Part shown: positions 1 through 64,000 of the stretch, one piece after another
Position numbering within the stretch: the stretch's first letter is position 1
How the letters are laid out: each line of letters begins with the position of its first letter
Origin: an uncultured Anaeroplasmataceae bacterium
GTDB taxonomy: Bacteria > Bacillota_I > Bacilli_A > Acholeplasmatales > Anaeroplasmataceae
Reading direction: 5' to 3'
Length of the DNA stretch: 64,000 nucleotides
Assembly: GCA_949840955.1 (NCBI GenBank)
Contig: CATKXV010000007.1
Coordinates: forward strand, 57,357 to 121,356
Program-made: the position numbers and the translations under genes
The notes under the pieces: model-generated
Databases searched by the model: none
Seen by the model: the letters and a program-made list of their open reading frames with translations, nothing else
Told to the model about the DNA's origin: nothing

Positions 1-3000
1 ACCAATACCTTTTTTTGAACTTTCAGGTTTTATTTCAGTAGAAAGCGTAGATAAAGCATATGTTTTACCTATACCATATTTAAGAGACAATTCTTCTATA
101 TTTCCGCCATTGCCGCCATTGCCCCCTGATCCTCTAGTAGGTTTATTCACTGCATCCCTATGAACATCACCGCCGTCGCCGCCATTACCTCCAAGGCCTC
201 CACTTGCTAAATCATTAACAAGTATTCTTTTAAAGTCATCAATGGTTCCACCAGTTAAAGTAGTAGTATTTGGTATCGGTGATTTAGAAACACCACCATT
301 GCCCCCTTTTCCGCCTTTTCCGCCATTAGCTGATTGCACCCATGTAGCTTGATTTCCATATCCGCCTTTTCCGCCGTTGCCACCATTACCACCATTACCA
401 TTTTTTAATAGAATAATGGATTCAATAGTTTTAACATCAAAGTAAATGAGATTAGAAACAATACAATGTCCACTATTTCCACCATTGCCGCCATTACCTC
501 CACTACCTGCGGTGCAATTACCAGTCTTTTCTTCTCCTTTTCCGCCATTGCCGCCATTACCTCCACTGCCTGCTATAATTGAAATTTTGGCAGAGGTTGT
601 TATATTTTTGAACGTTATGGAGTCACTCTCTATTGCTGTTCCGCCTGATGTACCATGACCACCTGATTGACCAACAGAAGTTGTACTCGAACCAGCTGCA
701 CCGCTTCCTGCTCTAATGTTAAGAGTCCCATAGATATTTAAACGAATGCTATCACATTTTACTGCAACTCCACCATCCAATAAAGTATCATTAGAATCAG
801 CTCCTATAATTTCACAATATCCATAGGTAAATAGATCTAAATTTACACAATTCAAAGTTGGCTGTTCACAAGAACTTGATTTTAATATTGCATTATTTAA
901 ATATAAATGTAATGGACTTGTTCCTGTATATTGAACTATACTTTTATTCTCTAGTGATGTTAATACTGCGTCGTTAACAAAAATATCAATTTCCTTGTTA
1001 CGATTATTCATTGAAAGTGAAAAAATATAAGGCTGTATATCATTTGTCTCAATTAAGCTATCTTCTCCAATTATATATATAGTGGTAATATTATCAGAAA
1101 CTATTATGCTATTTATATCTGTTTTAGAGGAAAGATGTACCAATTGAAAAGCAGATAAATTATTTATAAACTCTAAACTTTTTAATGATTTAATCGAATT
1201 CTCATTTGGTAAATATAGATGCTCTATATATTCATTTTCATCAAAACAAAGAATTTCGTTTATTGGATTTTCTTTAATTGATATTTCGTTTGCTAATATA
1301 TGAGTCACATTCAAGGTAGATATCAAGTTGTTATTTAAACTCAAGCTATTTATTGATATGCCATTAATATTTATCGCATTTAATTTGTTATTAGATAAAT
1401 CTAGATAATTAATTTCTTTAAAATTTAATAGTTCAACTTTAGTTAAATTTTTATTTGATAAATTTAAGTTGATCAAACTTATATTATTTCCAATGAAATT
1501 AATTGTTGATAATGTAGTATTTATAGAAAGGTTTTTAATGTAAATATATTCTTCCTCTCCAAATAAATTAGAGATATCTAATTCATTTGTATTTAGTCTA
1601 AGATAATCTAGGCTTGTCCCCTTTAAAATACTTGTTCCATATTCTACATTATTGGGTAGAGTAATATCCGTAAATCCACTATTTATAAACGCATTATCAC
1701 ATATTTTGCTTATTATATTAGGTATAACGATTCTCTTAGTTTCAGAAATAGAGTTATTTATATTCTCAAATGCATTTGGACCAATAACGGTCACATTGGA
1801 TGGAAAACTAGATTCAGTTATATTCATTGTAGCAGTACGATTGTATTTAACAATAATTTGTCCTAAAACCAAAAAACCATTTTTATACTCTCCCAAATCC
1901 TTTTCCCACCATAATGTATTTGAAAAGGCTTTATTTCCTAAGTCAATCAATCCATTTGCACCATAGATGGAATTTAATTTTACACAGCCTTTAAATGCAT
2001 TATTCGATATATATTCTATAGAATTTGGTATAAAAACTTGAATGATTGAAGTATTATTTTCAAAAGCACCTTCACTTATACCTACGATATCTATTCCATT
2101 ATATTTATTTGGTAATATGAATTTGTTTTTGTCTAATGCCCCTGAATAGGTTTTCCATAGTTCCGTTAGTCCCGTAATGCAAAGATTACCCATTTTATCT
2201 TTTTCAACTGAGAACCAATTTTCTGGAATTTCTTCCCATATTGCATACAAAGATAATCTAGTATTATTATCACCTAAATTATCTGGAACAATAGTCCAAT
2301 CTATTTGATTTTCTTTCAATCCGACTTTGGTACTACTATCAATCTCTGTAGACCAACCTAAAAACAAATCACTTTCAACAGGAATAGGAAAAGATACTTT
2401 ATCTCCTGTATAAACTGTCATACTCTTATTTTCTCCATATAAGGATTCAAAAGAAAGTATATAACTATTAGCGGTCCACTTTGCATATAAATATAAATCT
2501 TTAGCCAAGGTGGTATCTATTTTTATCAACCTATTTCCAGTAAAATTTGAATCGTAATACCAACCAGCAAAAGTATAGCCTCTTCTTATTGGACTATTAA
2601 GCATAAAGGGTTCCAGTTCAACATTATATGAATCCACTAAATCTTTAGCTTCTACATTCTGTCCATTTAATTCATATGAAATATTATATTGAATAAGTTT
2701 CCATTTTGCTGTTAATGTTTTACTAGATGCAAAATCACATATGTCCCCATTATTATATTTTTGATCTTCAGTATCAAACCACCCAATAAAGGCATACCCT
2801 TTTCTTATAGGTGTTATCATTCCTTGAATTATCTGATTATAACCACAAAGAATTTCATCAATTATTAATTTACCAGTATTATCAATGTAATTTAATTTTA
2901 TTGAATATTTTTCCATTTCCCATTTTGGAATTAAAGTAACATCTTCTGATATAGTCCATATGTCCCCATTATTAAAAACAACAGCATCATCCGTACTCAA

Positions 3001-4203
3001 TGCCCAGCCAATAAAAGAATATCCTTTTTTAGTAGGTGTAGATAATGTTAATACCTTTTTGCCATATGTGACCTCTAATGCCTCAATACCCTTTGTATCG
3101 CTATCCAAATAATCCAATGTTAAATTGTATGTGTTTGCGTTCCATTTTGCATATAGAACTAGATTCTTGCCTAAATTTGATTCTAGACAATCAACTTGTT
3201 CTCCAACACATTCTTCATCATAATACCAGCCATCAAAGGTATATCCATTTCTTGATGGATCATATAGACTAATGTTATCAAGCTCTGCATTATATGATTC
3301 AATATTTTTAGGATGATTTGTTCCTCCATTTAGCTCATAAGTAATACTATAACTTTCTAAAATCCATTTTGCATATAATTTAATTTTGTATGAAAAGCTA
3401 ATGTCTGGTAAAATTTTCATCACTTTTCCTTTTAATTCTAAATTCGTATACCAGCCATCAAAATTATAACCTTGTCTAGTTGGAACAGGTAATGCTTTAT
3501 CCTTTGTAGTAATAGAATAAGAATGAATCGTATCATCTGGAAATATACACTCATGTGTATTCTCATAATAAACTTCACGTTCACCAAATATAAAACGATA
3601 TATTCCAAACACACTTATTACTAAAATACTTGCCAACAAAATCCAAGTAAAAATTTTTCTTTTTTTTCTCTTTGTTTGTATTTTTTTAGAATGTTCTAAA
3701 TCATCAGTCGTCTCTAAACTTTTCAAATCACTACGATGCTCATGTACCATAGCAAATATGCCTATAGGTATACCCAAAAGCAAATCTATTCTTTCAACAA
3801 TTATAGTATCAAAAACATTTGCAAAGCTAAGTACAGCAAACAAAACATAAACGATACCCAAACTAGACCAAAAGAGAATAAAGCCATCAATGTTTTTGAG
3901 GTGATTTTTAAAGCTTTTTGTCGATTTAAAATGTTTGTTGTGATTATCCAACCAAACATCTAATTGTGCTTCAATTTTAATTAGAATCTCCTTAATTTCT
4001 TCTGTTCTCATACCTCTTATATAATTTTGAAAACTAGCACTTGGAGAATCTCCTAAATCATTAAAAATTGGTAAATCAATTCGAACATCGTCATTCGAAT
4101 TTGTTTTTAAACGATTTGTGATTTTCAAATAATACTCCTGATATAGATTAGGATAATCGAACTTGAGTAATTCTATAAACTCTTTTAGTTCTTTTTTTGT
4201 CAT
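1..4203 (-). CDS. Giant surface protein, InlB B-repeats + LRR + GGx glycine-rich region (3' end outside window)
   Basis: This frame is open from ATG 4203 to base 1 (1401 codons, no stop), so the C-terminus is missing. Upstream, AGGAAAG/AGGGA precedes the start. There is no Sec signal. A roughly 100-residue N-terminal region is followed by hydrophobic segments near residues 104-128, 139-155 and 182-202, the last after a KRKKRK patch. Six Listeria-Bacteroides (InlB type) repeats follow at about 221-667, each ending in a GW...LYAKW-type motif. BspA/LRR_5-like leucine-rich sequence spans about 668-1070. A region dominated by GGNGGNGG and GGKGGKGG lies at about 1158-1370. The layout suggests a cytoplasmic head, membrane anchor and long extracellular stalk with adhesive repeats. 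It lies downstream of the ESCRT-like operon on the same strand, but 486 bases separate them, so co-transcription is uncertain. Domain identity is by eye; the function is inferred. Confidence 0.85.
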   Translation of the reverse strand, partial: MTKKELKEFIELLKFDYPNLYQEYYLKITNRLKTNSNDDVRIDLPIFNDLGDSPSASFQNYIRGMRTEEIKEILIKIEAQLDVWLDNHNKHFKSTKSFKNHLKNIDGFILFWSSLGIVYVLFAVLSFANVFDTIIVERIDLLLGIPIGIFAMVHEHRSDLKSLETTDDLEHSKKIQTKRKKRKIFTWILLASILVISVFGIYRFIFGEREVYYENTHECIFPDDTIHSYSITTKDKALPVPTRQGYNFDGWYTNLELKGKVMKILPDISFSYKIKLYAKWILESYSITYELNGGTNHPKNIESYNAELDNISLYDPSRNGYTFDGWYYDEECVGEQVDCLESNLGKNLVLYAKWNANTYNLTLDYLDSDTKGIEALEVTYGKKVLTLSTPTKKGYSFIGWALSTDDAVVFNNGDIWTISEDVTLIPKWEMEKYSIKLNYIDNTGKLIIDEILCGYNQIIQGMITPIRKGYAFIGWFDTEDQKYNNGDICDFASSKTLTAKWKLIQYNISYELNGQNVEAKDLVDSYNVELEPFMLNSPIRRGYTFAGWYYDSNFTGNRLIKIDTTLAKDLYLYAKWTANSYILSFESLYGENKSMTVYTGDKVSFPIPVESDLFLGWSTEIDSSTKVGLKENQIDWTIVPDNLGDNNTRLSLYAIWEEIPENWFSVEKDKMGNLCITGLTELWKTYSGALDKNKFILPNKYNGIDIVGISEGAFENNTSIIQVFIPNSIEYISNNAFKGCVKLNSIYGANGLIDLGNKAFSNTLWWEKDLGEYKNGFLVLGQIIVKYNRTATMNITESSFPSNVTVIGPNAFENINNSISETKRIVIPNIISKICDNAFINSGFTDITLPNNVEYGTSILKGTSLDYLRLNTNELDISNLFGEEEYIYIKNLSINTTLSTINFIGNNISLINLNLSNKNLTKVELLNFKEINYLDLSNNKLNAININGISINSLSLNNNLISTLNVTHILANEISIKENPINEILCFDENEYIEHLYLPNENSIKSLKSLEFINNLSAFQLVHLSSKTDINSIIVSDNITTIYIIGEDSLIETNDIQPYIFSLSMNNRNKEIDIFVNDAVLTSLENKSIVQYTGTSPLHLYLNNAILKSSSCEQPTLNCVNLDLFTYGYCEIIGADSNDTLLDGGVAVKCDSIRLNIYGTLNIRAGSGAAGSSTTSVGQSGGHGTSGGTAIESDSITFKNITTSAKISIIAGSGGNGGNGGKGEEKTGNCTAGSGGNGGNGGNSGHCIVSNLIYFDVKTIESIILLKNGNGGNGGNGGKGGYGNQATWVQSANGGKGGKGGNGGVSKSPIPNTTTLTGGTIDDFKRILVNDLASGGLGGNGGDGGDVHRDAVNKPTRGSGGNGGNGGNIEELSLKYGIGKTYALSTLSTEIKPESSKKGIG

Positions 4204-4275
4204 TTTTCAATCCCTACTTTCCTGTTTTTTTTAAATATATTTAGGCATTGCAATAAAAATTTTCATTTAAAATAA

Positions 4276-4293
4276 GCGAAAAACAATTTTCGC
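4276..4293. repeat. Inverted repeat upstream of the giant gene
   Basis: Arms GCGAAAA and TTTTCGC with a 4-base loop lie about 75 bases before the giant gene's ATG. No T run follows on either strand, so an operator or mRNA hairpin fits better than an intrinsic terminator. Confidence 0.4.
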
Positions 4294-4328
4294 CAAATAA
4301 ATATGTATTATTGTTATATGCTATTTAC

Positions 4329-4664
4329 ATGAACCTAAAATGTGAAATATATTTAATTTGTTATATTAATAATAGACCTGTTGATTTCTTATTACCCGTC
4401 TATTCAAAAAATGAATATGAGATGTTGCCAGAAAATGCTGGTTCATCTTTTAAAATTAAAAATCCTCTTAATGCAGAAATTATGTTAGCGAGTAAAGAAA
4501 ATTATACGCTATATCTATTTAAAATTAATATTGAAAAAGCATGTAAAGCAAACTCAAACATATCCTTTTCTATTGTAACGGATAAAGATGATGTTTTTTT
4601 ACGCGTTTTTACAGATGTCAAACATAATGCATATTATAAAATTACTGATGTTTATCAAAAATAA
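4329..4664 (+). CDS. Small orphan protein of unknown function
   Basis: This 111-residue frame starts at ATG 4329; a TTG at 4311 would add six residues. It is the only plus-strand candidate in the 486-base gap between two minus-strand genes and converges on the coiled-coil membrane gene that ends at 4690. The translation alternates hydrophobic and polar residues like a small beta-rich domain and has no signal peptide or membrane segment. No clear ribosome binding site precedes either start, which is the main reason for doubt. I recognise no family. If real, it may belong with the neighbouring membrane system; otherwise it is a chance open frame in AT-rich DNA. Confidence 0.4.
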   Translation: MNLKCEIYLICYINNRPVDFLLPVYSKNEYEMLPENAGSSFKIKNPLNAEIMLASKENYTLYLFKINIEKACKANSNISFSIVTDKDDVFLRVFTDVKHNAYYKITDVYQK

Positions 4665-4689
4665 CAGGTGGTTTAATTGTAAAATTTTA

Positions 4690-5571
4690 TTATACACGAA
4701 CACAAGAAACATATAAAATAAAAATTATTATGAAAAAAACTGTTTCAAAACTATAAATAATTGGACTTACCATGTCATAATCTATATCAAAGGAATTATA
4801 TTCATTTGCAAAAAACAAAATTTTTCTAATTATCATCAAAATACTATTAAACATCAAAAATATAAATAATGCAATTATAGCTCCTGTTATTTCTGTTATG
4901 GGATGATATGAGAAAAGCCATAGAGTAACAGTACTAAAAATCAAAAGAACTATTTCTAGAGTTTTCCCCCACTGCTTAAAATCAAATGTGGACCTATTGA
5001 AGTGATAAAACCAAATTATTACTGCAACTACATTAATAAGAGTTATTGAAAGTAAAGGAACAATGCAAAACCATGGCAATTTTACTTCTTCCATAAAAGA
5101 AAGATACCCCGGCCTATATAATATAAGCCATGATAATACTATATTAAAAACAAGTATGGTACATATAAACAAGCATGAGTAGAAGGCTACCCTTTTTTCG
5201 TTTCTTTCTTCTAGTTTATTTAAATCATATCTACTTAAGACCTTTGATTCATCTGCTTTTGAATGTATTCTATTGCTTAATTCCCTATAGTTTTCTTGTA
5301 AAGATGTGATATTAGCTTTTCTTTCAAGTTTTTCATTAAACCCACTTACTTTAGTGTCAAGATCATAATTTTGCTTGCGTAAACCATCCATACGTTCTTC
5401 AAGATTTAAAATCTTATTCTCTAATTCCACTTTTTCTTGCTCAAGTAACTGCAATTTTTCATGAAAGAAAGTATTTATATCTTCCATTTTTTTAAAATTC
5501 ACATAGACTTTTCCTTCAAGTATTTCAATTTGATTCGATTTAATACTATCTCCATCTTTTTCTTCTAACAT
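4690..5571 (-). CDS. Coiled-coil protein with four C-terminal membrane segments
   Basis: This 293-residue protein begins behind AGGAG and lies 16 bases after the Hsp70-like gene, so it is the last gene of the operon. Residues 1 to about 125 are charged with heptad-like spacing, typical of a long coiled coil. The rest holds about four hydrophobic helices separated by short loops, ending near the C-terminus. With no signal peptide, the coiled coil is probably cytoplasmic. I do not recognise the family. Coupled to an Hsp70/actin-fold ATPase and other membrane coiled-coil proteins, it is most simply a membrane anchor or scaffold of the same machine. Confidence 0.85.
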   Translation of the reverse strand: MLEEKDGDSIKSNQIEILEGKVYVNFKKMEDINTFFHEKLQLLEQEKVELENKILNLEERMDGLRKQNYDLDTKVSGFNEKLERKANITSLQENYRELSNRIHSKADESKVLSRYDLNKLEERNEKRVAFYSCLFICTILVFNIVLSWLILYRPGYLSFMEEVKLPWFCIVPLLSITLINVVAVIIWFYHFNRSTFDFKQWGKTLEIVLLIFSTVTLWLFSYHPITEITGAIIALFIFLMFNSILMIIRKILFFANEYNSFDIDYDMVSPIIYSFETVFFIIIFILYVSCVRV

Positions 5572-5587
5572 AATTTTTTTCTCCTAT

Positions 5588-7387
5588 TTAATCTAATATT
5601 GTTTCATCCACTAATAGTTTTGAATATTTCATGATATCTCTAATATTTATCTTGTCAATCTCGCTAAATGACTTCTCACAATCATATATTTTGTATGTTA
5701 CAAAACTTATGTTTATAAAAAAAACAAAAAGCAAATTATATTTTGTTTGGAATAAAATATCCTTGGAGATTTTGCAAGTATGAATAAAATTTGAATTACT
5801 TATTTTAAATTCTATTTCTTGAAAATCTTCCCCATAGAACAATGTACGATAGCGCCAATTCTCGACAGTAGCTTTCTCACAATGTATATAATAAAAAGGA
5901 TTACTATCTTGACTAATAAGAATAAGTTTCTTGGTAGAAAGTTCTGTAGCTTGGGTAAAATTAGTTTCGTATCTTCTTTTATAAAACACTCGTGGTTTAA
6001 ACTGCAGTTTTGCTCCCATTTCCTCCATTGCTTTTATACAGCCTCCAATGGCAACTGCGTTGTAGCATGTGATAGGTATATCATCCATATCATCTATTTT
6101 TAATTTCCGAGTATTTTCACCAAACATATCTACTACCTTAATTTTTTTAGAACTAACCTCTTGTACAATACAAGTTAGTTTCTCTCGTAAAGGATAAATA
6201 ATAGATGTTCCTCCTACAAAAAAAATTGTGTCAATATCTTGTCTTTGAGAATAACTTTCAAGAGATTCTTTAAGAGAACTTGCTATTTTCTCAAAAACAT
6301 CTTTAATATTATTTTTTGTCTGGAATTGTTTTCCGTTCAAAAAAATTTCTCCTGTAGAGAGAATAGAATAATTCCTCTCATTATTTACACTATTAGAATC
6401 ATAACAAAATGTATGATTTTTCATACCATCATAATATACTGATCTCATTTTATTTATTTCAGTTTGAGGAGAACGGGTTTCTCCTATTTGGTTTGGATCA
6501 ATGCGTTCAGCAAGAAACATCTCTTCCTTTACTTGTTTACACATTTCTTTGGATTTTATCAATTCATCAGGTAAAAGGTCAAAGAAAATTTGATCAATTT
6601 CATTTCCTGCAATATTACATCCTGTCCCAATACTACTCACGTCCAATCGGCCATTTTCTTTTCTTAAAATACAAAAATCGGTAGTTCCTCCCCCTATATC
6701 AATCACAAGTATAGTTTCATTATCATCATTTTCACTCAATAAATATGTAGCTCCAGCTAATTCTGGTTCAGTCTTAACTTCTATTAAAACTTCATTTGTA
6801 GTTGCTTCAATACTTTTTAAAAGAATATTTTTTAAAGTTTCCTCATATGTCACTTGTGTCTCATAGATTTTATTAATAACAGGTTGTCCAATTACAATTT
6901 TTTGAATTGTATCTTTATTAATTTCATAATTTGTATCATCTATAAGCAGAATTCCCTTAAAAAAACGTATTAATAAATTACGGACAGAAACTATTAAAGG
7001 AAAATCATTACTACCAAATTGAATTTCCGAATCCATTCCACATTCTTCAAATGGAAATGGATATTCAATATACTTAGTGGTTTGATTAAACTTTCCATTT
7101 TCTGGAACTAGTTTTCTTGCCACATTTTTCATGTTTTTAAACAAACGTAAGATTGGTCTTTTAGATGCTTGCCTCCCAATATAATAGGTGGGCATAGTCT
7201 CACCATCCATAGCATAAGCTGTAATCACTGTAGCAGCATTAAAATTATTGTCAATTATGTCACGGCAAGTAGATTTAGTATAAAATTCACCACTTGTATA
7301 AAATTTACCTTCATCTTTATTATATGCAACCACGTGAGTATTGCTTGTCCCAAAATCAATTCCTATAAACCATTTTTTCTCTGACAT
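5588..7387 (-). CDS. Hsp70/actin-fold ATPase
   Basis: The 599-residue product carries the ATPase signatures of the Hsp70/actin superfamily: phosphate-1 IDFGTSNT at about residues 10-17, phosphate-2 VIDIGGGTTDF at about 226-236, and the adenosine motif FFVGGTSII at about 386-394. The nucleotide-binding fold therefore looks complete. The last 150 or so residues do not resemble the DnaK substrate-binding domain and may be a dedicated partner-binding region. An AGAGGTT ribosome site precedes the ATG, two bases after the stop of the upstream membrane gene. It is not the housekeeping dnaK: no grpE or dnaJ is nearby and the C-terminus differs. A chaperone or filament-forming role in the system is inferred from context. 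Confidence 0.88.
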   Translation of the reverse strand: MSEKKWFIGIDFGTSNTHVVAYNKDEGKFYTSGEFYTKSTCRDIIDNNFNAATVITAYAMDGETMPTYYIGRQASKRPILRLFKNMKNVARKLVPENGKFNQTTKYIEYPFPFEECGMDSEIQFGSNDFPLIVSVRNLLIRFFKGILLIDDTNYEINKDTIQKIVIGQPVINKIYETQVTYEETLKNILLKSIEATTNEVLIEVKTEPELAGATYLLSENDDNETILVIDIGGGTTDFCILRKENGRLDVSSIGTGCNIAGNEIDQIFFDLLPDELIKSKEMCKQVKEEMFLAERIDPNQIGETRSPQTEINKMRSVYYDGMKNHTFCYDSNSVNNERNYSILSTGEIFLNGKQFQTKNNIKDVFEKIASSLKESLESYSQRQDIDTIFFVGGTSIIYPLREKLTCIVQEVSSKKIKVVDMFGENTRKLKIDDMDDIPITCYNAVAIGGCIKAMEEMGAKLQFKPRVFYKRRYETNFTQATELSTKKLILISQDSNPFYYIHCEKATVENWRYRTLFYGEDFQEIEFKISNSNFIHTCKISKDILFQTKYNLLFVFFINISFVTYKIYDCEKSFSEIDKINIRDIMKYSKLLVDETILD

Positions 7388-7389
7388 TT

Positions 7390-8862
7390 TTAACCTCTTT
7401 GTGAACGATATTTTGCCAATATATTAGCTATAATTTGAAGCTGTTGACGCTGCGAAAAATAACTACCATATGGATTGTCAACATCAAATTCTATAGTAGA
7501 AATACGTTGAAAAGCTTTATCAATCTCTGGAAAATATTCTTCGATTGGGATTCTCGAACTATTATCTTCTAAATTCTTAATATTGTCGCTTTTTAATTTT
7601 AGATTTTCTTCATTTAAAGTATTAATTTTTTCTTCTAATTCCTTTATTTTTGCTTTATTTTTAAGGTTTTCACTTGATATGATTTTTTCTTCTTTTGATT
7701 TTTTTTCCATTACCTTCTCTAAATTTTCAGAGAAGGTAACCAATGCCAATTTTTTTTCTGCTTGTAACAACTGCTCACTTAAATTTTTAATATTAAAAAA
7801 TAACTTTTTATTTCCTTGCTTTAACAAATTGATTTTTCTTTTAAATTTCTTTTTTGTATTTCTAAAATCATTATTAAGTTTTATAATTATTTCTCTTTGA
7901 TTTTGATTTATCTTTTTTTCGTTAAAATATTTATAAAATAACCATGCAAGAAAACATCCAAGAGCAATCAATAAAACTATTAGAATCACTACTAATATAA
8001 TTCCACCAGAACTTATAAATTGTTTTTGTAAAATTTTATAGTTATAGTTTAAATCTCCAACTATAAGATAGTTATCATCAACTTCTTCTAAATTAATTGT
8101 AGCAACATTTTCTCCTGCATTTAATCCAGAATAATTAACTGATAATTCTATTAACGTGCCATCAATTCCTACAATGAACGCTTTTGGTCCCTGCAAAACT
8201 TTATTTTCTATGTAAAAATCAGATGCCTGCCACAAAACTTCAGTTGGATATTTTTCAATAATATAATCACAAGTTAAATTTGTTAAAACATAGTTTTCTC
8301 CTGCTGCTGTTGACTCAACTTTTGCAGTATAAGCTCCAGCTTCTTTTCCTAAGTTGGGTAATGGAAGAGATATTTCATTACCATTAACATCTATATAACT
8401 TGCCGTGGGACTTTGATTAACTCCATTGTATATATAATTTTCTTGTTTATTCCATTTCACTTCTACGCTCAATGGAAAAATGGTAAATCTTTCTCTATTG
8501 CCTTCTAAAAAGTTTATTTCATCACAATATGCAATTGCTATATAATCTCCTACATCGACAGCATTCATTTCCTCGTTATTTTTTAGAATAGTTATTGACA
8601 TAGTTTTCTCAAATGATTCATCTTCTTTACACTTAAGTATTGCAGATGGAAAATTATTTTTTCCATTATATGTAACATCTAAGTTTGACCATTCTAAATA
8701 ATATGTATAGTTTTCAACCACCTCATTACCAGAAATAGTTACTTCCTTCAAATCCTCTTTTTTTGTCGAAGAAGCAAATGCGTTTATATAGAATGCTCTA
8801 AAATGAACTGTTAATAAAATTATTAATAATAAACAAAATAACAAATATTTCTTTTTATGCAT
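7390..8862 (-). CDS. Membrane protein: extracellular MBG/Ig-like domains, one TM helix, cytoplasmic coiled coil
   Basis: The 490-residue protein starts with a hydrophobic signal-like segment (residues 5-30). About 250 residues follow with repeated YNG...ASYIDVNG and NYS...AGENVATI patterns, like MBG or bacterial Ig-like domains. A strong transmembrane helix lies at about 284-316, then a Lys/Glu-rich coiled coil to about 440 and a short globular tail. The topology places Ig-like domains outside and a long coiled coil inside, as expected of a receptor or anchor passing a signal across the membrane. Its ATG overlaps the preceding gene's stop by 8 bases and the next gene follows 2 bases after its stop, so translation is probably coupled. 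Exact domain families were judged by eye. Confidence 0.85.
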   Translation of the reverse strand: MHKKKYLLFCLLLIILLTVHFRAFYINAFASSTKKEDLKEVTISGNEVVENYTYYLEWSNLDVTYNGKNNFPSAILKCKEDESFEKTMSITILKNNEEMNAVDVGDYIAIAYCDEINFLEGNRERFTIFPLSVEVKWNKQENYIYNGVNQSPTASYIDVNGNEISLPLPNLGKEAGAYTAKVESTAAGENYVLTNLTCDYIIEKYPTEVLWQASDFYIENKVLQGPKAFIVGIDGTLIELSVNYSGLNAGENVATINLEEVDDNYLIVGDLNYNYKILQKQFISSGGIILVVILIVLLIALGCFLAWLFYKYFNEKKINQNQREIIIKLNNDFRNTKKKFKRKINLLKQGNKKLFFNIKNLSEQLLQAEKKLALVTFSENLEKVMEKKSKEEKIISSENLKNKAKIKELEEKINTLNEENLKLKSDNIKNLEDNSSRIPIEEYFPEIDKAFQRISTIEFDVDNPYGSYFSQRQQLQIIANILAKYRSQRG

Positions 8863-10480
8863 TACTTCTCCCCGCCTTTATAACTTGAATTATTGTTTTA
8901 TCTTCCTTAAAACAATTGTCATTTGTATCATACATCATTACTTTCTCTAAATTATTCATATTTGAAAATGGAATATGTCCATCAAAATTATCCTGTAATG
9001 AAACACCAGCACCTTCAAAAAATAAGTTTCGGACCTGCGAGAATCTTTCTAGAGTCTTGTCATCATTTGTATTTGGTTGACAATAAGCTATGTTAGTTAT
9101 CTCATTTCCACTATTATCTGTGCTGGGAATAATAAGTACACCACTATTGCTAACAGTATATTCATCTAATTTTATTCTATATAAATTAGGATGAATATCT
9201 TCTGACACTTTTTCTAGATTGGCTCTATGTAATTTCTTCCATTTTTCAACTCTTTCCATTTGGGTTTGTGAATCTTTTTCTTGGAGATGAGAAATATCTT
9301 GTATTACCCGTTCACATGACATTTCATACATATTTGGATCAACATCTATAAAGCTATTCTCACAAAGTGTACACCAGTATTTTGAATTATTTTTTCTACG
9401 TTGTTCACGAAAACCACAAAATGGACAACTTAGAAAAGAAGTTTCCTCTGAATTTATATTATCTGAATCTTCAAAGGTGATTTTTAGTAATTGTTTTTGA
9501 AGATTTTTTTGCTTTTGATCATATTCTGTTCTCAAACTTGATGATTCTATAACATCTTTTTTTTCATTAACTTCTTGAAGTTCACTCAAAATCTTGTCCA
9601 CTTGTTTCAACATAAATTGCTGGTTTGTTGCTATTTGAGTAACTCTCTTTTGAGTATCGCTAGAAGTTTCCATAAGTTTCAATACATTGCTATTCATAGA
9701 TTTAATATTATTATTTATTACTTTTATTTCTTCTTCAAGTTGGACGTTCAGATCGGAAATTATTTCAGTTGTTAATTGATTGCTATTATTTACACTAATT
9801 TTTTCTTTTATAGATGTCAGCATTAGTATTATTTTATCTGAATTTAACCTTTGGTTTTTAAGAATTTCATTTTCCAAATTATAATTCGTTTTGATTCCAA
9901 GTCTTGTTTCTTCAGCGGCTTTTTCAGCTACTGTAATATAATTAGCAATCAGTCTATTTAACTTAGGAATCGCTTCATCTGAATGCTCGTTTTTTTCGAT
10001 AAAGCCTTTTAATAACAAATACACGGATTGTAATATATCTAGAATGTCTTCACATAAACGATATATACCATTAATATCTTCATTAAGTGACTCTTTAAAT
10101 TCCTTTAAGCCTTTTTCCATTTTTTCATATTTTCTAGCATAATCGTTAATCATTTCAATCATACTTTTTTGTTGATTTTTTAATTCATCCAATTCAAATT
10201 TGAAATCTTTTTTTTCTTTGCAATGTTCTTTATATGTCTCAGCAAAAATTTTCTGTGCTTGCAAATCAAATAATTTTGTAATCGTGGTTTCCATTCGCTT
10301 TCCCAATGTATAATCCATCTGATTAGAAAATTCAGTAAATCTTTCCTTAAGCCACATTTCATATTCTCTCTCAGTAAAACCATAAGTGACAATTATATTA
10401 CCATTTTTCAGTTTTGTTCTTAAAAAATTAGGACTATTATCACCTGTTGTAGAATTTTTAACCTGACTTTTTCTACTCAT
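8855..10480 (-). CDS. Coiled-coil protein with zinc ribbon
   Basis: I place the start at ATG 10480, seven bases after GAGGAG, rather than the longer frame from 10513; this gives 541 residues and an 8-base overlap with the upstream gene. Residues 8-33 carry a motif (NSTTGDNSPNF, then NGNI) that also ends the upstream protein. A long coiled coil follows. A four-cysteine zinc ribbon (CPFC, then CTLC) lies around residues 347-375, and a mixed C-terminal domain closes the protein. There is no signal or membrane segment. The role is unknown; the shared motif suggests it binds the same partner as the neighbouring membrane protein or assembles with it. Confidence 0.82.
   Translation of the reverse strand: MSRKSQVKNSTTGDNSPNFLRTKLKNGNIIVTYGFTEREYEMWLKERFTEFSNQMDYTLGKRMETTITKLFDLQAQKIFAETYKEHCKEKKDFKFELDELKNQQKSMIEMINDYARKYEKMEKGLKEFKESLNEDINGIYRLCEDILDILQSVYLLLKGFIEKNEHSDEAIPKLNRLIANYITVAEKAAEETRLGIKTNYNLENEILKNQRLNSDKIILMLTSIKEKISVNNSNQLTTEIISDLNVQLEEEIKVINNNIKSMNSNVLKLMETSSDTQKRVTQIATNQQFMLKQVDKILSELQEVNEKKDVIESSSLRTEYDQKQKNLQKQLLKITFEDSDNINSEETSFLSCPFCGFREQRRKNNSKYWCTLCENSFIDVDPNMYEMSCERVIQDISHLQEKDSQTQMERVEKWKKLHRANLEKVSEDIHPNLYRIKLDEYTVSNSGVLIIPSTDNSGNEITNIAYCQPNTNDDKTLERFSQVRNLFFEGAGVSLQDNFDGHIPFSNMNNLEKVMMYDTNDNCFKEDKTIIQVIKAGRSNA
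10395..10459. repeat. 65-bp direct repeat, copy A
   Basis: This copy encodes the N-terminal NSPNF motif of the zinc-ribbon protein. It matches copy B at 10546-10610 at 59 of 65 positions by hand alignment. The two copies straddle the gene junction 151 bases apart. Confidence 0.85.
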
Positions 10481-11174
10481 TCTTTTTCTCCTCATTTGTG
10501 ACAATATCTTCATTTGGTTTTTTATAGCTATTGTAAGGGACGTTAATATTACCGTTTTTCACCTTTGTTCTTGAAAAATTAGGACTATTATTACCTATTG
10601 TAGAATTTTTTATTTGTTCTATTGAACGTGCAAAATCTTCTTTGTTTATTTTTCTTAATTCATTCATTTCTCTGCTTACTTTTTGTGCTTTCATATCACT
10701 AATACGTTCCCATGAAAATCCTAGAACACCAATACTGAAATCAATTACTCCTAAGCAAGTTGCTAATGTATTTGCCCAATTTACTTCATTTATAGCTCCC
10801 CATATAGCAATAATGGAACCACCAATAGCTATTAATGTTATGATTATAAGAAATATAATTAAACATCTTTTTCGCCCTATACGATTCTTTTCAAAAAAAG
10901 TATCTTCGTTTAACTCCCCTTTTTCATCCATTTTATTTTTTATATTAATTATTTCTTCTCCTAATTTTTCTACCTCTTTAGAATCTTTAGACTTAAAATT
11001 TTCTATAATTCTTTCAAAATCATTTGATATAACATAATTAGGATGGATTTCTGCTATTTTTTTAAGTTTTTCCAAATAAACTTTAAATTCAATGCCTGTA
11101 TTTATATCATTTTCATTTATGAATAATGAAGTTTCATAATTCCTAATTTTGCTATAAGCCTCTTTAATATTCAT
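10473..11174 (-). CDS. Two-TM membrane protein with C-terminal NSPNF motif
   Basis: The 233-residue protein starts four bases after the RuvB-like gene, behind GGGAGAG. Residues 1-100 are helical and charged. Two transmembrane helices lie at about 104-124 and 133-153. A cytoplasmic tail ends with a motif (NSTIGNNSPNF, then NGNI) at about 189-214 that is repeated at the N-terminus of the next protein. Short GDN-type motifs of this kind occur in other bacterial conflict proteins, but I cannot name the family. It is probably a membrane docking subunit; both termini are predicted inside. Confidence 0.83.
   Translation of the reverse strand: MNIKEAYSKIRNYETSLFINENDINTGIEFKVYLEKLKKIAEIHPNYVISNDFERIIENFKSKDSKEVEKLGEEIINIKNKMDEKGELNEDTFFEKNRIGRKRCLIIFLIIITLIAIGGSIIAIWGAINEVNWANTLATCLGVIDFSIGVLGFSWERISDMKAQKVSREMNELRKINKEDFARSIEQIKNSTIGNNSPNFSRTKVKNGNINVPYNSYKKPNEDIVTNEEKKNE
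10546..10610. repeat. 65-bp direct repeat, copy B
   Basis: This copy encodes the C-terminal NSPNF motif of the two-TM membrane protein. It pairs with copy A at 10395-10459. The likely origin is a local duplication of one short module across two adjacent genes. Confidence 0.85.
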
Positions 11175-11178
11175 TTTG

Positions 11179-12615
11179 TTACTCTCCCTTTAAATAATTC
11201 AATGCCTTTTCTGTAAGACTTCTCCCTCTACCTGTAACTGAAATAAATCCAATTTTAATTAAATATCTTTCAAATTCTGAAAGATATTTCTTTGTCTCTA
11301 ATCCTACTCTAGCTGATAAAACATCTGCACTAATTACTCCATTTGGTTCTTGTAGAATTACATTTAAAATTTCGATATCCTTTTTAGTTAGCCCTATTGA
11401 ATCAATTTCTTTTTCTTTAAAATAATCCAATGCTATATCTAAATCTATATTTGTAGATGTACGAACACCTTCATCATTATATAAAGCGTTGTTTAAACCA
11501 TCTACAATAGAATTAACATAACGAATTGCTCCACGACTACGAGGTATACAAATATCAATAGCTTCATCAGTTATTGTTAATCCCTTGGACATAATTTTGT
11601 TCTTATATATTTGTTTTAATTCTTCAAAAGTATAATCAACCAATTGGAAAGTCAGTCTAAGACATCTATTTTTTATTGTATCTAATACTTTATCATCATC
11701 TGTTGTTGCTGCAACAAATGTAAATTCATCAATAGGTATTCTCTTACATTGTCCATTAATATCTAAAGGTGAAACATATACTCGATTATTTAATAATGTT
11801 AATAAGCTTGACTGAAGTTCATTTGTGAGCATATGTATCTCATCTAATGCTATTAAAACTGGTTCATTATCCCTTGCTATTCTCATGAAAAAATTTTGCA
11901 ACGCCTTTAAGGATTGTTGACTATTCCTAAATTGTGAACAATCTAATAATTCAAATTTTACTCCTAACTCATTGGCAATAAGTTGCATTAAAGTGGTTTT
12001 CCCTAAGCCGGGATTACCAAATAATAAAATGTTATCTAAATGCTTTCTTCCTTCATTTTTAGCAATAGCAATTTCCTTTAAAAGATCCTTTATAATATGC
12101 GGCTGACCAATAAAAGATTTTAAGGAATCCGGATTATAAAACGGCTTTGTTTCATATTTTTGAATAGGTTCTTTTGGCGTGGTTTCTTTTGAAACTGGTG
12201 GAACAATTGAAATTTGTGATTTTGGTTCTTCTTTAGATGGAGTTGAAGGAACAATGCCTTCAATTGAAATATTATCTAATGGCTTATCATCTTCTGTTAT
12301 ATCAATTTTAGCTCTGCCATCCATAACATCTGAAAATGAGGGTAAATCTATATCTTCAATAAGACCAAATAATTTTTGAACACGACGATCTTTTAATCCA
12401 TGATTCTTAACTATATAAGCATATTTTTCAAATGTCTCTTGCCAATAACTTAGTTTAGCTTTAATAACAATAGAATCTCCATTATTTTTCTTATATTGTT
12501 CAGAAAACAAATTACATAAATCAATTAAACATGATAAAGTTTTTTCTTGATTTTCATTTCTTGCAGCATTTAAAGCTGCTCTATATTTTTCTCTAAATAT
12601 TTCCCCAAATTCCAT
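11179..12615 (-). CDS. RuvB-like AAA+ ATPase with MIT-like N-terminal domain
   Basis: The 478-residue protein has three parts. Residues 1-90 form a helical MIT-like domain, related by pattern to the N-termini of the two upstream proteins. A Pro/Ser-rich linker runs from about 90 to 155. A RuvB-like AAA+ core follows, with Walker A GNPGLGKTT (200-208), Walker B ALDEIH (256-261), a sensor AATT and an arginine finger near 317-320. The C-terminus (about 400-478) is a RuvB-like winged helix with RGRSLTEKA. Chromosomal RuvB has no such N-terminal domain and pairs with ruvA. Here the AAA+ core is probably recruited to the ESCRT-like polymer, with a remodelling rather than branch-migration role. Start behind AGGAGAGG, 20 bases after the protease gene. 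Confidence 0.88.
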   Translation of the reverse strand: MEFGEIFREKYRAALNAARNENQEKTLSCLIDLCNLFSEQYKKNNGDSIVIKAKLSYWQETFEKYAYIVKNHGLKDRRVQKLFGLIEDIDLPSFSDVMDGRAKIDITEDDKPLDNISIEGIVPSTPSKEEPKSQISIVPPVSKETTPKEPIQKYETKPFYNPDSLKSFIGQPHIIKDLLKEIAIAKNEGRKHLDNILLFGNPGLGKTTLMQLIANELGVKFELLDCSQFRNSQQSLKALQNFFMRIARDNEPVLIALDEIHMLTNELQSSLLTLLNNRVYVSPLDINGQCKRIPIDEFTFVAATTDDDKVLDTIKNRCLRLTFQLVDYTFEELKQIYKNKIMSKGLTITDEAIDICIPRSRGAIRYVNSIVDGLNNALYNDEGVRTSTNIDLDIALDYFKEKEIDSIGLTKKDIEILNVILQEPNGVISADVLSARVGLETKKYLSEFERYLIKIGFISVTGRGRSLTEKALNYLKGE

Positions 12616-12635
12616 CTTTTCCTCTCCTACTCTTC

Positions 12636-13625
12636 TTATAATTCAATATTATTGCTTTTTGTCCATTTATTTAAAATTTCATTTATCTTTTCTGCAGAGG
12701 TTGCATTTGCATAACCATCTGCAACAACACCATTAACAGAAACTATTTTCGATTTGTTTATTCCTATACATTCTCCAAAGCGATTTAATACTGGCCCTCC
12801 AGAGTCTCCTGGATTTGAAGGTGCTGTATAAACTAAATCATTATCATCATTCTTTGTAAATCTCACTACTCCTGTAAATGGAGCAAGTCCCATAGCAAAA
12901 GCATTGCCTATAACTAAGCAATCCGCTCCTTGTAATACTTTTTCATAGTCTGATATTATCTTAATTACTGAAAATTGTTCCACCTCTTCAGGTTTAAATT
13001 TACATAATGCTATATCTGTTTTTTTATCAGAAAATAAAACATCAACTGCATAATTTTTCTTGCTTTTAGCAAATGACATCTTTATTTTTTTATAATAGCT
13101 TCCAGTTTCTTCATCAAAAATAATATGGTCATTTGTTAATAAATAACCATTAGTAGATATAATAAAGCCTGTCCCTGTAGTATCCTTAGAAGAGGTCTGT
13201 ATTGTGAGTTGTACCACTGCAGATCTATATTTTTCAAATAATTCTGCACACCACCCTTGAGATTTTGAAGTTTCCTCTATTAGCCCTTGAAAATCAATTG
13301 AATCATTTATATTATTATTTTCTTTTTTAGGAATAGACGCTCTTTTTTCCTTATTTGGTTGTGCTTTTAAAGTACTTGATAAATCAAAGCATTCTAATAC
13401 ATACTCTGTAATTCCTTTAGCATATAAATCCTTAGAAACCAAAATCCATCTATCCAAAAATGCTGCTGTCTTAGCCTTTATCAATATAGATGTGGCTGAA
13501 TTGTATGTCTTGACAGCAGCATTTAATATTTGTAAAACGTATGCCCTTGCTGCTTTCGGATTTTTTTGTTTAATTAATTCTTTAGCATTAGTATAATACG
13601 TTGCAATAATATCACTTTTACTCAT
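12636..13625 (-). CDS. Intracellular trypsin-like serine protease with MIT-like N-terminal domain
   Basis: This 329-residue protein has no signal peptide. Residues 1-80 are three-helix MIT-like, followed by a Lys/Asn-rich linker and a chymotrypsin-fold protease from about 130. The catalytic triad is visible: His167 in TNDHI, Asp204 in KTDIAL, Ser275 in NPGDSGGPV. The oxyanion glycine is kept. No PDZ domain follows, unlike HtrA/DegP. The gene overlaps the Vps4-like gene by 8 bases. Cytoplasmic trypsin-like proteases are uncommon outside conflict and quality-control systems, so a role in cleaving a partner once the assembly forms is a reasonable inference. Protease identity is secure; the MIT call is by pattern only. 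Confidence 0.9.
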   Translation of the reverse strand: MSKSDIIATYYTNAKELIKQKNPKAARAYVLQILNAAVKTYNSATSILIKAKTAAFLDRWILVSKDLYAKGITEYVLECFDLSSTLKAQPNKEKRASIPKKENNNINDSIDFQGLIEETSKSQGWCAELFEKYRSAVVQLTIQTSSKDTTGTGFIISTNGYLLTNDHIIFDEETGSYYKKIKMSFAKSKKNYAVDVLFSDKKTDIALCKFKPEEVEQFSVIKIISDYEKVLQGADCLVIGNAFAMGLAPFTGVVRFTKNDDNDLVYTAPSNPGDSGGPVLNRFGECIGINKSKIVSVNGVVADGYANATSAEKINEILNKWTKSNNIEL

Positions 13626-14814
13626 TTTTATTCCTTAAAACCTTTTCTAATTCTTCATATGGTATACCCCTATCATATGCTTCAAAGCGCATAAGGACTT
13701 CTGGCGTTACTCCATTGATATAGTTTTTAATAACATTTTCACAATCTGTAAGTGTTATTACTTCTCCCAATGCATGTTTGATTTTAGGATTTAAAATGTT
13801 TTTTACTTCTCTTCTTAATGGTTCATTCGCTATTTGCTTTATCACTGCTTTTATATCAGCTCCAGAATACCCCTTTAGCATCTGAGCAAGAAGCTGCGTG
13901 GTTACCTCTTGACTATGTGGAATTCTAGCAAGCTCTAATTCTATAAATTTCTCTCTTGCAGATTCATCCGGAAGTGGGACATAGATTTGTGTTTCAAATC
14001 TACCACCTCGCTTTAAAGCAGAATCCAACTTCCATGGTAAATTTGTTGCAGCAACAATAATTCTAAGTTGTCCATCTTTTTTTGTTTTTAAAAATCCATC
14101 CATGCAAGTTAGCATTGTAGTAAGTATAGATTTAGTATGACGAGAATCATCTGAATTTCTATCACTACATATGCTATCTATTTCATCTAAGAAGATAATA
14201 CAACGATCCAATTCTGCTGCTTGTTTAAAAATATCTCTTATGTTTTTTTCAGCCACGCCAACTACACTAGCCAAAACCTCGCTTGTTTGTACAACTGCAA
14301 TTTTACAGTTTAAGGCTCCTGCTAAACATTTTACTATATGTGTCTTACCCGTTCCTGGAGGACCATATAGTAAAATTTGGCTTCCCATTTGATCTCCTCG
14401 AAATTTTTTATAGATGTCTTTAAATTCAGGTCGAAGTGGTGCTACAACATCTACCATAAAGGCATCTTTAACCTCTTGAGCCCCTATTATATTTGTAAAA
14501 TTTAGATTTGGAACCTCATTTGAAAACCATTCTTTTGGAATGTAATATGGATCATTTGCGTTTTCTACATTAGAGGAATTCAATGTAGCATGCGTTTTTG
14601 CAATATTAGAAAGATGAGTACATGCAGACAATGCTTGCCTTTTATAAGTTTCCTTAAGTGATAGATTAACACTAGATTTTGGGCACTCCTCTAATGCAAT
14701 GCGAAGCATATCAAAGCCAATTTCGCAAACGGAATCAGTATCATCATTCCTAAGGGCATTATTAAATGCACTAACTTTATTATTAAAAATACTAATCATG
14801 CTTGCTTCTGACAT
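13618..14814 (-). CDS. Vps4-like AAA ATPase with MIT-like N-terminal domain
   Basis: This 398-residue protein matches the layout of Vps4. An MIT-like helical domain (about 6-75) and a linker lead to a meiotic-clade AAA core with Walker A GPPGTGKTH (151-159), Walker B IIFLDEID (206-213), sensor AATN (255-258), and RFETQIYVPLPDE, close to the RFEKRIYIPLPE of Vps4. A C-terminal helix (about 370-390, TPEVLMRFEAYDRGIPYEE) corresponds to the Vps4 C-terminal helix. One oddity: pore loop 1 reads ASVVG, lacking the aromatic residue of the usual K-W-x-G. In eukaryotes and archaea Vps4 disassembles ESCRT-III polymers; the gene just upstream looks like its substrate. Start behind AAGGAGAG. It overlaps the protease gene by 8 bases. 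Confidence 0.9.
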   Translation of the reverse strand: MSEASMISIFNNKVSAFNNALRNDDTDSVCEIGFDMLRIALEECPKSSVNLSLKETYKRQALSACTHLSNIAKTHATLNSSNVENANDPYYIPKEWFSNEVPNLNFTNIIGAQEVKDAFMVDVVAPLRPEFKDIYKKFRGDQMGSQILLYGPPGTGKTHIVKCLAGALNCKIAVVQTSEVLASVVGVAEKNIRDIFKQAAELDRCIIFLDEIDSICSDRNSDDSRHTKSILTTMLTCMDGFLKTKKDGQLRIIVAATNLPWKLDSALKRGGRFETQIYVPLPDESAREKFIELELARIPHSQEVTTQLLAQMLKGYSGADIKAVIKQIANEPLRREVKNILNPKIKHALGEVITLTDCENVIKNYINGVTPEVLMRFEAYDRGIPYEELEKVLRNKNE

Positions 14815-14825
14815 ATATGCTCTCC

Positions 14826-15452
14826 TTATTTTTTCTTATTTTCTTCTTCAACAATACCAGCATAATCGATGTCCCCAGTGGAAGAATCAATATGTTCTAC
14901 AGGCTTAGAAATTGCTTCAGGTGTAACCTTTGCCTTAATTCTTTCCATCATTGCTGCATATTCAGCCTTGAATTGATCTGACATTTCTTCTTCATTTGTT
15001 CCATCTAGACGACTCGTTAGTGTACTCTCGGTTGATTGTGGAGAAAGAACACCATCTAAAATAGAGTTCAACTTCTCTATTTCATCTGCTGGTTTTTGCA
15101 TATCTTTAAAAATTCTTTTAATGCTATTACCAAGTTTTTTAAAATTAGGTGACTCTGATAATAACCCTTTACATCCAGCAATAGCATCTGGAAGAGATGC
15201 TAGATTAGATGCCACTTGAGATGTACATGCACCTAATTCTATATTGGCTTTTAAAGTAGACAATTGTTCAGCTAAAGAGTAAACCCCAATTTTTTGTTTA
15301 ATTAATTGTTTAGCTCTAGCATCATCTCCACGCATTGCAGCTTGGTCAATATGATAATCATACTTCTCTCCAAACCTGTGTAAATCTCTATAGGACTTAT
15401 CTAGTTTGTCTAAAGCACTAATAATTTTTTCTTCATTACTTAATTTTGCCAT
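14826..15452 (-). CDS. ESCRT-III-like protein with MIM1-like motif
   Basis: This 208-residue, almost entirely helical protein follows the pattern of Snf7/CHMP proteins. A basic helix pair (about 1-70) contains a turn like that of ESCRT-III (AAMRGDDARAKQLI at 38-51). Further helices run to about 135, with a Lys-rich stretch at 105-120. An acidic C-terminal half contains ESTLTSRLDGT at 142-152, close to the MIM1 consensus (D/E)xxLxxRLxxL, and a weaker second copy near 164-176. MIM1 is the helix by which ESCRT-III proteins bind MIT domains. The next gene is Vps4-like with an MIT-like domain, 11 bases away. I infer a membrane-bound polymer subunit. PspA/Vipp1 are the usual bacterial relatives, but they lack MIM motifs. 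Only a profile search can confirm homology. Confidence 0.65.
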   Translation of the reverse strand: MAKLSNEEKIISALDKLDKSYRDLHRFGEKYDYHIDQAAMRGDDARAKQLIKQKIGVYSLAEQLSTLKANIELGACTSQVASNLASLPDAIAGCKGLLSESPNFKKLGNSIKRIFKDMQKPADEIEKLNSILDGVLSPQSTESTLTSRLDGTNEEEMSDQFKAEYAAMMERIKAKVTPEAISKPVEHIDSSTGDIDYAGIVEEENKKK

Positions 15453-15474
15453 TGTTCTTTTTCCTTTCTTCTTT

Positions 15475-16086
15475 TTAAGCTATATTTTTTTTCTTTTCAT
15501 CTTTTCTATTTGGAATTGCTAGTTCTGCTGCTTTAATAATTTCTTCTATTTCTTCAGGTGTTGGAATATCCATTACTCTACGAACATTAGCCTCATGATC
15601 TTCTAATTCATCTAACGAAGAATCAAGAATCCTGTTTTGTGAAGTTACACTCATTGCTTCATCAGAAAGAGTCCTTAATAAAGTAACTGCTATTTCTCTT
15701 AGTTCTTGTAAATATTTAACACTACTAGCTGCCTTCATTAAAGCATGTTCAGGAATAGCTTTCCAAACATCGCTATAATCTCCTGAAGAAATTTTTGCCT
15801 GAGACACTTCAATTACAGCCTTGAAAATATTAATAATAGCCGTAAATTTTTCAATGTTCAATTGTTTTGCTTTAACTCCTGCTCTAGTTTCCACAAGTTT
15901 TAGGTGTTCATTCTTTAATCGATACTCATAAAGACGAACAACATCTTCTAAAAGAAAAAACTCTACTAACGCTTCTCTATCAAATATGGAAATTTTTTCT
16001 GGAGAATTCTTGCGATAGTCCTCAGCTCTTTTTACACGAAACTTATGTGATGTAATATATTGTTGCATCATTCCATATAGGTACAA
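15475..16086 (-). CDS. Helical protein, first gene of the ESCRT-like operon
   Basis: About 203 residues, nearly all helical, no membrane segment. The C-terminal third is acidic and ends with TPEEIEEIIKAAELAIP before a Lys-rich tail, so it could carry an MIT-interacting helix like its neighbour. It may be a second, diverged ESCRT-III-like subunit or an accessory factor; I cannot decide. The start is unclear: TTG at 16086 opens the frame, ATGs occur at 16071 and 16068, but the best ribosome site (GGGAAGG) lies about 8 bases before an in-frame ATT at 16098. The stop is 22 bases before the next gene. Confidence 0.75.
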   Translation of the reverse strand: MYLYGMMQQYITSHKFRVKRAEDYRKNSPEKISIFDREALVEFFLLEDVVRLYEYRLKNEHLKLVETRAGVKAKQLNIEKFTAIINIFKAVIEVSQAKISSGDYSDVWKAIPEHALMKAASSVKYLQELREIAVTLLRTLSDEAMSVTSQNRILDSSLDELEDHEANVRRVMDIPTPEEIEEIIKAAELAIPNRKDEKKKNIA

Positions 16087-16159
16087 TGGTTGTCTAATCT
16101 TTGTACCTTCCCTTTCTTAATATTATAAATGATATTAGACTTATCATTTTTGCCACTGA

Positions 16160-16305
16160 TGATTATAATCAGTGTTAAAATATATACAGAGATAAAATAA
16201 AAGGACATATTCTAGCCTTTTTCGATAAATATCTCTACCAAATTATTGCCATATTTGGGAATTTATGGTAAAATTTTAGTAAGATTTTGTCGCTGATTAT
16301 AATCA
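16160..16305. promoter_or_regulatory. Operon promoter region with two copies of a 12-bp palindrome
   Basis: The perfect palindrome TGATTATAATCA occurs at 16160-16171 and again at 16294-16305, both upstream of the ESCRT-like operon. Each copy contains a TATAAT hexamer, so a regulator bound there would cover a -10 element. The first copy is flanked by CACTGA/TCAGTG arms. No convincing -35 is seen. The second copy lies beside a GTCACTT/AAGTGAC hairpin at 16311-16326 that has a T run on the plus strand. Confidence 0.5.
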
Positions 16306-16338
16306 TTTGTGTCACTTCAAAAGTGACATTTTATTTTT

Positions 16339-17268
16339 TTATAATAATTTTCCAACTAAATTCATCATTTCTTTTTTGTGCTCTAACATAGAATGAGCAT
16401 ATCTATTTAGAGTTATAATAGGAGATTTATGTCCCAAAATTTCTGATAATGTTTTTACATCCATACCACACTCTAATGCTCTTGTAGCAAAGGTATGTCT
16501 TAATGAATGAAAATTATGGTGCTTGATATTAAGTTTTTCTAAAAGTTTTTCAAAATTTCTTTGATATGTTCTAACAGAAATAATTCTATTTCCTTTAGAA
16601 ATAATGTAAGGGGATTCGCTTGTTAATTTATGACTCTTTAGCAAAGATAATAATTTATTAGGGAGTGGGATAATGCGTGTAGACGATGTGGTTTTGGGAG
16701 TGTCTATAATCCTTCCAAAACTACTATCCTCTTTCATTCCATCATAACATGATTTATTAATGTGTAATATACCACCTTTAAAATCGATGTCTGTCCATTC
16801 AAGAGCTAATAATTCACCCAAACGAATGCCCGTATATAAGCTAATAATGATTCCTAGCAAATGAGGTTTATGTGTCGTTAAAACCTCCTTTTCAATTTGT
16901 TTTTGCTCAATAATAGTTAAGCAATCCACTTTTTTTTCAATTGATTTTGGTCTTTTTAATTTAATCGCAGCATTGTAGCGAATTAAATTCAATTCATAAG
17001 CAGTACGAAATGAATTTTGTATAACATTAATAATTGAATTAACAGTATTTGATGCCAAACCTTCTTTAGTACGCTTATTTCCCTTTAATAACAATTCAGT
17101 AATAATTCTTTGAAGCATTATGGGGGTTATTTTACTTATTTCAATTTCTCCAAGCATAGGAATTAAATGATATTCTATTATCCCCTCATATCGTTCTACC
17201 GTTCTTGATTTGGATGACAATTTAACATAATTATTCATCCATTCCTTTAACCAAATCTTATATTTCAT
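16339..17268 (-). CDS. Tyrosine recombinase / integrase, intact
   Basis: This 309-residue phage-type integrase has an N-terminal SAM-like core-binding domain (1 to about 110) and a C-terminal catalytic domain. The catalytic set is visible: Arg in YTGIRLGELLAL, His-x-x-Arg in HSLRHTFATRALE, His in LGHKSPIITLNRY and Tyr in RYAHS. Start behind AAGGAGG. A TATAAT -10 lies about 40 bases upstream. It points the same way as the ESCRT-like operon and sits 250 bases before it, so it probably marks the end of an integrated element. The decayed integrase at 47.2-48.1 kb is a clear relative of the same length. Confidence 0.93.
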   Translation of the reverse strand: MKYKIWLKEWMNNYVKLSSKSRTVERYEGIIEYHLIPMLGEIEISKITPIMLQRIITELLLKGNKRTKEGLASNTVNSIINVIQNSFRTAYELNLIRYNAAIKLKRPKSIEKKVDCLTIIEQKQIEKEVLTTHKPHLLGIIISLYTGIRLGELLALEWTDIDFKGGILHINKSCYDGMKEDSSFGRIIDTPKTTSSTRIIPLPNKLLSLLKSHKLTSESPYIISKGNRIISVRTYQRNFEKLLEKLNIKHHNFHSLRHTFATRALECGMDVKTLSEILGHKSPIITLNRYAHSMLEHKKEMMNLVGKLL

Positions 17269-17340
17269 ATGTCCTCCTTAAAATTTGATTCATATTATCT
17301 ATTATAATAAATTTTTAGTTTATCCAAAATGAATTAAAGA

Positions 17341-17381
17341 AGGAAAAAAGAAAAACCCATGGATTGAAATTCATAGGTTTT
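17341..17381 (-). terminator. Intrinsic terminator
   Basis: On the minus strand a hairpin of about 14 pairs (AAAACCTATGAATT against AATCCATGGGTTTT, with one mismatch and one G-U) is followed by TTTTTCTTTTTT. It would stop minus-strand transcripts coming from the toxin or 34-codon ORF before the integrase. Confidence 0.6.
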
Positions 17382-17423
17382 AGCATCTATAAATAATGAA
17401 AAATTTCTTTTTTTAAACCATTT

Positions 17424-17528
17424 CTAAAAAGGAAAATACAATGCAATATCTTGAAAATTAAGACTTGTAAAAGTCTCAAGTTCATTTTCTTTTATTCTCT
17501 CTAATATAAATGTTCTTATTTTAATCAT
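17424..17528 (-). CDS. Possible 34-residue peptide
   Basis: ATG 17528 follows AAAGG at a 9-base spacing and opens a 34-codon frame (begins MIKIRTFILERIKENELE). The N-terminal half is a charged amphipathic helix. Directly upstream is a 9-bp inverted repeat (17540-17569). It is not recognised and could be a small regulator, a truncated gene or chance. Confidence 0.35.
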   Translation of the reverse strand: MIKIRTFILERIKENELETFTSLNFQDIALYFPF

Positions 17529-17539
17529 ACAATCAAACC

Positions 17540-17569
17540 TTTCGCAAATACTACATTGTTTTTGCGAAA
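17540..17569. promoter_or_regulatory. Dyad, possible operator
   Basis: Arms TTTCGCAAA (17540-17548) and TTTGCGAAA (17561-17569) are separated by 12 bases, just before the 34-codon ORF. The geometry suits a dimeric regulator. Confidence 0.4.
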
Positions 17570-17683
17570 AAATATCAATAGTAGGATGAAATATCATTTT
17601 GGAATAATACTAATATTTTGATAGCATTTTACATTTTTTCAACTAACTTTCAACGAACTGAAAAAGAAAAAGTATCATACTAT

Positions 17684-17712
17684 ATTGACATATAAATCTT
17701 TTTTGCATATAA
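17684..17712 (+). promoter_or_regulatory. Strong sigma-A-type promoter for an antisense RNA
   Basis: A consensus TTGACA is followed by a 17-base spacer and TATAAT (around 17684-17712). No protein gene lies downstream on the plus strand; the RNA would run under the 3' end of the toxin gene. Confidence 0.7.
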
Positions 17713-17718
17713 TATAAT

Positions 17719-17835
17719 TGTCGGAAGACAATGGACGGTTAAATTGAAAAGGGAAGGCGCTATTCCTTCCCTTTTCGTTTGCTTGGAAATGATGGACGGT
17801 TTTTTAGAATTGTGCACGATTCTAAAAAGAAGTAC
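17719..17835 (+). ncRNA. Predicted antisense (antitoxin) RNA
   Basis: The transcript expected from the promoter above contains an 11-bp hairpin (AAAAGGGAAGG against CCTTCCCTTTT, 17748-17777), two copies of ATGGACGG (17731, 17792) and a 22-base near-palindrome centred on GTGCAC (about 17804-17825). It is complementary to the predicted 3' part of the toxin mRNA, as in type I systems such as txpA/RatA. The 3' end is a guess. Confidence 0.5.
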
Positions 17836-17862
17836 AGTAGCGCTCCTGTGGATTTTAAAGTA

Positions 17863-17946
17863 CTATTTGTGTAGTCCTTTAAAAATGACAATCAATAATA
17901 GTAGTAAAATTACTAATATTATTGAAGCCATAACCAAATATTCCAT
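17863..17946 (-). CDS. 27-residue membrane peptide, type I toxin candidate
   Basis: ATG 17946 lies 8 bases after AAGGAGG. The peptide is one hydrophobic helix (residues about 4-22, rich in Ile, Leu and Val) with a Lys/His tail, the usual form of type I membrane toxins and the small holin-like toxins of Firmicutes. It is the second cistron of a short mRNA, 17 bases after a 13-codon leader ORF. The mRNA's 5' region contains GATGGACG and its 3' region CGTCCATC, so the ends can pair. A strong promoter drives RNA from the other strand. Function is inferred from this architecture; there is no sequence match I can name. Confidence 0.6.
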   Translation of the reverse strand: MEYLVMASIILVILLLLLIVIFKGLHK

Positions 17947-17963
17947 TTGGTTATCCTCCTTCT

Positions 17964-18005
17964 TTACACGTCCATCGTTACCTTTGAAGCGTGTAGATCA
18001 TCCAT
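17964..18005 (-). CDS. 13-codon leader ORF upstream of the toxin
   Basis: ATG 18005 follows AGGAGG and ends at TAA 17964. Its codons 10-13 contain the GATGGACG segment that can pair with the mRNA 3' end. It may couple translation to the toxin or hold the mRNA inactive. Confidence 0.45.
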   Translation of the reverse strand: MDDLHASKVTMDV

Positions 18006-18051
18006 GATTTCCTCCTAAACAGCACATTGTGCCAGCCCTATCATATCACAC

Positions 18052-18080
18052 TTGAAAATAGATTGCAAATGGCTGTAACC
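18052..18080 (-). promoter_or_regulatory. Toxin mRNA promoter
   Basis: On the minus strand TTGCAA, 17 bases and TATGAT precede the leader ORF. The rest of the stretch to 18215 is AT-rich and shows nothing else. Confidence 0.55.
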
Positions 18081-18215
18081 TAGTGTTTTTTTGACTTTTA
18101 TAAAATGATTTTCTTATAGTGAATTTAAATTATTTTAGATAATTAAAACTACTTCTTTTGTATAAAATTACTCCATTTTCTTCTATTTTTTATAGTAAAA
18201 ATTTTTTTCTTGATT

Positions 18216-18974
18216 TTATAAGGATGCACCAAAATCACTAACAAAAACCTGACCTGTAAGAGCCTTAGATTCATCTGAAGCTAAGAAAGCTAGAATATTA
18301 GCTACATCTTCTGCTTTACATGGGCGAATGGTTAAATCATTATGCTTTCTCATTGCTCCCATCATACGCATATCTAATGCTTCAGGCTTCATACCAGCAG
18401 TCATAGGGGTTAATATTGTTCCAGGGCAAACTACATTACAGCGAATTCCCTTTTCTGCGAATAATAACGCTGTATGCTTGGTAAGTCCAATTAATGCAGC
18501 CTTTGTTGATACATACGCTGCACCTCCTCCACCATTCACTCCGGCAACAGATGCCACATTAACGATAGCTGCCCCTTCCTTCATAACAGCTAAGGCTGCA
18601 CGCATGCATTGCATTGTTCCTGTTTGATTTACAGAGATAATTTTTTGCAATTCCGCATCATCAAATGCATCAATAGGCGCAAGTCCAGTATCTAATACAC
18701 CTGCATTGTTTACTAAAATATCCACTCCACCAAAAGTATCAACTGCTGCTTGAATTAAGGCTGTACAATCCTCATTTTTAGAGATATCTGTTGCAACTGC
18801 CAAAACAGAGCCTCCAGCAGCCTTGATTTTTTCTGCAACCTCATCCAAAACATTTTTTCTTCTTGCACTAATAACTACATTAGCACCTTCAGCAGCAAAC
18901 AATAAAGCAGTTGCTGCGCCTACACCTGAATTACCACCCGTAATAATGGCTGTTTTTCCTTTTAATCTGTTCAT
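18216..18974 (-). CDS. SDR-family NAD(P)-dependent oxidoreductase
   Basis: This 252-residue protein is a classical short-chain dehydrogenase. It has the cofactor motif TGGNSGVG near residue 12, NNAG near 88, and the active-site Ser with YVSTK around 155, plus a C-terminal TGQVFVSDFGASL typical of the FabG-like group. It would oxidise or reduce a hydroxyl or ketone using NAD(P); the substrate cannot be told. It is a single-gene unit with its own promoter and a GGAGG ribosome site 5 bases before ATG. Family assignment is sure, specificity is not. Confidence 0.93.
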   Translation of the reverse strand: MNRLKGKTAIITGGNSGVGAATALLFAAEGANVVISARRKNVLDEVAEKIKAAGGSVLAVATDISKNEDCTALIQAAVDTFGGVDILVNNAGVLDTGLAPIDAFDDAELQKIISVNQTGTMQCMRAALAVMKEGAAIVNVASVAGVNGGGGAAYVSTKAALIGLTKHTALLFAEKGIRCNVVCPGTILTPMTAGMKPEALDMRMMGAMRKHNDLTIRPCKAEDVANILAFLASDESKALTGQVFVSDFGASL

Positions 18975-19015
18975 AAAATCCTCCGTTCATATTTTTTGTG
19001 TTTTATACCATCCCT

Positions 19016-19044
19016 ATCTTATCACGTTTCTTTAATTCTATCAA
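19016..19044 (-). promoter_or_regulatory. Promoter of the SDR gene
   Basis: On the minus strand: TTGATA (19044-19039), 17-base spacer, TAAGAT (19021-19016). Confidence 0.7.
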
Positions 19045-19113
19045 CAAAAATCCACTTCGTAGACTTTTATATAGATAAATCTTCCTACAAAAAAATCAAT
19101 AATCTATATTGTG

Positions 19114-19142
19114 TTGTTTCTATCTCATAAATATGGTAAAAT
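19114..19142 (+). promoter_or_regulatory. Promoter of hflX
   Basis: TTGTTT (19114-19119), 17-base spacer, TAAAAT (19137-19142). The leader to the hflX ATG is about 100 bases and contains a short ORF and a hairpin. Confidence 0.65.
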
Positions 19143-19167
19143 AGCATTAGTTTAGGCGGTGGTTAAA

Positions 19168-19230
19168 ATGAAAATATTAGCTTTAATTCAATAAAATCAA
19201 TCACTCTTTAAATGAAACACGAAAAGAGTG
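19168..19230 (+). promoter_or_regulatory. hflX leader: 8-codon uORF and hairpin
   Basis: AGGCGGTGG precedes ATG 19168, which opens an 8-codon frame (MKILALIQ, stop 19192-19194). An 8-bp hairpin (CACTCTTT 19202-19209, AAAGAGTG 19223-19230) follows, then the hflX ribosome site. Listeria hflXr is known to be controlled by a uORF-dependent attenuator, so stalling-responsive control is plausible. There is no T run after the hairpin, so if it acts it would act on translation or through another structure. Confidence 0.4.
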
Positions 19231-19251
19231 GTTCAAAGTAAAGGAGAACAT

Positions 19252-20514
19252 ATGAAAGCAATATTAGTCGCAGTAACAACCACTTATGATATTTATGATG
19301 TGGAGTATTCTTTAGCAGAATTAAAAAATCTAGCTGAAGCTATTGATATATCCTGTGTATATCAAATATCACAGAAGCTTACCTCCCCCAATAGTAAAAC
19401 GTATATCGGTAAGGGAAAGCTTTCTGAAATCATCATAGCTATAAAAGCATATGATGCAAATATGGTCATTTTTAATGATGAATTGACCCCCTCTCAGATG
19501 AGAAATGTCAGTGAGGAATTAAAGGTTGAATGTATTGACCGAAGCTATTTAATTTTGAAAATTTTTGAACAAAGAGCCCAAACGAAGGAATCTAGCCTAG
19601 AAATCAAGCTGGCAAAGAACTTATATCTTCTTCCAAGAGTATCTCTACTTAGAGAAAAAGAATCTAGAATGGGAGGGACAAGTGGTTCCTTATCCAATCG
19701 TGGTGCTGGAGAAACACAAACCGATTTAGATAAAAGACATATTCTATCTGAAATTAATCATTTAAAAAAGGAACTAGAGGCTTTAAGAAAAATGAAGGAA
19801 GCTCAGGTGGAAAAAAGAAAAAGAAATGAGATTCCCATTGTTGCTTTAGTAGGATATACAAATGCAGGGAAATCCTCAACTATGAATTCAATTTTAGAAT
19901 ATATCAACCAAAAGGACAAGCAAGTTTTAGAAAAGGATCAGCTTTTTGCTACACTATCAACCTATAATAGAAAAATCACTTATGATAAAAAGGAGTTTAT
20001 CTTAGTTGATACTATTGGATTTGTTTCTAAGCTACCTCATAACTTAGTCAATTCCTTCTATCAGACCTTAACTGAGGTTAAGCATGCAGATTATATTATT
20101 CATGTCATTGATTCCTCTAGCCCCTATATCAATCAGCAAATCAATGTTGTGATGAATGTATTAGCCTCCTTAGAAGCAACAAACATCCCAACCCTATTCT
20201 TATTCAACAAATGGGATGCCACAATGGATGAATCCTTACATGTCCTAGGATATGAAAGTCTTACCTTTTCAAACAAAACAAAATTGCATATAAAGGAATT
20301 ATTCGAAGATATTCTTTCTCATATAGGCCCTTCTACCATTCGGGCAAAGCTTCTTATTCCTTATAAGGAGGGGAAATATAGCCATATTCTAGAAGAAACA
20401 TGCTATATCTATCTTAAGGAATATCAAACCTATGGAACCTATTATGATGTAGAAATTCCAATCAAGCAATATGCACAATTCAAGGATTATGATTTAGAAA
20501 ACATGATTCAATAA
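19252..20514 (+). CDS. hflX: GTPase HflX, ribosome-splitting factor family
   Basis: This 420-residue protein starts at ATG 19252 behind AAAGGAG; the frame extends upstream but has no better ribosome site. The N-terminal HflX domain contains YIGKGKL and MGGTSGSLSNRGAGE. The G domain carries G1 GYTNAGKSS, G3 DTIGFVSKLP and G4 NKWD. HflX binds 50S subunits and splits stalled or hibernating ribosomes, and variants confer macrolide/lincosamide resistance. It stands alone between its promoter and a terminator. The leader uORF hints at translation-dependent control. Confidence 0.93.
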   Translation: MKAILVAVTTTYDIYDVEYSLAELKNLAEAIDISCVYQISQKLTSPNSKTYIGKGKLSEIIIAIKAYDANMVIFNDELTPSQMRNVSEELKVECIDRSYLILKIFEQRAQTKESSLEIKLAKNLYLLPRVSLLREKESRMGGTSGSLSNRGAGETQTDLDKRHILSEINHLKKELEALRKMKEAQVEKRKRNEIPIVALVGYTNAGKSSTMNSILEYINQKDKQVLEKDQLFATLSTYNRKITYDKKEFILVDTIGFVSKLPHNLVNSFYQTLTEVKHADYIIHVIDSSSPYINQQINVVMNVLASLEATNIPTLFLFNKWDATMDESLHVLGYESLTFSNKTKLHIKELFEDILSHIGPSTIRAKLLIPYKEGKYSHILEETCYIYLKEYQTYGTYYDVEIPIKQYAQFKDYDLENMIQ

Positions 20515-20517
20515 TAG

Positions 20518-20558
20518 AAAACAGCTTTAGAGGCTTACCCTTTTAAAGCTGTTTTTTT
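20518..20558 (+). terminator. Intrinsic terminator of hflX
   Basis: An AACAGCTTTA stem with its complement TTAAAGCTGTT is followed by seven T. The opposing strand also has A/T tracts, so it may serve the convergent operon too. Confidence 0.75.
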
Positions 20559-20569
20559 AATTTATGATG

Positions 20570-20986
20570 TTATAGATGTTTTATTTTTTCCTTTAGCTCT
20601 CGGTTTTCTTCCTCTAGCTTCTTTACTCGCTCCTCCAATAGTCCAATTCGAATAACCATATTATACGAGTTAAAGCCTCCATACCGATTTACACTTTTTT
20701 TATATCGTTCATAATTCCCCTTCTTCGGAATTACATAATAGCATAAAACACCTAACCCTGAAAATAAAATACCTAAGCCTAAGAAGATATATCCTTCCAT
20801 AGCCAGCTCCTCCTCTAAAAGTAGGGCTAAGGCAATTCCAATACCAATAAAAAGAATTCCCATAGGAAGAAAGCAGGCTAAAAGAATTATTTTAGATATT
20901 TTTGCTTGCTTTGCATATAGCTCCTGATATTTCTTTTCCTCTAAGGCTTCCTTTTGTTTGTTTTCTTCTACATCAAAATAATCCAT
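20570..20986 (-). CDS. Small two-TM protein with C-terminal coiled coil
   Basis: 138 residues. An N-terminal Glu/Lys-rich helix is followed by two membrane helices (about 30-52 and 64-88). The C-terminus (about 113-138) is a Glu/Lys/Leu heptad segment. The ATG lies behind AAGGAG, three bases after the SGNH gene, so it is the last gene of the rnmV-ksgA-yabG-ispE operon. No family recognised. Confidence 0.8.
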   Translation of the reverse strand: MDYFDVEENKQKEALEEKKYQELYAKQAKISKIILLACFLPMGILFIGIGIALALLLEEELAMEGYIFLGLGILFSGLGVLCYYVIPKKGNYERYKKSVNRYGGFNSYNMVIRIGLLEERVKKLEEENRELKEKIKHL

Positions 20987-20989
20987 AAG

Positions 20990-21961
20990 CTACTCCTTGA
21001 TTTCAATAATTTTTGATAAGGCTAAGGCAATTTGTAATTGTCCATAATCCGATGGATGCAGTAAATCCGTAGTTAAGGCTGAGACCCCATTTAAAAGTGT
21101 ACTTGGTTCAATATACATATACTGCTTTAAAGATTGAGCATAAGCTCTAAATTCCATAAGCATTTGGAAGCTATGAGAAGCATGATCAAATATAGCTCCA
21201 TTATCCAATACACTAGTAAAATAAATCTGATTCGCTTGTAAGGAATCAAGCAGCATCGTTAAATGCCTCTTGTATTCCTCTAGGGTATAAAGCTCTACAA
21301 CATTTACACCAAATTCAACAAAGGCTTGATCAGTTTGAATCGTTTGCAAATAATTACACATAACAGCCTCTGCCTGACAGGATCCTGGGATAGATTTATT
21401 GATTACATCCATATGGCATAGCCGAGATAACAAAAATGGATAGGAATTGATATATTCTAGAGCCTCACTTCCATGCGAAATAGAGGAACCATAAACCAAA
21501 AGAGTTCTCGCTGGCATCTCCTCTTTTCTTGGAGGTCTTCTCTTTCCATAGGTGTTTAATCCGATATATGATACATATCCACTATACCCTATAACAATAC
21601 GTATTACATTCGGATGAAAGGCATCCTTTGGCAATTGTTCTCTAAGTCGATAAAACTTCTCTGGTATTTCAACATGGAGGTTGGTTATGACTCCCTCCTT
21701 TAAAATATAAGAGTGATGCATATAATCTCCAAAAAATATATAGATGGTGGTATCCTCTTTATCTGCACGCAGCTTTAAATCAAAAAACTTAGACTCTGTT
21801 ACAAAGCGAAGCTCCGCCCCTATAGAGCGATACCCATAAAACCTTCCTCTCTTATGTGCCTCACATCCGAGCTGACAAATCAAATCCTCCTGAAACCGAA
21901 GGATTTTCCCATCCTCTGTTATTTCCTCAACATTAAAAAATAAAAGATCATCATAAAACAT
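20990..21961 (-). CDS. SGNH/GDSL-type hydrolase
   Basis: 323 residues. The first 145 or so look like a beta-rich carbohydrate-binding domain as in two-domain SGNH esterases. The catalytic domain follows: YGSSISHGSE provides the nucleophile Ser, GVN the Asn block, and LLHPSDYG the Asp-x-x-His-like pair. No signal peptide is present, so it is intracellular, probably an esterase or deacetylase acting on a sugar or lipid. It starts 9 bases after ispE behind AGGAG. Confidence 0.85.
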   Translation of the reverse strand: MFYDDLLFFNVEEITEDGKILRFQEDLICQLGCEAHKRGRFYGYRSIGAELRFVTESKFFDLKLRADKEDTTIYIFFGDYMHHSYILKEGVITNLHVEIPEKFYRLREQLPKDAFHPNVIRIVIGYSGYVSYIGLNTYGKRRPPRKEEMPARTLLVYGSSISHGSEALEYINSYPFLLSRLCHMDVINKSIPGSCQAEAVMCNYLQTIQTDQAFVEFGVNVVELYTLEEYKRHLTMLLDSLQANQIYFTSVLDNGAIFDHASHSFQMLMEFRAYAQSLKQYMYIEPSTLLNGVSALTTDLLHPSDYGQLQIALALSKIIEIKE

Positions 21962-21970
21962 AAAATACTC

Positions 21971-22792
21971 CTATAATGTATGAACAAGATATAAAGCTAA
22001 GGTATCATCTAAAGCCTTGATATTTTCCAAATCAATCGATTTAGCATTTAAGATAAATATGCTTGGTCCACTTCCACTGATATGAGGAATATAGCTTAAC
22101 GCATCAATTCTATGAAACAATGCATCAAGCTCGGGCTTAAGCTTCAATGCTGTATCCTCTAAATCATTAAAAATATATTCATCAATCAAATCAAAATCCT
22201 TATTTCTTAAGGCATCTATCAGCTTCTGTATAGTTACACTCTTTGAAATTCCATCATAGGTATAATGCTCATAGACCTCTTTTGTAGACAAACCAAAATT
22301 CGGTTTTATTATCAAAAAAGAAACATTTTGAAAATTTAAATCGATTGGCTGAACAATTTCACCACGACCTGTACACATCGCTGCCTGTACATTTAAAAAG
22401 AAAGGTACATCAGAGCCTAGCTGACATGCTAGAGAATAAAGCTCCTCCTGTGTAGCATGTACCTCAAAAAGACGATTTAATCCTCGTAAGGTGGCAGCAG
22501 CATCCGTAGAGCCTCCGGCTAGTCCAGCCATAATAGGTATTTTTTTATTTAAAGTAATGGTTACCCCAGAGGATATATGAAAATATTCCTTAAAAAGCTG
22601 AATCGCCTTAAAGCAAATATTATTCTCAATAGAGATATCACACTCTATAGCATCCTCCTCAGACCTTTGGAAAAAAAGCTCATCGTAAAGGTCAATTGGT
22701 ATCATAAGATTTTGAACCTGATGATACCCATCAATTTCTTTCCCCACCTCAAGAGCCAAATTCAGCTTTGCAAATGCTTTTTCATAAACCAT
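21971..22792 (-). CDS. ispE: 4-diphosphocytidyl-2-C-methyl-D-erythritol kinase
   Basis: 273 residues, normal for IspE. The GHMP-kinase ATP motif PIMAGLAGGSTDAA lies near residue 88, an N-terminal AKLNLALEV carries the catalytic Lys region, and the C-terminal SGSGPSIF motif is present. It phosphorylates CDP-methylerythritol in the MEP isoprenoid pathway, so the host makes isoprenoids by that route. It follows yabG, as in Bacillus, where veg and sspF lie between; these two are absent here. Confidence 0.95.
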   Translation of the reverse strand: MVYEKAFAKLNLALEVGKEIDGYHQVQNLMIPIDLYDELFFQRSEEDAIECDISIENNICFKAIQLFKEYFHISSGVTITLNKKIPIMAGLAGGSTDAAATLRGLNRLFEVHATQEELYSLACQLGSDVPFFLNVQAAMCTGRGEIVQPIDLNFQNVSFLIIKPNFGLSTKEVYEHYTYDGISKSVTIQKLIDALRNKDFDLIDEYIFNDLEDTALKLKPELDALFHRIDALSYIPHISGSGPSIFILNAKSIDLENIKALDDTLALYLVHTL

Positions 22793-22807
22793 TTCACCAC
22801 GACCTTT

Positions 22808-23575
22808 CTATCGTACTAATAATCTCATCTTTCCATAAGATTCTATACCACCAATGCTTCCCTTTTGCATTTTAGAAAAATTATAAATGCTTTCAATATC
22901 AACAATTTGATTAAATGGTGTGATAGCCACCATAATCGCAACAATTGCTGGATCAAAGGCTTCTATATTTTTTCTATCAAAGGAGGAAGCAAAATTAGCG
23001 CCAGCAGCAATTAAGCCTTCTGCATTACTCCCACATGCTCCTGCAAAAATACAAATGTCATCTAAATCATATTGAGACCGTATTCGTGCAATTGTCCGAA
23101 TAAAATGAATGGTATTTTTATAATTTCTTAAATCCTCTAAGCCACGATTATTATAGGAATCATGCCCTGTTATCACAATGATATTCGGCCTTATTTTTTT
23201 AATATATTCTAGAATTTGATCCGCCATAAGGGCTTCATTTAGTTCAACCCCATAAGCATATAAGCCTAAAGCCTTATATAAATTTAAGCATTTGGTTAAA
23301 TAAAAGGGATCACTATCTAAATGTAAAATTTTACCTGTAATGTGTCCTATTTTCTTTTTATAGGATGCGATTAAATTTTTTTGATATTCTAGCTTACTTT
23401 CATTATAGCTATTTAAATGCGCCTCGTCAACAGGAACTAAATCCTCTAAGCTACTATCAGCACATAATCGTACGTAAAGACCTCTCAAATACGCTATATT
23501 TCCTTGAATATTTGTAATAACAAAAATAATATCCTGATTATGAGATATTCTAGAAACAACATCTCCTATTTTCAT
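22808..23575 (-). CDS. yabG: Sporulation-specific protease YabG
   Basis: 255 residues from ATG 23575, preferred because AGGTG lies 6 bases upstream; GTG 23584 and ATG 23581 are alternatives. The N-terminal MKIGDVVSRISHNQDIIF and the VITGHDSYN and GACGSNAEG segments match YabG, the protease that trims spore coat proteins such as SafA/SpoIVA in Bacillus and CspBAC-related proteins in Clostridioides. Its position between ksgA and ispE is the classical Bacillota order. Its presence implies endospore formation. Confidence 0.94.
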   Translation of the reverse strand: MKIGDVVSRISHNQDIIFVITNIQGNIAYLRGLYVRLCADSSLEDLVPVDEAHLNSYNESKLEYQKNLIASYKKKIGHITGKILHLDSDPFYLTKCLNLYKALGLYAYGVELNEALMADQILEYIKKIRPNIIVITGHDSYNNRGLEDLRNYKNTIHFIRTIARIRSQYDLDDICIFAGACGSNAEGLIAAGANFASSFDRKNIEAFDPAIVAIMVAITPFNQIVDIESIYNFSKMQKGSIGGIESYGKMRLLVR

Positions 23576-23599
23576 TAACATCACCTATATTAAGGTATG

Positions 23600-24463
23600 T
23601 TATTTGTTTAGATTTTGTGTAATATAGTCACTGATTTGAATAAAATCCTTTAAGCTCAATGCCTCTGCTCGGATGGTTGGGGATAAGGTTAAGGCTTGTA
23701 GCATATTCAGGATAAACTCCTTTGGATATGCCATACTCAAATTATTGAATAAGGTCTTTCTTCTTTGCCAAAAGCATACTCGAATTACCTCAAATAATAT
23801 ACCCTCATCCTTGACAGCCAAAGGAGGCTGATCATATACATCTAATCGTACAACGGCACTATCTACATTCGGCTCTGGTATAAAAACATTTCTAGGAACC
23901 TTAAGGATTTTCTTAGCATCCGCTCGATATTCTATCCATACACTTAATGCATTATACTCCTTTGTATCTGGCTTGCCACAAATACGATTGGCAACCTCAA
24001 GCTGCATCATCATCACATAACGCTTTATCGGTAAATTTTTAGATAAAAGCCCTGTCAGAATAGGCGTTGTTATATAATAGGGTAAATTTGCAACAACATA
24101 AATGGTTTCATAATCCGTTAAATACTGATGGATATCCTCTAGGAGGTTTGCCTTTAAAATATCCTCCTCAATGATCTTATAGTTTTGGAAGCCTGATAAA
24201 TTGTGATGCAATATGGGAAGTAGCTCATGGTCTATTTCATAGGCTAAAACAAAGCCTGCTGTTTTGCATAAAAGCTCTGTTAAGGCTCCTAAGCCTGGTC
24301 CAATTTCAATCACAGCATCCTTAGCTGTAACCTCACTAGCAGCAACAATGCTTTCCAATATTCCTGCATCCGTCAAGAAGTTTTGTCCATATTTCTTTTT
24401 TATTTTAAACTTATTTTTTTGAAGTGCTTCAGAAACAAAGCCTACACTTCCAATTTTTGACAT
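23600..24463 (-). CDS. rsmA: 16S rRNA A1518/A1519 dimethyltransferase
   Basis: 287 residues (also called ksgA). SAM motif I EIGPGLGALTE, GQNFL near the N-terminus and the catalytic NLPYYITTPIL are present. It dimethylates two adenines in helix 45 of 16S rRNA during 30S maturation; loss gives kasugamycin resistance. The gene overlaps rnmV by 22 bases. Confidence 0.97.
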   Translation of the reverse strand: MSKIGSVGFVSEALQKNKFKIKKKYGQNFLTDAGILESIVAASEVTAKDAVIEIGPGLGALTELLCKTAGFVLAYEIDHELLPILHHNLSGFQNYKIIEEDILKANLLEDIHQYLTDYETIYVVANLPYYITTPILTGLLSKNLPIKRYVMMMQLEVANRICGKPDTKEYNALSVWIEYRADAKKILKVPRNVFIPEPNVDSAVVRLDVYDQPPLAVKDEGILFEVIRVCFWQRRKTLFNNLSMAYPKEFILNMLQALTLSPTIRAEALSLKDFIQISDYITQNLNK

Positions 24464-24981
24464 AGTTCATATAACTCCTCTTTTGTAATTTGAAGCATAT
24501 TCAAACGCTTTAAAAATGTTTTTCCATTCGGTTTTCCTATATTGTATTGTAAGGATATCTCATCTCTTAGCCTACGACTCATAGGCATTCCCAGCAAATG
24601 TAAGGCATACAAATCCTTTATGGTTATCGTAGGTGGAAGCTTCTTATCCTCATAAATATGAGATAAGGAATCTTGAATACATTCTATAGAGGCATGCTCG
24701 ATCCCTACCTTTTTATGGTTTTTGCTTATTGCATCTCTTTTTCTTAAAAAAGCATGCTTAGCCTCTGGAACTACCTCGCTAATTCTTTGTCTGATTTTTT
24801 CTCCAGGTGTATCAGGATCTGTAAAGATGATAATTTCATTCGTAAGGCTTACCTGTTGAATGAGCTCTAAGGTTTCCTTAGATATCTCACTCCCATTGGT
24901 AAGTATTACCTGAGCCTCAGGATAGGCCTCCAAAATCCGCATTTGATCATGAACACCCTCTACGACAATAACACTAGCCAT
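24442..24981 (-). CDS. rnmV: Ribonuclease M5
   Basis: 179 residues with the TOPRIM motifs VVEGVHD at the N-terminus and TDPDTPGEKIR near 55, followed by the family's C-terminal domain. RNase M5 makes the final cuts of 5S rRNA. It overlaps the HD-domain gene by 8 bases and rsmA by 22, so translation is probably coupled. Confidence 0.96.
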   Translation of the reverse strand: MASVIVVEGVHDQMRILEAYPEAQVILTNGSEISKETLELIQQVSLTNEIIIFTDPDTPGEKIRQRISEVVPEAKHAFLRKRDAISKNHKKVGIEHASIECIQDSLSHIYEDKKLPPTITIKDLYALHLLGMPMSRRLRDEISLQYNIGKPNGKTFLKRLNMLQITKEELYELCQKLEV

Positions 24982-26209
24982 TCATATCCTCAAAGTAATA
25001 GATGCGCTCTACACGCTTATAGCTTGAGGAAATTAAGCTATGAACGATAGGAGAATACTCATCTAAATTTTTAACCTCACCATTGGGCAGTATAACTTTA
25101 ATTGAAAGTAAATCTTCAGAATTCAATTTTTTATTGGGCTGTAAATAGGCTACTGCGGAAACAGAATTTTCAAAATAATAATACTTCCCATATGGACTAG
25201 CCTCAGCCTTGGCTTTAAGCTTCTCTAAAAATTTTGGATCTGGCTTGTCTGCTAAATCAATATATTTAAATAATTTTCGATGATTAAAAGCATGAGAAAG
25301 TCTTCTTAAAACAGGATCAGAGGATTTCATAAATTGCTTAATAAAGCCATTCACATAGGCATCATCTAATTCTATATAGGACTCTATGTCATCATTATTT
25401 TTAATTACATTTAAAAAGGAATCGATATTCGCATCAATTCTTACATTCTTCTTTGTTAAATCCTTAATGCGCTCATACATGCTTTCTAATAAAAGCTCAT
25501 AAGCTCTAGAAACCGGATGATAATAAACCTGAAAATACATATGATACCGACTCATCAAATAGGATTCTAATGTATGTACCCCTGAGGTTCTACATAATAC
25601 CTTACCATCAACAATTTTCATTGTCCTAAGAAGCCTTTGCATATCAATGGTTCCATAGGTTGCTCCAGTAAAATAGGCATCCCTTGATAAATAATCCATA
25701 CGGTCCACATCAAGCTGAGAGGAAACCAGGGTTTCAATCAAAGGATATTTTCCCCTGTGAGCAATAACTCCAGCCACAGCCTCAGGTAATCCTGGAATAC
25801 GACTCAGGATTTGATTCACCTCTGTAGTAGGAGACAATATGATTTTTTCTGTCATATCCTCATGCGTCGTCGATAGAACCATCTCAAAAGCGTGAGAGTA
25901 TGGACCATGTCCAATATCATGAAGTAAGGCTGAGCATAGGAAAATAATTTTTTCATATTCATTTAAATGCTCCATTCCCTCTACGTTACGAAGCACTAAA
26001 TTAGCCATATGATAGGCTCCTAAGGAATGCGTAAACCGAGAATGCTCCGCAGTATGAAATACCATAGCCACACCACTAAGCTGACGGATTCTTCTCAGTC
26101 TTTGAACCTCCTTAGAATCAATCAAATCCAGGATAAACTGGTATTCTACCTCAATATATCCATAAATTGGATCTCGAAACACCTTGGTTCGATTTAATTT
26201 TTCAAGCAT
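24974..26209 (-). CDS. HD-domain phosphohydrolase, YwfO-like
   Basis: 411 residues. The metal-binding HD motif LLHDIGHGPYSHAFE lies near residue 95, with an upstream His in HTAEHSRFTHSLG and a later DVDRMDYLSRDA. This is the dNTPase/YwfO type that hydrolyses nucleoside triphosphates. It is the first gene of the operon with rnmV and starts behind AAGGAGG. Exact substrate is not deducible. Confidence 0.9.
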   Translation of the reverse strand: MLEKLNRTKVFRDPIYGYIEVEYQFILDLIDSKEVQRLRRIRQLSGVAMVFHTAEHSRFTHSLGAYHMANLVLRNVEGMEHLNEYEKIIFLCSALLHDIGHGPYSHAFEMVLSTTHEDMTEKIILSPTTEVNQILSRIPGLPEAVAGVIAHRGKYPLIETLVSSQLDVDRMDYLSRDAYFTGATYGTIDMQRLLRTMKIVDGKVLCRTSGVHTLESYLMSRYHMYFQVYYHPVSRAYELLLESMYERIKDLTKKNVRIDANIDSFLNVIKNNDDIESYIELDDAYVNGFIKQFMKSSDPVLRRLSHAFNHRKLFKYIDLADKPDPKFLEKLKAKAEASPYGKYYYFENSVSAVAYLQPNKKLNSEDLLSIKVILPNGEVKNLDEYSPIVHSLISSSYKRVERIYYFEDMNG

Positions 26210-26275
26210 ATGTCAACCTCCTTAATGGATTCTTCTTTACTCCTATTATACCCTATTCAAGACCAAAAGAAAAGA

Positions 26276-26297
26276 AAAAAAGTAAGCCTACTTCTTT
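26276..26297 (-). terminator. Possible terminator after the LTA synthase gene
   Basis: On the minus strand a short AAGTA/TACTT hairpin overlaps the stop codon and leads into TTTTTTTCTTTTCTTTT. The stem is weak. Confidence 0.4.
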
Positions 26298-28291
26298 TCC
26301 TTTTTCTTTGAAGTATACACCAATGTGTTTAAATAATCATCCTGCTTCTTACGATATTCTAGGATATGATTCAATAAAGCCTCATCGATGGTTTCTCCGT
26401 TATATACCTCATATTGATTATTCTTTTTACAATACATAAAATCATCCGTTATAATATCTAAATTTTTTGGATCATAGGTATAGGAAGGCTCTCCACTAAA
26501 CATATTCACACCAAAATAATACGAGCTCGTTTCTATACCCAATAAGTTTAAAATCGTTCGATACATATCGGTATTGGATTTGGTTTGAGATAGAATAGAA
26601 TCTATTTTTGATGCATCTAAGGAGTTATAAATAGAGCCTGTCGGATCAAAAAGAATAATCGGAATATTTAACAATAGCTTACGATACTCAAGATCACTTA
26701 GCTCCCTTCCAAATAAGGATTCATATGCTCCACGATATAAGGCATTCCCATGATCTCCATAAAGAATAAATACGGTATCCTTTAAATAGTTCGGACTCTC
26801 TGGATTGGTTGCATCCATTAAAAAATCATAAATCAGCTTATCATTATATTTGACCTGGTTGATATAATTTGTAAGCTGGTAATAGGTTCCGCTAATCCCA
26901 AAATCATAGATGGTAAAATCAGGTAAAGCATCAGACAAATCATAAAATGGATTATGAGGTGTAATGGTTTCTACAAAGGAGAAAGCATTTTGTCCTAAGG
27001 AATTGGCTTTCTTTTGTGTTTCTAGTGCCCAATTTAATATTGTCTGGTCGCTGATCCAGTAATTTAAATACTTCTCTTTATTCTCTTCCTTTGGATATAA
27101 TTTTTCAAAGGTTTCTAAGCCTCTAAAATCTTTTATTTTAAATAAGCCCTCATGTAAATTGTTATGATTATAGAAGCTTTCATTCGTTGCGTTATAGGAA
27201 TAGGAGGCATACTCCTGCAAATGATCTCCTAGGGTTGTAAGCTGAAAATCATAAGCATCAAATTCCCAAGCAATTGTCATATCCCCTGTAGGATATAAGC
27301 CTGTAAAAAATGCAAATTCTGCATCGGAGGTATTTCCAATTCCTACTGTCGTATAGGCATAATCGAAATAAAAGCAGTTTGGATCCTTAAAAAGCTGATT
27401 CAAATATGGAGTTACCTCTATTCCATTATAGGTTTGATTGAAGCAAAAGCCCATTGTAGATTCCATTTGTATAACAAAAATATTTTTATTCTTTAAAATT
27501 CCCGTCTGCTTATCTACATTGGAATAGGTCTTATGATCAATTGCGTTGATATAGGATTCTTGATTTTTATTAAATAAAGCGAGCTCCTCTTCCTTGCTTC
27601 TAACATCAGCATCCTTATCAATGGGTCTATTATCTACTCGAAATATAAGCTCTGATATATAGTAGTTATACGCTCCTGCATACTGACAGCCATATTGAGC
27701 ATAATCGGTTGAAAATCCCCAATTTTTATGGAGAGAGTGTTGATATATAGAATAGGTTCCCACTGCACAGCTCATAAGCAATATAAAGCTACAAACTATT
27801 TTCTGAATTGAAAGCTCTATTTTTATATCCTCAAAGGATTTTCTTAAAACCAAAATAAGGGTGAGCAGTATAATAAAGGGCAATAGAGTTAATATTCGGT
27901 AGTATACAAACAACTCATATACCCAGTCTAAAAATACATTTCCACCAAATCCACCTGTAGGGCTTTTCATTAAAGAAAAGTTAAAAATAGAAAAGGCTAG
28001 CTTATAGCTTTTCATATAATATTGGAGTGCTATAATAGCTATATTTAGGATGAAGGTTATAACAACCAAATATACGGATATTCTTTTAGGCTTCCTAAAA
28101 AGTAAAACACCAATTAAAAATAAGATGGCTAATATGGCAAAATTCCCCAATAAAGAACAAACTTCAGATAAAAAGGTATGCTGAAAAGGGATGATATATT
28201 GGTTAAACACGGATATCGTTAAAAAATATGTATTGAATATATTTAGAATAAAGAATAAAATAACAATCCATAAAAACGGATGTTTTTTCAT
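26288..28291 (-). CDS. LtaS-type lipoteichoic acid synthase / phosphoglycerol transferase
   Basis: 667 residues from ATG 28291, chosen because AGGATGTG precedes it; the frame is open upstream to 28321. About five membrane helices occupy the first 200 residues. The extracellular sulfatase-fold domain has QMEST (metal Glu), GIGNTSDAEF with the catalytic Thr and YGDHGNAL near 520. LtaS proteins polymerise glycerol phosphate from phosphatidylglycerol onto a glycolipid anchor. It stands alone, so it could be LtaS itself or a primase-like paralogue. Confidence 0.9.
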   Translation of the reverse strand: MKKHPFLWIVILFFILNIFNTYFLTISVFNQYIIPFQHTFLSEVCSLLGNFAILAILFLIGVLLFRKPKRISVYLVVITFILNIAIIALQYYMKSYKLAFSIFNFSLMKSPTGGFGGNVFLDWVYELFVYYRILTLLPFIILLTLILVLRKSFEDIKIELSIQKIVCSFILLMSCAVGTYSIYQHSLHKNWGFSTDYAQYGCQYAGAYNYYISELIFRVDNRPIDKDADVRSKEEELALFNKNQESYINAIDHKTYSNVDKQTGILKNKNIFVIQMESTMGFCFNQTYNGIEVTPYLNQLFKDPNCFYFDYAYTTVGIGNTSDAEFAFFTGLYPTGDMTIAWEFDAYDFQLTTLGDHLQEYASYSYNATNESFYNHNNLHEGLFKIKDFRGLETFEKLYPKEENKEKYLNYWISDQTILNWALETQKKANSLGQNAFSFVETITPHNPFYDLSDALPDFTIYDFGISGTYYQLTNYINQVKYNDKLIYDFLMDATNPESPNYLKDTVFILYGDHGNALYRGAYESLFGRELSDLEYRKLLLNIPIILFDPTGSIYNSLDASKIDSILSQTKSNTDMYRTILNLLGIETSSYYFGVNMFSGEPSYTYDPKNLDIITDDFMYCKKNNQYEVYNGETIDEALLNHILEYRKKQDDYLNTLVYTSKKKEKK

Positions 28292-28384
28292 TATATCACA
28301 TCCTATAAAAAATCTATGCATAATTATATCACAAATAAAAATAAAAAGATACTGTTAAATCTTGACAAAATCCTCTTTTTTGAG

Positions 28385-28412
28385 CAAATAAAAATCCTGG
28401 AGAGTCCTCCAA
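28385..28412 (-). terminator. Terminator of the P-type ATPase gene
   Basis: On the minus strand CTTGGAG-GACT-CTCCAGG is followed by ATTTTTATTT. Confidence 0.65.
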
Positions 28413-28417
28413 GACTT

Positions 28418-30985
28418 TTAATCCTTTTTAAATAATTCGGAATAAACCACTATGAGTAAACCCAAACAAATACAAATTGTTAAATTCGTAAAGCTTAAGG
28501 GCTCAAATTGAAATAGGGTATATATTCCTGGGCAATAAACAACAAGGACTTGTAAAACAAAGCCAATAAAAATAGCAAAATTTAAGAAATGGTTTTTATA
28601 GCTTTTTAAAGAGAAAACAGAATATTTGGATTTGACATTATAGGCATGTAACAGCTGTGCTGTGGATAGAGTGAAAAATGCCATTGTCTGTCCTGTAATA
28701 TGAGAATGCTCAAGGAAATGGCCAATAGAATAGGAAATCAAAGCACAGATTCCGATGATAAAGCCTTCAATAACAATTTGGATACTCATATGATGGGCAA
28801 AAAAGCCTTCCTTTTTTGGTCGAGGACTTTCATTCATAATGGTATCCTCTACCTCCTCCATACCAATACCAAAGGCTGGTAAGGAGTCTGTTATCAAATT
28901 GATCCATAAAAGGTGAATTGGCAATAAGGGAACTCCTATAGAGATGTTGGTAATCGCTGAAATAAGGGAGGCTAAAAAGATGGTAACTACCTCTCCAATG
29001 TTAGAGGATAATAAATACTTTACGCATTTTCTTATATTATCGTATATTCCTCTTCCCTGCTTTACAGCTGAAACAATCGTATGAAAATTATCATCAACTA
29101 AAATCATATCTGCTGCTTCCTTAGAAACATCTGTTCCTGTTATCCCCATTGCACAACCAATATCAGCTTTTTTTAATGCTGGGGCATCATTTACTCCATC
29201 TCCAGTCATCGCAACAATGGCATCCTTTTTTTTCCAGGCTTCCACAATACGAACCTTATCCTTAGGAGCAACTCTAGCGTATACTCCATATTTTTCAATA
29301 TTTTTAAGGAGCTCCTCATCACTTAAGCTATCTAGCTCTTTTGCAGTTATGGCCTCATGTTCTCCCTCTATAATTCCTAACTCCTTAGCAATAGCACTGG
29401 CTGTTAGGAGGTGATCCCCTGTGACCATAATGGTTCTAATCCCAGCATCCTTTGCTAAAGCAATAGCCTCTTTAGCATCAGGTCGTGCAGGATCAATCAT
29501 ACCAACCAGCCCCATAAAAGTCATATTTTTTTCTAGCTGGTATTCCGTTGGCTTGGAAGAAAAGCTTTGTGTTGCCAAAGCCAAAACTCGGAGTGCCTGG
29601 CTTGCCATTTGCTGATTGACCTCCATAATTTTCTTCTTTTCCATATCCGTCAAATTGGATTGCTCTATAAGAAAATCGGGCGCTCCTTTTGTAATAGCTA
29701 AATACGTATTTTCCTTTTTTATGACGACTGTCATCCTTTTTCTTGTACTATCAAAGGGAATTTCCAAAACCCTTTTTTCCTGAAGTACTCTTCCATAGCT
29801 TTGATTCGCCTCTAATAGAGCTACCTCTGTCGGATCCCCTATAATTTCATTATCTATGGTTGCATCACAGCAAAGTGCAAAATAGGATAAAAGCTCTCGT
29901 TCCCTTTCTCCTATTTTTTGGATAGACTTTAACTCATTATAATATATCTTTTGAACGGTCATCTTATTTTGGGTGAGGGTTCCTGTCTTATCAGAGCAGA
30001 TTACATTACAGGAGCCTAAGGTTTCAACTGCTGGTAGTCTCTTTACAATCGCATTTCTCTTACTCATTTTGCCAACGCCTATTGCAAGAACAATGGTTAC
30101 TACCGTTGCAAGTCCCTCAGGTATTGCAGCAACAGCTAAGGCAATTGCTGTTTTAAAGCATTCCACCCATGCCTTAGATAAATCCTCTCCATTTTTGAAG
30201 CAGGAAAGCATTTCTAATAGAAAAACTACAGCACATATACCAATTGCCATAAATCCAATCATTTTTCCCACGGAGGAAAGCTTATGCTGTAGAGGTGTTG
30301 TTGCATCGGTTTTTTCATTCAAAAGCTCTGCAATACGTCCTACCTCTGTATGCATACCAACCTCTGTTACTATCGCCTTGGCCTTGCCACTCGTAATAAA
30401 GGTTGAAGAAAAAATTTTGTTTTTTTGATCTCCAATCGGTAAATTTATCTCGTTTATATCCCTTACATTTTTATTTACAGGAAGAGATTCTCCCGTTAAT
30501 GCTGACTCATCAACAGCTAAATCCACACTTTCCATTAATAAAGCATCAGCAGCAACATAATCTCCTGCCTCTACAAGTAAAACATCACCAACAACAACCT
30601 CGCTAGAGGGAATAATCCTCTTTTTTCCTTCTCGAATGACTTTGCTTGTTGGAGATGACATTTTCTTTAAGGCCTCTAGGCTATGCTCTGCCTTAGTCTC
30701 TTGAACAACACCTAAAACAGAGTTAAAAAAGACAACAATTAAAATAATGATACTGTCCACATAGGCTGTGGGATCTATGATAACGGATACCACTGCTGCA
30801 ACCATAAGAATGATGATTAAGCTATCCTTAAAGCTTTTTAAAAATTTAACAAAAAAGTTTGTTTTCTTTTTCTCTTCAATCTGGTTTTGTCCATAAGCTT
30901 TTCGATTTTTTTCTACCGTGGCAGAAGACAAGCCCTCTTCTCCTGAGTGATACTTCATAAATAGTTCTTCGATATGTTTTAGCAT
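28418..30985 (-). CDS. Calcium-type (P2) cation-transporting P-type ATPase
   Basis: 855 residues. The phosphorylation motif CSDKTGTLTQNKMT, the actuator motif LTGES, TGDGVNDAPALKKADIG and the M4 metal-binding PEGLATVV are all present, with about ten membrane helices. The M6 NLITDSLPA and the N-terminal cation ATPase domain place it with SERCA/PMCA-like Ca2+ pumps such as YloB. It exports cations from the cytoplasm using ATP. AAGGAGG precedes the ATG. Ion specificity (Ca2+ versus others) is inferred from the family. Confidence 0.93.
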   Translation of the reverse strand: MLKHIEELFMKYHSGEEGLSSATVEKNRKAYGQNQIEEKKKTNFFVKFLKSFKDSLIIILMVAAVVSVIIDPTAYVDSIIILIVVFFNSVLGVVQETKAEHSLEALKKMSSPTSKVIREGKKRIIPSSEVVVGDVLLVEAGDYVAADALLMESVDLAVDESALTGESLPVNKNVRDINEINLPIGDQKNKIFSSTFITSGKAKAIVTEVGMHTEVGRIAELLNEKTDATTPLQHKLSSVGKMIGFMAIGICAVVFLLEMLSCFKNGEDLSKAWVECFKTAIALAVAAIPEGLATVVTIVLAIGVGKMSKRNAIVKRLPAVETLGSCNVICSDKTGTLTQNKMTVQKIYYNELKSIQKIGERERELLSYFALCCDATIDNEIIGDPTEVALLEANQSYGRVLQEKRVLEIPFDSTRKRMTVVIKKENTYLAITKGAPDFLIEQSNLTDMEKKKIMEVNQQMASQALRVLALATQSFSSKPTEYQLEKNMTFMGLVGMIDPARPDAKEAIALAKDAGIRTIMVTGDHLLTASAIAKELGIIEGEHEAITAKELDSLSDEELLKNIEKYGVYARVAPKDKVRIVEAWKKKDAIVAMTGDGVNDAPALKKADIGCAMGITGTDVSKEAADMILVDDNFHTIVSAVKQGRGIYDNIRKCVKYLLSSNIGEVVTIFLASLISAITNISIGVPLLPIHLLWINLITDSLPAFGIGMEEVEDTIMNESPRPKKEGFFAHHMSIQIVIEGFIIGICALISYSIGHFLEHSHITGQTMAFFTLSTAQLLHAYNVKSKYSVFSLKSYKNHFLNFAIFIGFVLQVLVVYCPGIYTLFQFEPLSFTNLTICICLGLLIVVYSELFKKD

Positions 30986-31092
30986 GAATCCTCCTTGGAA
31001 TATAAAAAAGTCCTATTTACAACGAAGTAATAGGCCTATTTTGTTACTACTATATCTTATTTTTTTACCCCTGTATTTAGAACTTATTTTTA

Positions 31093-32868
31093 TCATTCAA
31101 CCGTTACACTTTTAGCCAAATTTTTTGGCTTATCTATGTCATTATTTTTATATAAGGCTGCATAATAAGCAATAAGCTGAACAACCAAAGCACTGATAAG
31201 TCCCGATAAATAATGAGCTACATTAGGAAGAATAATATCATCATCTAAAGAGGCTAAATCCTTGGTAGAAATAACAAAGGTCTTAGCTCCTCTAGAAGCA
31301 GTTTCCATAAGATTACTTCTGGTTATGCGATTGGTTCCCTCCTGTGTAATAATAGCCAAGACAGGCGTATCTTTATGGATTAAGGCAATCGGACCATGCT
31401 TTAATTCTCCCGAAGGAAAAGCCTCCGTATGAATATAAGCAATTTCCTTTAGCTTTAATGCTGCCTCTAAGGAGGTCCAATAGTCCATTCCCCTACCAAT
31501 AAAAAATGCATCAGAGGAATCCTTAATTTCTTTAGCAATCCCCTTATATACCTCTTCATTTTCTAAAACCTTTTCCATAGCAAGACTCACAGCCTTTAGA
31601 TTATTTTTAATATTGGTTTTAGACATATGAACTGCTCTTGCAAGAATGGCTGAAACAACAATCATAGCTGTATAGGCTTTGGTTGAAGCCACAGCAATTT
31701 CTTTACCCGCATATAGATCAAGATAATATTTAGATAAATGAACCATACTGGATTCTTTTGTATTGGTAATGGTTAAAGTAGGATAGCCCTGCTTCTTGCA
31801 TTTTTTCATTACAGCAATACAATCTGCGGTTTCCCCACTTTGAGAAAAAAAGATAAAAAAGGGTCTCTTGGTTATCAATGGCGTTGAATAAACCAACTCT
31901 GAGGCACAAAATACCTCACAGGGAATACCACAAAGCTTTTCAAAATAATATTTTGCATAATAGGAAGCATACATCGATGAGCCACAGGCTACAAAATTGA
32001 TTTTATCGCTTTGTCGAATTTGATGAAGGAGCCTTTTAGAAATATTGACCTCATCCTTTATAAAATACCGATCGATGAGATTTCTAACCATCATAGGCTG
32101 CTCATGGATTTCCTTCAGCATATAATGCGTATAGGTATGCTTATCGATATCTTCCTTTTTTATAGAAATAGGCTTAAAATCCAGAGAAAGCTTTAGCCCT
32201 ATAACATCATATAATTCAATTTCTTTAGCTGTTACAACCCCAAAGCTCTTATCCTCCAAAATCATATATTCATTGGCATAATCCATCAAGCCAGTTATAT
32301 CAGAGGAAAAGGACATACCCAGCGTAGATTTTCCAATCAGCAAAGGACTTTTGTCCTTAATAAAATAAATTCGATCCAAGTGCTCTCTATCTAAAATCAA
32401 GCAAGCATAGGATCCCTCCAGTAAACTCATTGTTTTTCGAATAGACTCAGGAACAGTCATTTCCTTTGAAAAATATTCAATGAGCTGAACAATAACCTCG
32501 GTATCCGTTTGACTTATAAAAGGATATTCCTTTACATACATAAGCTTTAATCTTTGGTAATTCTCTATAATCCCATTATGAACTAGAACAAAGCGTCCAT
32601 CCCTAGATGAATGTGGATGGGCATTGATATCATTGGCCTCACCATGCGTTGCCCATCTCGTATGCCCAATCGATAGACTTGCGTGTGTCTCCTGAAGCTT
32701 TAATTTTAAATCTCTAACCCTTCCCTTTGTTTTATAAATTTGAATGCTGTTATTTTTATCAAAGGCTACTCCTGCTGAATCATACCCACGATACTCTAGA
32801 TTTTGTAAGCCCTCCATAGAAGCCATAAGAGCATTAAACTCTCCGATATACCCAACAATCCCACACAT
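31093..32868 (-). CDS. glmS: Glutamine-fructose-6-phosphate aminotransferase
   Basis: 591 residues from ATG 32868, chosen because maturation must expose the catalytic Cys of MCGIVGYIG and AGGAGAG precedes it; the longer frame is ignored. The glutaminase domain (HTRWATHG, HNGIIENY) is followed by two SIS sugar-isomerase domains (FSQSGETADC, SGELKHGPIALI) and the conserved C-terminal LAKSVTVE. It makes glucosamine-6-phosphate for the cell wall. Only about 80 bases separate the start from the next terminator, so no glmS ribozyme fits. A TATAAT-like -10 lies about 40 bases upstream. Confidence 0.96.
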   Translation of the reverse strand: MCGIVGYIGEFNALMASMEGLQNLEYRGYDSAGVAFDKNNSIQIYKTKGRVRDLKLKLQETHASLSIGHTRWATHGEANDINAHPHSSRDGRFVLVHNGIIENYQRLKLMYVKEYPFISQTDTEVIVQLIEYFSKEMTVPESIRKTMSLLEGSYACLILDREHLDRIYFIKDKSPLLIGKSTLGMSFSSDITGLMDYANEYMILEDKSFGVVTAKEIELYDVIGLKLSLDFKPISIKKEDIDKHTYTHYMLKEIHEQPMMVRNLIDRYFIKDEVNISKRLLHQIRQSDKINFVACGSSMYASYYAKYYFEKLCGIPCEVFCASELVYSTPLITKRPFFIFFSQSGETADCIAVMKKCKKQGYPTLTITNTKESSMVHLSKYYLDLYAGKEIAVASTKAYTAMIVVSAILARAVHMSKTNIKNNLKAVSLAMEKVLENEEVYKGIAKEIKDSSDAFFIGRGMDYWTSLEAALKLKEIAYIHTEAFPSGELKHGPIALIHKDTPVLAIITQEGTNRITRSNLMETASRGAKTFVISTKDLASLDDDIILPNVAHYLSGLISALVVQLIAYYAALYKNNDIDKPKNLAKSVTVE

Positions 32869-32949
32869 GCTTATCTCTCTCCTACTATATTGACATGATT
32901 TATGCCCATTATAATATATGTATAAAGGTTGAAAATGTGATTCAAGCAC

Positions 32950-32973
32950 AAAAAATAAGCACTAAAAAGTGCT
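32950..32973 (-). terminator. Terminator after the AbrB/RelE remnant
   Basis: AGCACT-TTTT-AGTGCT on the minus strand is followed by TATTTTTTG. Confidence 0.75.
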
Positions 32974-32977
32974 CATC

Positions 32978-33163
32978 CTAATATTTATTTAAGACTTTAT
33001 GATGCCCTACATCTACAAGAACTATCATAGTCCTTCCCTCATAATACCAAATGATACGGATATCCATTTTACACTGCATTCAAATAAATCAGCTGTTCCT
33101 TGTATTCTTTTAGTTCTTAAAATGCTTTTGAAACCGGTCAGTAAATGTAATTTTGAATGCCAT
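32978..33163 (-). pseudogene. Degraded RelE/ParE-family toxin
   Basis: An ATG overlapping the antitoxin stop (TAATG) opens MAFKITFTDRFQKHF and then hits a stop. In another frame the C-terminal half of a RelE-type toxin continues (MDIRIIWYYEGRTMIVLVD, then VGHHKVLNKY) to TAG 32978. The middle is missing and the frame shifted, so no active toxin is made. The family is inferred from the N- and C-terminal patterns and from the position after an antitoxin. Confidence 0.7.
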
Positions 33164-33426
33164 TATTCATTATTCTCCAATTTATCGAATAATACATCGA
33201 TAGAATCAAATATAGGCTTTTTCCCTTTTGCAATATTTTCCTTCAGTTCTTTAATTTCTTGATGCAAAGTATCAACATAATCTTTTGGATAAACAACAAC
33301 AGGCATGATGCATATCATCCCATCCTTTTCAAAGATATCAAGTTTATCTCCTTCAGATAAGCCTAAACTTGTAACAATTTCCTTAGGTATTGTTATTTGA
33401 GCTTTATTTCTCAATTCTGTTAACAT
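33163..33426 (-). CDS. AbrB/SpoVT-family antitoxin
   Basis: 87 residues. The first 45 form a swapped-hairpin AbrB domain (RNKAQITIPKEIVTSLGLSEGDKLDI), and the acidic helical tail normally wraps the toxin. It overlaps the broken toxin by one base and would repress its own promoter, where TACTATTAGTA, a near-palindrome, overlaps the -10. With the toxin dead, it is an orphan. Confidence 0.88.
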   Translation of the reverse strand: MLTELRNKAQITIPKEIVTSLGLSEGDKLDIFEKDGMICIMPVVVYPKDYVDTLHQEIKELKENIAKGKKPIFDSIDVLFDKLENNE

Positions 33427-33475
33427 GAAGCATTCCTCCTTTTGTTCGGTTGGATTTTCCTACTTTCCTACTAAT

Positions 33476-33504
33476 AGTATACTCAAAAAAATTGAATTTG
33501 TCAA
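33476..33504 (-). promoter_or_regulatory. Promoter of the antitoxin gene
   Basis: On the minus strand: TTGACA (33504-33499), 17-base spacer, TATACT (33481-33476). Confidence 0.75.
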
Positions 33505-33578
33505 TAGTAGAGCAAGCATCATAAATATGAATTCCTATTAGTCTTTTTTTCCTAGACTTGGGTTGATTTCTTAATACA

Positions 33579-33604
33579 AAAAAAATCGCTAAAGCTAGCG
33601 ATTC
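33579..33604 (-). terminator. Terminator of the McrB-like gene cluster
   Basis: AATCGCT-AGCTTT-AGCGATT followed by TTTTTTG on the minus strand, just after the stop of the 219-residue membrane protein. Confidence 0.75.
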
Positions 33605-33617
33605 TTCATTCAATATT

Positions 33618-34277
33618 TTATTGAAGTTCCTCTTGAGGAACATCATCCTTTACTTCTAAATCCTCTAGTAGCTGTTCATATAGAGGAGCAAAAGCCTCTG
33701 TTGGCTCAATATAGTTGGGACAGATGAGCCTGCCATCTTCAACATAAAGACCACTATAATAAACATTATTCCCTTGAAGATTAAAATCGGGTAATTTTCT
33801 TAAGGCATCCTCATCATAATCCAAAAAAATCTCAAAGCCAATAAATTTTGTACATTTCTCTAAGGATTTATTCACAGGGGAATTTGTTGTTTTTTCTTCC
33901 TCAGGATGAAAATATTTCTCACAATTTCTAATAAGAACTACCTTATAGGCATTTGTTTGATCGATTTTTAAATAGCTTGCTCCATAGGGCTCTATTCTAG
34001 CCTTATACCCTTTTTTCTTCACAAGCTCGTCCAAATCACAGGAAGGGATTAAATAAGAAATGGTAGGATATTTTTTAGGCTTTGCCTTATAGCGAAAGGT
34101 TTTAACAGATGCCATTTGGATTGCAATAGTCATATAGATGAATAAAATGGCAATCAAAACAATACAAACCTTTGTCCAAGCTCCCTTCGTAAAGGTAACT
34201 CCAACAATCAGTCCAGCAGCTGCCAAAAAGCTAATTCCTACACTAATCCAAATATATCTAGCTTTTATATTTTTCAT
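33618..34277 (-). CDS. Two-TM membrane protein of unknown function
   Basis: 219 residues with two membrane helices at about 10-30 and 36-56 and a soluble domain after them, ending in an acidic tail. No family recognised. It follows the 168-residue unknown by 3 bases and is the last gene before a terminator, so it probably belongs with the membrane AAA protein module upstream. Confidence 0.8.
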   Translation of the reverse strand: MKNIKARYIWISVGISFLAAAGLIVGVTFTKGAWTKVCIVLIAILFIYMTIAIQMASVKTFRYKAKPKKYPTISYLIPSCDLDELVKKKGYKARIEPYGASYLKIDQTNAYKVVLIRNCEKYFHPEEEKTTNSPVNKSLEKCTKFIGFEIFLDYDEDALRKLPDFNLQGNNVYYSGLYVEDGRLICPNYIEPTEAFAPLYEQLLEDLEVKDDVPQEELQ

Positions 34278-34280
34278 GGT

Positions 34281-34787
34281 TTACCTCATTTCTAGGTTGA
34301 TAACAACCAAATCAAAAACTAAAGCTTCTACATAATGCTGATAAAGCTTATAAAAATCTGGTACAGGACGATAATACTTTAATCTTACCTTTTCATGATC
34401 ATAAATCAAGGTTTGATTAAATTCTGTCTTAGAATTCATTATTTTTTCCTTTGCAATACGAACAGTAGCTTCATTATTGTTCTTAAATACAATAAAATTG
34501 ATGACAGCCTTAGGTTCTTCTCCAATGATAGAATCAATTTTCTCCTTCATTGCGGCATATCCATAGTTTTCCTTATGAAAATCTGTTTCATCATCAACAA
34601 AAGTAAATACAAAAATTGTTCCCTTATACAGCCTTGTAAAAACCTTTACTCTAGCATCCTCATAAACCTTTATATCTCCAGCATAAGACATATTAGAAAC
34701 AAAATAATGATATGGCTTTGTTTCATATACTCCTAAGCAATCTAATTTCTCCTTTGGCTTTTTCATTCTTTTTAAGAAATCTAACAT
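34281..34787 (-). CDS. Soluble protein of unknown function
   Basis: 168 residues, mixed alpha/beta pattern, no signal or membrane segment. Not recognised. Located 54 bases after the DUF2357-like gene and 3 bases before the two-TM protein, so it is probably part of the same transcription unit. Confidence 0.75.
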   Translation of the reverse strand: MLDFLKRMKKPKEKLDCLGVYETKPYHYFVSNMSYAGDIKVYEDARVKVFTRLYKGTIFVFTFVDDETDFHKENYGYAAMKEKIDSIIGEEPKAVINFIVFKNNNEATVRIAKEKIMNSKTEFNQTLIYDHEKVRLKYYRPVPDFYKLYQHYVEALVFDLVVINLEMR

Positions 34788-34841
34788 GGAATCATCTCTT
34801 TTCTAAATATATTATACTTTCTTTTATTTCGATTGTCAAAA

Positions 34842-36389
34842 TTAAGGATGAACTTTATTACAATATGGACATAAAATCTCCATGTCTTCATTAATTGCTG
34901 TAATATTTCTAAAATACATCTGGGCTTCTAATTTTCTTTTTAAAAGCCACGCCTCTTCTTTAAAATGCCTTTTGGTAAGACCTGCTATTTTTGTATAGGA
35001 ATAAGCCTTTTTCTCTGTCGGACAATACCCATAGGAAAGAGAGGTTCTACAGGAAAGACATTCATATACAGGACGATTGGGTAAGGATGCCTCTTCATTT
35101 ATCGTTAGACTACTATGGCAAAATGGACAATCGGTTCTCTGTTGATCTGTAAGAATCATTCCACGTAATATGATCTGCTGAATTCTTCGAAAGGATTCAA
35201 TACTCATCATACTTAAAAATAGCCCCTTTGTATCCTCATATGGGGTACAGATGATATATTCATCCGCAGAATATTGTTCCTTTACAGCTGAAGCCAAGGT
35301 GGTAGTTTCCTTTAATACGGAAGGAATACACAAAAACTCATACTTTTGATCCTTTTCTATTTGAATGGATAATGCTGGTCCTACTTCTAGCTTAATATTC
35401 TTCAATTTCAGCTTCCAATTTTTAAAATGAAACTCCATAGAAAACCGAGAGAAATTAATCATTTTTTCTTCCTCACATGTGAAATTAAAATGTCCAATAG
35501 AAAAAATAAACAAAATCAAGCAGTAATGAAAATAATTCTTTTGTAAGGCCTTCATATCCACTGGCTTTATATCCTTGATAGCGCCAATATGCTCCTTGGC
35601 AAAATAAGTTGACAGCTTATAGATCTGATGGTAATCCTTATGCATGGACAAAATATTGGTTTTATGAAGCTTTATTTTTTTAGGACGAAATTGATTGTTT
35701 TTATAAACTGGACGCTTCAATCTCGGTTGAATTGTATTTAAAATAAACTGTAGACGATTTAAGCATTTGGTTGCCACTCCATAATAGGAAGAAAAATTAC
35801 GGCTATATCCTGTATGGAGCTTGCCTAGAGCTAAAAAATAATTCAAATGATTTACTCGCTCTAATATATTAATTTCTATGGTTTGATTTGTATAGATCAA
35901 TTCCTTTAAAATTCTTATATTGCTTCTTGTAAAGGATAATATATCATCTATAACCTTGCAAAACACAATGTTCTCATATATTCCATAATTATCCTCATAG
36001 GTTCTAGTTAAAAGCTTGGCGGGTTCTATCTGATTATCCTTGATATCCGTCCATAATTCACTATGGGAGGAAATATGCTGGATGGTATGATTATTGATAA
36101 TTCGAACTGCTTCTGTTGGTAAAAGGATTGTTTCATCCTTTAAATGAATAAATGGTTTAGCAAATATCTGCTTGATTGCAGGAATTCCTTGAACCAACCG
36201 ATCAATTTGAGCCTCTAATTGTTCAAAGCTAAAATCAGGCTTGATAGTAAATAAGGTTAAATCATGTACAATCGAGTAATCCAATTCAATATAGGATAAT
36301 CTCTTATATTTTTTCATAAAGGGTTCTACTACCTGATAGCTTTCTAAAAGATGATTGAGCTCTACCTGCTCTTCATAAGTATACTCCAT
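34842..36389 (-). CDS. DUF2357-like (McrC-side) protein with zinc-ribbon C-terminus
   Basis: 515 residues. The stretch PAKLLTRTYEDNYGIYENIV resembles the DUF2357 family found beside McrB-like ATPases, here tentatively. The C-terminal 110 residues hold three cysteine pairs (CPFC, CLSC, CPYC) forming zinc ribbons. No PD-(D/E)XK nuclease core is evident, so it may be a non-cleaving partner. It lies 2 bases after the membrane AAA gene, a strong sign that the two products work together. Confidence 0.65.
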   Translation of the reverse strand: MEYTYEEQVELNHLLESYQVVEPFMKKYKRLSYIELDYSIVHDLTLFTIKPDFSFEQLEAQIDRLVQGIPAIKQIFAKPFIHLKDETILLPTEAVRIINNHTIQHISSHSELWTDIKDNQIEPAKLLTRTYEDNYGIYENIVFCKVIDDILSFTRSNIRILKELIYTNQTIEINILERVNHLNYFLALGKLHTGYSRNFSSYYGVATKCLNRLQFILNTIQPRLKRPVYKNNQFRPKKIKLHKTNILSMHKDYHQIYKLSTYFAKEHIGAIKDIKPVDMKALQKNYFHYCLILFIFSIGHFNFTCEEEKMINFSRFSMEFHFKNWKLKLKNIKLEVGPALSIQIEKDQKYEFLCIPSVLKETTTLASAVKEQYSADEYIICTPYEDTKGLFLSMMSIESFRRIQQIILRGMILTDQQRTDCPFCHSSLTINEEASLPNRPVYECLSCRTSLSYGYCPTEKKAYSYTKIAGLTKRHFKEEAWLLKRKLEAQMYFRNITAINEDMEILCPYCNKVHP

Positions 36390-36391
36390 AC

Positions 36392-39088
36392 CTAATCCTC
36401 ATTGAGCTTACGTACAAATTGACTACATAAGGATAGGCCAAGCTTATCAAATTCTAAGGCCAATTCCTCCTTATTTTCAACAATTTTATATTCTAGCTTA
36501 CTTACAACCTTACTCAATACTATCTTTTCAACAGCATCATCTACTACAGCATCCTTATCTCCGAAGCAGGCACAATAGATTTTAACAAAATCCTCCATTT
36601 GCTTTAATATACGATTTCCAAAGGAAATATTATAAGGAATAAGAAGCTTTTCTACCTTAGAAATAATCTTATTATCCTCTGCCTCAAACTTATACTTCTG
36701 CTTAGCCTCCTCAAATAAATGTGCAATTTGTTCATAGGAAGCAAATTTAGGAGACAAAGGCTCACTAAAGGAATAAACCTTTGGAGCTCTTTTGTTGAAA
36801 TTCATTGTCTGGGCACGATCATAAACCTTATCACTAATTTCAAAGGTACTTTCATCCTTATTAGCTGTTCCTATAAACCAAACATTGGTTGGAATTTTTA
36901 TGGTATGTCCATCCACAAGACCATAATACTCATGGGGCTGTTCTTGAACTATACGGGATAACTTAACATTTAAAAGCTTAATTTCTCGTTTATCCTCTTC
37001 ATTTTCCATTAGGGATAAGAAATCTGAAAAATAATATTCGATTCGACTTAAATTCATTTCATCTAAAACAATAAATGTAGGAACACTTGGATTTAATTTA
37101 GCTTTATAAAGGCACTGTGTAAACTTTTTAGGAGTATAGCATTTACTGAATTCATTATAATATCCTAAAAGCTCATTTTTATCACGCCATGAGGACTCAA
37201 CCTCAACAATATCACAGGTCCCCATGATAGCTTCTGCAAAGATTTTAGGAAGACTTGTTTTTCCTGTACCACTCATTCCCTGTAGGATGGCTAATCTCGA
37301 AGCCCCTAATCCTGCAACAAAGGTTGCAATATCCTCTAAGGAATAAGAAAGATGGAGTCTACTTTCTCTAGCATAATCTACAATAAACCGAACCAAATTA
37401 GGCAAGGTTATTGTATCAAATTGACTTTGATGTCTATGCTCTAAGGCTGATTTATATAGCTCTATTTTAGAATCAAGCTCTGTAAAAGCTGGACAAGCAT
37501 CAAAATCTATTGGAAGGGAAGCATTACTAGGAGCAGGGCTTCCTGTTCCTCCCCTAGAGCCTAACGCTGAATCCTTTGAAAGCTTTAAAATAGATTCATC
37601 GGCAATATGATGGTTTAATTGTCCTCTAAATATCATAATCAAAAAGATGATGAAACTTGCAATAAAAAGATAGATAGTTTGACAGGAAATGGCATAGGTA
37701 TACTCTGTTGGCATGGTAATATGAAATGCATCTAATAAAGCAGAGATGGTCTCCTCATTTACTTTTTGGGCAATTCTAAAGTACATTCCAAATAATCCCA
37801 ATAATAACATAAATATAACATTGGTTATTGCTGTAACCTTTACCACCTTATAATAATCCTTATATTTTGCAAAGAAACTTGAAATGGATAAAATACACAA
37901 AACACTAGAGGTTATAAGAACAGCTAGAACTAGAAAAGATAAAATCTGAAAGCCCCCTCCTAGATCCTTATAGGTTGTTAATAGCTTATAGCCAGTCAAA
38001 ACTACACTTTTTTTAAAAAAGGAGGATTTAAAATCAATTTGAAGTACATTTAAAAATAAGCAAAGGAAGGTACAAACCGTTAATAAAATAATATAAAGTA
38101 AAGGCTCAAAATAAAAGGTCTTTCCCTTATCCTTTGGTTCTATTTCTAAATCAGAGCTTAATTTTCCTTGAAAGATAGAATATACAATTAATAAGAGTAA
38201 GGATAAAACAAAGGGTACACAGGTTGCTGGATATAGGGTTGCTTTTTTAATAAAGCAAATAAAAAATCCTGTGATAAAGAAAACTAACGTTAATCCAACA
38301 TTTCCATATAAGCTTGATTTTGAAACCAAGGCTAACGATTTATCCTTTCTAAAATATGAGGAAATTGTCGATATAAAATAAATAAAGCTTGTAATAAATA
38401 ACAAAAACATAAGAATAAATATGATAGAAAAATAGGCTTCATATCTAGTCTTTCCTAAGGAATTAATCAATATATAGGTTGTAGATATTCCATCTTCAGT
38501 TGTTACCTTATAAATTGGCATGAAAAAGATTAAAGAAGCAAAAATCATAGATAATCCTTCAATGATTAAAATACATCTTTTATAAACTTTATCCTGCTTA
38601 GATTCTACTTCTTTCTTTTCCACTACCTTTGCTTCTCTTCCATAGATAAGGAAAATAGCTAAACATACAGACATCAGCAAAAGATTCAATACTGAAAGCA
38701 CGATTGCTCCAGCAGACAGCATCTTTACTGCAACATGCATAATAATTAGAATAACCTGTAAACCTATCTGATACGGAATTGAAAAATAATATCCGATTTT
38801 CTTACGCTTGAGTACATGTAATACAATGCTTGAAATCGTCAACAGAAATCCAACAAAAAACAAAACAACAAGAGCAATAGATAAGTACTTTGTAGTATAC
38901 ATAGAATCATAGACAGAGCTATATTCTATAATAAAACCGTCATTCGAATATCCCATAGAGCTCCAAACAGATTCTCCTGTAGTCCTTAATCTTAAAGAAT
39001 AAAGGATCAGTGTAAAAAGAAAATTAACAAAAAAGAAAGTAGAATAGACTATCTGCTCTCCATATTTATAATTCAAGATTTTTTTCAT
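36392..39088 (-). CDS. Multi-TM protein fused to an McrB-like AAA+ ATPase
   Basis: About 898 residues from ATG 39088, where GGAGG is 8 bases upstream (ATG 39103 is possible). Roughly eleven membrane helices fill the first 500 residues. A cytoplasmic AAA+ domain follows with Walker A LQGMSGTGKTS near 607 and Walker B VLDEMNLSRIE near 671, the form typical of McrB/AAA_5 ATPases, and GTANKDESTFEISDKVYDRA. McrB usually threads with McrC on methylated DNA; here a membrane tether and a zinc-ribbon partner suggest a different target. No ATPase of this layout is known to me by name. Confidence 0.85.
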   Translation of the reverse strand: MKKILNYKYGEQIVYSTFFFVNFLFTLILYSLRLRTTGESVWSSMGYSNDGFIIEYSSVYDSMYTTKYLSIALVVLFFVGFLLTISSIVLHVLKRKKIGYYFSIPYQIGLQVILIIMHVAVKMLSAGAIVLSVLNLLLMSVCLAIFLIYGREAKVVEKKEVESKQDKVYKRCILIIEGLSMIFASLIFFMPIYKVTTEDGISTTYILINSLGKTRYEAYFSIIFILMFLLFITSFIYFISTISSYFRKDKSLALVSKSSLYGNVGLTLVFFITGFFICFIKKATLYPATCVPFVLSLLLLIVYSIFQGKLSSDLEIEPKDKGKTFYFEPLLYIILLTVCTFLCLFLNVLQIDFKSSFFKKSVVLTGYKLLTTYKDLGGGFQILSFLVLAVLITSSVLCILSISSFFAKYKDYYKVVKVTAITNVIFMLLLGLFGMYFRIAQKVNEETISALLDAFHITMPTEYTYAISCQTIYLFIASFIIFLIMIFRGQLNHHIADESILKLSKDSALGSRGGTGSPAPSNASLPIDFDACPAFTELDSKIELYKSALEHRHQSQFDTITLPNLVRFIVDYARESRLHLSYSLEDIATFVAGLGASRLAILQGMSGTGKTSLPKIFAEAIMGTCDIVEVESSWRDKNELLGYYNEFSKCYTPKKFTQCLYKAKLNPSVPTFIVLDEMNLSRIEYYFSDFLSLMENEEDKREIKLLNVKLSRIVQEQPHEYYGLVDGHTIKIPTNVWFIGTANKDESTFEISDKVYDRAQTMNFNKRAPKVYSFSEPLSPKFASYEQIAHLFEEAKQKYKFEAEDNKIISKVEKLLIPYNISFGNRILKQMEDFVKIYCACFGDKDAVVDDAVEKIVLSKVVSKLEYKIVENKEELALEFDKLGLSLCSQFVRKLNED

Positions 39089-39161
39089 AGGCGTGTCCTC
39101 CACATAAGTAATTTAATTATACTAAAAAATGTATGGATAAGCAACTTTTAAAAAGAAATAC

Positions 39162-39190
39162 TTAACAAATCAAAAAAACTATGCTACTAT
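39162..39190 (+). promoter_or_regulatory. Promoter of the S66 peptidase gene
   Basis: TTAACA (39162-39167), 17-base spacer, TACTAT (39185-39190), with GGAGG before ATG 39215. Confidence 0.65.
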
Positions 39191-39214
39191 GGTATTAATC
39201 TTGGAGGAAATTAT

Positions 39215-40210
39215 ATGAAGCCATCATTTTTAACGAAAAAATCAAAAATATATCTTGTTGCTCCTTCCTTTGGATGTACAACTTCTCCTTATGAGGAAAG
39301 ATTAAAGAAAGCAATCATTCAATTAAAAAGCTTAGGTCATGAGGTTATTGTAGGTCCAAACTGCTTTTCAGCCCTTGGAAAATGTGCCTCTAATACCCCT
39401 GAGCTTCGAGCCAAAGAATTTATGGAAGCATATAGAAGCGATGCAGATGCGATCTTTTCTGTTGGTGGTGGAGAGCTAATGTACGAGATTTTAGATTTTA
39501 TTGATTTTGAAGAAATAAAAAAACTACCTCCCAAATGGTTTGTTGGATTTTCTGATAATACAAATCTAACATTTACCTTGACAACATTGTGTGAATTAGA
39601 AACAATATATGGTGCTTGTGCAGGGCATTTTCATTTTGAAAAATATACCTATGATGTATTCGATACCTATCAAATGCTTCAAGGAAAAAAAGACTTTAAA
39701 GGATATCCAAAATATGAATCCATTTCGGATAATACAGATCCTTTTTCAAATTATACCTTGGACACAAAAAAGGTTATAACACCTTACCATTATTCTAAAC
39801 CCTTTTCTGGAACTTTACTTGGCGGAAATTTAGATTGTATGCAGCTTCTTTGTGGTACTCCTTATGATAAGGTAAAGGAATATACAATCCAACATAAAGA
39901 AGGAATTATCTTTTATTTTGAAGCCTGTGATTTAAATGTGGTAGGAATCAAAAGAGCTCTTCTACAATTAAAAAGATCCTCTTGGTTCCACAATATAAAA
40001 GGCTTCCTAGTAGGAAGACCCTTATGTATTGGAGCTGAATTTGCTGGAGTAAATCATATAAACGCCTGTATAGATATCTTAGAAGAATACAACGTCCCTA
40101 TTCTTTTAGATATAGATTTAGGCCATTTAGCCCCTTCTTTGCCATTTAATAATGGTGCCTATGCAACGATAGAATATAAGAAAAACAACATTTTTATTAC
40201 ATATAAATAA
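39215..40210 (+). CDS. S66-family peptidase (LD-carboxypeptidase / MccF-like)
   Basis: 331 residues. The nucleophile Ser lies in GFSDNTNL, with Glu in the region ACDLNVVG and His in IDLGHLAP; SVGGGELMYEIL is the typical N-terminal segment. The family includes LdcA, which removes the terminal D-Ala of muropeptides, and MccF, which inactivates microcin C. It is monocistronic on the plus strand, so either role remains open. The mutant-free triad suggests activity. Confidence 0.9.
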   Translation: MKPSFLTKKSKIYLVAPSFGCTTSPYEERLKKAIIQLKSLGHEVIVGPNCFSALGKCASNTPELRAKEFMEAYRSDADAIFSVGGGELMYEILDFIDFEEIKKLPPKWFVGFSDNTNLTFTLTTLCELETIYGACAGHFHFEKYTYDVFDTYQMLQGKKDFKGYPKYESISDNTDPFSNYTLDTKKVITPYHYSKPFSGTLLGGNLDCMQLLCGTPYDKVKEYTIQHKEGIIFYFEACDLNVVGIKRALLQLKRSSWFHNIKGFLVGRPLCIGAEFAGVNHINACIDILEEYNVPILLDIDLGHLAPSLPFNNGAYATIEYKKNNIFITYK

Positions 40211-40410
40211 TAACATTTAAGTTCTTAATTAATAGGTAAAAACTCGGATAAGTTATTTTAATATTATCTAAGGGTAAGCCCTATAGTTATCGTATTGAAC
40301 TTGACTAAATTTTAATTTATTCCATCAAGGATGATGTTCTTATTTTAGTATTAAATAGAGTTGATAGTCATTCAGATCTTTTCAAATGAGGGTTTTCCCT
40401 CATTTTTTTA
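40211..40410 (+). other. Gap with intrinsic terminator, possible 3' UTR or small RNA
   Basis: No credible ORF is present between 40210 and 40571. A clean terminator (AAATGAGGG-TTTT-CCCTCATTT then T run) ends at 40410, about 200 bases after the S66 stop. Either the S66 mRNA has a long 3' UTR or a small plus-strand RNA ends here. Confidence 0.45.
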
Positions 40411-40480
40411 TTTGGTTGAGTTGATTATAGAGTAAAATATTCTCTTCAATTATATTTGATTTTTTTATAATAAGCTTTTT

Positions 40481-40529
40481 AAAAAGAAAAGTACTACTCT
40501 CTTGGGTTTTACACAATGAATAGTACTTT
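40481..40529 (-). terminator. Terminator of the second accessory block
   Basis: AAAGTACTA/TAGTACTTT arms (40488-40496, 40521-40529), followed on the minus strand by TTCTTTTT. Confidence 0.6.
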
Positions 40530-40571
40530 GCAATTAAAAACATCACTTTTCTTAAATTATTATTAATGCGT

Positions 40572-41387
40572 CTATTTTTTCAAGACTTTACTTCTTATTA
40601 AGAACGATACAACACCACAGCATAAAACAAATAAGGATAATACTAAAGATAATAGTAAAAAGCCTATAAGATAACTTCCACCCAACAATATATATTGAAT
40701 ATAATGTGTATAAATTACAGGGGAGGCATAATACAATATAAAATTTACTATAAGCAACATAATTACTAAAATAGGAATTGCAATTAAACTTCCTTTAATA
40801 TCCGCACCGCTTAAATTCATATGTAAAGCAATACAAAAACTAATAATTAAAAATATCCACCATCTTATATCAGTTAAATTTCCCGCCATAAAACTAGTTA
40901 TAAACCCTTCTAATGTCATAAATAAAGCCGATGGAATTATATCATAGCTTCCTTTGTTCAAAACTAATGACAGTTTATCTATATAATTCGACATATTTAA
41001 ATAAACATTAGGAACTAATAAATTTAATAAGAAATAGAGAAATAAGGTTCCTCCAATTATAGGAGCAACTCCTATAAAATAATTCCCAATTTGGTGGTAT
41101 ATATTTCTTTGATTATAAGAATGATTTACATATCCTAGAATTCCCGTTTCTTCATCAATTTGAAATAATTTAATTTCTGTGATTTTATGAAAGAATATCA
41201 AGCAAAAGAAAGCATGGCTTAATTCATGTATAGGTGTTCCTATTATTCCAGTTGCATAACAGACTATTCTATTCCCATTCACACATCTATAGAATAGTCT
41301 ATTCATTAATGAAATTAAAAAGCAAACAAAATATACAGCACCAATAAATATTATAATTTGTATTACTGTATTAACCAAAGGTATCAT
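40572..41387 (-). CDS. Membrane protein with HExxH motif, M50-like
   Basis: 271 residues with about six or seven membrane helices. HELSH near residue 53 lies at a helix, the zinc motif position of M50-type or related membrane metalloproteases, but I see no clear third-ligand LDG motif, so activity is not certain. It starts 7 bases after the fibronectin-like lipoprotein gene, suggesting a role in processing or handling its neighbours. Confidence 0.75.
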   Translation of the reverse strand: MIPLVNTVIQIIIFIGAVYFVCFLISLMNRLFYRCVNGNRIVCYATGIIGTPIHELSHAFFCLIFFHKITEIKLFQIDEETGILGYVNHSYNQRNIYHQIGNYFIGVAPIIGGTLFLYFLLNLLVPNVYLNMSNYIDKLSLVLNKGSYDIIPSALFMTLEGFITSFMAGNLTDIRWWIFLIISFCIALHMNLSGADIKGSLIAIPILVIMLLIVNFILYYASPVIYTHYIQYILLGGSYLIGFLLLSLVLSLFVLCCGVVSFLIRSKVLKK

Positions 41388-41394
41388 ATTTTAA

Positions 41395-44300
41395 TTAATG
41401 TAAAGCACTTGTCCATTCATGAGTTACTTTTGCTGACGTTACTGATGCATTTCCTGTAACATTTACATTAGCTTTTAAAGTCCCTTTAGCTTGCAATTCA
41501 ATTGTCATAAACCGAACTGACGAATATTCAAGATTCATCGTTTCTCCACTGGAATTCGTTACTTGAATGCCCTTAGATAAATCTAAAGTCGCTGTATTCG
41601 TTTGAATTACACCCTTTGCTGTATAGGTCTCATTATCTGTTCCCACAAAATAAAAGGTATAGATATATCCACTAGCATCTGCAATTTTTCCCCATTTGAT
41701 AACGCCATCTACATTTACTTCTATCGTACTTTCTGTTGGATAGCCTAATAAGGTAAGAGTGGCGGTTGAAGCAGATCTAGAATCAGAATAATATACTTCT
41801 TCTTCATCAAATCCACCACCTTTTGCATAAACATAAATGTCTATTTTTCCAGATGTATTTGGATTGAAATTAAAACTTGAATTGGCTGAGAAATGTTCTG
41901 TCCCACCTATAACATAACAATATCCAGTTGCGTATAAAGAAGGTGTAGTTACTTCTACTAATATATCAACAGTTTCATCATAATAATCCGCACCATAACT
42001 ATATGCAAACACTGGTGTAGTTAATTGTTTAACGACTTGAGTATATTCAAAAGTTTTAGAATTAATAGTTGTGTTACCCCCATCACCTTGAGCATATACT
42101 TTCACATCATGTGTACCAAGAACGTCATAATGAGGGGAATAGTAATATTTAGAACCAGCTTTATGAATATCAGTTGAAACTATTTTTCCATCTATATTTA
42201 ATACATATCCAGAAGCACTAGCAACACTATTCCATTCATATTTATTTTCAGAAGTATTTACTGTAAAACAAGGAGTTTCAAGCTTTTGTATTTCTTTACT
42301 TGAAGTAGGATCAGAATTAATATATCTTATACCATCACCAATCGCTGTAATATTAAAGGAATAAGCACCTGCATCTAAATTAGATAAAGGATAAGATAAT
42401 CCTGCAAATTCACCATTATAAATTTCTCTCGTAGCCTCATTTGCAATCTTATATGTTGGCATAAATGTAGCTGAGGCATTTAGATTAGAGGGGCTATTCC
42501 ATGACATATTTTCATTTGTAAATGTAATATTTGTAGGGGCCTCTAATTTAATGAAAGTATAATTTGCACCTGCACGAGATGTCATATAGTAAATTGTTTT
42601 TTGTTCATCAGCAAAATAATTTCCAATACTATGCATATAAACAATTGTTGCTTGGGTAGTAATATATTCTTTAATATTTGTAGTTTTATCAACTGTTAAA
42701 GCTTCACTGCGCCCTGTAATGATTGCCTTATAGCTTGTTGCATGATTATCACCAACAAATTTTAAAACACCATCAGATTCATCAGTCGTAATTTCTAAAT
42801 TATATGGGCTAGTTAAACGAATAACCTGTATAGATGTAGAATAAGTTGATGCCAACACCTCGTGTCCATTTCCACTTGAACAAACTTTTACTTCATAGCT
42901 TCCCTCTCTAATAGCATCTAAAGCATATTCTGTTCCACCTGATGCATAATTATTTCCACCAATATTTACATTATATCCATAATCATGATTCGTTCCAGTG
43001 AAACTATAGATTGCACTAAAATCATCTGTTCCAGTAATTGTAGGATTTAATGGAGTTGCAAGTACAGTAATATTAAATCCAGATGAGGATGAGATCTCTC
43101 CCATAATAGAGTTTAAAGTTATTGTTTTTCCATCAGAAGAAATACTACCCATACTTTGAACATAGTAGGCAAGTGATACTTCTCTTGTATTTCCACTTTC
43201 AACTATATCTGTAACTCTAAATTGAGTTTCACTACTATTTTGAATCATAGTTTCATTTTGATATAGTCTATAACTTGTAGCCCCTGTAACTTTATCAAAG
43301 CTTACCGTAAAACCATTTTCTAGATTATTAGGATTACTGATAATTTTATTATTAGAAATCGTTGGTGCCTCAAGACGCTTTACTGTAATAGGTGTTGAAT
43401 ATGCACTATCATATACACCTGCACTACCATCAGAAATTGCTTTCACCTTAATTACATATGTACCAGTAGCTGCAAAAGCACTAGAATAAAAATTATTGGT
43501 TTTACCTAAACTTCCTTCATCGACTTGACCATTAGGCAATGTAACATTATAAGCATATCCTACTGCTTGGTCTATACTTTGCCATTGGATTGCATTTACT
43601 GCATCCTTGCCATTTACATCAACACCTGCTGTCCATGCAATTTGTGGTGCTGGTAAAATATAAACTGGAACTGGTGTTGACCAATCTGCAAAATAAGCCG
43701 TATCTTTGCTATTTCCTACAGGTAAAATACTAATATTATATTGTGTACCAGAGGACAACTTGTCATAAGTTGTTCCTTGAACAGCGATTGGAGTTGAGGA
43801 AGAGCTTAAAAGCTTAATTTGATAGCTTGTTGCGTTTTCTACTGGATTCCATACTAAAGCACCGTTTTCTATTGTTACACCATTTACTATACTTAAATAG
43901 ACAAACGATTTTTGTGCAGATTCTTCTCCATCAAACGTACTAATGTGGTTACCAATGGCTTGTACAGATACATTGAAGCCTTCCTTATTTGCATCATATG
44001 TATATTCATTTGTTTCAGTCTCAAAAGATTTTCCATTAATTGTAACTTTATATTTAGTAGCACTAGCAATGCTATTCCACTTTATAACTCCATTATTATA
44101 GGTGATAGTATCAATATTAGTCGAACCTAATTTATTAATAGAAACAGTTTCACTCCATGATGAGTAATAGTATACATTTGTTGTATTACTTTTAATAGGT
44201 TTTACCTTAATACTATGCGCTTTCCCAGGAATCACATCCTCATAAATAGGTGTAGGAACAGTACCAACAGATACTCCATCAACCATAACCTCATATCCAG

Positions 44301-44703
44301 TTGCACCATTAACTTCATTCCACGTTACTTTTCCATCATCTGCAACAGATAAAGTAATATCAGATGAAAGTTTAGAAAAAGTCATAGTTACAAGATTTGA
44401 ATCCGTGAATAGTCCATCACTTTTTGCTGTAATATGAAATCCAAATTCATCCTTTTCAGAACTATATGTAACATTATTTGTATAAACCTTTGATTCAGCG
44501 CCTTCATCAAATGATACTAAGTAATAGTCTGCATTCGTTACAAAATCCCAAGAAACCTTTGACGTTTCTATATCATATTGAAATCCTGTTGGATTGTCTA
44601 AAGTAGTTAATTCTACTATGTTATCTTTACTACATGATGTGATAAGCAAACACAAACATGCTAATAGAAATGTAGGAATTAATATCCTTTTTATTTTATT
44701 CAT
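41395..44703 (-). CDS. Lipoprotein with many fibronectin-III-like repeats
   Basis: 1102 residues. The N-terminus is a lipoprotein signal with lipobox LITSC (Cys24). The rest is a series of domains of about 80-95 residues with the pattern WN...A..Y.V...G and periodic KVKAI/SVQAIG strands, like Fn3. Some ten copies are visible. It is surface anchored by lipid, probably adhesive. It is the middle gene of a three-gene block, 60 bases after the InlB/GGx lipoprotein gene. Confidence 0.88.
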   Translation of the reverse strand: MNKIKRILIPTFLLACLCLLITSCSKDNIVELTTLDNPTGFQYDIETSKVSWDFVTNADYYLVSFDEGAESKVYTNNVTYSSEKDEFGFHITAKSDGLFTDSNLVTMTFSKLSSDITLSVADDGKVTWNEVNGATGYEVMVDGVSVGTVPTPIYEDVIPGKAHSIKVKPIKSNTTNVYYYSSWSETVSINKLGSTNIDTITYNNGVIKWNSIASATKYKVTINGKSFETETNEYTYDANKEGFNVSVQAIGNHISTFDGEESAQKSFVYLSIVNGVTIENGALVWNPVENATSYQIKLLSSSSTPIAVQGTTYDKLSSGTQYNISILPVGNSKDTAYFADWSTPVPVYILPAPQIAWTAGVDVNGKDAVNAIQWQSIDQAVGYAYNVTLPNGQVDEGSLGKTNNFYSSAFAATGTYVIKVKAISDGSAGVYDSAYSTPITVKRLEAPTISNNKIISNPNNLENGFTVSFDKVTGATSYRLYQNETMIQNSSETQFRVTDIVESGNTREVSLAYYVQSMGSISSDGKTITLNSIMGEISSSSGFNITVLATPLNPTITGTDDFSAIYSFTGTNHDYGYNVNIGGNNYASGGTEYALDAIREGSYEVKVCSSGNGHEVLASTYSTSIQVIRLTSPYNLEITTDESDGVLKFVGDNHATSYKAIITGRSEALTVDKTTNIKEYITTQATIVYMHSIGNYFADEQKTIYYMTSRAGANYTFIKLEAPTNITFTNENMSWNSPSNLNASATFMPTYKIANEATREIYNGEFAGLSYPLSNLDAGAYSFNITAIGDGIRYINSDPTSSKEIQKLETPCFTVNTSENKYEWNSVASASGYVLNIDGKIVSTDIHKAGSKYYYSPHYDVLGTHDVKVYAQGDGGNTTINSKTFEYTQVVKQLTTPVFAYSYGADYYDETVDILVEVTTPSLYATGYCYVIGGTEHFSANSSFNFNPNTSGKIDIYVYAKGGGFDEEEVYYSDSRSASTATLTLLGYPTESTIEVNVDGVIKWGKIADASGYIYTFYFVGTDNETYTAKGVIQTNTATLDLSKGIQVTNSSGETMNLEYSSVRFMTIELQAKGTLKANVNVTGNASVTSAKVTHEWTSALH

Positions 44704-44763
44704 GTATTTTTTCTCCTTTTTTAATTACTTATATCTCCCTTTAATATGATACTTCTAATAAAT

Positions 44764-47010
44764 CTAACCATCAGTTCCATCATTCCCTTTAGGATTTCCA
44801 TCTCCTCCTTTACCCCCTAAACCACCGTGTCCATACATGTGAGACCCAAACATATGATTCTTATTTCCCGATCCACCATGGCCTCCGTTTCCGCCGTCGC
44901 CACCAGTTCCTGAATCTCCATCTTTTCCACTATGAATTATAATATTACTCCCAACAGGTACTAAGGATATCAGGCTTTTTCCACCATGACCACCATCGCC
45001 GCCACGACCACCAGGTCCGCCATTACCACCTGGTTTTCCATATCCTGCTCCTGTTCTAGATCCGCCATTACCACCATTACCGCCATGGCCACCTTTACCT
45101 CCAGTTCCACCGATTCCTTCAAAAACTTCCACAAAACCTGCTAAATAAATTTTTCCAGTTAAAGAAAGCATTTGAATTCCATAACCACTATTGCCACCAT
45201 CGCCACCTTTACCTCCAGCTCCGCCGACTTCTCCATGATTACTTGCAGCAGGAGCATTTGCTCCGTTCCTTCCACTAGAGCCAGAGCCTCCAGCTCCACC
45301 ATTGCCTCCAGCACCAGCATAAGCATATAAATAGCTTTCTTTATATACTTCTAATACCTCATTAAACTGAATTGCAGTGCCACCATGACCACCTTTAATT
45401 CCTTTATCGCCCATATTTCCATATCCGCCTGCATTGTTCCCTGTAGCCCCATGTCCGCCATGGCCACCATAGACCTTTAAATTCCCAGATCCTTTTATAA
45501 AGATTTTATTAGCTATGATCCCATTACCGCCATCTCTAGAAGGATTCCCATTGCCACCGTAAATTAATAAATTTTTTGCATTATTTTCGATTTCTAAATC
45601 AAAGCAACAAATTCCATGATTCATATTGGACGCTTTTAATAATACTTCAGAGCCACTTGTAATTACCAAAAGTTTAGAATCATCAGGAGCAATAATCGTG
45701 TTTTCTCCAGACTTCCCATTGGTGGCATAATCTTTTATCGTGAGAGAAAATTCTTTTTTTTCTCCTGGAAGAAATTCAAAAGCTTGAGAATATACATTTG
45801 TTTCCTTCTCACCAATAATTCTAAAATCAGATATTTCATTAGGAATATAAATTTTAATTTCTCCATTATCTTTAGAATAAGTTTTTTCACTTAAAAAAAG
45901 CTCCAAAAAATTTACATTTATATCTTCTGAAAGATTTATTTTATATCCGTCCTCATAATTCACACAATAATTTAACAAATCCTCAATTCCAATGAATTTA
46001 TACTTAAGTAGTTTTACATATACTTCCTTTGTTGAAAAAGTTAGAGACGAAATTTTGCTGCTTCCTGAAAGAGATGAACTATAATACCATCCCTCTATTA
46101 CCCATTCTTCTAAAAGAGGAAGGTCAATATCGTCAACCGAAATACGTGTTCCGTCATTATAAATTCGTATTGTATCTAAAACAAAATCCTCTGATTTAAT
46201 TTGAATATCATGATATTCTTTCCATATCGCATAGAGTGTTTCTTCTTTTTCTATGTTTTCATTTTTGTAGAAAATAGGATTTTGTACCGAATTTATATAA
46301 GACCAACCGATAAGTTCATAGTTTTCATATTCTATTTTATCAGGCAATTTCAGCTTTGAACCATACTCAACTTTTATTATTTGGTTTTTTCCTTTACCCA
46401 TGTAATCAAATGTTACTTGATATGTATGAATTGAAAACTTTGCGTATAAAGTAACACTATCAGAATTACTACTAAATTCATATCCACTTTCTATTATGAA
46501 GTTTTGTTTTCCATTTTCAAAATATCCTAAACTGTTAGTAAATAAATTACCATTTTTGTCAGCCCATCCAATAAAACTATACCCTGGCTTTTCAGGAACA
46601 TCTGCTATACTCAAGTTTGAACCATATGCAAAAGATTCTGTTTTAAAAGTCTGTCCATCGGATATAAATATTAAACTATAAGTTTTAATTTCCCATTTCA
46701 CATAAAGATCCAAATTTGATGTTAGTTGCATTCCCTCTATTAGATTACCTTCACTAGTGAAATATTGTATTCCATTTCCATTTGGTGCATTATAAACCCC
46801 TTGAAAAGAATAACCTGTTCTATGTATTAAACTCTTATCTAATGTACGACTATTCGTAGATAATGTTTTTACTTCCTCGTCTGTATAATGATACTGAAAA
46901 TACTCTTCTAAAGGAGGAAGAGGTTCTTCTGGTTGAATATTGCTACGACAACTAATGCATAATAAACTAAATAAAAATATAAATATATAAACTATATTCC
47001 TTTTTTTCAT
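44764..47010 (-). CDS. InlB-repeat lipoprotein with GGx-rich C-terminus
   Basis: 748 residues from ATG 47010, with GGAGG five bases upstream; the longer frame lacks such a site. Lipobox LCISC gives an N-terminal lipid anchor. Several Listeria-Bacteroides B repeats (GYSFIGWADKNGNLF type) occupy the first half. The last 270 or so residues are almost purely GGxGG repeats (GGHGG, GGAGG, GGKGG). It shares this architecture with the giant protein at the left edge, but uses a lipid anchor in place of membrane helices. GGx stretches can pack as polyglycine II helices, so a rigid, extended surface domain is likely. Confidence 0.9.
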   Translation of the reverse strand: MKKRNIVYIFIFLFSLLCISCRSNIQPEEPLPPLEEYFQYHYTDEEVKTLSTNSRTLDKSLIHRTGYSFQGVYNAPNGNGIQYFTSEGNLIEGMQLTSNLDLYVKWEIKTYSLIFISDGQTFKTESFAYGSNLSIADVPEKPGYSFIGWADKNGNLFTNSLGYFENGKQNFIIESGYEFSSNSDSVTLYAKFSIHTYQVTFDYMGKGKNQIIKVEYGSKLKLPDKIEYENYELIGWSYINSVQNPIFYKNENIEKEETLYAIWKEYHDIQIKSEDFVLDTIRIYNDGTRISVDDIDLPLLEEWVIEGWYYSSSLSGSSKISSLTFSTKEVYVKLLKYKFIGIEDLLNYCVNYEDGYKINLSEDINVNFLELFLSEKTYSKDNGEIKIYIPNEISDFRIIGEKETNVYSQAFEFLPGEKKEFSLTIKDYATNGKSGENTIIAPDDSKLLVITSGSEVLLKASNMNHGICCFDLEIENNAKNLLIYGGNGNPSRDGGNGIIANKIFIKGSGNLKVYGGHGGHGATGNNAGGYGNMGDKGIKGGHGGTAIQFNEVLEVYKESYLYAYAGAGGNGGAGGSGSSGRNGANAPAASNHGEVGGAGGKGGDGGNSGYGIQMLSLTGKIYLAGFVEVFEGIGGTGGKGGHGGNGGNGGSRTGAGYGKPGGNGGPGGRGGDGGHGGKSLISLVPVGSNIIIHSGKDGDSGTGGDGGNGGHGGSGNKNHMFGSHMYGHGGLGGKGGDGNPKGNDGTDG

Positions 47011-47037
47011 TTTGTCCTCCATAAGTATAAATTTTGC

Positions 47038-47060
47038 CATCTATTAAAATAATAGATGGT
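47038..47060. repeat. Palindrome, copy 1
   Basis: ATCTATTA-AAA-TAATAGAT is a perfect hairpin just 28 bases before the lipoprotein start. Bases 47041-47060 are the exact reverse complement of 47152-47171. Confidence 0.8.
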
Positions 47061-47149
47061 CTAATTTCATTTTTTATGGTCTTATTTTACCATTTTTCGA
47101 AATAGTTTACAATATTTTCCATTAAATACATTGATTTTCCTTTTATAAA

Positions 47150-47185
47150 AAACCATCTATTATTTTAATAGGTGGTCTTTTTTTT
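47150..47185. terminator. Bidirectional terminator, palindrome copy 2
   Basis: ACCATCTATTA-TTT-TAATAGGTGGT is flanked by T runs on both strands (TTTTTTTT plus, TTTTTTAT minus). It would end the integrase transcript. It contains the exact inverse of copy 1 at 47041-47060. Confidence 0.7.
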
Positions 47186-47213
47186 CCTCCAACGAATCAT
47201 TGATGGCAATATA

Positions 47214-48143
47214 TTATAGAATTTGAACGATTTTATTCATCTCTTGAATTTTATATTCTAGGAGAGAATGAGCATATCTGTTAAGGGTAATAGCAACATT
47301 GGTATGTCCTAATATCTCTGATAATGTTTTAATATCCATACCTAACTCTAAGGCTCTGGTGGCAAAGGTATGTCTAAGTGCATGAAAATTATAATGCTTG
47401 ATTTTACATTTTTTTTAAATGGATTCAAATGTCCTTTGAAAGCTTCTTGCCTCTACCATCGTATTGGTTCTGGTATGAATTATATAATTACAGCTTGATT
47501 TGTTTTTATAGATCATAAGAAGCTGAATCAGCTTATCAGGAAGTGGGATAATTCTATTGGATTTTTTCGTTTTTGGGGTTTCCACGATAAATACTTTCCT
47601 TTGATTTTCTCTCATAGTATAAGAGGTTTTTCTAATATAAAGATATTTTTTATTAAAATCTATATCCTCCCAAGTTAGGGCTAATAATTCTCCCAATCTT
47701 ATTCCTGTATATAAACAGACAATCATACCCAAATAATTGCTTTTGATATTTTTTAGGCAATATTCTTCTACTATCTTTTGTTCTACTCTCGTTAATGCAT
47801 GAACCTCTTTTTCTTTCGTTGGAGGTAGTTTGATCGTTGCTGTTGGATTTTTAGAAAGTAAATCTAAATTTAATGCTAAGTTAAAAGATTGCTTTAATAC
47901 AGAAATAATACTATAGACTGTGTTTGCCGCTAAAGGCTTTTGGTTGATAAGATTACCTGAATTCAGCTTATCAATCACGTAATCCTGTAAGATATTAGAT
48001 GTTATATCTTGGATATTATATTCTCCTAGAATAGGATTAATATGCAAGGATATAATATCTCGATATTTATTAAAGCTCCTTACCTTTAATGTTAATTTGG
48101 CATATTTATTTAGCCATAAATCTTGTAATTCTTGTAATTTCAT
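47214..48143 (-). pseudogene. Tyrosine recombinase / integrase with one nonsense mutation
   Basis: The frame from ATG 48143 (AGGAG upstream) to TAA 47214 spans 309 codons, exactly the length of the intact integrase at 16.3-17.3 kb. It is broken only by an in-frame TAA at 47415-47417, where the relative has a Leu. After the stop the same frame continues with HYNFHALRHTFATRALE, LGH and RYAHS, so all catalytic residues but the path to them are kept. YTGIRLGELLAL is identical in both. The mutation is probably recent. The truncated product lacks the catalytic His, Arg2 and Tyr. Confidence 0.9.
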
Positions 48144-48272
48144 TTGATACTCCTTTTTTTGATAATTATACACGAGTTTAGGATAGATAATTCATCATTT
48201 TTAAGGGAAAATATTTCATAGAGGAGTGGATAAATCTAATCCTAAAAGATAAGTCAAAAAAAATGGGAATGA

Positions 48273-48567
48273 TACGATAAAATCGCAATAAATGTTTTAG
48301 AATTAAATAACTTGACTATTGAAACAGAAAATTTGACTATTGAATTAGAAAACTTACCGATTGAAACAAAAAACTTGACTATTGAATTAGAAAACTTACC
48401 GATTGAAACGGAAAACTTACCGTTTGATGCAATTCATAGTTCAAATTGTAGAACATTTTCATTCTGAAATATTTAGTAGAACTATCATATCTAGTATGCT
48501 TTCTGTATCAGATAAATCAGCTTATAATCTGATGAATTATTGGAAAGGAAGATACAGATTTAAATAA
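48273..48567 (+). pseudogene. Remnant of an unidentified gene
   Basis: One frame (48273-48467) encodes the 21-bp repeat as NLTIETE-type heptads and lacks a start. A second frame (48433-48567) continues plausibly with IVEHFHSEIFSRTIISSMLS and ends NYWKGRYRFK, a helix-turn-helix-like C-terminus. A frameshift in the overlap joins them. No family named. Confidence 0.4.
48309..48434 (+). repeat. 21-bp tandem repeat, five full copies and a partial
   Basis: Units start at 48309, 48330, 48351, 48372 and 48393, with a partial sixth at 48414. Each begins AACTTGACTATTGAA or AACTTACCGATTGAA. Two alternating variants suggest duplication of a two-unit block. The unit is 7 codons, so the reading frame is kept. 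Confidence 0.9.
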
Positions 48568-48589
48568 GATTTCATTAGCTGGTTATAGG

Positions 48590-48622
48590 ATACTCAAGTA
48601 CATCTTGGGTGCTTTTTCCTAT
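48590..48622 (+). terminator. Possible terminator
   Basis: ACTCAAG-TACAT-CTTGGGT followed by GCTTTTTCC. Bases 48174-48272 and 48623-48714 show no other feature. Confidence 0.45.
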
Positions 48623-48714
48623 AATCATAAAATTAAAAAAAAGAGTTATTCATAGTTTTATCTATCAACAACTCTTTGCATATTATTCAAAATATATATG
48701 ATTTGTTTTGATTA

Positions 48715-49530
48715 TTAATAAACAAATAATAGAATACCTATAAATTGTACTATGGCTCCTGCAAGTACAAAGAAATGCCAAATGAAATGAGCACTTTTCA
48801 CATTTCTTTTTGCAAAGGGGATCATCCCTAAGGTATATACAACACCTCCACCTAATATCATCCATAATAAATTTAAATTATTTTCAATAAAATCAGGGAT
48901 GAAAATGAGTCCACTCCATCCTATCGCAAAATAAAGCGTATAGTGTAGCCAACGAAACCTTCCTGGGCCAAAGGTACATACAAAGGTTACACCTAAAATA
49001 ATTAGAATCCATTGAATGATAAATAGAACAATTCCTAAGGTGTTTCCCCAATATACCAAATAAAGTGGGGCAAACGTTCCACCAATTAATAGATAAATTG
49101 AGGTATAATCAAATCTTCTCCATAATCTTTTAACCCTAGAGCCTCCTTTAAAGGAATGGTATAAACAGCTCATCAGCATCATAAAAAACATACTAAATCC
49201 ATATACAACAGAGGCAGTTATCTTTAAACCCGTATCAGATTTTAAAATCATACATATAAATCCAACAATAGCTAAGATAGCTCCAATGCCATGTGTCACT
49301 GCATTTCCTATTTCTTCTAATACGGGGCGTTTCGGAGGTTCGTTTAACTTTCTGATTTTCTCTTTTTTTTCTCTTTTCTTTTTACGCTTTGGCTCTAACC
49401 GAATATACTCAGCCTCTTTTTCTATGGCTTTGTTTTTTCGTTGCTCTTCTTTTTCTTCTATTTTTTTATTCTTTTCATTAAGCTTCTGATTTTTCTTTTC
49501 TTGATCAAGCAATTCCTTTGATTCTTCCAT
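48715..49530 (-). CDS. Hemolysin III / YqfA-type membrane protein
   Basis: 271 residues from ATG 49530 (alternative 49575). The first 65 residues are an unusual Lys/Glu-rich charged extension. The conserved HlyIII/PAQR core follows: EEIGNAVTHGIGAILAI, SCLYHSF, and HFIWHFFVLAG with the metal-binding histidines. Seven membrane helices are expected. The family's function in bacteria is unclear; the name hemolysin is historical. It sits next to yabPQ on the other strand. Confidence 0.9.
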   Translation of the reverse strand: MEESKELLDQEKKNQKLNEKNKKIEEKEEQRKNKAIEKEAEYIRLEPKRKKKREKKEKIRKLNEPPKRPVLEEIGNAVTHGIGAILAIVGFICMILKSDTGLKITASVVYGFSMFFMMLMSCLYHSFKGGSRVKRLWRRFDYTSIYLLIGGTFAPLYLVYWGNTLGIVLFIIQWILIILGVTFVCTFGPGRFRWLHYTLYFAIGWSGLIFIPDFIENNLNLLWMILGGGVVYTLGMIPFAKRNVKSAHFIWHFFVLAGAIVQFIGILLFVY

Positions 49531-49671
49531 AAGTATCACCATCGTTATTATATCTCGATTATAATACAAAGTCAATAGTATTAGATTATCTAGTATAAAA
49601 AACTATATATAAAATTGTTTCTTTTATTCTTTTTTTAAAAAGAGAAACATATTCTTAATTAGGTGATTTTA

Positions 49672-49929
49672 ATGTCTTTAGCTAATTTTACGATTTATGA
49701 TGATCAAATTATAGTTAACAATATTACAGAAATAAAGGAGTTTTCAGAAACTATGTTTGTTTTACGCATTAATGATACTCCTTATGAAATAACGGGAACC
49801 AATTTGCTATTAAAGGAAGTTAGTAATGATAATAAAACCATAAAAATCACAGGCACCCTTAATACTTTAGAAAAAAAGAATGTTCAGGCAAAGAAAAATA
49901 AGAGTTTCATTAAAAGATTGTTTGCATAA
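49672..49929 (+). CDS. yabP: Sporulation protein YabP
   Basis: 85 residues from ATG 49672, with AGGTGA upstream; GTG 49663 is an alternative. It fits the YabP/YqfC family: an N-terminal beta segment, then YEITGTNLLLKEV and IKITGTL, and a basic KSFIKRLFA tail. Mother-cell (sigma E) expression is known for Bacillus yabP. The stop is directly followed by the yabQ start. Confidence 0.85.
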   Translation: MSLANFTIYDDQIIVNNITEIKEFSETMFVLRINDTPYEITGTNLLLKEVSNDNKTIKITGTLNTLEKKNVQAKKNKSFIKRLFA

Positions 49930-50361
49930 ATGGAATCCATACAAAATCTTATAAAAATAGGTATTGTTCTTTATTTAGGATTTTTCTCTTATATTCTTTA
50001 TCAAATTCTTTTTTACCACCAAAAAAGGCTTTTATTTTTGAAAACCATTCTTTTCTTCTTTTTTTTGGCTTCATTGCTTATTCATGTATCGAATCAGTAC
50101 AATATCCCCATATTTCACGTTTATATTCTTTTCTACCTATTCGGAATATATTTAGCAAGAAAATTATTTTCCAAGCTTATACAAAAGCATAATAAGGAAT
50201 TAAATACCCTTCTTATTCCTTTAAAAAAGGGTACAATCCGAGTATTAAAAATCATTTCTATTCCTCCCTTTATTTATTGGATTCAGGAAAAAAGAAAGCT
50301 ACATAAGTTTTACAAGGAGCATCCAAATAAAAAGCCAAAATCCATATATGAGCTATTTTAG
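49930..50361 (+). CDS. yabQ: Spore cortex protein YabQ
   Basis: 143 residues. About three membrane helices lead to a basic cytoplasmic C-terminus (FYKEHPNKKPK). Its position directly after yabP (TAA then ATG with no gap) and the membrane layout match YabQ, needed for cortex formation in Bacillus. The gene converges on the XRE regulator with a 9-base overlap of coding ends. Confidence 0.82.
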   Translation: MESIQNLIKIGIVLYLGFFSYILYQILFYHQKRLLFLKTILFFFFLASLLIHVSNQYNIPIFHVYILFYLFGIYLARKLFSKLIQKHNKELNTLLIPLKKGTIRVLKIISIPPFIYWIQEKRKLHKFYKEHPNKKPKSIYELF

Positions 50362-51228
50362 GTTTCGTTTCAGCTGAACATAATACATTCCAACCACCAA
50401 AAAACCAATGATAAACATATAGGAAATAACAAAACTCCACCAAAAATGAGTTACACACAGCTGTATCCCTATTACGGCTAAGCAGTTTAGTATTGCAATA
50501 TACCAAGCGAATCGATTTACCTTATACCATGCTAGGTCATTTGAGCAGGTGAAATTGGTTTTGACAATACCAAAATATTTATTTCGCTTGATTATCGCAG
50601 GATGCCCTATTAGGAACACGGATAACAAAAAGGCATAGGCAGCACAATTGATGAGCTGAAGCAAATATTCTTTTTTCAAGAATTGACCTGCTAAGCCAAA
50701 AAACATTCCAATACCAGCAATTTGGCAGCACCAGCAAATTATTTTTACACTAATAAATGTTATTTTTATCGTTTTGGATTGAGTATCCTTACGAAGGAAA
50801 TAGGAAACACATAAATCTGTAGCTACTATACTGATAAAATATATCAGCATAAATAGCCATTCCCATTTTGATCCCCAGCGATCAATCTGTCCAGCCCAAT
50901 TATAATGCATCGGTATGCGATCCTTCAGATACCAAATGGAGACTACGAGGAGTAAGGACATCCATATGCAAATTGAAATGGATACCACATTCAGTATTTT
51001 CATCACATAAGGAAAGTGATTCGTTTGATTTGATACTTCTTTCCCTAGAAGCTCATCCATAGATACCTCAAATAGTTCACTCAGCTTGAGTAAAGTAGCT
51101 ATATCAGGCTCATTGATTCCTTGTTCCCATTTGGATATGGTTTGTCTAGTTACATTTAATTTTTCTGCCAAATCCTCCTGAGTCCAAGCCTTAGAAAGAC
51201 GTAGCTGCTTCAGTGTATCATAAATCAT
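50353..51228 (-). CDS. XRE regulator fused to a DUF1648-type membrane domain
   Basis: 291 residues from ATG 51228, seven bases after AAGGAGGG. Residues 1-65 form an XRE helix-turn-helix (QEDLAEKLNVTRQTISKWEQG). The rest has several membrane helices with IPMHYNWAGQIDRWGSK, the DUF1648 signature also found in SdpI. It could sense membrane stress and regulate a nearby gene. Confidence 0.88.
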   Translation of the reverse strand: MIYDTLKQLRLSKAWTQEDLAEKLNVTRQTISKWEQGINEPDIATLLKLSELFEVSMDELLGKEVSNQTNHFPYVMKILNVVSISICIWMSLLLVVSIWYLKDRIPMHYNWAGQIDRWGSKWEWLFMLIYFISIVATDLCVSYFLRKDTQSKTIKITFISVKIICWCCQIAGIGMFFGLAGQFLKKEYLLQLINCAAYAFLLSVFLIGHPAIIKRNKYFGIVKTNFTCSNDLAWYKVNRFAWYIAILNCLAVIGIQLCVTHFWWSFVISYMFIIGFLVVGMYYVQLKRNLK

Positions 51229-51273
51229 TATAAATCCCTCCTCCTTTATTATTATATTAAATCTAAGGATAAA

Positions 51274-51335
51274 AATAAAGCACCGAAACGGTGCTAAAGC
51301 CTCAAAAGAAAAACGTGCACAATGCACGTTCTTTT
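51274..51335 (-). terminator. Two tandem hairpin terminators
   Basis: AACGTGCA-TTG-TGCACGTT with TTTTCTTTT and then AGCACCG-TTT-CGGTGCT with TTTATTTTTATCC, both on the minus strand after the PH-domain gene. Confidence 0.75.
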
Positions 51336-51339
51336 TAAA

Positions 51340-51828
51340 TTAATCCTGTATAACTTGCTTTATATTGTTTATATCAGTTTTCTCCATTAAGGATTGAATA
51401 TACTTTTTTAATTCGTGTGGATGCTTAACACCAATTAATTTTATATCCTGTTTACCTACGACATTGATACGAACTGTACCATAATGAAATAAGCTTCCAC
51501 CAAGTCCCTGATTTACACTTACAGAAATCAAATTGGTCAATAAGGCCTCATCCTCATGCTTATTGATAATACCTGATTTTATTATATATTTTTTTTCATA
51601 AAATTCTATTGTATTACTACGCATAGCAATTCCTATAAAAAGTGCAAAAAGCCCTGCAATTACCATAATCACTAGACCTATAAATAATACGGCTGGTCCA
51701 CTTCCCTTTCCCATAAGCACAAACCCAAAAATAAGAACAACCAATCCAAGAATCAAAGCGATAATACTCCATACAAATTTCCTGGTGATCATCGTTCTTT
51801 TTGCTACATATAACACTCCATTACTCAT
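51340..51828 (-). CDS. Two-TM protein with bacterial PH-like domain
   Basis: 162 residues. Two membrane helices (about 17-36 and 42-66) precede a bPH2-type domain (EFYEKKYIIKSGIINKHEDEA, then YGTVRINVVG). The ATG overlaps the small XRE gene's stop by 4 bases. It corresponds to the C-terminal half of the fused protein at 52166-52936. Confidence 0.85.
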   Translation of the reverse strand: MSNGVLYVAKRTMITRKFVWSIIALILGLVVLIFGFVLMGKGSGPAVLFIGLVIMVIAGLFALFIGIAMRSNTIEFYEKKYIIKSGIINKHEDEALLTNLISVSVNQGLGGSLFHYGTVRINVVGKQDIKLIGVKHPHELKKYIQSLMEKTDINNIKQVIQD

Positions 51829-52040
51829 ATTTTCTTTTCCTCCGTTTTTAATAATTCATCAAATGAGATATTTAAAATAGTTGTTAGTTTTTCTAATTTT
51901 CTCAATTCTGGATAAGCTAAATTATGCTCCCACTTATAAATGGTTTGTCTAGAAACATTCATTTCTTCAGCTAAATCCTCTTGAGTTAAAAATGCTTTTC
52001 TCCGATAATATTCTATTTTTTTACCTATTTCCACATTCAA
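51825..52040 (-). CDS. Small XRE transcriptional regulator
   Basis: 71 residues with one XRE helix-turn-helix (QEDLAEEMNVSRQTIYKWEHN). Translationally coupled to the membrane PH protein by a 4-base overlap, which may hold it at the membrane. Confidence 0.9.
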   Translation of the reverse strand: MNVEIGKKIEYYRRKAFLTQEDLAEEMNVSRQTIYKWEHNLAYPELRKLEKLTTILNISFDELLKTEEKKI

Positions 52041-52165
52041 CCCCCACTTATAATAATAGTATTATAATTGAAATTCAATAAAATAAACACCAACTAGAAG
52101 TTAGCATTTCGTAGCTACATTTTAAATATAACGGAAAATGAGGAACAATAAAAGAAAAAAGGACT

Positions 52166-52936
52166 TTACATTGCTGTAAAATCCTCTTTACAAGGATAGG
52201 TTTTAAGGATAAATTTCTTTAAACGACGCAGTCTTTTTATGGAATGCAAATGGATAGACTGAGGGTTTGCCTGAATTTGAATCGTACCATAATCCAAGAG
52301 TTTTCCTAAAAGCGTTTGGTTAACTTGGAGATTATAAAGCTCTTCTATATGGATAGAATTATACTTGTAATTCCGTTTTAAGATGCCCTTCTTTAGTATG
52401 ATACAATCTGAATAAAAAGATATATTTGTCGTCTTAAGCGTAAGTATCTCTAAAATTAAGTTTATGAACATATACACACAGGATAATAAAAACAAAATAC
52501 CCACCAGCATAAAAATCAATTCTATAATAAATTTATCTATTAAGCTACTTACCCAAATCATTCCACCACCTATAACGAGAAATGTTGTAAAATAAACCAC
52601 TCTTGCTGCTAAGTTAATATTAAAAATAGTTTTTTTACATACATACAACGGTCGCTCTAAAGGAGGTACTACCCGATTCTTTCTTATGGGCTCTATCAAA
52701 GAGCTATCTTTTTTCTCCGTTATCAATGGGGAAGGAATCTGATCATCATTTAAAAGTGATGTAGGATCCATATGAAATTCCCTTGCAATTTCAAGCAATA
52801 AGGCCGATTCAGGTGTGCTTTTTCCTTTTTCCCAATTGAGGACAGTCTGCCTTGTAACTCCAAGCCGTGCTGCAAATTTTTCTTGACTCAGCTTTTCCTG
52901 TTCACGAATAAATTTTATTTTTTCTTCTATTTTCAT
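52166..52936 (-). CDS. XRE regulator fused to membrane PH-like domain
   Basis: 256 residues. XRE helix-turn-helix (1-65, QEKFAARLGVTRQTVLNWEKG), a linker, two membrane helices (about 115-165) and a bPH2 domain (ISFYSDCIILKKGILKRNY, then YGTIQIQAN). It is the fused form of the split pair just downstream. Confidence 0.88.
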   Translation of the reverse strand: MKIEEKIKFIREQEKLSQEKFAARLGVTRQTVLNWEKGKSTPESALLLEIAREFHMDPTSLLNDDQIPSPLITEKKDSSLIEPIRKNRVVPPLERPLYVCKKTIFNINLAARVVYFTTFLVIGGGMIWVSSLIDKFIIELIFMLVGILFLLSCVYMFINLILEILTLKTTNISFYSDCIILKKGILKRNYKYNSIHIEELYNLQVNQTLLGKLLDYGTIQIQANPQSIHLHSIKRLRRLKKFILKTYPCKEDFTAM

Positions 52937-53041
52937 ACCATCACCTATAGCTTCCTTTACTCTATTTTACTATGGTCCTAAATTTTTTTCAATGATATAA
53001 GAAAATACAAGCCTTTAAAGCACACTTTCCATAGGGAATAT

Positions 53042-53077
53042 AAAAGGCGAAGAATTTTAAAATCCCTCGCCTTTTTT
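53042..53077. terminator. Bidirectional terminator
   Basis: AAAAGGCGA and TCGCCTTTTTT arms with a 15-base loop; T runs on both strands. Confidence 0.7.
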
Positions 53078-53098
53078 AGTTGCCCGATAAATTGTAAT

Positions 53099-53965
53099 TT
53101 AGTCAAATGTAAGCCATTGATTTTCTTTGGGCGGTTCAATTTTCAGCTTTTCACATATAGAAATAGTTTCTTTTGGAATACGTACCTTAAACCCCTTATC
53201 GTTTTTGAAATCGTAAATATAAGAAGTATAGCTACCACCACCAATAAAAACTTTAATCGGATTATAATTATCGTCAACCGTTAATGAAGCATATCCTGAA
53301 AAAATATGGATTTGAGTTGAAGTATCATATCTTGCAGGTGTCCAAATTTCAAACCCGCCTTTTCTTAATTTTCTATATTTCAAATCACCGACCAAAGAAT
53401 TAAACCCTAATTTCAAATTCATAAAGTCAGCACGCTCGTAATCTTCAATATGTTTCTTCGTTTTGTTATCAATACAAATTAACTCTTTACGATTTCTGTA
53501 ATAGACAGTATATTTTTCGTTTTGATAAATGATAATCCTTTTTTTCCCCTGTTGAAAATAGTAAACGTCAAATAACTTCTTTGTATCCTTTATAAAGCAC
53601 CTATATACAATAAAATATGCCAAACATATTGACGCACAAGAGAAAATGAGACACGCAAAAATCATACCTATATTCGACCACCATTGGTTGATTATAAAAA
53701 ATGTAAGAAAGAGAATGGGAACGGCAAGAAAAACACATAACACTATTATTGCCAAAGGTGTTAAGTGTTCCCTGACTATTGCGTGTCCGTTGTTAATTTT
53801 ACCATAGGCGTATTTAACAACTTTTGTAGGTTGTAAATCGTTAGCGTTGCTTACTTTCTCTAATATTAACTGTTCGTCTTCCGCTCTTTCTGCTTGTGTT
53901 TCAGGGTCGTATTCTTCTAAAATTAAATTTTTTTCTAAATCCATTTGTTCTAGTGTTTTTTTCAT
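53099..53965 (-). CDS. Two-TM protein of unknown function
   Basis: 288 residues. An acidic N-terminus (LEQMDLEKNLILEEYDPE) is followed by two membrane helices near 70-95 and 100-125 and a beta-rich C-terminal domain. I recognise no family. Base and codon use look somewhat less AT-rich than the neighbours (more GTT, GCA and CGC codons), which hints at a separate origin. It stands alone, diverging from lysS. Confidence 0.8.
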   Translation of the reverse strand: MKKTLEQMDLEKNLILEEYDPETQAERAEDEQLILEKVSNANDLQPTKVVKYAYGKINNGHAIVREHLTPLAIIVLCVFLAVPILFLTFFIINQWWSNIGMIFACLIFSCASICLAYFIVYRCFIKDTKKLFDVYYFQQGKKRIIIYQNEKYTVYYRNRKELICIDNKTKKHIEDYERADFMNLKLGFNSLVGDLKYRKLRKGGFEIWTPARYDTSTQIHIFSGYASLTVDDNYNPIKVFIGGGSYTSYIYDFKNDKGFKVRIPKETISICEKLKIEPPKENQWLTFD

Positions 53966-54124
53966 AGAATACCTCCTACTAAATTTCTGTTTATCTTTCC
54001 GTTATTATACAACAAACAAAAAGTAAAATAAAGGAATTAACCCTTATAAAACGATTCTTTAGGTTGTATTTTATAAAGCAAGATAAATTAGACCTAGAAC
54101 AATCGGCTTTGTTTGGCTCATTTA

Positions 54125-54153
54125 TTGTTTTTTAAAATTGATTATGCTATAAT
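54125..54153 (+). promoter_or_regulatory. Promoter of lysS
   Basis: TTGTTT (54125-54130), 17-base spacer, TATAAT (54148-54153). The leader is too short for a T-box. Confidence 0.7.
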
Positions 54154-54184
54154 TAAATGCGTGAAAAAAAAGGAGGCAATTTTT

Positions 54185-55666
54185 ATGGAAAAGAGACCTG
54201 AACAAGAAAGAATTCGAATTGAGAAGATTAAATATCTAGAAGAAAAGGGGATCCGTCCCTTTGGTCAAAGATATGATCGTACTGCAAATTCAAAAACAAT
54301 TATAGATGAATATGATCAATATACAAAAGAGGAATTAGAAGCTACTGAGCATATCGTTAAAATTGCTGGTAGAATGATTGCCAAAAGACGTCAAGGTAAA
54401 ATTGGCTTTATCAATATATTAGATAAATTTGGAACAATTCAATGCTACATTTCTAAGGAAATTTTAGGAGAGGATGTCTATGATACCTTCATTAAATCCG
54501 ATATTGGAGATATTTTGGGTATTGAAGGCTCCATAATGAGAACAAATACGGGGCAATTAACTGTTCGTTGTAAGGAATTTACACACCTTTCTAAGGCGAT
54601 TAAGCCTCTTCCTGAAAAATTTCATGGTCTACAGGATGTTGAAGAGGCTCGTCGTAGAAGATATGTAGATTTAATTGTAAACGATGATTCAAGAAGAGTT
54701 GCTTTTATGAGACCAAAAATCATTCGTGCTATTCAGCATTTCTTTGATAATCAAGGCTTTGTTGAGGTAGAAACGCCTGTACTTCAGCCTATTTTAGGTG
54801 GGGCAGCAGCTCGACCTTTCGTTACACATCATAATGCTTTAGATATGCCTTTTTATTTAAGAATTGCTACTGAGCTTCCTTTAAAACGTCTTATCGTAGG
54901 AGGTATGGAGGCTGTTTATGAAATTGGTCGTCTCTTTAGAAATGAGGGTGTAGATTCAAGACATAACCCAGAATTCACAACTGTTGAAGCATATCTTGCA
55001 TATTCTGATATGGAGGGTATGATGAGCCTAGCTGAAGAATTCTTTAAATCCGTTTCTCAAGAGGTATTAGGTACTACTGTTGTTGAATTTGATGGCCATA
55101 CCTATGACTTATCTAAATTTGAAAGAATTCATATGGTTGATTTAATTAAAAGAGAATGTGGTGTTGATTTTTGGAAGCCTGTAACTCTGGATGAGGCTAA
55201 GGAGCTAGCTAAGGCACATGGAATAGAGGTTCCTGCACACTTCACAGGTGTAGGTCATATCATTAATGCATTCTTTGAAAAATATGGTGAGGAAAAGCTC
55301 GTGGATCCAACCATTCTTTATGGACATCCTGTAGAGATATCTCCTCTTGCTAAGAAAAATCCAGAGGATCCTCGATTTACAGACCGTTTTGAAATCTTCA
55401 TGGGTGGAACCGAATATGGAAATGCCTTTACAGAGCTAAATGATCCACTCGATCAAATGGATCGCTTTACTCGTCAGCTTCAGGAAAGAAATCTTGGTAA
55501 TGATGAGGCCTGTGAAATTGATACCGATTTTGTTGAGGCCCTAGAGTATGGTATGCCTCCTACAGGTGGTATTGGAATTGGAATTGATAGAACCGTAATG
55601 CTATTAACAGGAAAGACCAATATACGTGATGTTCTTCTATTCCCACATAACAGAAACCGTAACTAG
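54185..55666 (+). CDS. lysS: Lysyl-tRNA synthetase, class II
   Basis: 493 residues from ATG 54185, eight bases after AAGGAGG. OB-fold anticodon domain (about 50-140), then class II motif 2 (FRNEGVDSRHNPEFTTVEAY) and motif 3 (GGIGIGIDRTVMLLTGK). It charges tRNA-Lys. The downstream gene starts 8 bases after the stop. Confidence 0.97.
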   Translation: MEKRPEQERIRIEKIKYLEEKGIRPFGQRYDRTANSKTIIDEYDQYTKEELEATEHIVKIAGRMIAKRRQGKIGFINILDKFGTIQCYISKEILGEDVYDTFIKSDIGDILGIEGSIMRTNTGQLTVRCKEFTHLSKAIKPLPEKFHGLQDVEEARRRRYVDLIVNDDSRRVAFMRPKIIRAIQHFFDNQGFVEVETPVLQPILGGAAARPFVTHHNALDMPFYLRIATELPLKRLIVGGMEAVYEIGRLFRNEGVDSRHNPEFTTVEAYLAYSDMEGMMSLAEEFFKSVSQEVLGTTVVEFDGHTYDLSKFERIHMVDLIKRECGVDFWKPVTLDEAKELAKAHGIEVPAHFTGVGHIINAFFEKYGEEKLVDPTILYGHPVEISPLAKKNPEDPRFTDRFEIFMGGTEYGNAFTELNDPLDQMDRFTRQLQERNLGNDEACEIDTDFVEALEYGMPPTGGIGIGIDRTVMLLTGKTNIRDVLLFPHNRNRN

Positions 55667-55674
55667 AGGACATT

Positions 55675-56280
55675 ATGAATATATATAATGACTATGCAAG
55701 CTGGAAAAAGGAAAACTACGATTTTATTATCCAGCTAATTCAAACAGAAAGTAAAACGATATCTCGATTTACCTCTGTTATTGCAGTAGTAGATTACCTT
55801 TATGAGCAATATAATAAGAAGCATTCATTAACGGAGGATGAGGAAATCTTCTTCTCTACTGGATTTGATTATATTCATGATAATTTTTATACAATCAAAA
55901 CCTTATTTGATTATCGCTTCCATGGGAATTATCAAGAAATGGAACAATGTGCTAAAACCATTAATTTGTTACTCTATGTACATGAATTTCAATCTGAAAT
56001 GTTGAATATAGATTCAATGAATAAGGATGATATTAGCGAGTTAGATAATTTCGAGGAGCAAATCACCTCCTATTTAGATAAAAAAGAAAATGTCCCTGAT
56101 GCCTTCTTTCCTATGCTAAATCATATTGTAGATCCTATTTTTAGAAGAAACGGAATTGTATTTACTCCTATTGAATCTATATTTTATGAGGTTGCATTAG
56201 AATATGGAATTTATAAAAATAACGAATTTGATATGTACAATGCTGTATTTAATTTACAAAAAAATAAGAACAAAAAATGA
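55675..56280 (+). CDS. Helical protein of unknown function downstream of lysS
   Basis: 201 residues, acidic and helical, no membrane segment. Not recognised. Co-transcribed with lysS (8-base gap) and ended by a strong terminator. Confidence 0.8.
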   Translation: MNIYNDYASWKKENYDFIIQLIQTESKTISRFTSVIAVVDYLYEQYNKKHSLTEDEEIFFSTGFDYIHDNFYTIKTLFDYRFHGNYQEMEQCAKTINLLLYVHEFQSEMLNIDSMNKDDISELDNFEEQITSYLDKKENVPDAFFPMLNHIVDPIFRRNGIVFTPIESIFYEVALEYGIYKNNEFDMYNAVFNLQKNKNKK

Positions 56281-56302
56281 GGCAAAAAATGCCTCGTTTT
56301 TT
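56278..56302 (+). terminator. Terminator of the lysS operon
   Basis: TGAGGCA-AAAAA-TGCCTC followed by GTTTTTT. Confidence 0.85.
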
Positions 56303-57032
56303 AATATGTAACCTTATATAAGTATAATCCACAGCCTTCTAGAATATATTTGGAATCACAAGGATTTTTGGATTCTAGTATTTCTAATACTTTTTCTGGT
56401 TTAAAATGATGCTTTCCAATTTCCACCAAAATCCCCATCATTCTTCTAATTTGATATTTTAAAAAGCCATTGCCAATAAAATGAAATTCTATGTGGTTCT
56501 CTTTTTTTATTACTTTTATTTCGTAAATGATTTTCACTGTAGATTTTCTTTTATCGATGGATGCAGAAGCAAAGCCCTTAAAATCATGCTCCCCAAGGAG
56601 ATACTCTACCCCCTGCTTCATAGCCTCTATATCTAAATTGGGAATATAGGGCATATATCTTAAGGTTAAGGGATTATATTCTTTCGTATTTATATAGTAT
56701 CTATATTCCTTTTGCTTTGCACTAAAGCGAGCATGAAAAGCATCATCAACCATTTCACACTGCTGAATATAAATATCCTTAGGTAAAAATGAATTGAGTC
56801 CTCTTTTTACTCCTTCTGCTGGAATGCATGCTGTTAAATCTACATGAAATACTTGTCCAACAGCATGTACATATCGATCCGTTCTACCGGATGGATATAT
56901 CTTTACATCCTCTTTACATAAGGCTTTAAAGGCCTTCATGATTTCAAGTTCAATCGTTGGAAGAGCATTTTGAATTTGAAAGCCCATATAGTTATAGCCA
57001 TCATAGCTACAAATCAGCTTATATCTAGCCAA
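56301..57032 (-). CDS. truA: tRNA pseudouridine(38-40) synthase
   Basis: 243 residues. The catalytic Asp lies in GRTDRYVHAVGQ; FLKYQIRRMMGILVEIG is the typical C-terminal segment. It modifies the anticodon arm of tRNAs. The start overlaps ecfT by 8 bases. Confidence 0.95.
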   Translation of the reverse strand: MARYKLICSYDGYNYMGFQIQNALPTIELEIMKAFKALCKEDVKIYPSGRTDRYVHAVGQVFHVDLTACIPAEGVKRGLNSFLPKDIYIQQCEMVDDAFHARFSAKQKEYRYYINTKEYNPLTLRYMPYIPNLDIEAMKQGVEYLLGEHDFKGFASASIDKRKSTVKIIYEIKVIKKENHIEFHFIGNGFLKYQIRRMMGILVEIGKHHFKPEKVLEILESKNPCDSKYILEGCGLYLYKVTY

Positions 57033-57993
57033 GGAACCTGCTCCAAATCACAAGTCCTAAAAGGCTTAAGCTCAAGATGAAACAAAAATAATCTAAAAAA
57101 CGAAATTTCAATTCATCTAGCTTAGTTCTTTTAGCACCAATAACATATCCTCTTGCCTCCATAGCATTTGATAAATCCTCTGCTCTTCTAAAGGAAATAA
57201 CAAACATGGGAATCAATAAGGAAATAATTTGAGTTACTTTATTATGAAGCTTTGCTTCACTGAAATCTACACCCCTAGAGGCTTGAGCATTCATAATCTT
57301 TCTAGATTCTTCATATAGGGTAGGTATGAATCTTAGCGTTAGGGCAATTGTCATAGAGAACACACTTACTGAAATCTTTATCAGCTTTAATGGAGCCAAT
57401 AGCCATTCTAGTCCATTATTGATGTCTGTAGACATTGTAGATATCGTAAGTAGGGTAGTAAATCCAATCATCATAATGATACGTATAAAGACAAAGCTTG
57501 CATTTGTAACCCCTGTTTCATAAATATCAAAGGTAAAATCAGACCAGCTACAGATATCAAATCTTGACATCCATAAAACTAAAAATATACTGACAGCCAT
57601 CAATAGGGTATAAATCATTTTAAGCCGTATATACTTTTTTGTTACAGCATATAGCAGTACAATCCCTATCATAATGAAAAGCTGAAATAATCCAATTTGC
57701 ATAGGAAAGCTATATAAAAGCTTTCCTTCCTTATTATAGATAAGCTGTAAAATAAAGGTAAAGGCTAAAAGAAACAGGATAGGCTTTAATCCTCTGATCA
57801 AACGAATTACAGAAACTCGAGTGGATAAGAAAATGATAAGAAATACACCAAAGGCAATCAGCATTGCTTCAAGTGTTGGAACTAAAAAAATCATAACAAT
57901 AAATAAAATGGCTAAAATCACCTTTGTTCTTGGATCTAATTTATATATCCAAGAATTTCCAGGAACATATTGACCAATCGTGATATTATTCAT
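57025..57993 (-). CDS. ecfT: ECF transporter transmembrane subunit
   Basis: 322 residues with about six to eight membrane helices and the two coupling motifs of EcfT, ASRG and EARG, in the C-terminal half. It links the two ATPases to exchangeable vitamin-binding S components. Overlaps truA and ecfA2 by 8 bases each. Confidence 0.94.
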   Translation of the reverse strand: MNNITIGQYVPGNSWIYKLDPRTKVILAILFIVMIFLVPTLEAMLIAFGVFLIIFLSTRVSVIRLIRGLKPILFLLAFTFILQLIYNKEGKLLYSFPMQIGLFQLFIMIGIVLLYAVTKKYIRLKMIYTLLMAVSIFLVLWMSRFDICSWSDFTFDIYETGVTNASFVFIRIIMMIGFTTLLTISTMSTDINNGLEWLLAPLKLIKISVSVFSMTIALTLRFIPTLYEESRKIMNAQASRGVDFSEAKLHNKVTQIISLLIPMFVISFRRAEDLSNAMEARGYVIGAKRTKLDELKFRFLDYFCFILSLSLLGLVIWSRFLG

Positions 57994-58846
57994 ACTGCTT
58001 CACCACCTGGTCTAATAGCTCTTTTTCATTATAAATATGATAGTCTAGCTTCAAATTCATTTTACAATTTAAATAATCAATCATTTGTAAAACCTCTGGC
58101 TTTGTTAAATGATTTTCCTCAAAAATAGAGGATGAAAATAAATCAACCTTGTCTCCATCAAATACAATACTTCCTTGATTTAAAACAAGGACACGTGTTG
58201 CATATTTATACACTAAATCCATATCATGAGATATTAAAATAATGGTTTTATGTGTTGTTTGATGGATTTCATAAAACAAGTCCATAATTTCCTCTTGGGT
58301 TTTCGGATCCAACCCTCTTGTAGGCTCATCTAGTAAAATGATATCCGGATCATAGGCCAATATTCCTGCAATAGCGACCTTTCTCATTTGTCCACCAGAT
58401 AAATTAAATGGAGATTTTTTTAAGAATTCCTCATCTATTTTTAAAAGCCTTGCTGTAGCTAAGGCATGCTCCTTGGCTTCTTCCTCCTTAAACCCAAAAT
58501 TCTTTCCAGCAAACATAATGTCCTTAAGCACGGTTTCTTCAAATAGCTGATACTCAGGAAACTGAAAAACAAATCCAACCCTCTTCCTAACCTCTTTCAG
58601 CTTAGGATTTTTATTCTTTTTAGGAGTGATTTTATAGCCCATAATATCTACCTCACCAGAGGTGGGCAGCAATAAAGCATTCATATGCTCCATCAATGTG
58701 GATTTGCCACTTCCTGTTTTACCAACTAACGCAATGAATTCATCCTTTTCATTGATATGTAAATTTATGTTTTCTAAAGCCACTGTATAAACCTTACGCT
58801 TAGAGGTAGGATAATAGTGGCTTACTTCTTTAAATGATATTCCCAT
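57986..58846 (-). CDS. ecfA2: ECF transporter ATPase A2
   Basis: 286 residues. Walker A GKTGSGKST, signature LSGGQMRK, Walker B IILLDEPTRGLD. Overlaps ecfA1 by 25 bases. Forms the heterodimeric ATPase of the ECF module for vitamin uptake. Confidence 0.95.
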   Translation of the reverse strand: MGISFKEVSHYYPTSKRKVYTVALENINLHINEKDEFIALVGKTGSGKSTLMEHMNALLLPTSGEVDIMGYKITPKKNKNPKLKEVRKRVGFVFQFPEYQLFEETVLKDIMFAGKNFGFKEEEAKEHALATARLLKIDEEFLKKSPFNLSGGQMRKVAIAGILAYDPDIILLDEPTRGLDPKTQEEIMDLFYEIHQTTHKTIILISHDMDLVYKYATRVLVLNQGSIVFDGDKVDLFSSSIFEENHLTKPEVLQMIDYLNCKMNLKLDYHIYNEKELLDQVVKQYE

Positions 58847-59634
58847 AAAGCCTCCATTAAATCCTTATTTTGACTTAAAGTCTTTTGATGCTTTGCTTCT
58901 AGATAAAATCTTAGTGAAAATGGAACATCTAGGTTAGAACTCTTTAAAAGCTCTCTTTTTTGGAAAACCTCCTCTGGTTTCCCTTCATCAATAATCTGTC
59001 CATCCTTTAAAACAAGCATATAATCACTTCGATTGGCTAAAGCCAAATCATGCGTAATCATAATAATGGTCTTATGATATTGTTCCTTTAATTCTACAAT
59101 AAGCTTCGTTATTTCTGATATCCCCTCAGGATCAAGCATAGAGGTTGCCTCATCTAAAATAATAATATCACAATTTAAAGCTAAAATACCTGCAATAGCA
59201 ACCCTTTGCTTCTGTCCTCCAGACAAGGTTTGAGGCTCTCGTTCTAAATAATCCTGCATATCAACCTTCGCTGCATATTCCTGAATCATATCAAGCATAT
59301 CCTTATGAGGTATGAGATGATTTTCCAATCCAAAGGCAATATCATATTTGACATTATAGCCTACAAATTGATTGTCTGGATTTTGAAAAACAATACCAAC
59401 CTTTTTCCGAATATCAGCAACCGTGTCTTCCTTTAATTCCTTCCCATCATAGGAAATACTTCCCTTTTGGGCTTCTAATAAACCAATCATAAGCTTTGCG
59501 ATGGTGGATTTCCCACTTCCATTATGCCCAAGGATAGAAAACCACTGCCCATCCTCTACCTTAAAGCTAATATCATTTAAGGCATTCGGCTCATTACTTG
59601 TATATTGAAATGAAACATTCTTAAACTCTATCAT
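58822..59634 (-). CDS. ecfA1: ECF transporter ATPase A1
   Basis: 270 residues. Walker A GHNGSGKST, signature LSGGQKQR, Walker B IIILDEATSMLD. First gene of ecfA1-ecfA2-ecfT-truA, behind AAGGAG. Confidence 0.95.
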   Translation of the reverse strand: MIEFKNVSFQYTSNEPNALNDISFKVEDGQWFSILGHNGSGKSTIAKLMIGLLEAQKGSISYDGKELKEDTVADIRKKVGIVFQNPDNQFVGYNVKYDIAFGLENHLIPHKDMLDMIQEYAAKVDMQDYLEREPQTLSGGQKQRVAIAGILALNCDIIILDEATSMLDPEGISEITKLIVELKEQYHKTIIMITHDLALANRSDYMLVLKDGQIIDEGKPEEVFQKRELLKSSNLDVPFSLRFYLEAKHQKTLSQNKDLMEALWEYHLKK

Positions 59635-59756
59635 AAGCTTAAGCTCCTTCTTATCTAATATGTACGTTATGTATTATATCATTTTTTAATAAAGAACTAA
59701 AGGTAAATTTTTTAGGAAAATTTCATTGTCTTGAAAATTTTAATTTACTTCCTATA

Positions 59757-59843
59757 ATAAAAAACACCTCCAAAGTAGACAAAGTATCTCAAGGTCAATA
59801 ATCCCTATAGGAATCATTTCCATTTTATCTGTCTACTTTGGAG
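59757..59843 (-). terminator. Long hairpin with 14-bp perfect stem
   Basis: CTCCAAAGTAGACA (59768-59781) and its exact complement (59830-59843) enclose 48 bases with an inner imperfect hairpin (AATGATTCC/GGGATTATT). On the minus strand TGTTTTTTATT follows. It may be the terminator of the glycosyltransferase gene, an attenuator of the ECF operon or a small repeat element. Confidence 0.6.
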
Positions 59844-59911
59844 ATTTCATATCCATTGAGTTTTAATAAGACAACCCGAGTATATAATTTTCTTTAGATT
59901 TTGAAACTGCC

Positions 59912-60949
59912 TTATTCCTTTGTCTTACTTTTATCATATATAGAGCAATAAAAATTTTTCCACAATTTTGCAACATTCTCTTTAGAATAAAACTCTGAAA
60001 TGTTTGCAGATAGTTTTTTAGCAGCTTCATAATAAGTATTATCCGTAGAAAGCTTTCTGATTTCTAAAGAAAATTCCTCATTATTTTCTCCATATAAATA
60101 ATTGTCCCATAATATATCTTTATACAGGTCTAAATTTCTTAATAAAATTGGCTTATTTACGCTTGCCGCTTCTAAAATTGACATAGGGAATAATTCATTA
60201 TAGGAAGGCATAAAAAGACAATCCGTCATATTAAATATTTCATTCATCTGGCTTCTTGGTATAATTCCTATAAAATGTAGGTTTTTATAGGGTGGATTTT
60301 CTACTATCTTTTTTAATTCATTATAGCCATCTGTAATTGCTTTAAAGCTAAAGCCACCAGCCCATACAAATTCTATATCTGGATTATTTTTAGCAACTTC
60401 TACGAAGTCTGTTACGCCTTTTCTAGTTTGAACCTGTCCACAGCCTAAAACAACAAATTTATCCAAGGCAATCTGATATCGATTCCGAATAGCTAAGCAC
60501 TCTTCCTTAGGCATTGGATAAAACTGCTTATTAGAAACATAATTAGGAATATAATAAATGCTTTCTCTTTGCACACCCAATGCTACTAAATCCTCTATAA
60601 AAATAGGATTAACAACAACCAAATAATCTGCCTTTTTATAAAATGACATTACATATTTACAATAAATATGAAAAGCGAATTTAGGAAGCTTTATGGATCC
60701 TTTTAATGTTTCAGGTAAAAAATGGCAATACATTACACGTATCCCATTTTTCTTTTTAAATCTCAAATAAAAGCTTGGGTTTACAGAATGTACGTGTACA
60801 ATATCAGCCTTCTTTTTGGAGTTGATTCGTACCTCAAATGTATCAGATAGCTCTTCCTTAATTAAGCTTACCTGCTCTAAATAAGCACTTCCTACACCTT
60901 GTCCTTCCACACTATCCGCTTTAGAAAGCATGTTCACAACAAGTTTCAT
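59912..60949 (-). CDS. Glycosyltransferase, GT4-like
   Basis: 345 residues with GT-B architecture: VVLGCGQVQTRKGVTDFVEV at the start of the second domain and the donor-binding PSYNELFPMSILEAA (E-x7-E type). GT4 enzymes transfer sugars from nucleotide donors; in this group often diacylglycerol glucosyltransferases for lipoteichoic acid anchors. No strong ribosome site is seen. Confidence 0.88.
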   Translation of the reverse strand: MKLVVNMLSKADSVEGQGVGSAYLEQVSLIKEELSDTFEVRINSKKKADIVHVHSVNPSFYLRFKKKNGIRVMYCHFLPETLKGSIKLPKFAFHIYCKYVMSFYKKADYLVVVNPIFIEDLVALGVQRESIYYIPNYVSNKQFYPMPKEECLAIRNRYQIALDKFVVLGCGQVQTRKGVTDFVEVAKNNPDIEFVWAGGFSFKAITDGYNELKKIVENPPYKNLHFIGIIPRSQMNEIFNMTDCLFMPSYNELFPMSILEAASVNKPILLRNLDLYKDILWDNYLYGENNEEFSLEIRKLSTDNTYYEAAKKLSANISEFYSKENVAKLWKNFYCSIYDKSKTKE

Positions 60950-61029
60950 AATTTCACGTATAATTGATTAAGTCAAATAGAGCTTCCTCAATTATTACTC
61001 CTTTCCTAATATTCTATAAGGATATCAGC

Positions 61030-61668
61030 TTACATATTTAAAAGTGTTTTTAAGTAGGCTATAAGCTCTTTATCCTTTGCGTTTGCAAAGAAATAGGTTT
61101 TAAAGGATGGACGATCAATCGTTTCCAATAAGAAATCTCGATCGATTTTCTTTAATATTTCAAGCATAGGTGTATGTGTAATTTCCTTAACACCATCTAA
61201 TATCTTTTTATTTCTTTGTTCAGGAACTACTCTTTCCTTAGGATATCCTTGACCTCTTGGACCATTAAATAGCTTTTCAAAGCAGTACTCTAAATTTAAT
61301 TCTGCTCCCCATCCAAAGCCTTTAGCAAAAGGAAATGCTGCACAATTTCCATCATTAATTTGTGCAAACATATATGCATCTGATGGATCAACAATTAATC
61401 CACATAAAACCTTTGGAAAGGAATTACATGCTAGCATTGCTCCACTACCTGTTCCACATCCTGTAACTACAAAATCAGCAGCACCAGAATTGATTAAAAT
61501 TCCAGCAAGTAATCCATTTTGTACATAGGTTAATGCCTTATCCTCTGCATTTAACATTCCATAATTGTCAACTACATGTCCATACTTAGTAGCAACACGA
61601 TTTAAAGTATTATAAATTAGTTCATTTTTCCCAGCCTGGGAATTTTCATTTATTAAAGCAATTCTCAT
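61030..61668 (-). CDS. RpiB/LacA/LacB-family sugar-phosphate isomerase
   Basis: 212 residues with VTGCGTGSGAML, the anion-binding loop of the family, and a C-terminal extension of about 60 residues longer than RpiB. It probably isomerises a pentose or hexose phosphate. AAGGAGG before ATG. It is 52 bases after the aldolase gene. Confidence 0.85.
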   Translation of the reverse strand: MRIALINENSQAGKNELIYNTLNRVATKYGHVVDNYGMLNAEDKALTYVQNGLLAGILINSGAADFVVTGCGTGSGAMLACNSFPKVLCGLIVDPSDAYMFAQINDGNCAAFPFAKGFGWGAELNLEYCFEKLFNGPRGQGYPKERVVPEQRNKKILDGVKEITHTPMLEILKKIDRDFLLETIDRPSFKTYFFANAKDKELIAYLKTLLNM

Positions 61669-61720
61669 AGTTTTCCTCCTTGTAAAATGAAGGGGCGATT
61701 AAAAATCGTCCCATTCTTTT

Positions 61721-62590
61721 TTAGTTTGCTTTTCCAATAGAACCAAACATTTCCATTTTTTCTTTAACGGTTTGTTTGATTGCTTCTGTTCCTGGAGCTA
61801 AAAGCTTACGAGGGTCAAAGCCCTTCTTTTCCTTATCCTTGCCAGCCTCAATATAAGCACGTGTAGCTGCACAGAAGGATAGCTGACATTCTGTATTTAC
61901 ATTGATTTTGCAAACTCCTAAAGAAATAGCCTTTTTAATCATATCCTCAGGGATTCCTGTACCTCCATGAAGTACAAGTGGCATATTACCACAAACTCTC
62001 TTAATTTCTGCAAGAGTATCAAAATCAAGTCCTTGCCAGTTTGCAGGATATTGACCATGGATATTTCCAATACCAGCAGCTAAAATATCAATTCCTAAAT
62101 CAGCAATCATCTTACATTGTGCTGGATCTGCTACCTCTCCACGACCTGTAACACCATCTTCTTCTCCACCAATAGAACCAACTTCAGCTTCAACTGTTGC
62201 ACCAAGCTTCTTTGCTAAAGCAACAATCTCTTTCGTTTTTTGAACATTTTCATCAATATCATAATGAGATCCATCAAACATAACAGATGAATATCCAGCT
62301 GCTAAAGCCTTTTGTGCTCCTTCATAGGTTCCATGATCTAAATGAAGTGCTACTGGAACAGTTATATTTAAGGTTTCAATCATAGCCTTTACCATATCAG
62401 CAACAACCTTAAAGCCTGTCATGTATTTATTTGCACCCTCAGAAACACCTAAAATTACAGGTGACTTTAATTCTTCCGCAGTTTGAAGAATCGCTTTGGT
62501 CCATTCCAAATTATTAATATTGAAAGCACCTACTGCATAATGGCCATCTCTAGCCTTTTCCATCATTTCTTTTACATTAACTAATGGCAT
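61721..62590 (-). CDS. Class II fructose-bisphosphate (or tagatose-bisphosphate) aldolase
   Basis: 289 residues. Zinc and phosphate site motifs HLDHGTYEGA, MFDGSHYD and HGGTGIPE are present. It cleaves fructose-1,6-bisphosphate in glycolysis; a tagatose role is possible given the LacA/B-like isomerase next to it. AAGGAG ribosome site. Confidence 0.92.
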   Translation of the reverse strand: MPLVNVKEMMEKARDGHYAVGAFNINNLEWTKAILQTAEELKSPVILGVSEGANKYMTGFKVVADMVKAMIETLNITVPVALHLDHGTYEGAQKALAAGYSSVMFDGSHYDIDENVQKTKEIVALAKKLGATVEAEVGSIGGEEDGVTGRGEVADPAQCKMIADLGIDILAAGIGNIHGQYPANWQGLDFDTLAEIKRVCGNMPLVLHGGTGIPEDMIKKAISLGVCKINVNTECQLSFCAATRAYIEAGKDKEKKGFDPRKLLAPGTEAIKQTVKEKMEMFGSIGKAN

Positions 62591-62628
62591 ATTTATTCTC
62601 CTTCTAAAGTTAAAATTTCACACCTAAT

Positions 62629-62657
62629 ATTATAATACAACATCAAAAAAAATACAA
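62629..62657 (-). promoter_or_regulatory. Promoter of the aldolase gene
   Basis: On the minus strand: TTGTAT (62657-62652), 17-base spacer, TATAAT (62634-62629). Confidence 0.7.
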
Positions 62658-62739
62658 TGAATATAACTAAAATATTGCGAAAAATTCATGAAGAATAGCA
62701 AAATTATAAAATTGATTTTAAGTGATTTTCTAAAGAGAC

Positions 62740-62772
62740 AAAATAAAATCCACAAGCTTAAATTTGCGGATT
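62740..62772 (-). terminator. Terminator of the YhcG-like gene
   Basis: AATCCGCAA/TTGTGGATT stem then TTTATTTTG on the minus strand. Confidence 0.7.
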
Positions 62773-62794
62773 CCACTTAATTTCTTTTCAAATT

Positions 62795-63832
62795 TTATTT
62801 ATTTTCTAAGTTCTTTTTAGCTATTTCAATAGCTTGAATTAATTTGCGTTCAAAAATTTCTTTTGGTGGCATTTTAGTCAAATATTGACCCACTCTAATA
62901 TTTCCATCACTCAATTCCATCAATTCAATCATATCATCTGATTTTTCAGCACATAGAATAAGCGCAATAGGAGATTCTTCTCCTTCTGCTTTCTCATATT
63001 TATTAAGCCATCTAAGATACATTTCAATTTGCCCCTTATAAGATGGTTCAAATTCTCCAAGTTTTAAATCAATTACTACAAGACGCCTTAATGTTCTATG
63101 GTAAAACAATAAATCCATTTTATATGTCTTATCTGCAAAAATAAAAGTTTTTTGCCTTGCCATAAAAGCAAAATCTGTTCCCATTTCAAGAATAAATTTC
63201 TCAAGTTGATTCAAAATGGCGGATTCTAAATCCTTTTCACTATATGTATCTTTTAAATTTAAAAAATCAAGAACATATGGATCTCTATAAAATAGATCTA
63301 CATCCATTTTCTTTTTATTCCTTAAAACTTTTAATTCTTGCTCAATCAATACTTCTGGTTTTTTTGAAATTGCTGTTCGTTCAAAAAGCATAGACTTTTT
63401 TCTCTCACGTAACGTTCTAACGCTCCAGTTCTCATTGTAGCAAAGTGTAGCATAAAAATTACGTTTTGTTGTATCTTCAATTGGAAGCAATTCAACTATG
63501 TGAGACCAACTTAATTGTTCAGATAACTGCAAAACCATTTCAAAATCATTAAATTCTTGATAGAATTGTATCATTCGAAATAAAGAAGCTCTATTATATC
63601 CTTGACCATACTCATTAGTTAATCTATCACTTAATTCTTGTACAACATTTTGACCATACTCAGAGCGTTTGTTTTCATTAACCTTAACTGAAATGATTTT
63701 ACCAATTTCCCAATTCAATGTAATCATCGTAGAATTAATTGTCTTGGTTAATGATATCTTTTTAGAGTTTATTATTTCATTTATGTCATTATATAATGAA
63801 GTAACATCATTTTTTATAGATACATTGGCCAT
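62795..63832 (-). CDS. YhcG/DUF1016-type PD-(D/E)XK nuclease
   Basis: 345 residues from ATG 63832, with AAGGAGG upstream; the frame is open to 63982 but that part is noncoding by appearance (palindromes). The N-terminal DUF1016 domain (NWEIGKIISVKVNENKRSEYG) is followed by the nuclease core with KMDLLFYHR and VVIDLKLGEF (D...D-x-K). Such proteins are frequent in defence islands and beside restriction-modification genes; none is visible in this window. Confidence 0.9.
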   Translation of the reverse strand: MANVSIKNDVTSLYNDINEIINSKKISLTKTINSTMITLNWEIGKIISVKVNENKRSEYGQNVVQELSDRLTNEYGQGYNRASLFRMIQFYQEFNDFEMVLQLSEQLSWSHIVELLPIEDTTKRNFYATLCYNENWSVRTLRERKKSMLFERTAISKKPEVLIEQELKVLRNKKKMDVDLFYRDPYVLDFLNLKDTYSEKDLESAILNQLEKFILEMGTDFAFMARQKTFIFADKTYKMDLLFYHRTLRRLVVIDLKLGEFEPSYKGQIEMYLRWLNKYEKAEGEESPIALILCAEKSDDMIELMELSDGNIRVGQYLTKMPPKEIFERKLIQAIEIAKKNLENK

Positions 63833-63854
63833 TATTCTATTTCCTCCTTTAAAT

Positions 63855-63874
63855 AGTCGCGACATGTCGCGACT
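63855..63874. promoter_or_regulatory. Tandem GTCGCGAC palindromes before the nuclease gene
   Basis: GTCGCGAC-AT-GTCGCGAC forms a perfect 20-bp palindrome with its flanks, 22 bases before the ATG. It is strikingly GC-rich for this DNA. T runs follow on the plus strand only. Confidence 0.7.
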
Positions 63875-63901
63875 TTTTATTATGGCTTTAGCCAGTTGAA
63901 C

Positions 63902-63954
63902 TTGAACATACAGTGCATGTTCAAGAGAAACAGAAAACCACCTGCTATGCGGGT
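63902..63954. repeat. Two short hairpins at the right edge
   Basis: CTTGAACAT/ATGTTCAAG with a 7-base loop (about 63902-63926) and CCACCTGC-TAT-GCGGGTGG (about 63936-63954). Such dense hairpins are typical of REP-like elements or IS200/IS605 ends, but the edge of the window prevents a decision. Confidence 0.5.
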
Positions 63955-64000
63955 GGGAAATAAAAGTTATACAAAAAATCACTTATCCGCTATAATAAAG

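What the first reader, a model, noticed from the sequence alone, without database searches (positions are those of the whole stretch)
13618..15452. ESCRT-III-like protein paired with a Vps4-like ATPase in a bacterium
The 208-residue protein has the ESCRT-III helix pattern and a MIM1-like ESTLTSRLDGT. The next gene has an MIT-like domain, a meiotic-clade AAA core with a Vps4-like RFETQIYVPLPDE and a Vps4-like C-terminal helix. Bacterial relatives known to me (PspA, Vipp1) have no MIM motif and no Vps4 partner. A full substrate-adaptor-unfoldase set outside archaea and eukaryotes would be new to me.
Basis: partly seen in the sequence, partly recalled or inferred. Interest (0 to 1): 0.95.

Follow-up and report, generated by a model that had tools for sequence, protein, structure and literature searches.

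The report
ESCRT-III–Vps4-type machinery in mobile bacterial islands
Some bacteria carry a conserved gene cluster that encodes a relative of ESCRT-III, the proteins that cut and shape membranes in archaea and in our own cells, together with an ATPase predicted to carry the matching recruiting domain and with a trypsin-like protease, a set that likely reshapes membranes as part of an immune-like system.

Summary
The 208-aa protein passes the Pfam Snf7 cut-off (28.2 vs 27.3 bits); 36 of 45 relatives match Snf7 and no other family; its model's 14 best PDB matches are all eukaryotic or Asgard ESCRT-III, ahead of PspA/Vipp1. The next gene's N-terminus is predicted as a three-helix bundle whose best PDB match is an archaeal Vps4-type MIT domain. 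Its AAA core keeps both Walker motifs; its subfamily is unsettled.

The unit is larger than the pair: helical protein, ESCRT-III, MIT-AAA, trypsin-like protease and RuvB-like ATPase recur in 12 other loci (Mollicutes, Clostridia); in one genome the AAA gene sits on another contig yet is kept. The protease has a MIT-like N-terminus followed by a copy of the ESCRT-III tail motif (13 of 14 genes). The set is patchy (4 of 55 family genomes) and goes with a ClpP/TraG module; at the same site two relatives carry TIR/NACHT-like LRR proteins instead. I read it as a bacterial ESCRT-III machine of a conflict island. Content and conservation are shown; polymerisation, MIT-tail binding and immunity are inferred. 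The MIM1 claim is weak (full consensus 0 of 45).

The parts
14826..15452 (-). Snf7-type ESCRT-III-like protein, 208 aa
   Evidence: Pfam Snf7 28.2 bits, cut-off 27.3; 36 of 45 relatives; Foldseek top 14 PDB matches all ESCRT-III
14997..15029 (-). MIM1-like motif ESTLTSRLDGT, residues 142-152
   Evidence: R148 and L149 invariant in A1; full MIM1 consensus 0 of 45, [hyd]x[ST]RLD 42 of 45
14841..14873 (-). C-terminal motif DIDYAGIVEEE, residues 194-204
   Evidence: a tail of this form in 45 of 45 A1 members; also in the protease linker of 13 of 14 genes
13618..14814 (-). MIT-AAA ATPase, Vps4/CdvC-like, 398 aa
   Evidence: Pfam AAA E 1.4e-36; Walker A/B intact in 14 of 14 aligned copies; NCBIfam CdvC aligns residues 67-381, but CDC48 and FtsH models score higher
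14575..14814 (-). predicted MIT domain of the ATPase, residues 1-80
   Evidence: AF2 three-helix bundle; top Foldseek match 2v6y, MIT of a S. solfataricus Vps4-like ATPase, prob 0.99, rmsd 1.9 over 73 columns, E 0.56
12636..13625 (-). trypsin-like protease with MIT-like N-terminus, 329 aa
   Evidence: Trypsin_2 E 7e-18; His, Asp and Ser kept in 14 of 14 copies
13380..13625 (-). MIT-like N-terminal helical domain of the protease, residues 1-82
   Evidence: hhalign to the MIT-like domains of type-B AAA proteins P 2.7e-4, probability 42%, and to the RuvB-like N-terminus P 1.4e-7; no MIT among its PDB hits
13269..13301 (-). copy of the ESCRT-III tail motif in the protease linker (SIDFQGLIEET, residues 109-119)
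   Evidence: profile score p=0.003 against 300 shuffles
11179..12615 (-). RuvB-like AAA+ ATPase with helical N-terminus and C-terminal winged helix, 478 aa
   Evidence: RuvB_N E 9.9e-18, RuvB_C E 6.9e-15; Walker motifs kept in 12 of 12 copies
15475..16086 (-). second helical protein, 203 aa, one or two copies per locus
   Evidence: in 12 of 12 other type-A loci; no Snf7 in Pfam; in PDB a designed repeat protein ranks first and CHMP3 next, E 0.11
16339..17268 (-). tyrosine integrase
   Evidence: Phage_integrase E 2.9e-26; also beside the set in L003, L007 (in two frames) and L010
10473..11174 (-). cassette: membrane protein, 233 aa
   Evidence: hydrophobic stretch at residues 99-129; relatives in L003, L004, L006, L028
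8855..10513 (-). cassette: coiled-coil protein with CxxC pairs, 552 aa
   Evidence: relative in L028
7390..8862 (-). cassette: membrane protein, 490 aa
   Evidence: two hydrophobic stretches; relative in L028
5588..7387 (-). cassette: Hsp70/actin-fold protein, 599 aa
   Evidence: HSP70 E 3.4e-11; relative in L028
4690..5571 (-). cassette: membrane protein, 293 aa
   Evidence: four hydrophobic stretches; relative in L028
1..4203 (-). first 1401 residues of a 1440-aa membrane protein with Listeria-Bacteroides and LRR_5 repeats
   Evidence: three hydrophobic stretches

Best explanation
A conserved bacterial operon encodes a Snf7-type ESCRT-III-like protein, an AAA ATPase with a predicted MIT domain, a trypsin-like protease and a RuvB-like ATPase, and it likely works as a membrane-remodelling machine inside an immune-like conflict island. 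Shown: gene content, order, intact catalytic motifs, Snf7 membership, patchy spread, and a site that in two relatives holds TIR/NACHT-like LRR genes. Predicted: the MIT fold of the ATPase. Inferred: the 208-aa protein, perhaps with the 203-aa helical partner, polymerises on the inner membrane when cassette-encoded sensors (LRR, TIR-like, GTPase-like or Hsp70-like proteins) fire. The tail motifs (SRLDG and DIDYxGIIxEE) would recruit the MIT-bearing ATPase, which would pull subunits out of the filament as Vps4 does. The MIT-like N-terminus of the protease would bring it to the same filament, as the MIT domains of calpain-7 do for IST1 in human cells. Because the protease linker carries a copy of the ESCRT-III tail motif, filament and protease would compete for one receptor, a built-in switch. 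The outcome would be sealing of an attacked membrane or controlled killing of the cell.
For: Snf7 match and family-wide consistency; ESCRT-III-first ranking of the model; MIT-like model, top PDB match an archaeal Vps4-type MIT; synteny in 12 loci and the ATPase kept on another contig where it is not adjacent; catalytic residues intact; tail motif shared with the protease linker in 13 of 14 genes, against 0 of 13 ATPase and 0 of 14 H203 rows; related loci L040 and L042 with Snf7-like proteins next to an AAA protein with sub-threshold Vps4_C, and a MIT-like profile of L040-L043 whose best PDB hit is the archaeal MIT 2w2u, E 0.43; rare in the family, 4 of 55 genomes, 2 of 31 near-complete ones; LRR_5 proteins, one with a sub-threshold TIR match, inside the clusters; TIR/NACHT-like LRR genes beside the same ClpP/TraG module and flanking genes in G048 and G049; the module's 539-aa protein in 4 of 4 ESCRT genomes and 3 of 51 others of the family; tubulin-family (FtsZ) gene in the host.
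Confidence: 0.55

Rival explanations
1. An envelope-stress repair system, a Snf7-type counterpart of the phage shock protein system, with no immune role.
For: PspA/Vipp1 are ESCRT-III relatives tied to membrane repair (PMC8281802, PMC11237479; passages seen). The host genome has no PspA_IM30 match.
Against: Patchy presence, 4 of 55 family genomes; integrase next to it in 4 of 13 loci counting the window, several of the others being cut by contig ends; variable LRR, TIR-like and GTPase-like cassettes; TIR/NACHT-like LRR genes at the same site in G048 and G049.
Confidence: 0.22
2. An AAA-plus-serine-protease defence pair of the IetAS kind in which the helical proteins are scaffolds or substrates and no ESCRT-like membrane work occurs.
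For: PADLOC IetA profiles match the AAA core (E 7.7e-39) and NCBIfam IteA_antiphage reaches 119.2 bits; a serine protease follows.
Against: The IetA match covers only the AAA core, residues 142-353; CDC48, FtsH and CdvC models score higher and IteA is far below its cut-off of 510. The protease is trypsin/HtrA-like, whereas IetS is recalled to be subtilisin-like. The Snf7 protein is in 12 of 12 loci, which were however found through it.
Confidence: 0.13
3. A cell-division or vesicle-forming machine like archaeal Cdv.
For: Snf7-type protein plus MIT-AAA is the Cdv/ESCRT core (PMC11237479, passages).
Against: The host has a tubulin-family (FtsZ) gene, and 51 of 55 family genomes show no match to the ESCRT-III protein (29 of 31 near-complete ones), so it is dispensable for division.
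Confidence: 0.05
4. A transfer function of a mobile element: FtsK-, TraG- and RuvB-like motors plus the integrase move DNA, and the ESCRT-III-like part shapes the membrane for that.
For: TraG/T4SS coupling-like and FtsK-like genes in the linked module (Pfam on relatives in L028); an FtsK motor protein in L043 whose N-terminus resembles ESCRT-like proteins by eye.
Against: No relaxase or other conjugation gene was noticed in the regions read, though no dedicated search was made; the module also stands beside TIR/NACHT-like LRR genes without ESCRT.
Confidence: 0.08

Closest known systems
Archaeal Cdv / Asgard ESCRT (CdvB or Snf7 with CdvC or Vps4)
   Same: Snf7-type protein next to an AAA ATPase with a predicted N-terminal MIT fold; best structural matches are eukaryotic/Asgard ESCRT-III and an archaeal Vps4-type MIT.
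   Different: Bacterial, accessory and patchy; adds a trypsin-like protease and a RuvB-like ATPase; the MIM1 consensus is incomplete. CdvA and ESCRT-II were not searched for.
PspA / Vipp1 (IM30)
   Same: Bacterial members of the same ESCRT-III superfamily (PMC8281802, passages).
   Different: The 208-aa protein matches Snf7 and not PspA_IM30 in Pfam and ranks closer to eukaryotic/Asgard ESCRT-III in Foldseek. Liu et al. state that it is not clear whether PspF plays a Vps4-like role for PspA, nor whether Vipp1 has an equivalent ATPase (PMC8281802, passage).
Bacterial Snf7 and Vps4-like genes of the PSP survey (PMC11237479)
   Same: Reports bacterial PspA/Snf7 homologues with AAA+ ATPases and Vps4-like ATPases transferred to bacteria (passages).
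   Different: In the passages seen, the bacterial Vps4-like genes have snf7 displaced by a TPR/6TM protein, and the Snf7-AAA operons carry ABC-transport genes; the word trypsin does not occur in the main text. Its supplement was not seen.
Calpain-7 and IST1 (human)
   Same: A protease brought to ESCRT-III by MIT domains (PMC10586806, abstract; PMC9477494, passages).
   Different: Cysteine protease with two MIT domains; here a trypsin-fold protease with one MIT-like domain and its own copy of the ESCRT-III tail motif.
IetAS defence system
   Same: AAA ATPase next to a serine protease.
   Different: Match to the AAA core only; different protease fold (recalled); no ESCRT-III partner known to me.

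Membership tests
ESCRT-III (Snf7 family) | match to the Snf7 family profile | tested here: met
   28.2 bits against cut-off 27.3; 36 of 45 relatives at E<=1e-3
ESCRT-III (Snf7 family) | ESCRT-III core fold (long alpha1-alpha2 hairpin, alpha3, alpha4) | tested here: met
ESCRT-III (Snf7 family) | C-terminal MIM motif for MIT domains | tested here: inconclusive
   full recalled MIM1 0 of 45, partial 19 of 45; another conserved C-terminal motif in 45 of 45
ESCRT-III (Snf7 family) | membrane-bound polymer | not testable with these tools
   needs an experiment
Vps4/CdvC | N-terminal three-helix MIT fold | tested here: met
Vps4/CdvC | MIT recognisable by sequence profile | tested here: inconclusive
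   Pfam MIT not among the 25 of 39 families listed; no MIT among PDB sequence hits; no profile link to type-B domains
Vps4/CdvC | AAA core of the Vps4/katanin (meiotic) clade with C-terminal helix | tested here: inconclusive
   Vps4 is the best PDB chain with a single stretch; mei-1/katanin the best single-domain chains listed for the C-terminal part, below p97 whole chains; CdvC model aligns to residue 381 but CDC48 and FtsH score higher
Vps4/CdvC | ATP-dependent disassembly of ESCRT-III | not testable with these tools
   needs an experiment
PspA/Vipp1 | match to PspA_IM30 | tested here: not met
   not among the three families with E up to 1 for the 208-aa protein; no match in the whole genome
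IetAS | IetA ATPase at its curated cut-off | tested here: not met
   NCBIfam IteA_antiphage 119.2 bits, cut-off 510
Cdv cell-division system | core gene of the lineage in place of FtsZ | tested here: not met
   4 of 55 family genomes; tubulin-family (FtsZ) gene present

The most novel reading that the evidence does not exclude
Bacteria own an ESCRT-III immune machine: sensor cassettes switch on a Snf7-type membrane filament that recruits, through one shared MIT/tail-motif code, a Vps4-like unfoldase, a trypsin-fold protease and a RuvB-like motor. It occupies the genomic slot where relatives keep TIR/NACHT-like LRR receptors. The MIT recruitment code, and even its use to bring a protease to an ESCRT-III filament, would then exist in all three domains of life.
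Probability: 0.35. Interest if true: 0.96.

Novelty: new variant of a known kind. Interest (0 to 1): 0.87.

Why it matters
Known bacterial ESCRT-III relatives (PspA, Vipp1) have no established Vps4-type ATPase; Liu et al. (PMC8281802, passage seen) name this as unclear. A bacterial Snf7-type protein encoded beside an ATPase with a predicted MIT fold makes that question testable in a small set that could be reconstituted. It also bears on where the ESCRT toolkit came from, since two kinds of bacterial loci (the window's type, and the L040/L042 type) pair the parts. The protease and its copied tail motif suggest a recruitment code like that of eukaryotic MIT cofactors, and the neighbourhood points to immunity.

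Tried and rejected
Chance coiled-coil match: rejected by family-wide Snf7 hits and the Foldseek ranking. PDB sequence search with the ESCRT-III profile gave nothing useful (one hit, E 0.74, a MotA-type protein). Is the 203-aa protein a second ESCRT-III? Left open: no Snf7 for any of 13 members, no profile link to A1, in PDB a designed repeat protein first (E 6.8e-12) and then CHMP3 at E 0.11. MIT by sequence: profile searches of the three N-termini in PDB gave no MIT; the protease profile hit Rns regulators at E 4e-4, which I take as chance because that region of Rns is, as I recall, another fold. The type-B profile has 2w2u first at E 0.43 and ribosomal protein bS20 next at 0.51. Viral contigs: no relative among 109 candidate stretches. 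Wider spread: 3 of 395 class genomes and 2 of 392 phylum genomes; one hit in each (G187) is a 39-residue match at E 4e-4 that I discount. In the order of G568, 10 of 297 genomes matched Snf7. Four of these were known type-A genomes (G566-G569). I fetched the other six: four gave ESCRT-like proteins with a MIT-like-AAA gene (G644, G684, G777, G811; the AAA of G777 is of another lid type, AAA_lid_6), and two (G781, G642) looked by eye like unrelated coiled coils and were dropped. tRNA as integration site: none in the window. Empty site: the left-flank gene is in 10 of 11 genus genomes; in the six relatives fetched neither module nor right-flank genes were found near it, so the island end is not proven. 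Tail motif in the RuvB-like linker: only 4 of 13 rows significant (L006, L009, L010 in the linker, and L021 at residue 466); L021 proteins are listed twice for the protease and the RuvB-like family, so the 13 of 15 protease rows are 13 of 14 genes; 1 of 4 integrase rows (the window's) also passed p<0.02. Literature searches for this set: (open-access library without preprints; one search listed 15 of 237 papers); none described it in the listings, abstract starts or passages that I saw.
Full report
The 208-aa protein passes the Pfam cut-off for Snf7 (28.2 against 27.3 bits), and the same family searched over the whole genome finds only this protein. A protein search found 242 relatives at E<=1e-3 among 448 candidates, of which 120 were listed. 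Of 45 diverse members aligned, 36 match Snf7 at E<=1e-3 and no other family reaches that level.

The AAA core gives mixed signals. Vps4 (2rko) is the highest-scoring PDB chain with a single matched stretch (142.5 bits); two-domain p97-type chains rank above it by summed score, and the two whose domains were printed reach 134.7 per domain. For the C-terminal 114 residues, p97/CDC48 chains rank first by whole chain (up to 41.4 bits; best domain printed 26.3), and mei-1 and katanin (34.9 and 34.1 bits) are the best single-domain chains listed; three katanin entries align to positions 92-94 of 113, into the last helix. NCBIfam gives CDC48 174.9, FtsH 162.6 and CdvC 147.9 bits; among the models listed for the AAA core only the CdvC match runs on to residue 381. 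The motif NxPWxLD, which I recall as typical of the Vps4/katanin clade, is in 13 of 13 copies checked besides the window, which has it too.

The unit is larger than the pair. In 12 loci from other genomes (records named Mollicutes, Anaeroplasma, Acholeplasmatales and Clostridia) one finds the helical 203-aa protein (12 of 12), ESCRT-III (12, by which the loci were found), MIT-AAA (11 side by side), trypsin-like protease (12) and RuvB-like ATPase (11, cut by the end of the stretch in L009 and L013; not found in L012, where the contig ends); cassette genes lie between protease and RuvB-like gene in several loci. In the twelfth genome (G571) the ATPase, 63-65% identical, sits on another contig, which argues for a working link rather than hitch-hiking. 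G568 has a second, divergent copy of the set with 31%, 46%, 41% and 40% identity for ESCRT-III, ATPase, protease and RuvB-like protein.

The protease keeps the trypsin His, Asp and Ser in 14 of 14 copies and the RuvB-like ATPase its Walker motifs in 12 of 12. The protease N-terminus is MIT-like by profile comparison with the N-termini of type-B AAA proteins (P 2.7e-4, probability 42%) and related to the RuvB-like N-terminus (P 1.4e-7). The comparisons of the ATPase N-terminus with both, and of the RuvB-like N-terminus with type B, are not significant.

The C-terminus of the ESCRT-III protein (DIDYAGIIxEE-like, in 45 of 45) recurs just after the MIT-like domain of the protease. A profile built from the ESCRT-III tails scores above shuffles (p<0.02) in 13 of 14 proteases (not in the divergent L021), in 4 of 13 RuvB-like rows (three in the linker; not in the window's own protein), in 0 of 13 ATPase and 0 of 14 H203 rows, and in 1 of 4 integrase rows.

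A second kind of bacterial locus supports the theme. In the order of G568, a Snf7 search over 297 genomes gave 10 hits, 3 of them over the cut-off. Four of the six new ones have ESCRT-like proteins with an AAA gene whose N-terminus is MIT-like. In L040 a 192-aa protein has Snf7 at 34.0 bits and the AAA protein next to it has Vps4_C at 18.9 bits (cut-off 21.3); in L042 Vps4_C reaches 19.5. The MIT-like profile of the four has as best PDB hit the archaeal MIT 2w2u, E 0.43, with bS20 next at 0.51. In L041 a Snf7-like region (24.5 bits, below the cut-off; 28.0, over it) is fused to a RuvB-like ATPase.

Context. The set is rare: 4 of 55 genomes of the host's family, 2 of the 31 that are near-complete. 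A tyrosine integrase lies beside it in the window, L003, L007 and L010; other loci are partly cut by contig ends. Next to the core are exchangeable cassettes: a protein with a sub-threshold DO-GTPase2 match (L003), BspA-type LRR proteins (L006, L007, L010), one of them with a sub-threshold TIR match (L007), and an Hsp70-like protein in the window. The five-gene cassette of the window (233, 552, 490, 599 and 293 aa) is found again in the same order in the Clostridia locus L028. Beyond the window the island goes on with the 1440-aa repeat protein, a CvpA-like protein, a DUF1292-like protein, ClpP, an unknown 539-aa protein, and TraG- and FtsK-like genes (names from Pfam on relatives in L022 and L028, where DUF1292 is below its cut-off; CvpA and the 361-aa FtsK-like gene by eye). 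The 539-aa protein is in 4 of 4 ESCRT genomes of the family and 3 of 51 others (Fisher P 1e-4 ignoring relatedness). It is in 11 of 12 type-A genomes, on the same contig as ESCRT-III in 7 of them (4 to 25 kb away), and in 0 of 4 type-B genomes.

In two relatives without an ESCRT match, G048 and G049 (the latter 74% complete), this ClpP/TraG module stands beside the same flanking genes. In G048 it is next to a TIR-NACHT-like-LRR protein (1302 aa) and a separate TIR-like protein, in G049 next to an NTPase-LRR protein (1147 aa, cut by the contig start). The TIR match of the 1302-aa protein passes its Pfam cut-off; the TIR match of the separate protein and both NACHT matches do not, and the 1147-aa NTPase just passes as KAP_NTPase. 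A third genome with the module and no ESCRT, G027, showed no such gene in the stretch fetched. NACHT and TIR proteins are known from bacterial antiphage defence (recalled). This, with the patchy spread, is why I favour an immune-like role over plain envelope repair. Division is unlikely, as the host has a tubulin-family (FtsZ) gene and most relatives lack the set.

Mechanism. I propose that sensing by a cassette protein starts an ESCRT-III-like filament on the membrane, that tail motifs recruit the MIT-bearing ATPase, protease and RuvB-like motor, and that the ATPase disassembles the filament while the protease cuts a partner. There is a eukaryotic precedent for MIT-guided proteases: calpain-7 binds IST1 through two MIT domains (PMC10586806, abstract; PMC9477494, passages). 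Every step after the gene content is inferred.

Known literature. [quoted passage not shown] the word trypsin does not occur in its main text. Liu et al. (PMC8281802, passages) say that it is not clear whether PspF plays a Vps4-like role or whether Vipp1 has an equivalent ATPase. Two large surveys of bacterial conflict systems do not mention ESCRT, Snf7, Vps4, MIT domain or RuvB (PMC7159879 and PMC8195603, word search of the main text). My searches found no description of this set; preprints and most subscription journals were not covered.

Noticed in passing
L047:5721-13872 (left of the window in the same contig): ClpP, an unknown 539-aa protein, TraG-like, HTH and FtsK-like genes form a module; its 539-aa protein is found in 11 of 12 type-A genomes, and the module also stands beside TIR/NACHT-like LRR genes without ESCRT.
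   Followed up: partly
L043:14772-16670: A 633-aa protein with FtsK_alpha and FtsK motor domains has an N-terminus that by eye resembles the ESCRT-III-like proteins of L041; not tested by profile.
   Followed up: no
L041:10969-12633: A Snf7-like region is fused to a RuvB-like ATPase in one 555-aa protein.
   Followed up: partly
L009:7150-7454 and L012:16375-16518: Partial extra copies of the protease 3' end (both loci) and of the RuvB-like 5' end (L009) lie in the variable region, as if cassettes were exchanged by recombination.
   Followed up: no
10383-10459 and 10534-10610: A 77-bp direct repeat, 87% identical, in the 552-aa and 233-aa genes encodes a shared motif around NSTxGDNSPNFxRTKxKNGNI.
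   Followed up: no
13562-13597 and 15290-15325: A 36-bp stretch, 86% identical, is shared by the protease and ESCRT-III genes and encodes the helix segment AK(E/Q)LIKQK; it may be chance.
   Followed up: no
L006:12843-15323, L008:12867-15464, L010:12834-15845, window 1-4203: Large LRR or repeat proteins share an N-terminal DYPxLYxxYY-like stretch (motif scan in the three loci; by eye in the window) and may dock to the core through it.
   Followed up: no
L011:18406-19695: A protein with a TIR domain followed by a methyltransferase domain lies downstream of the ESCRT set in this locus.
   Followed up: no
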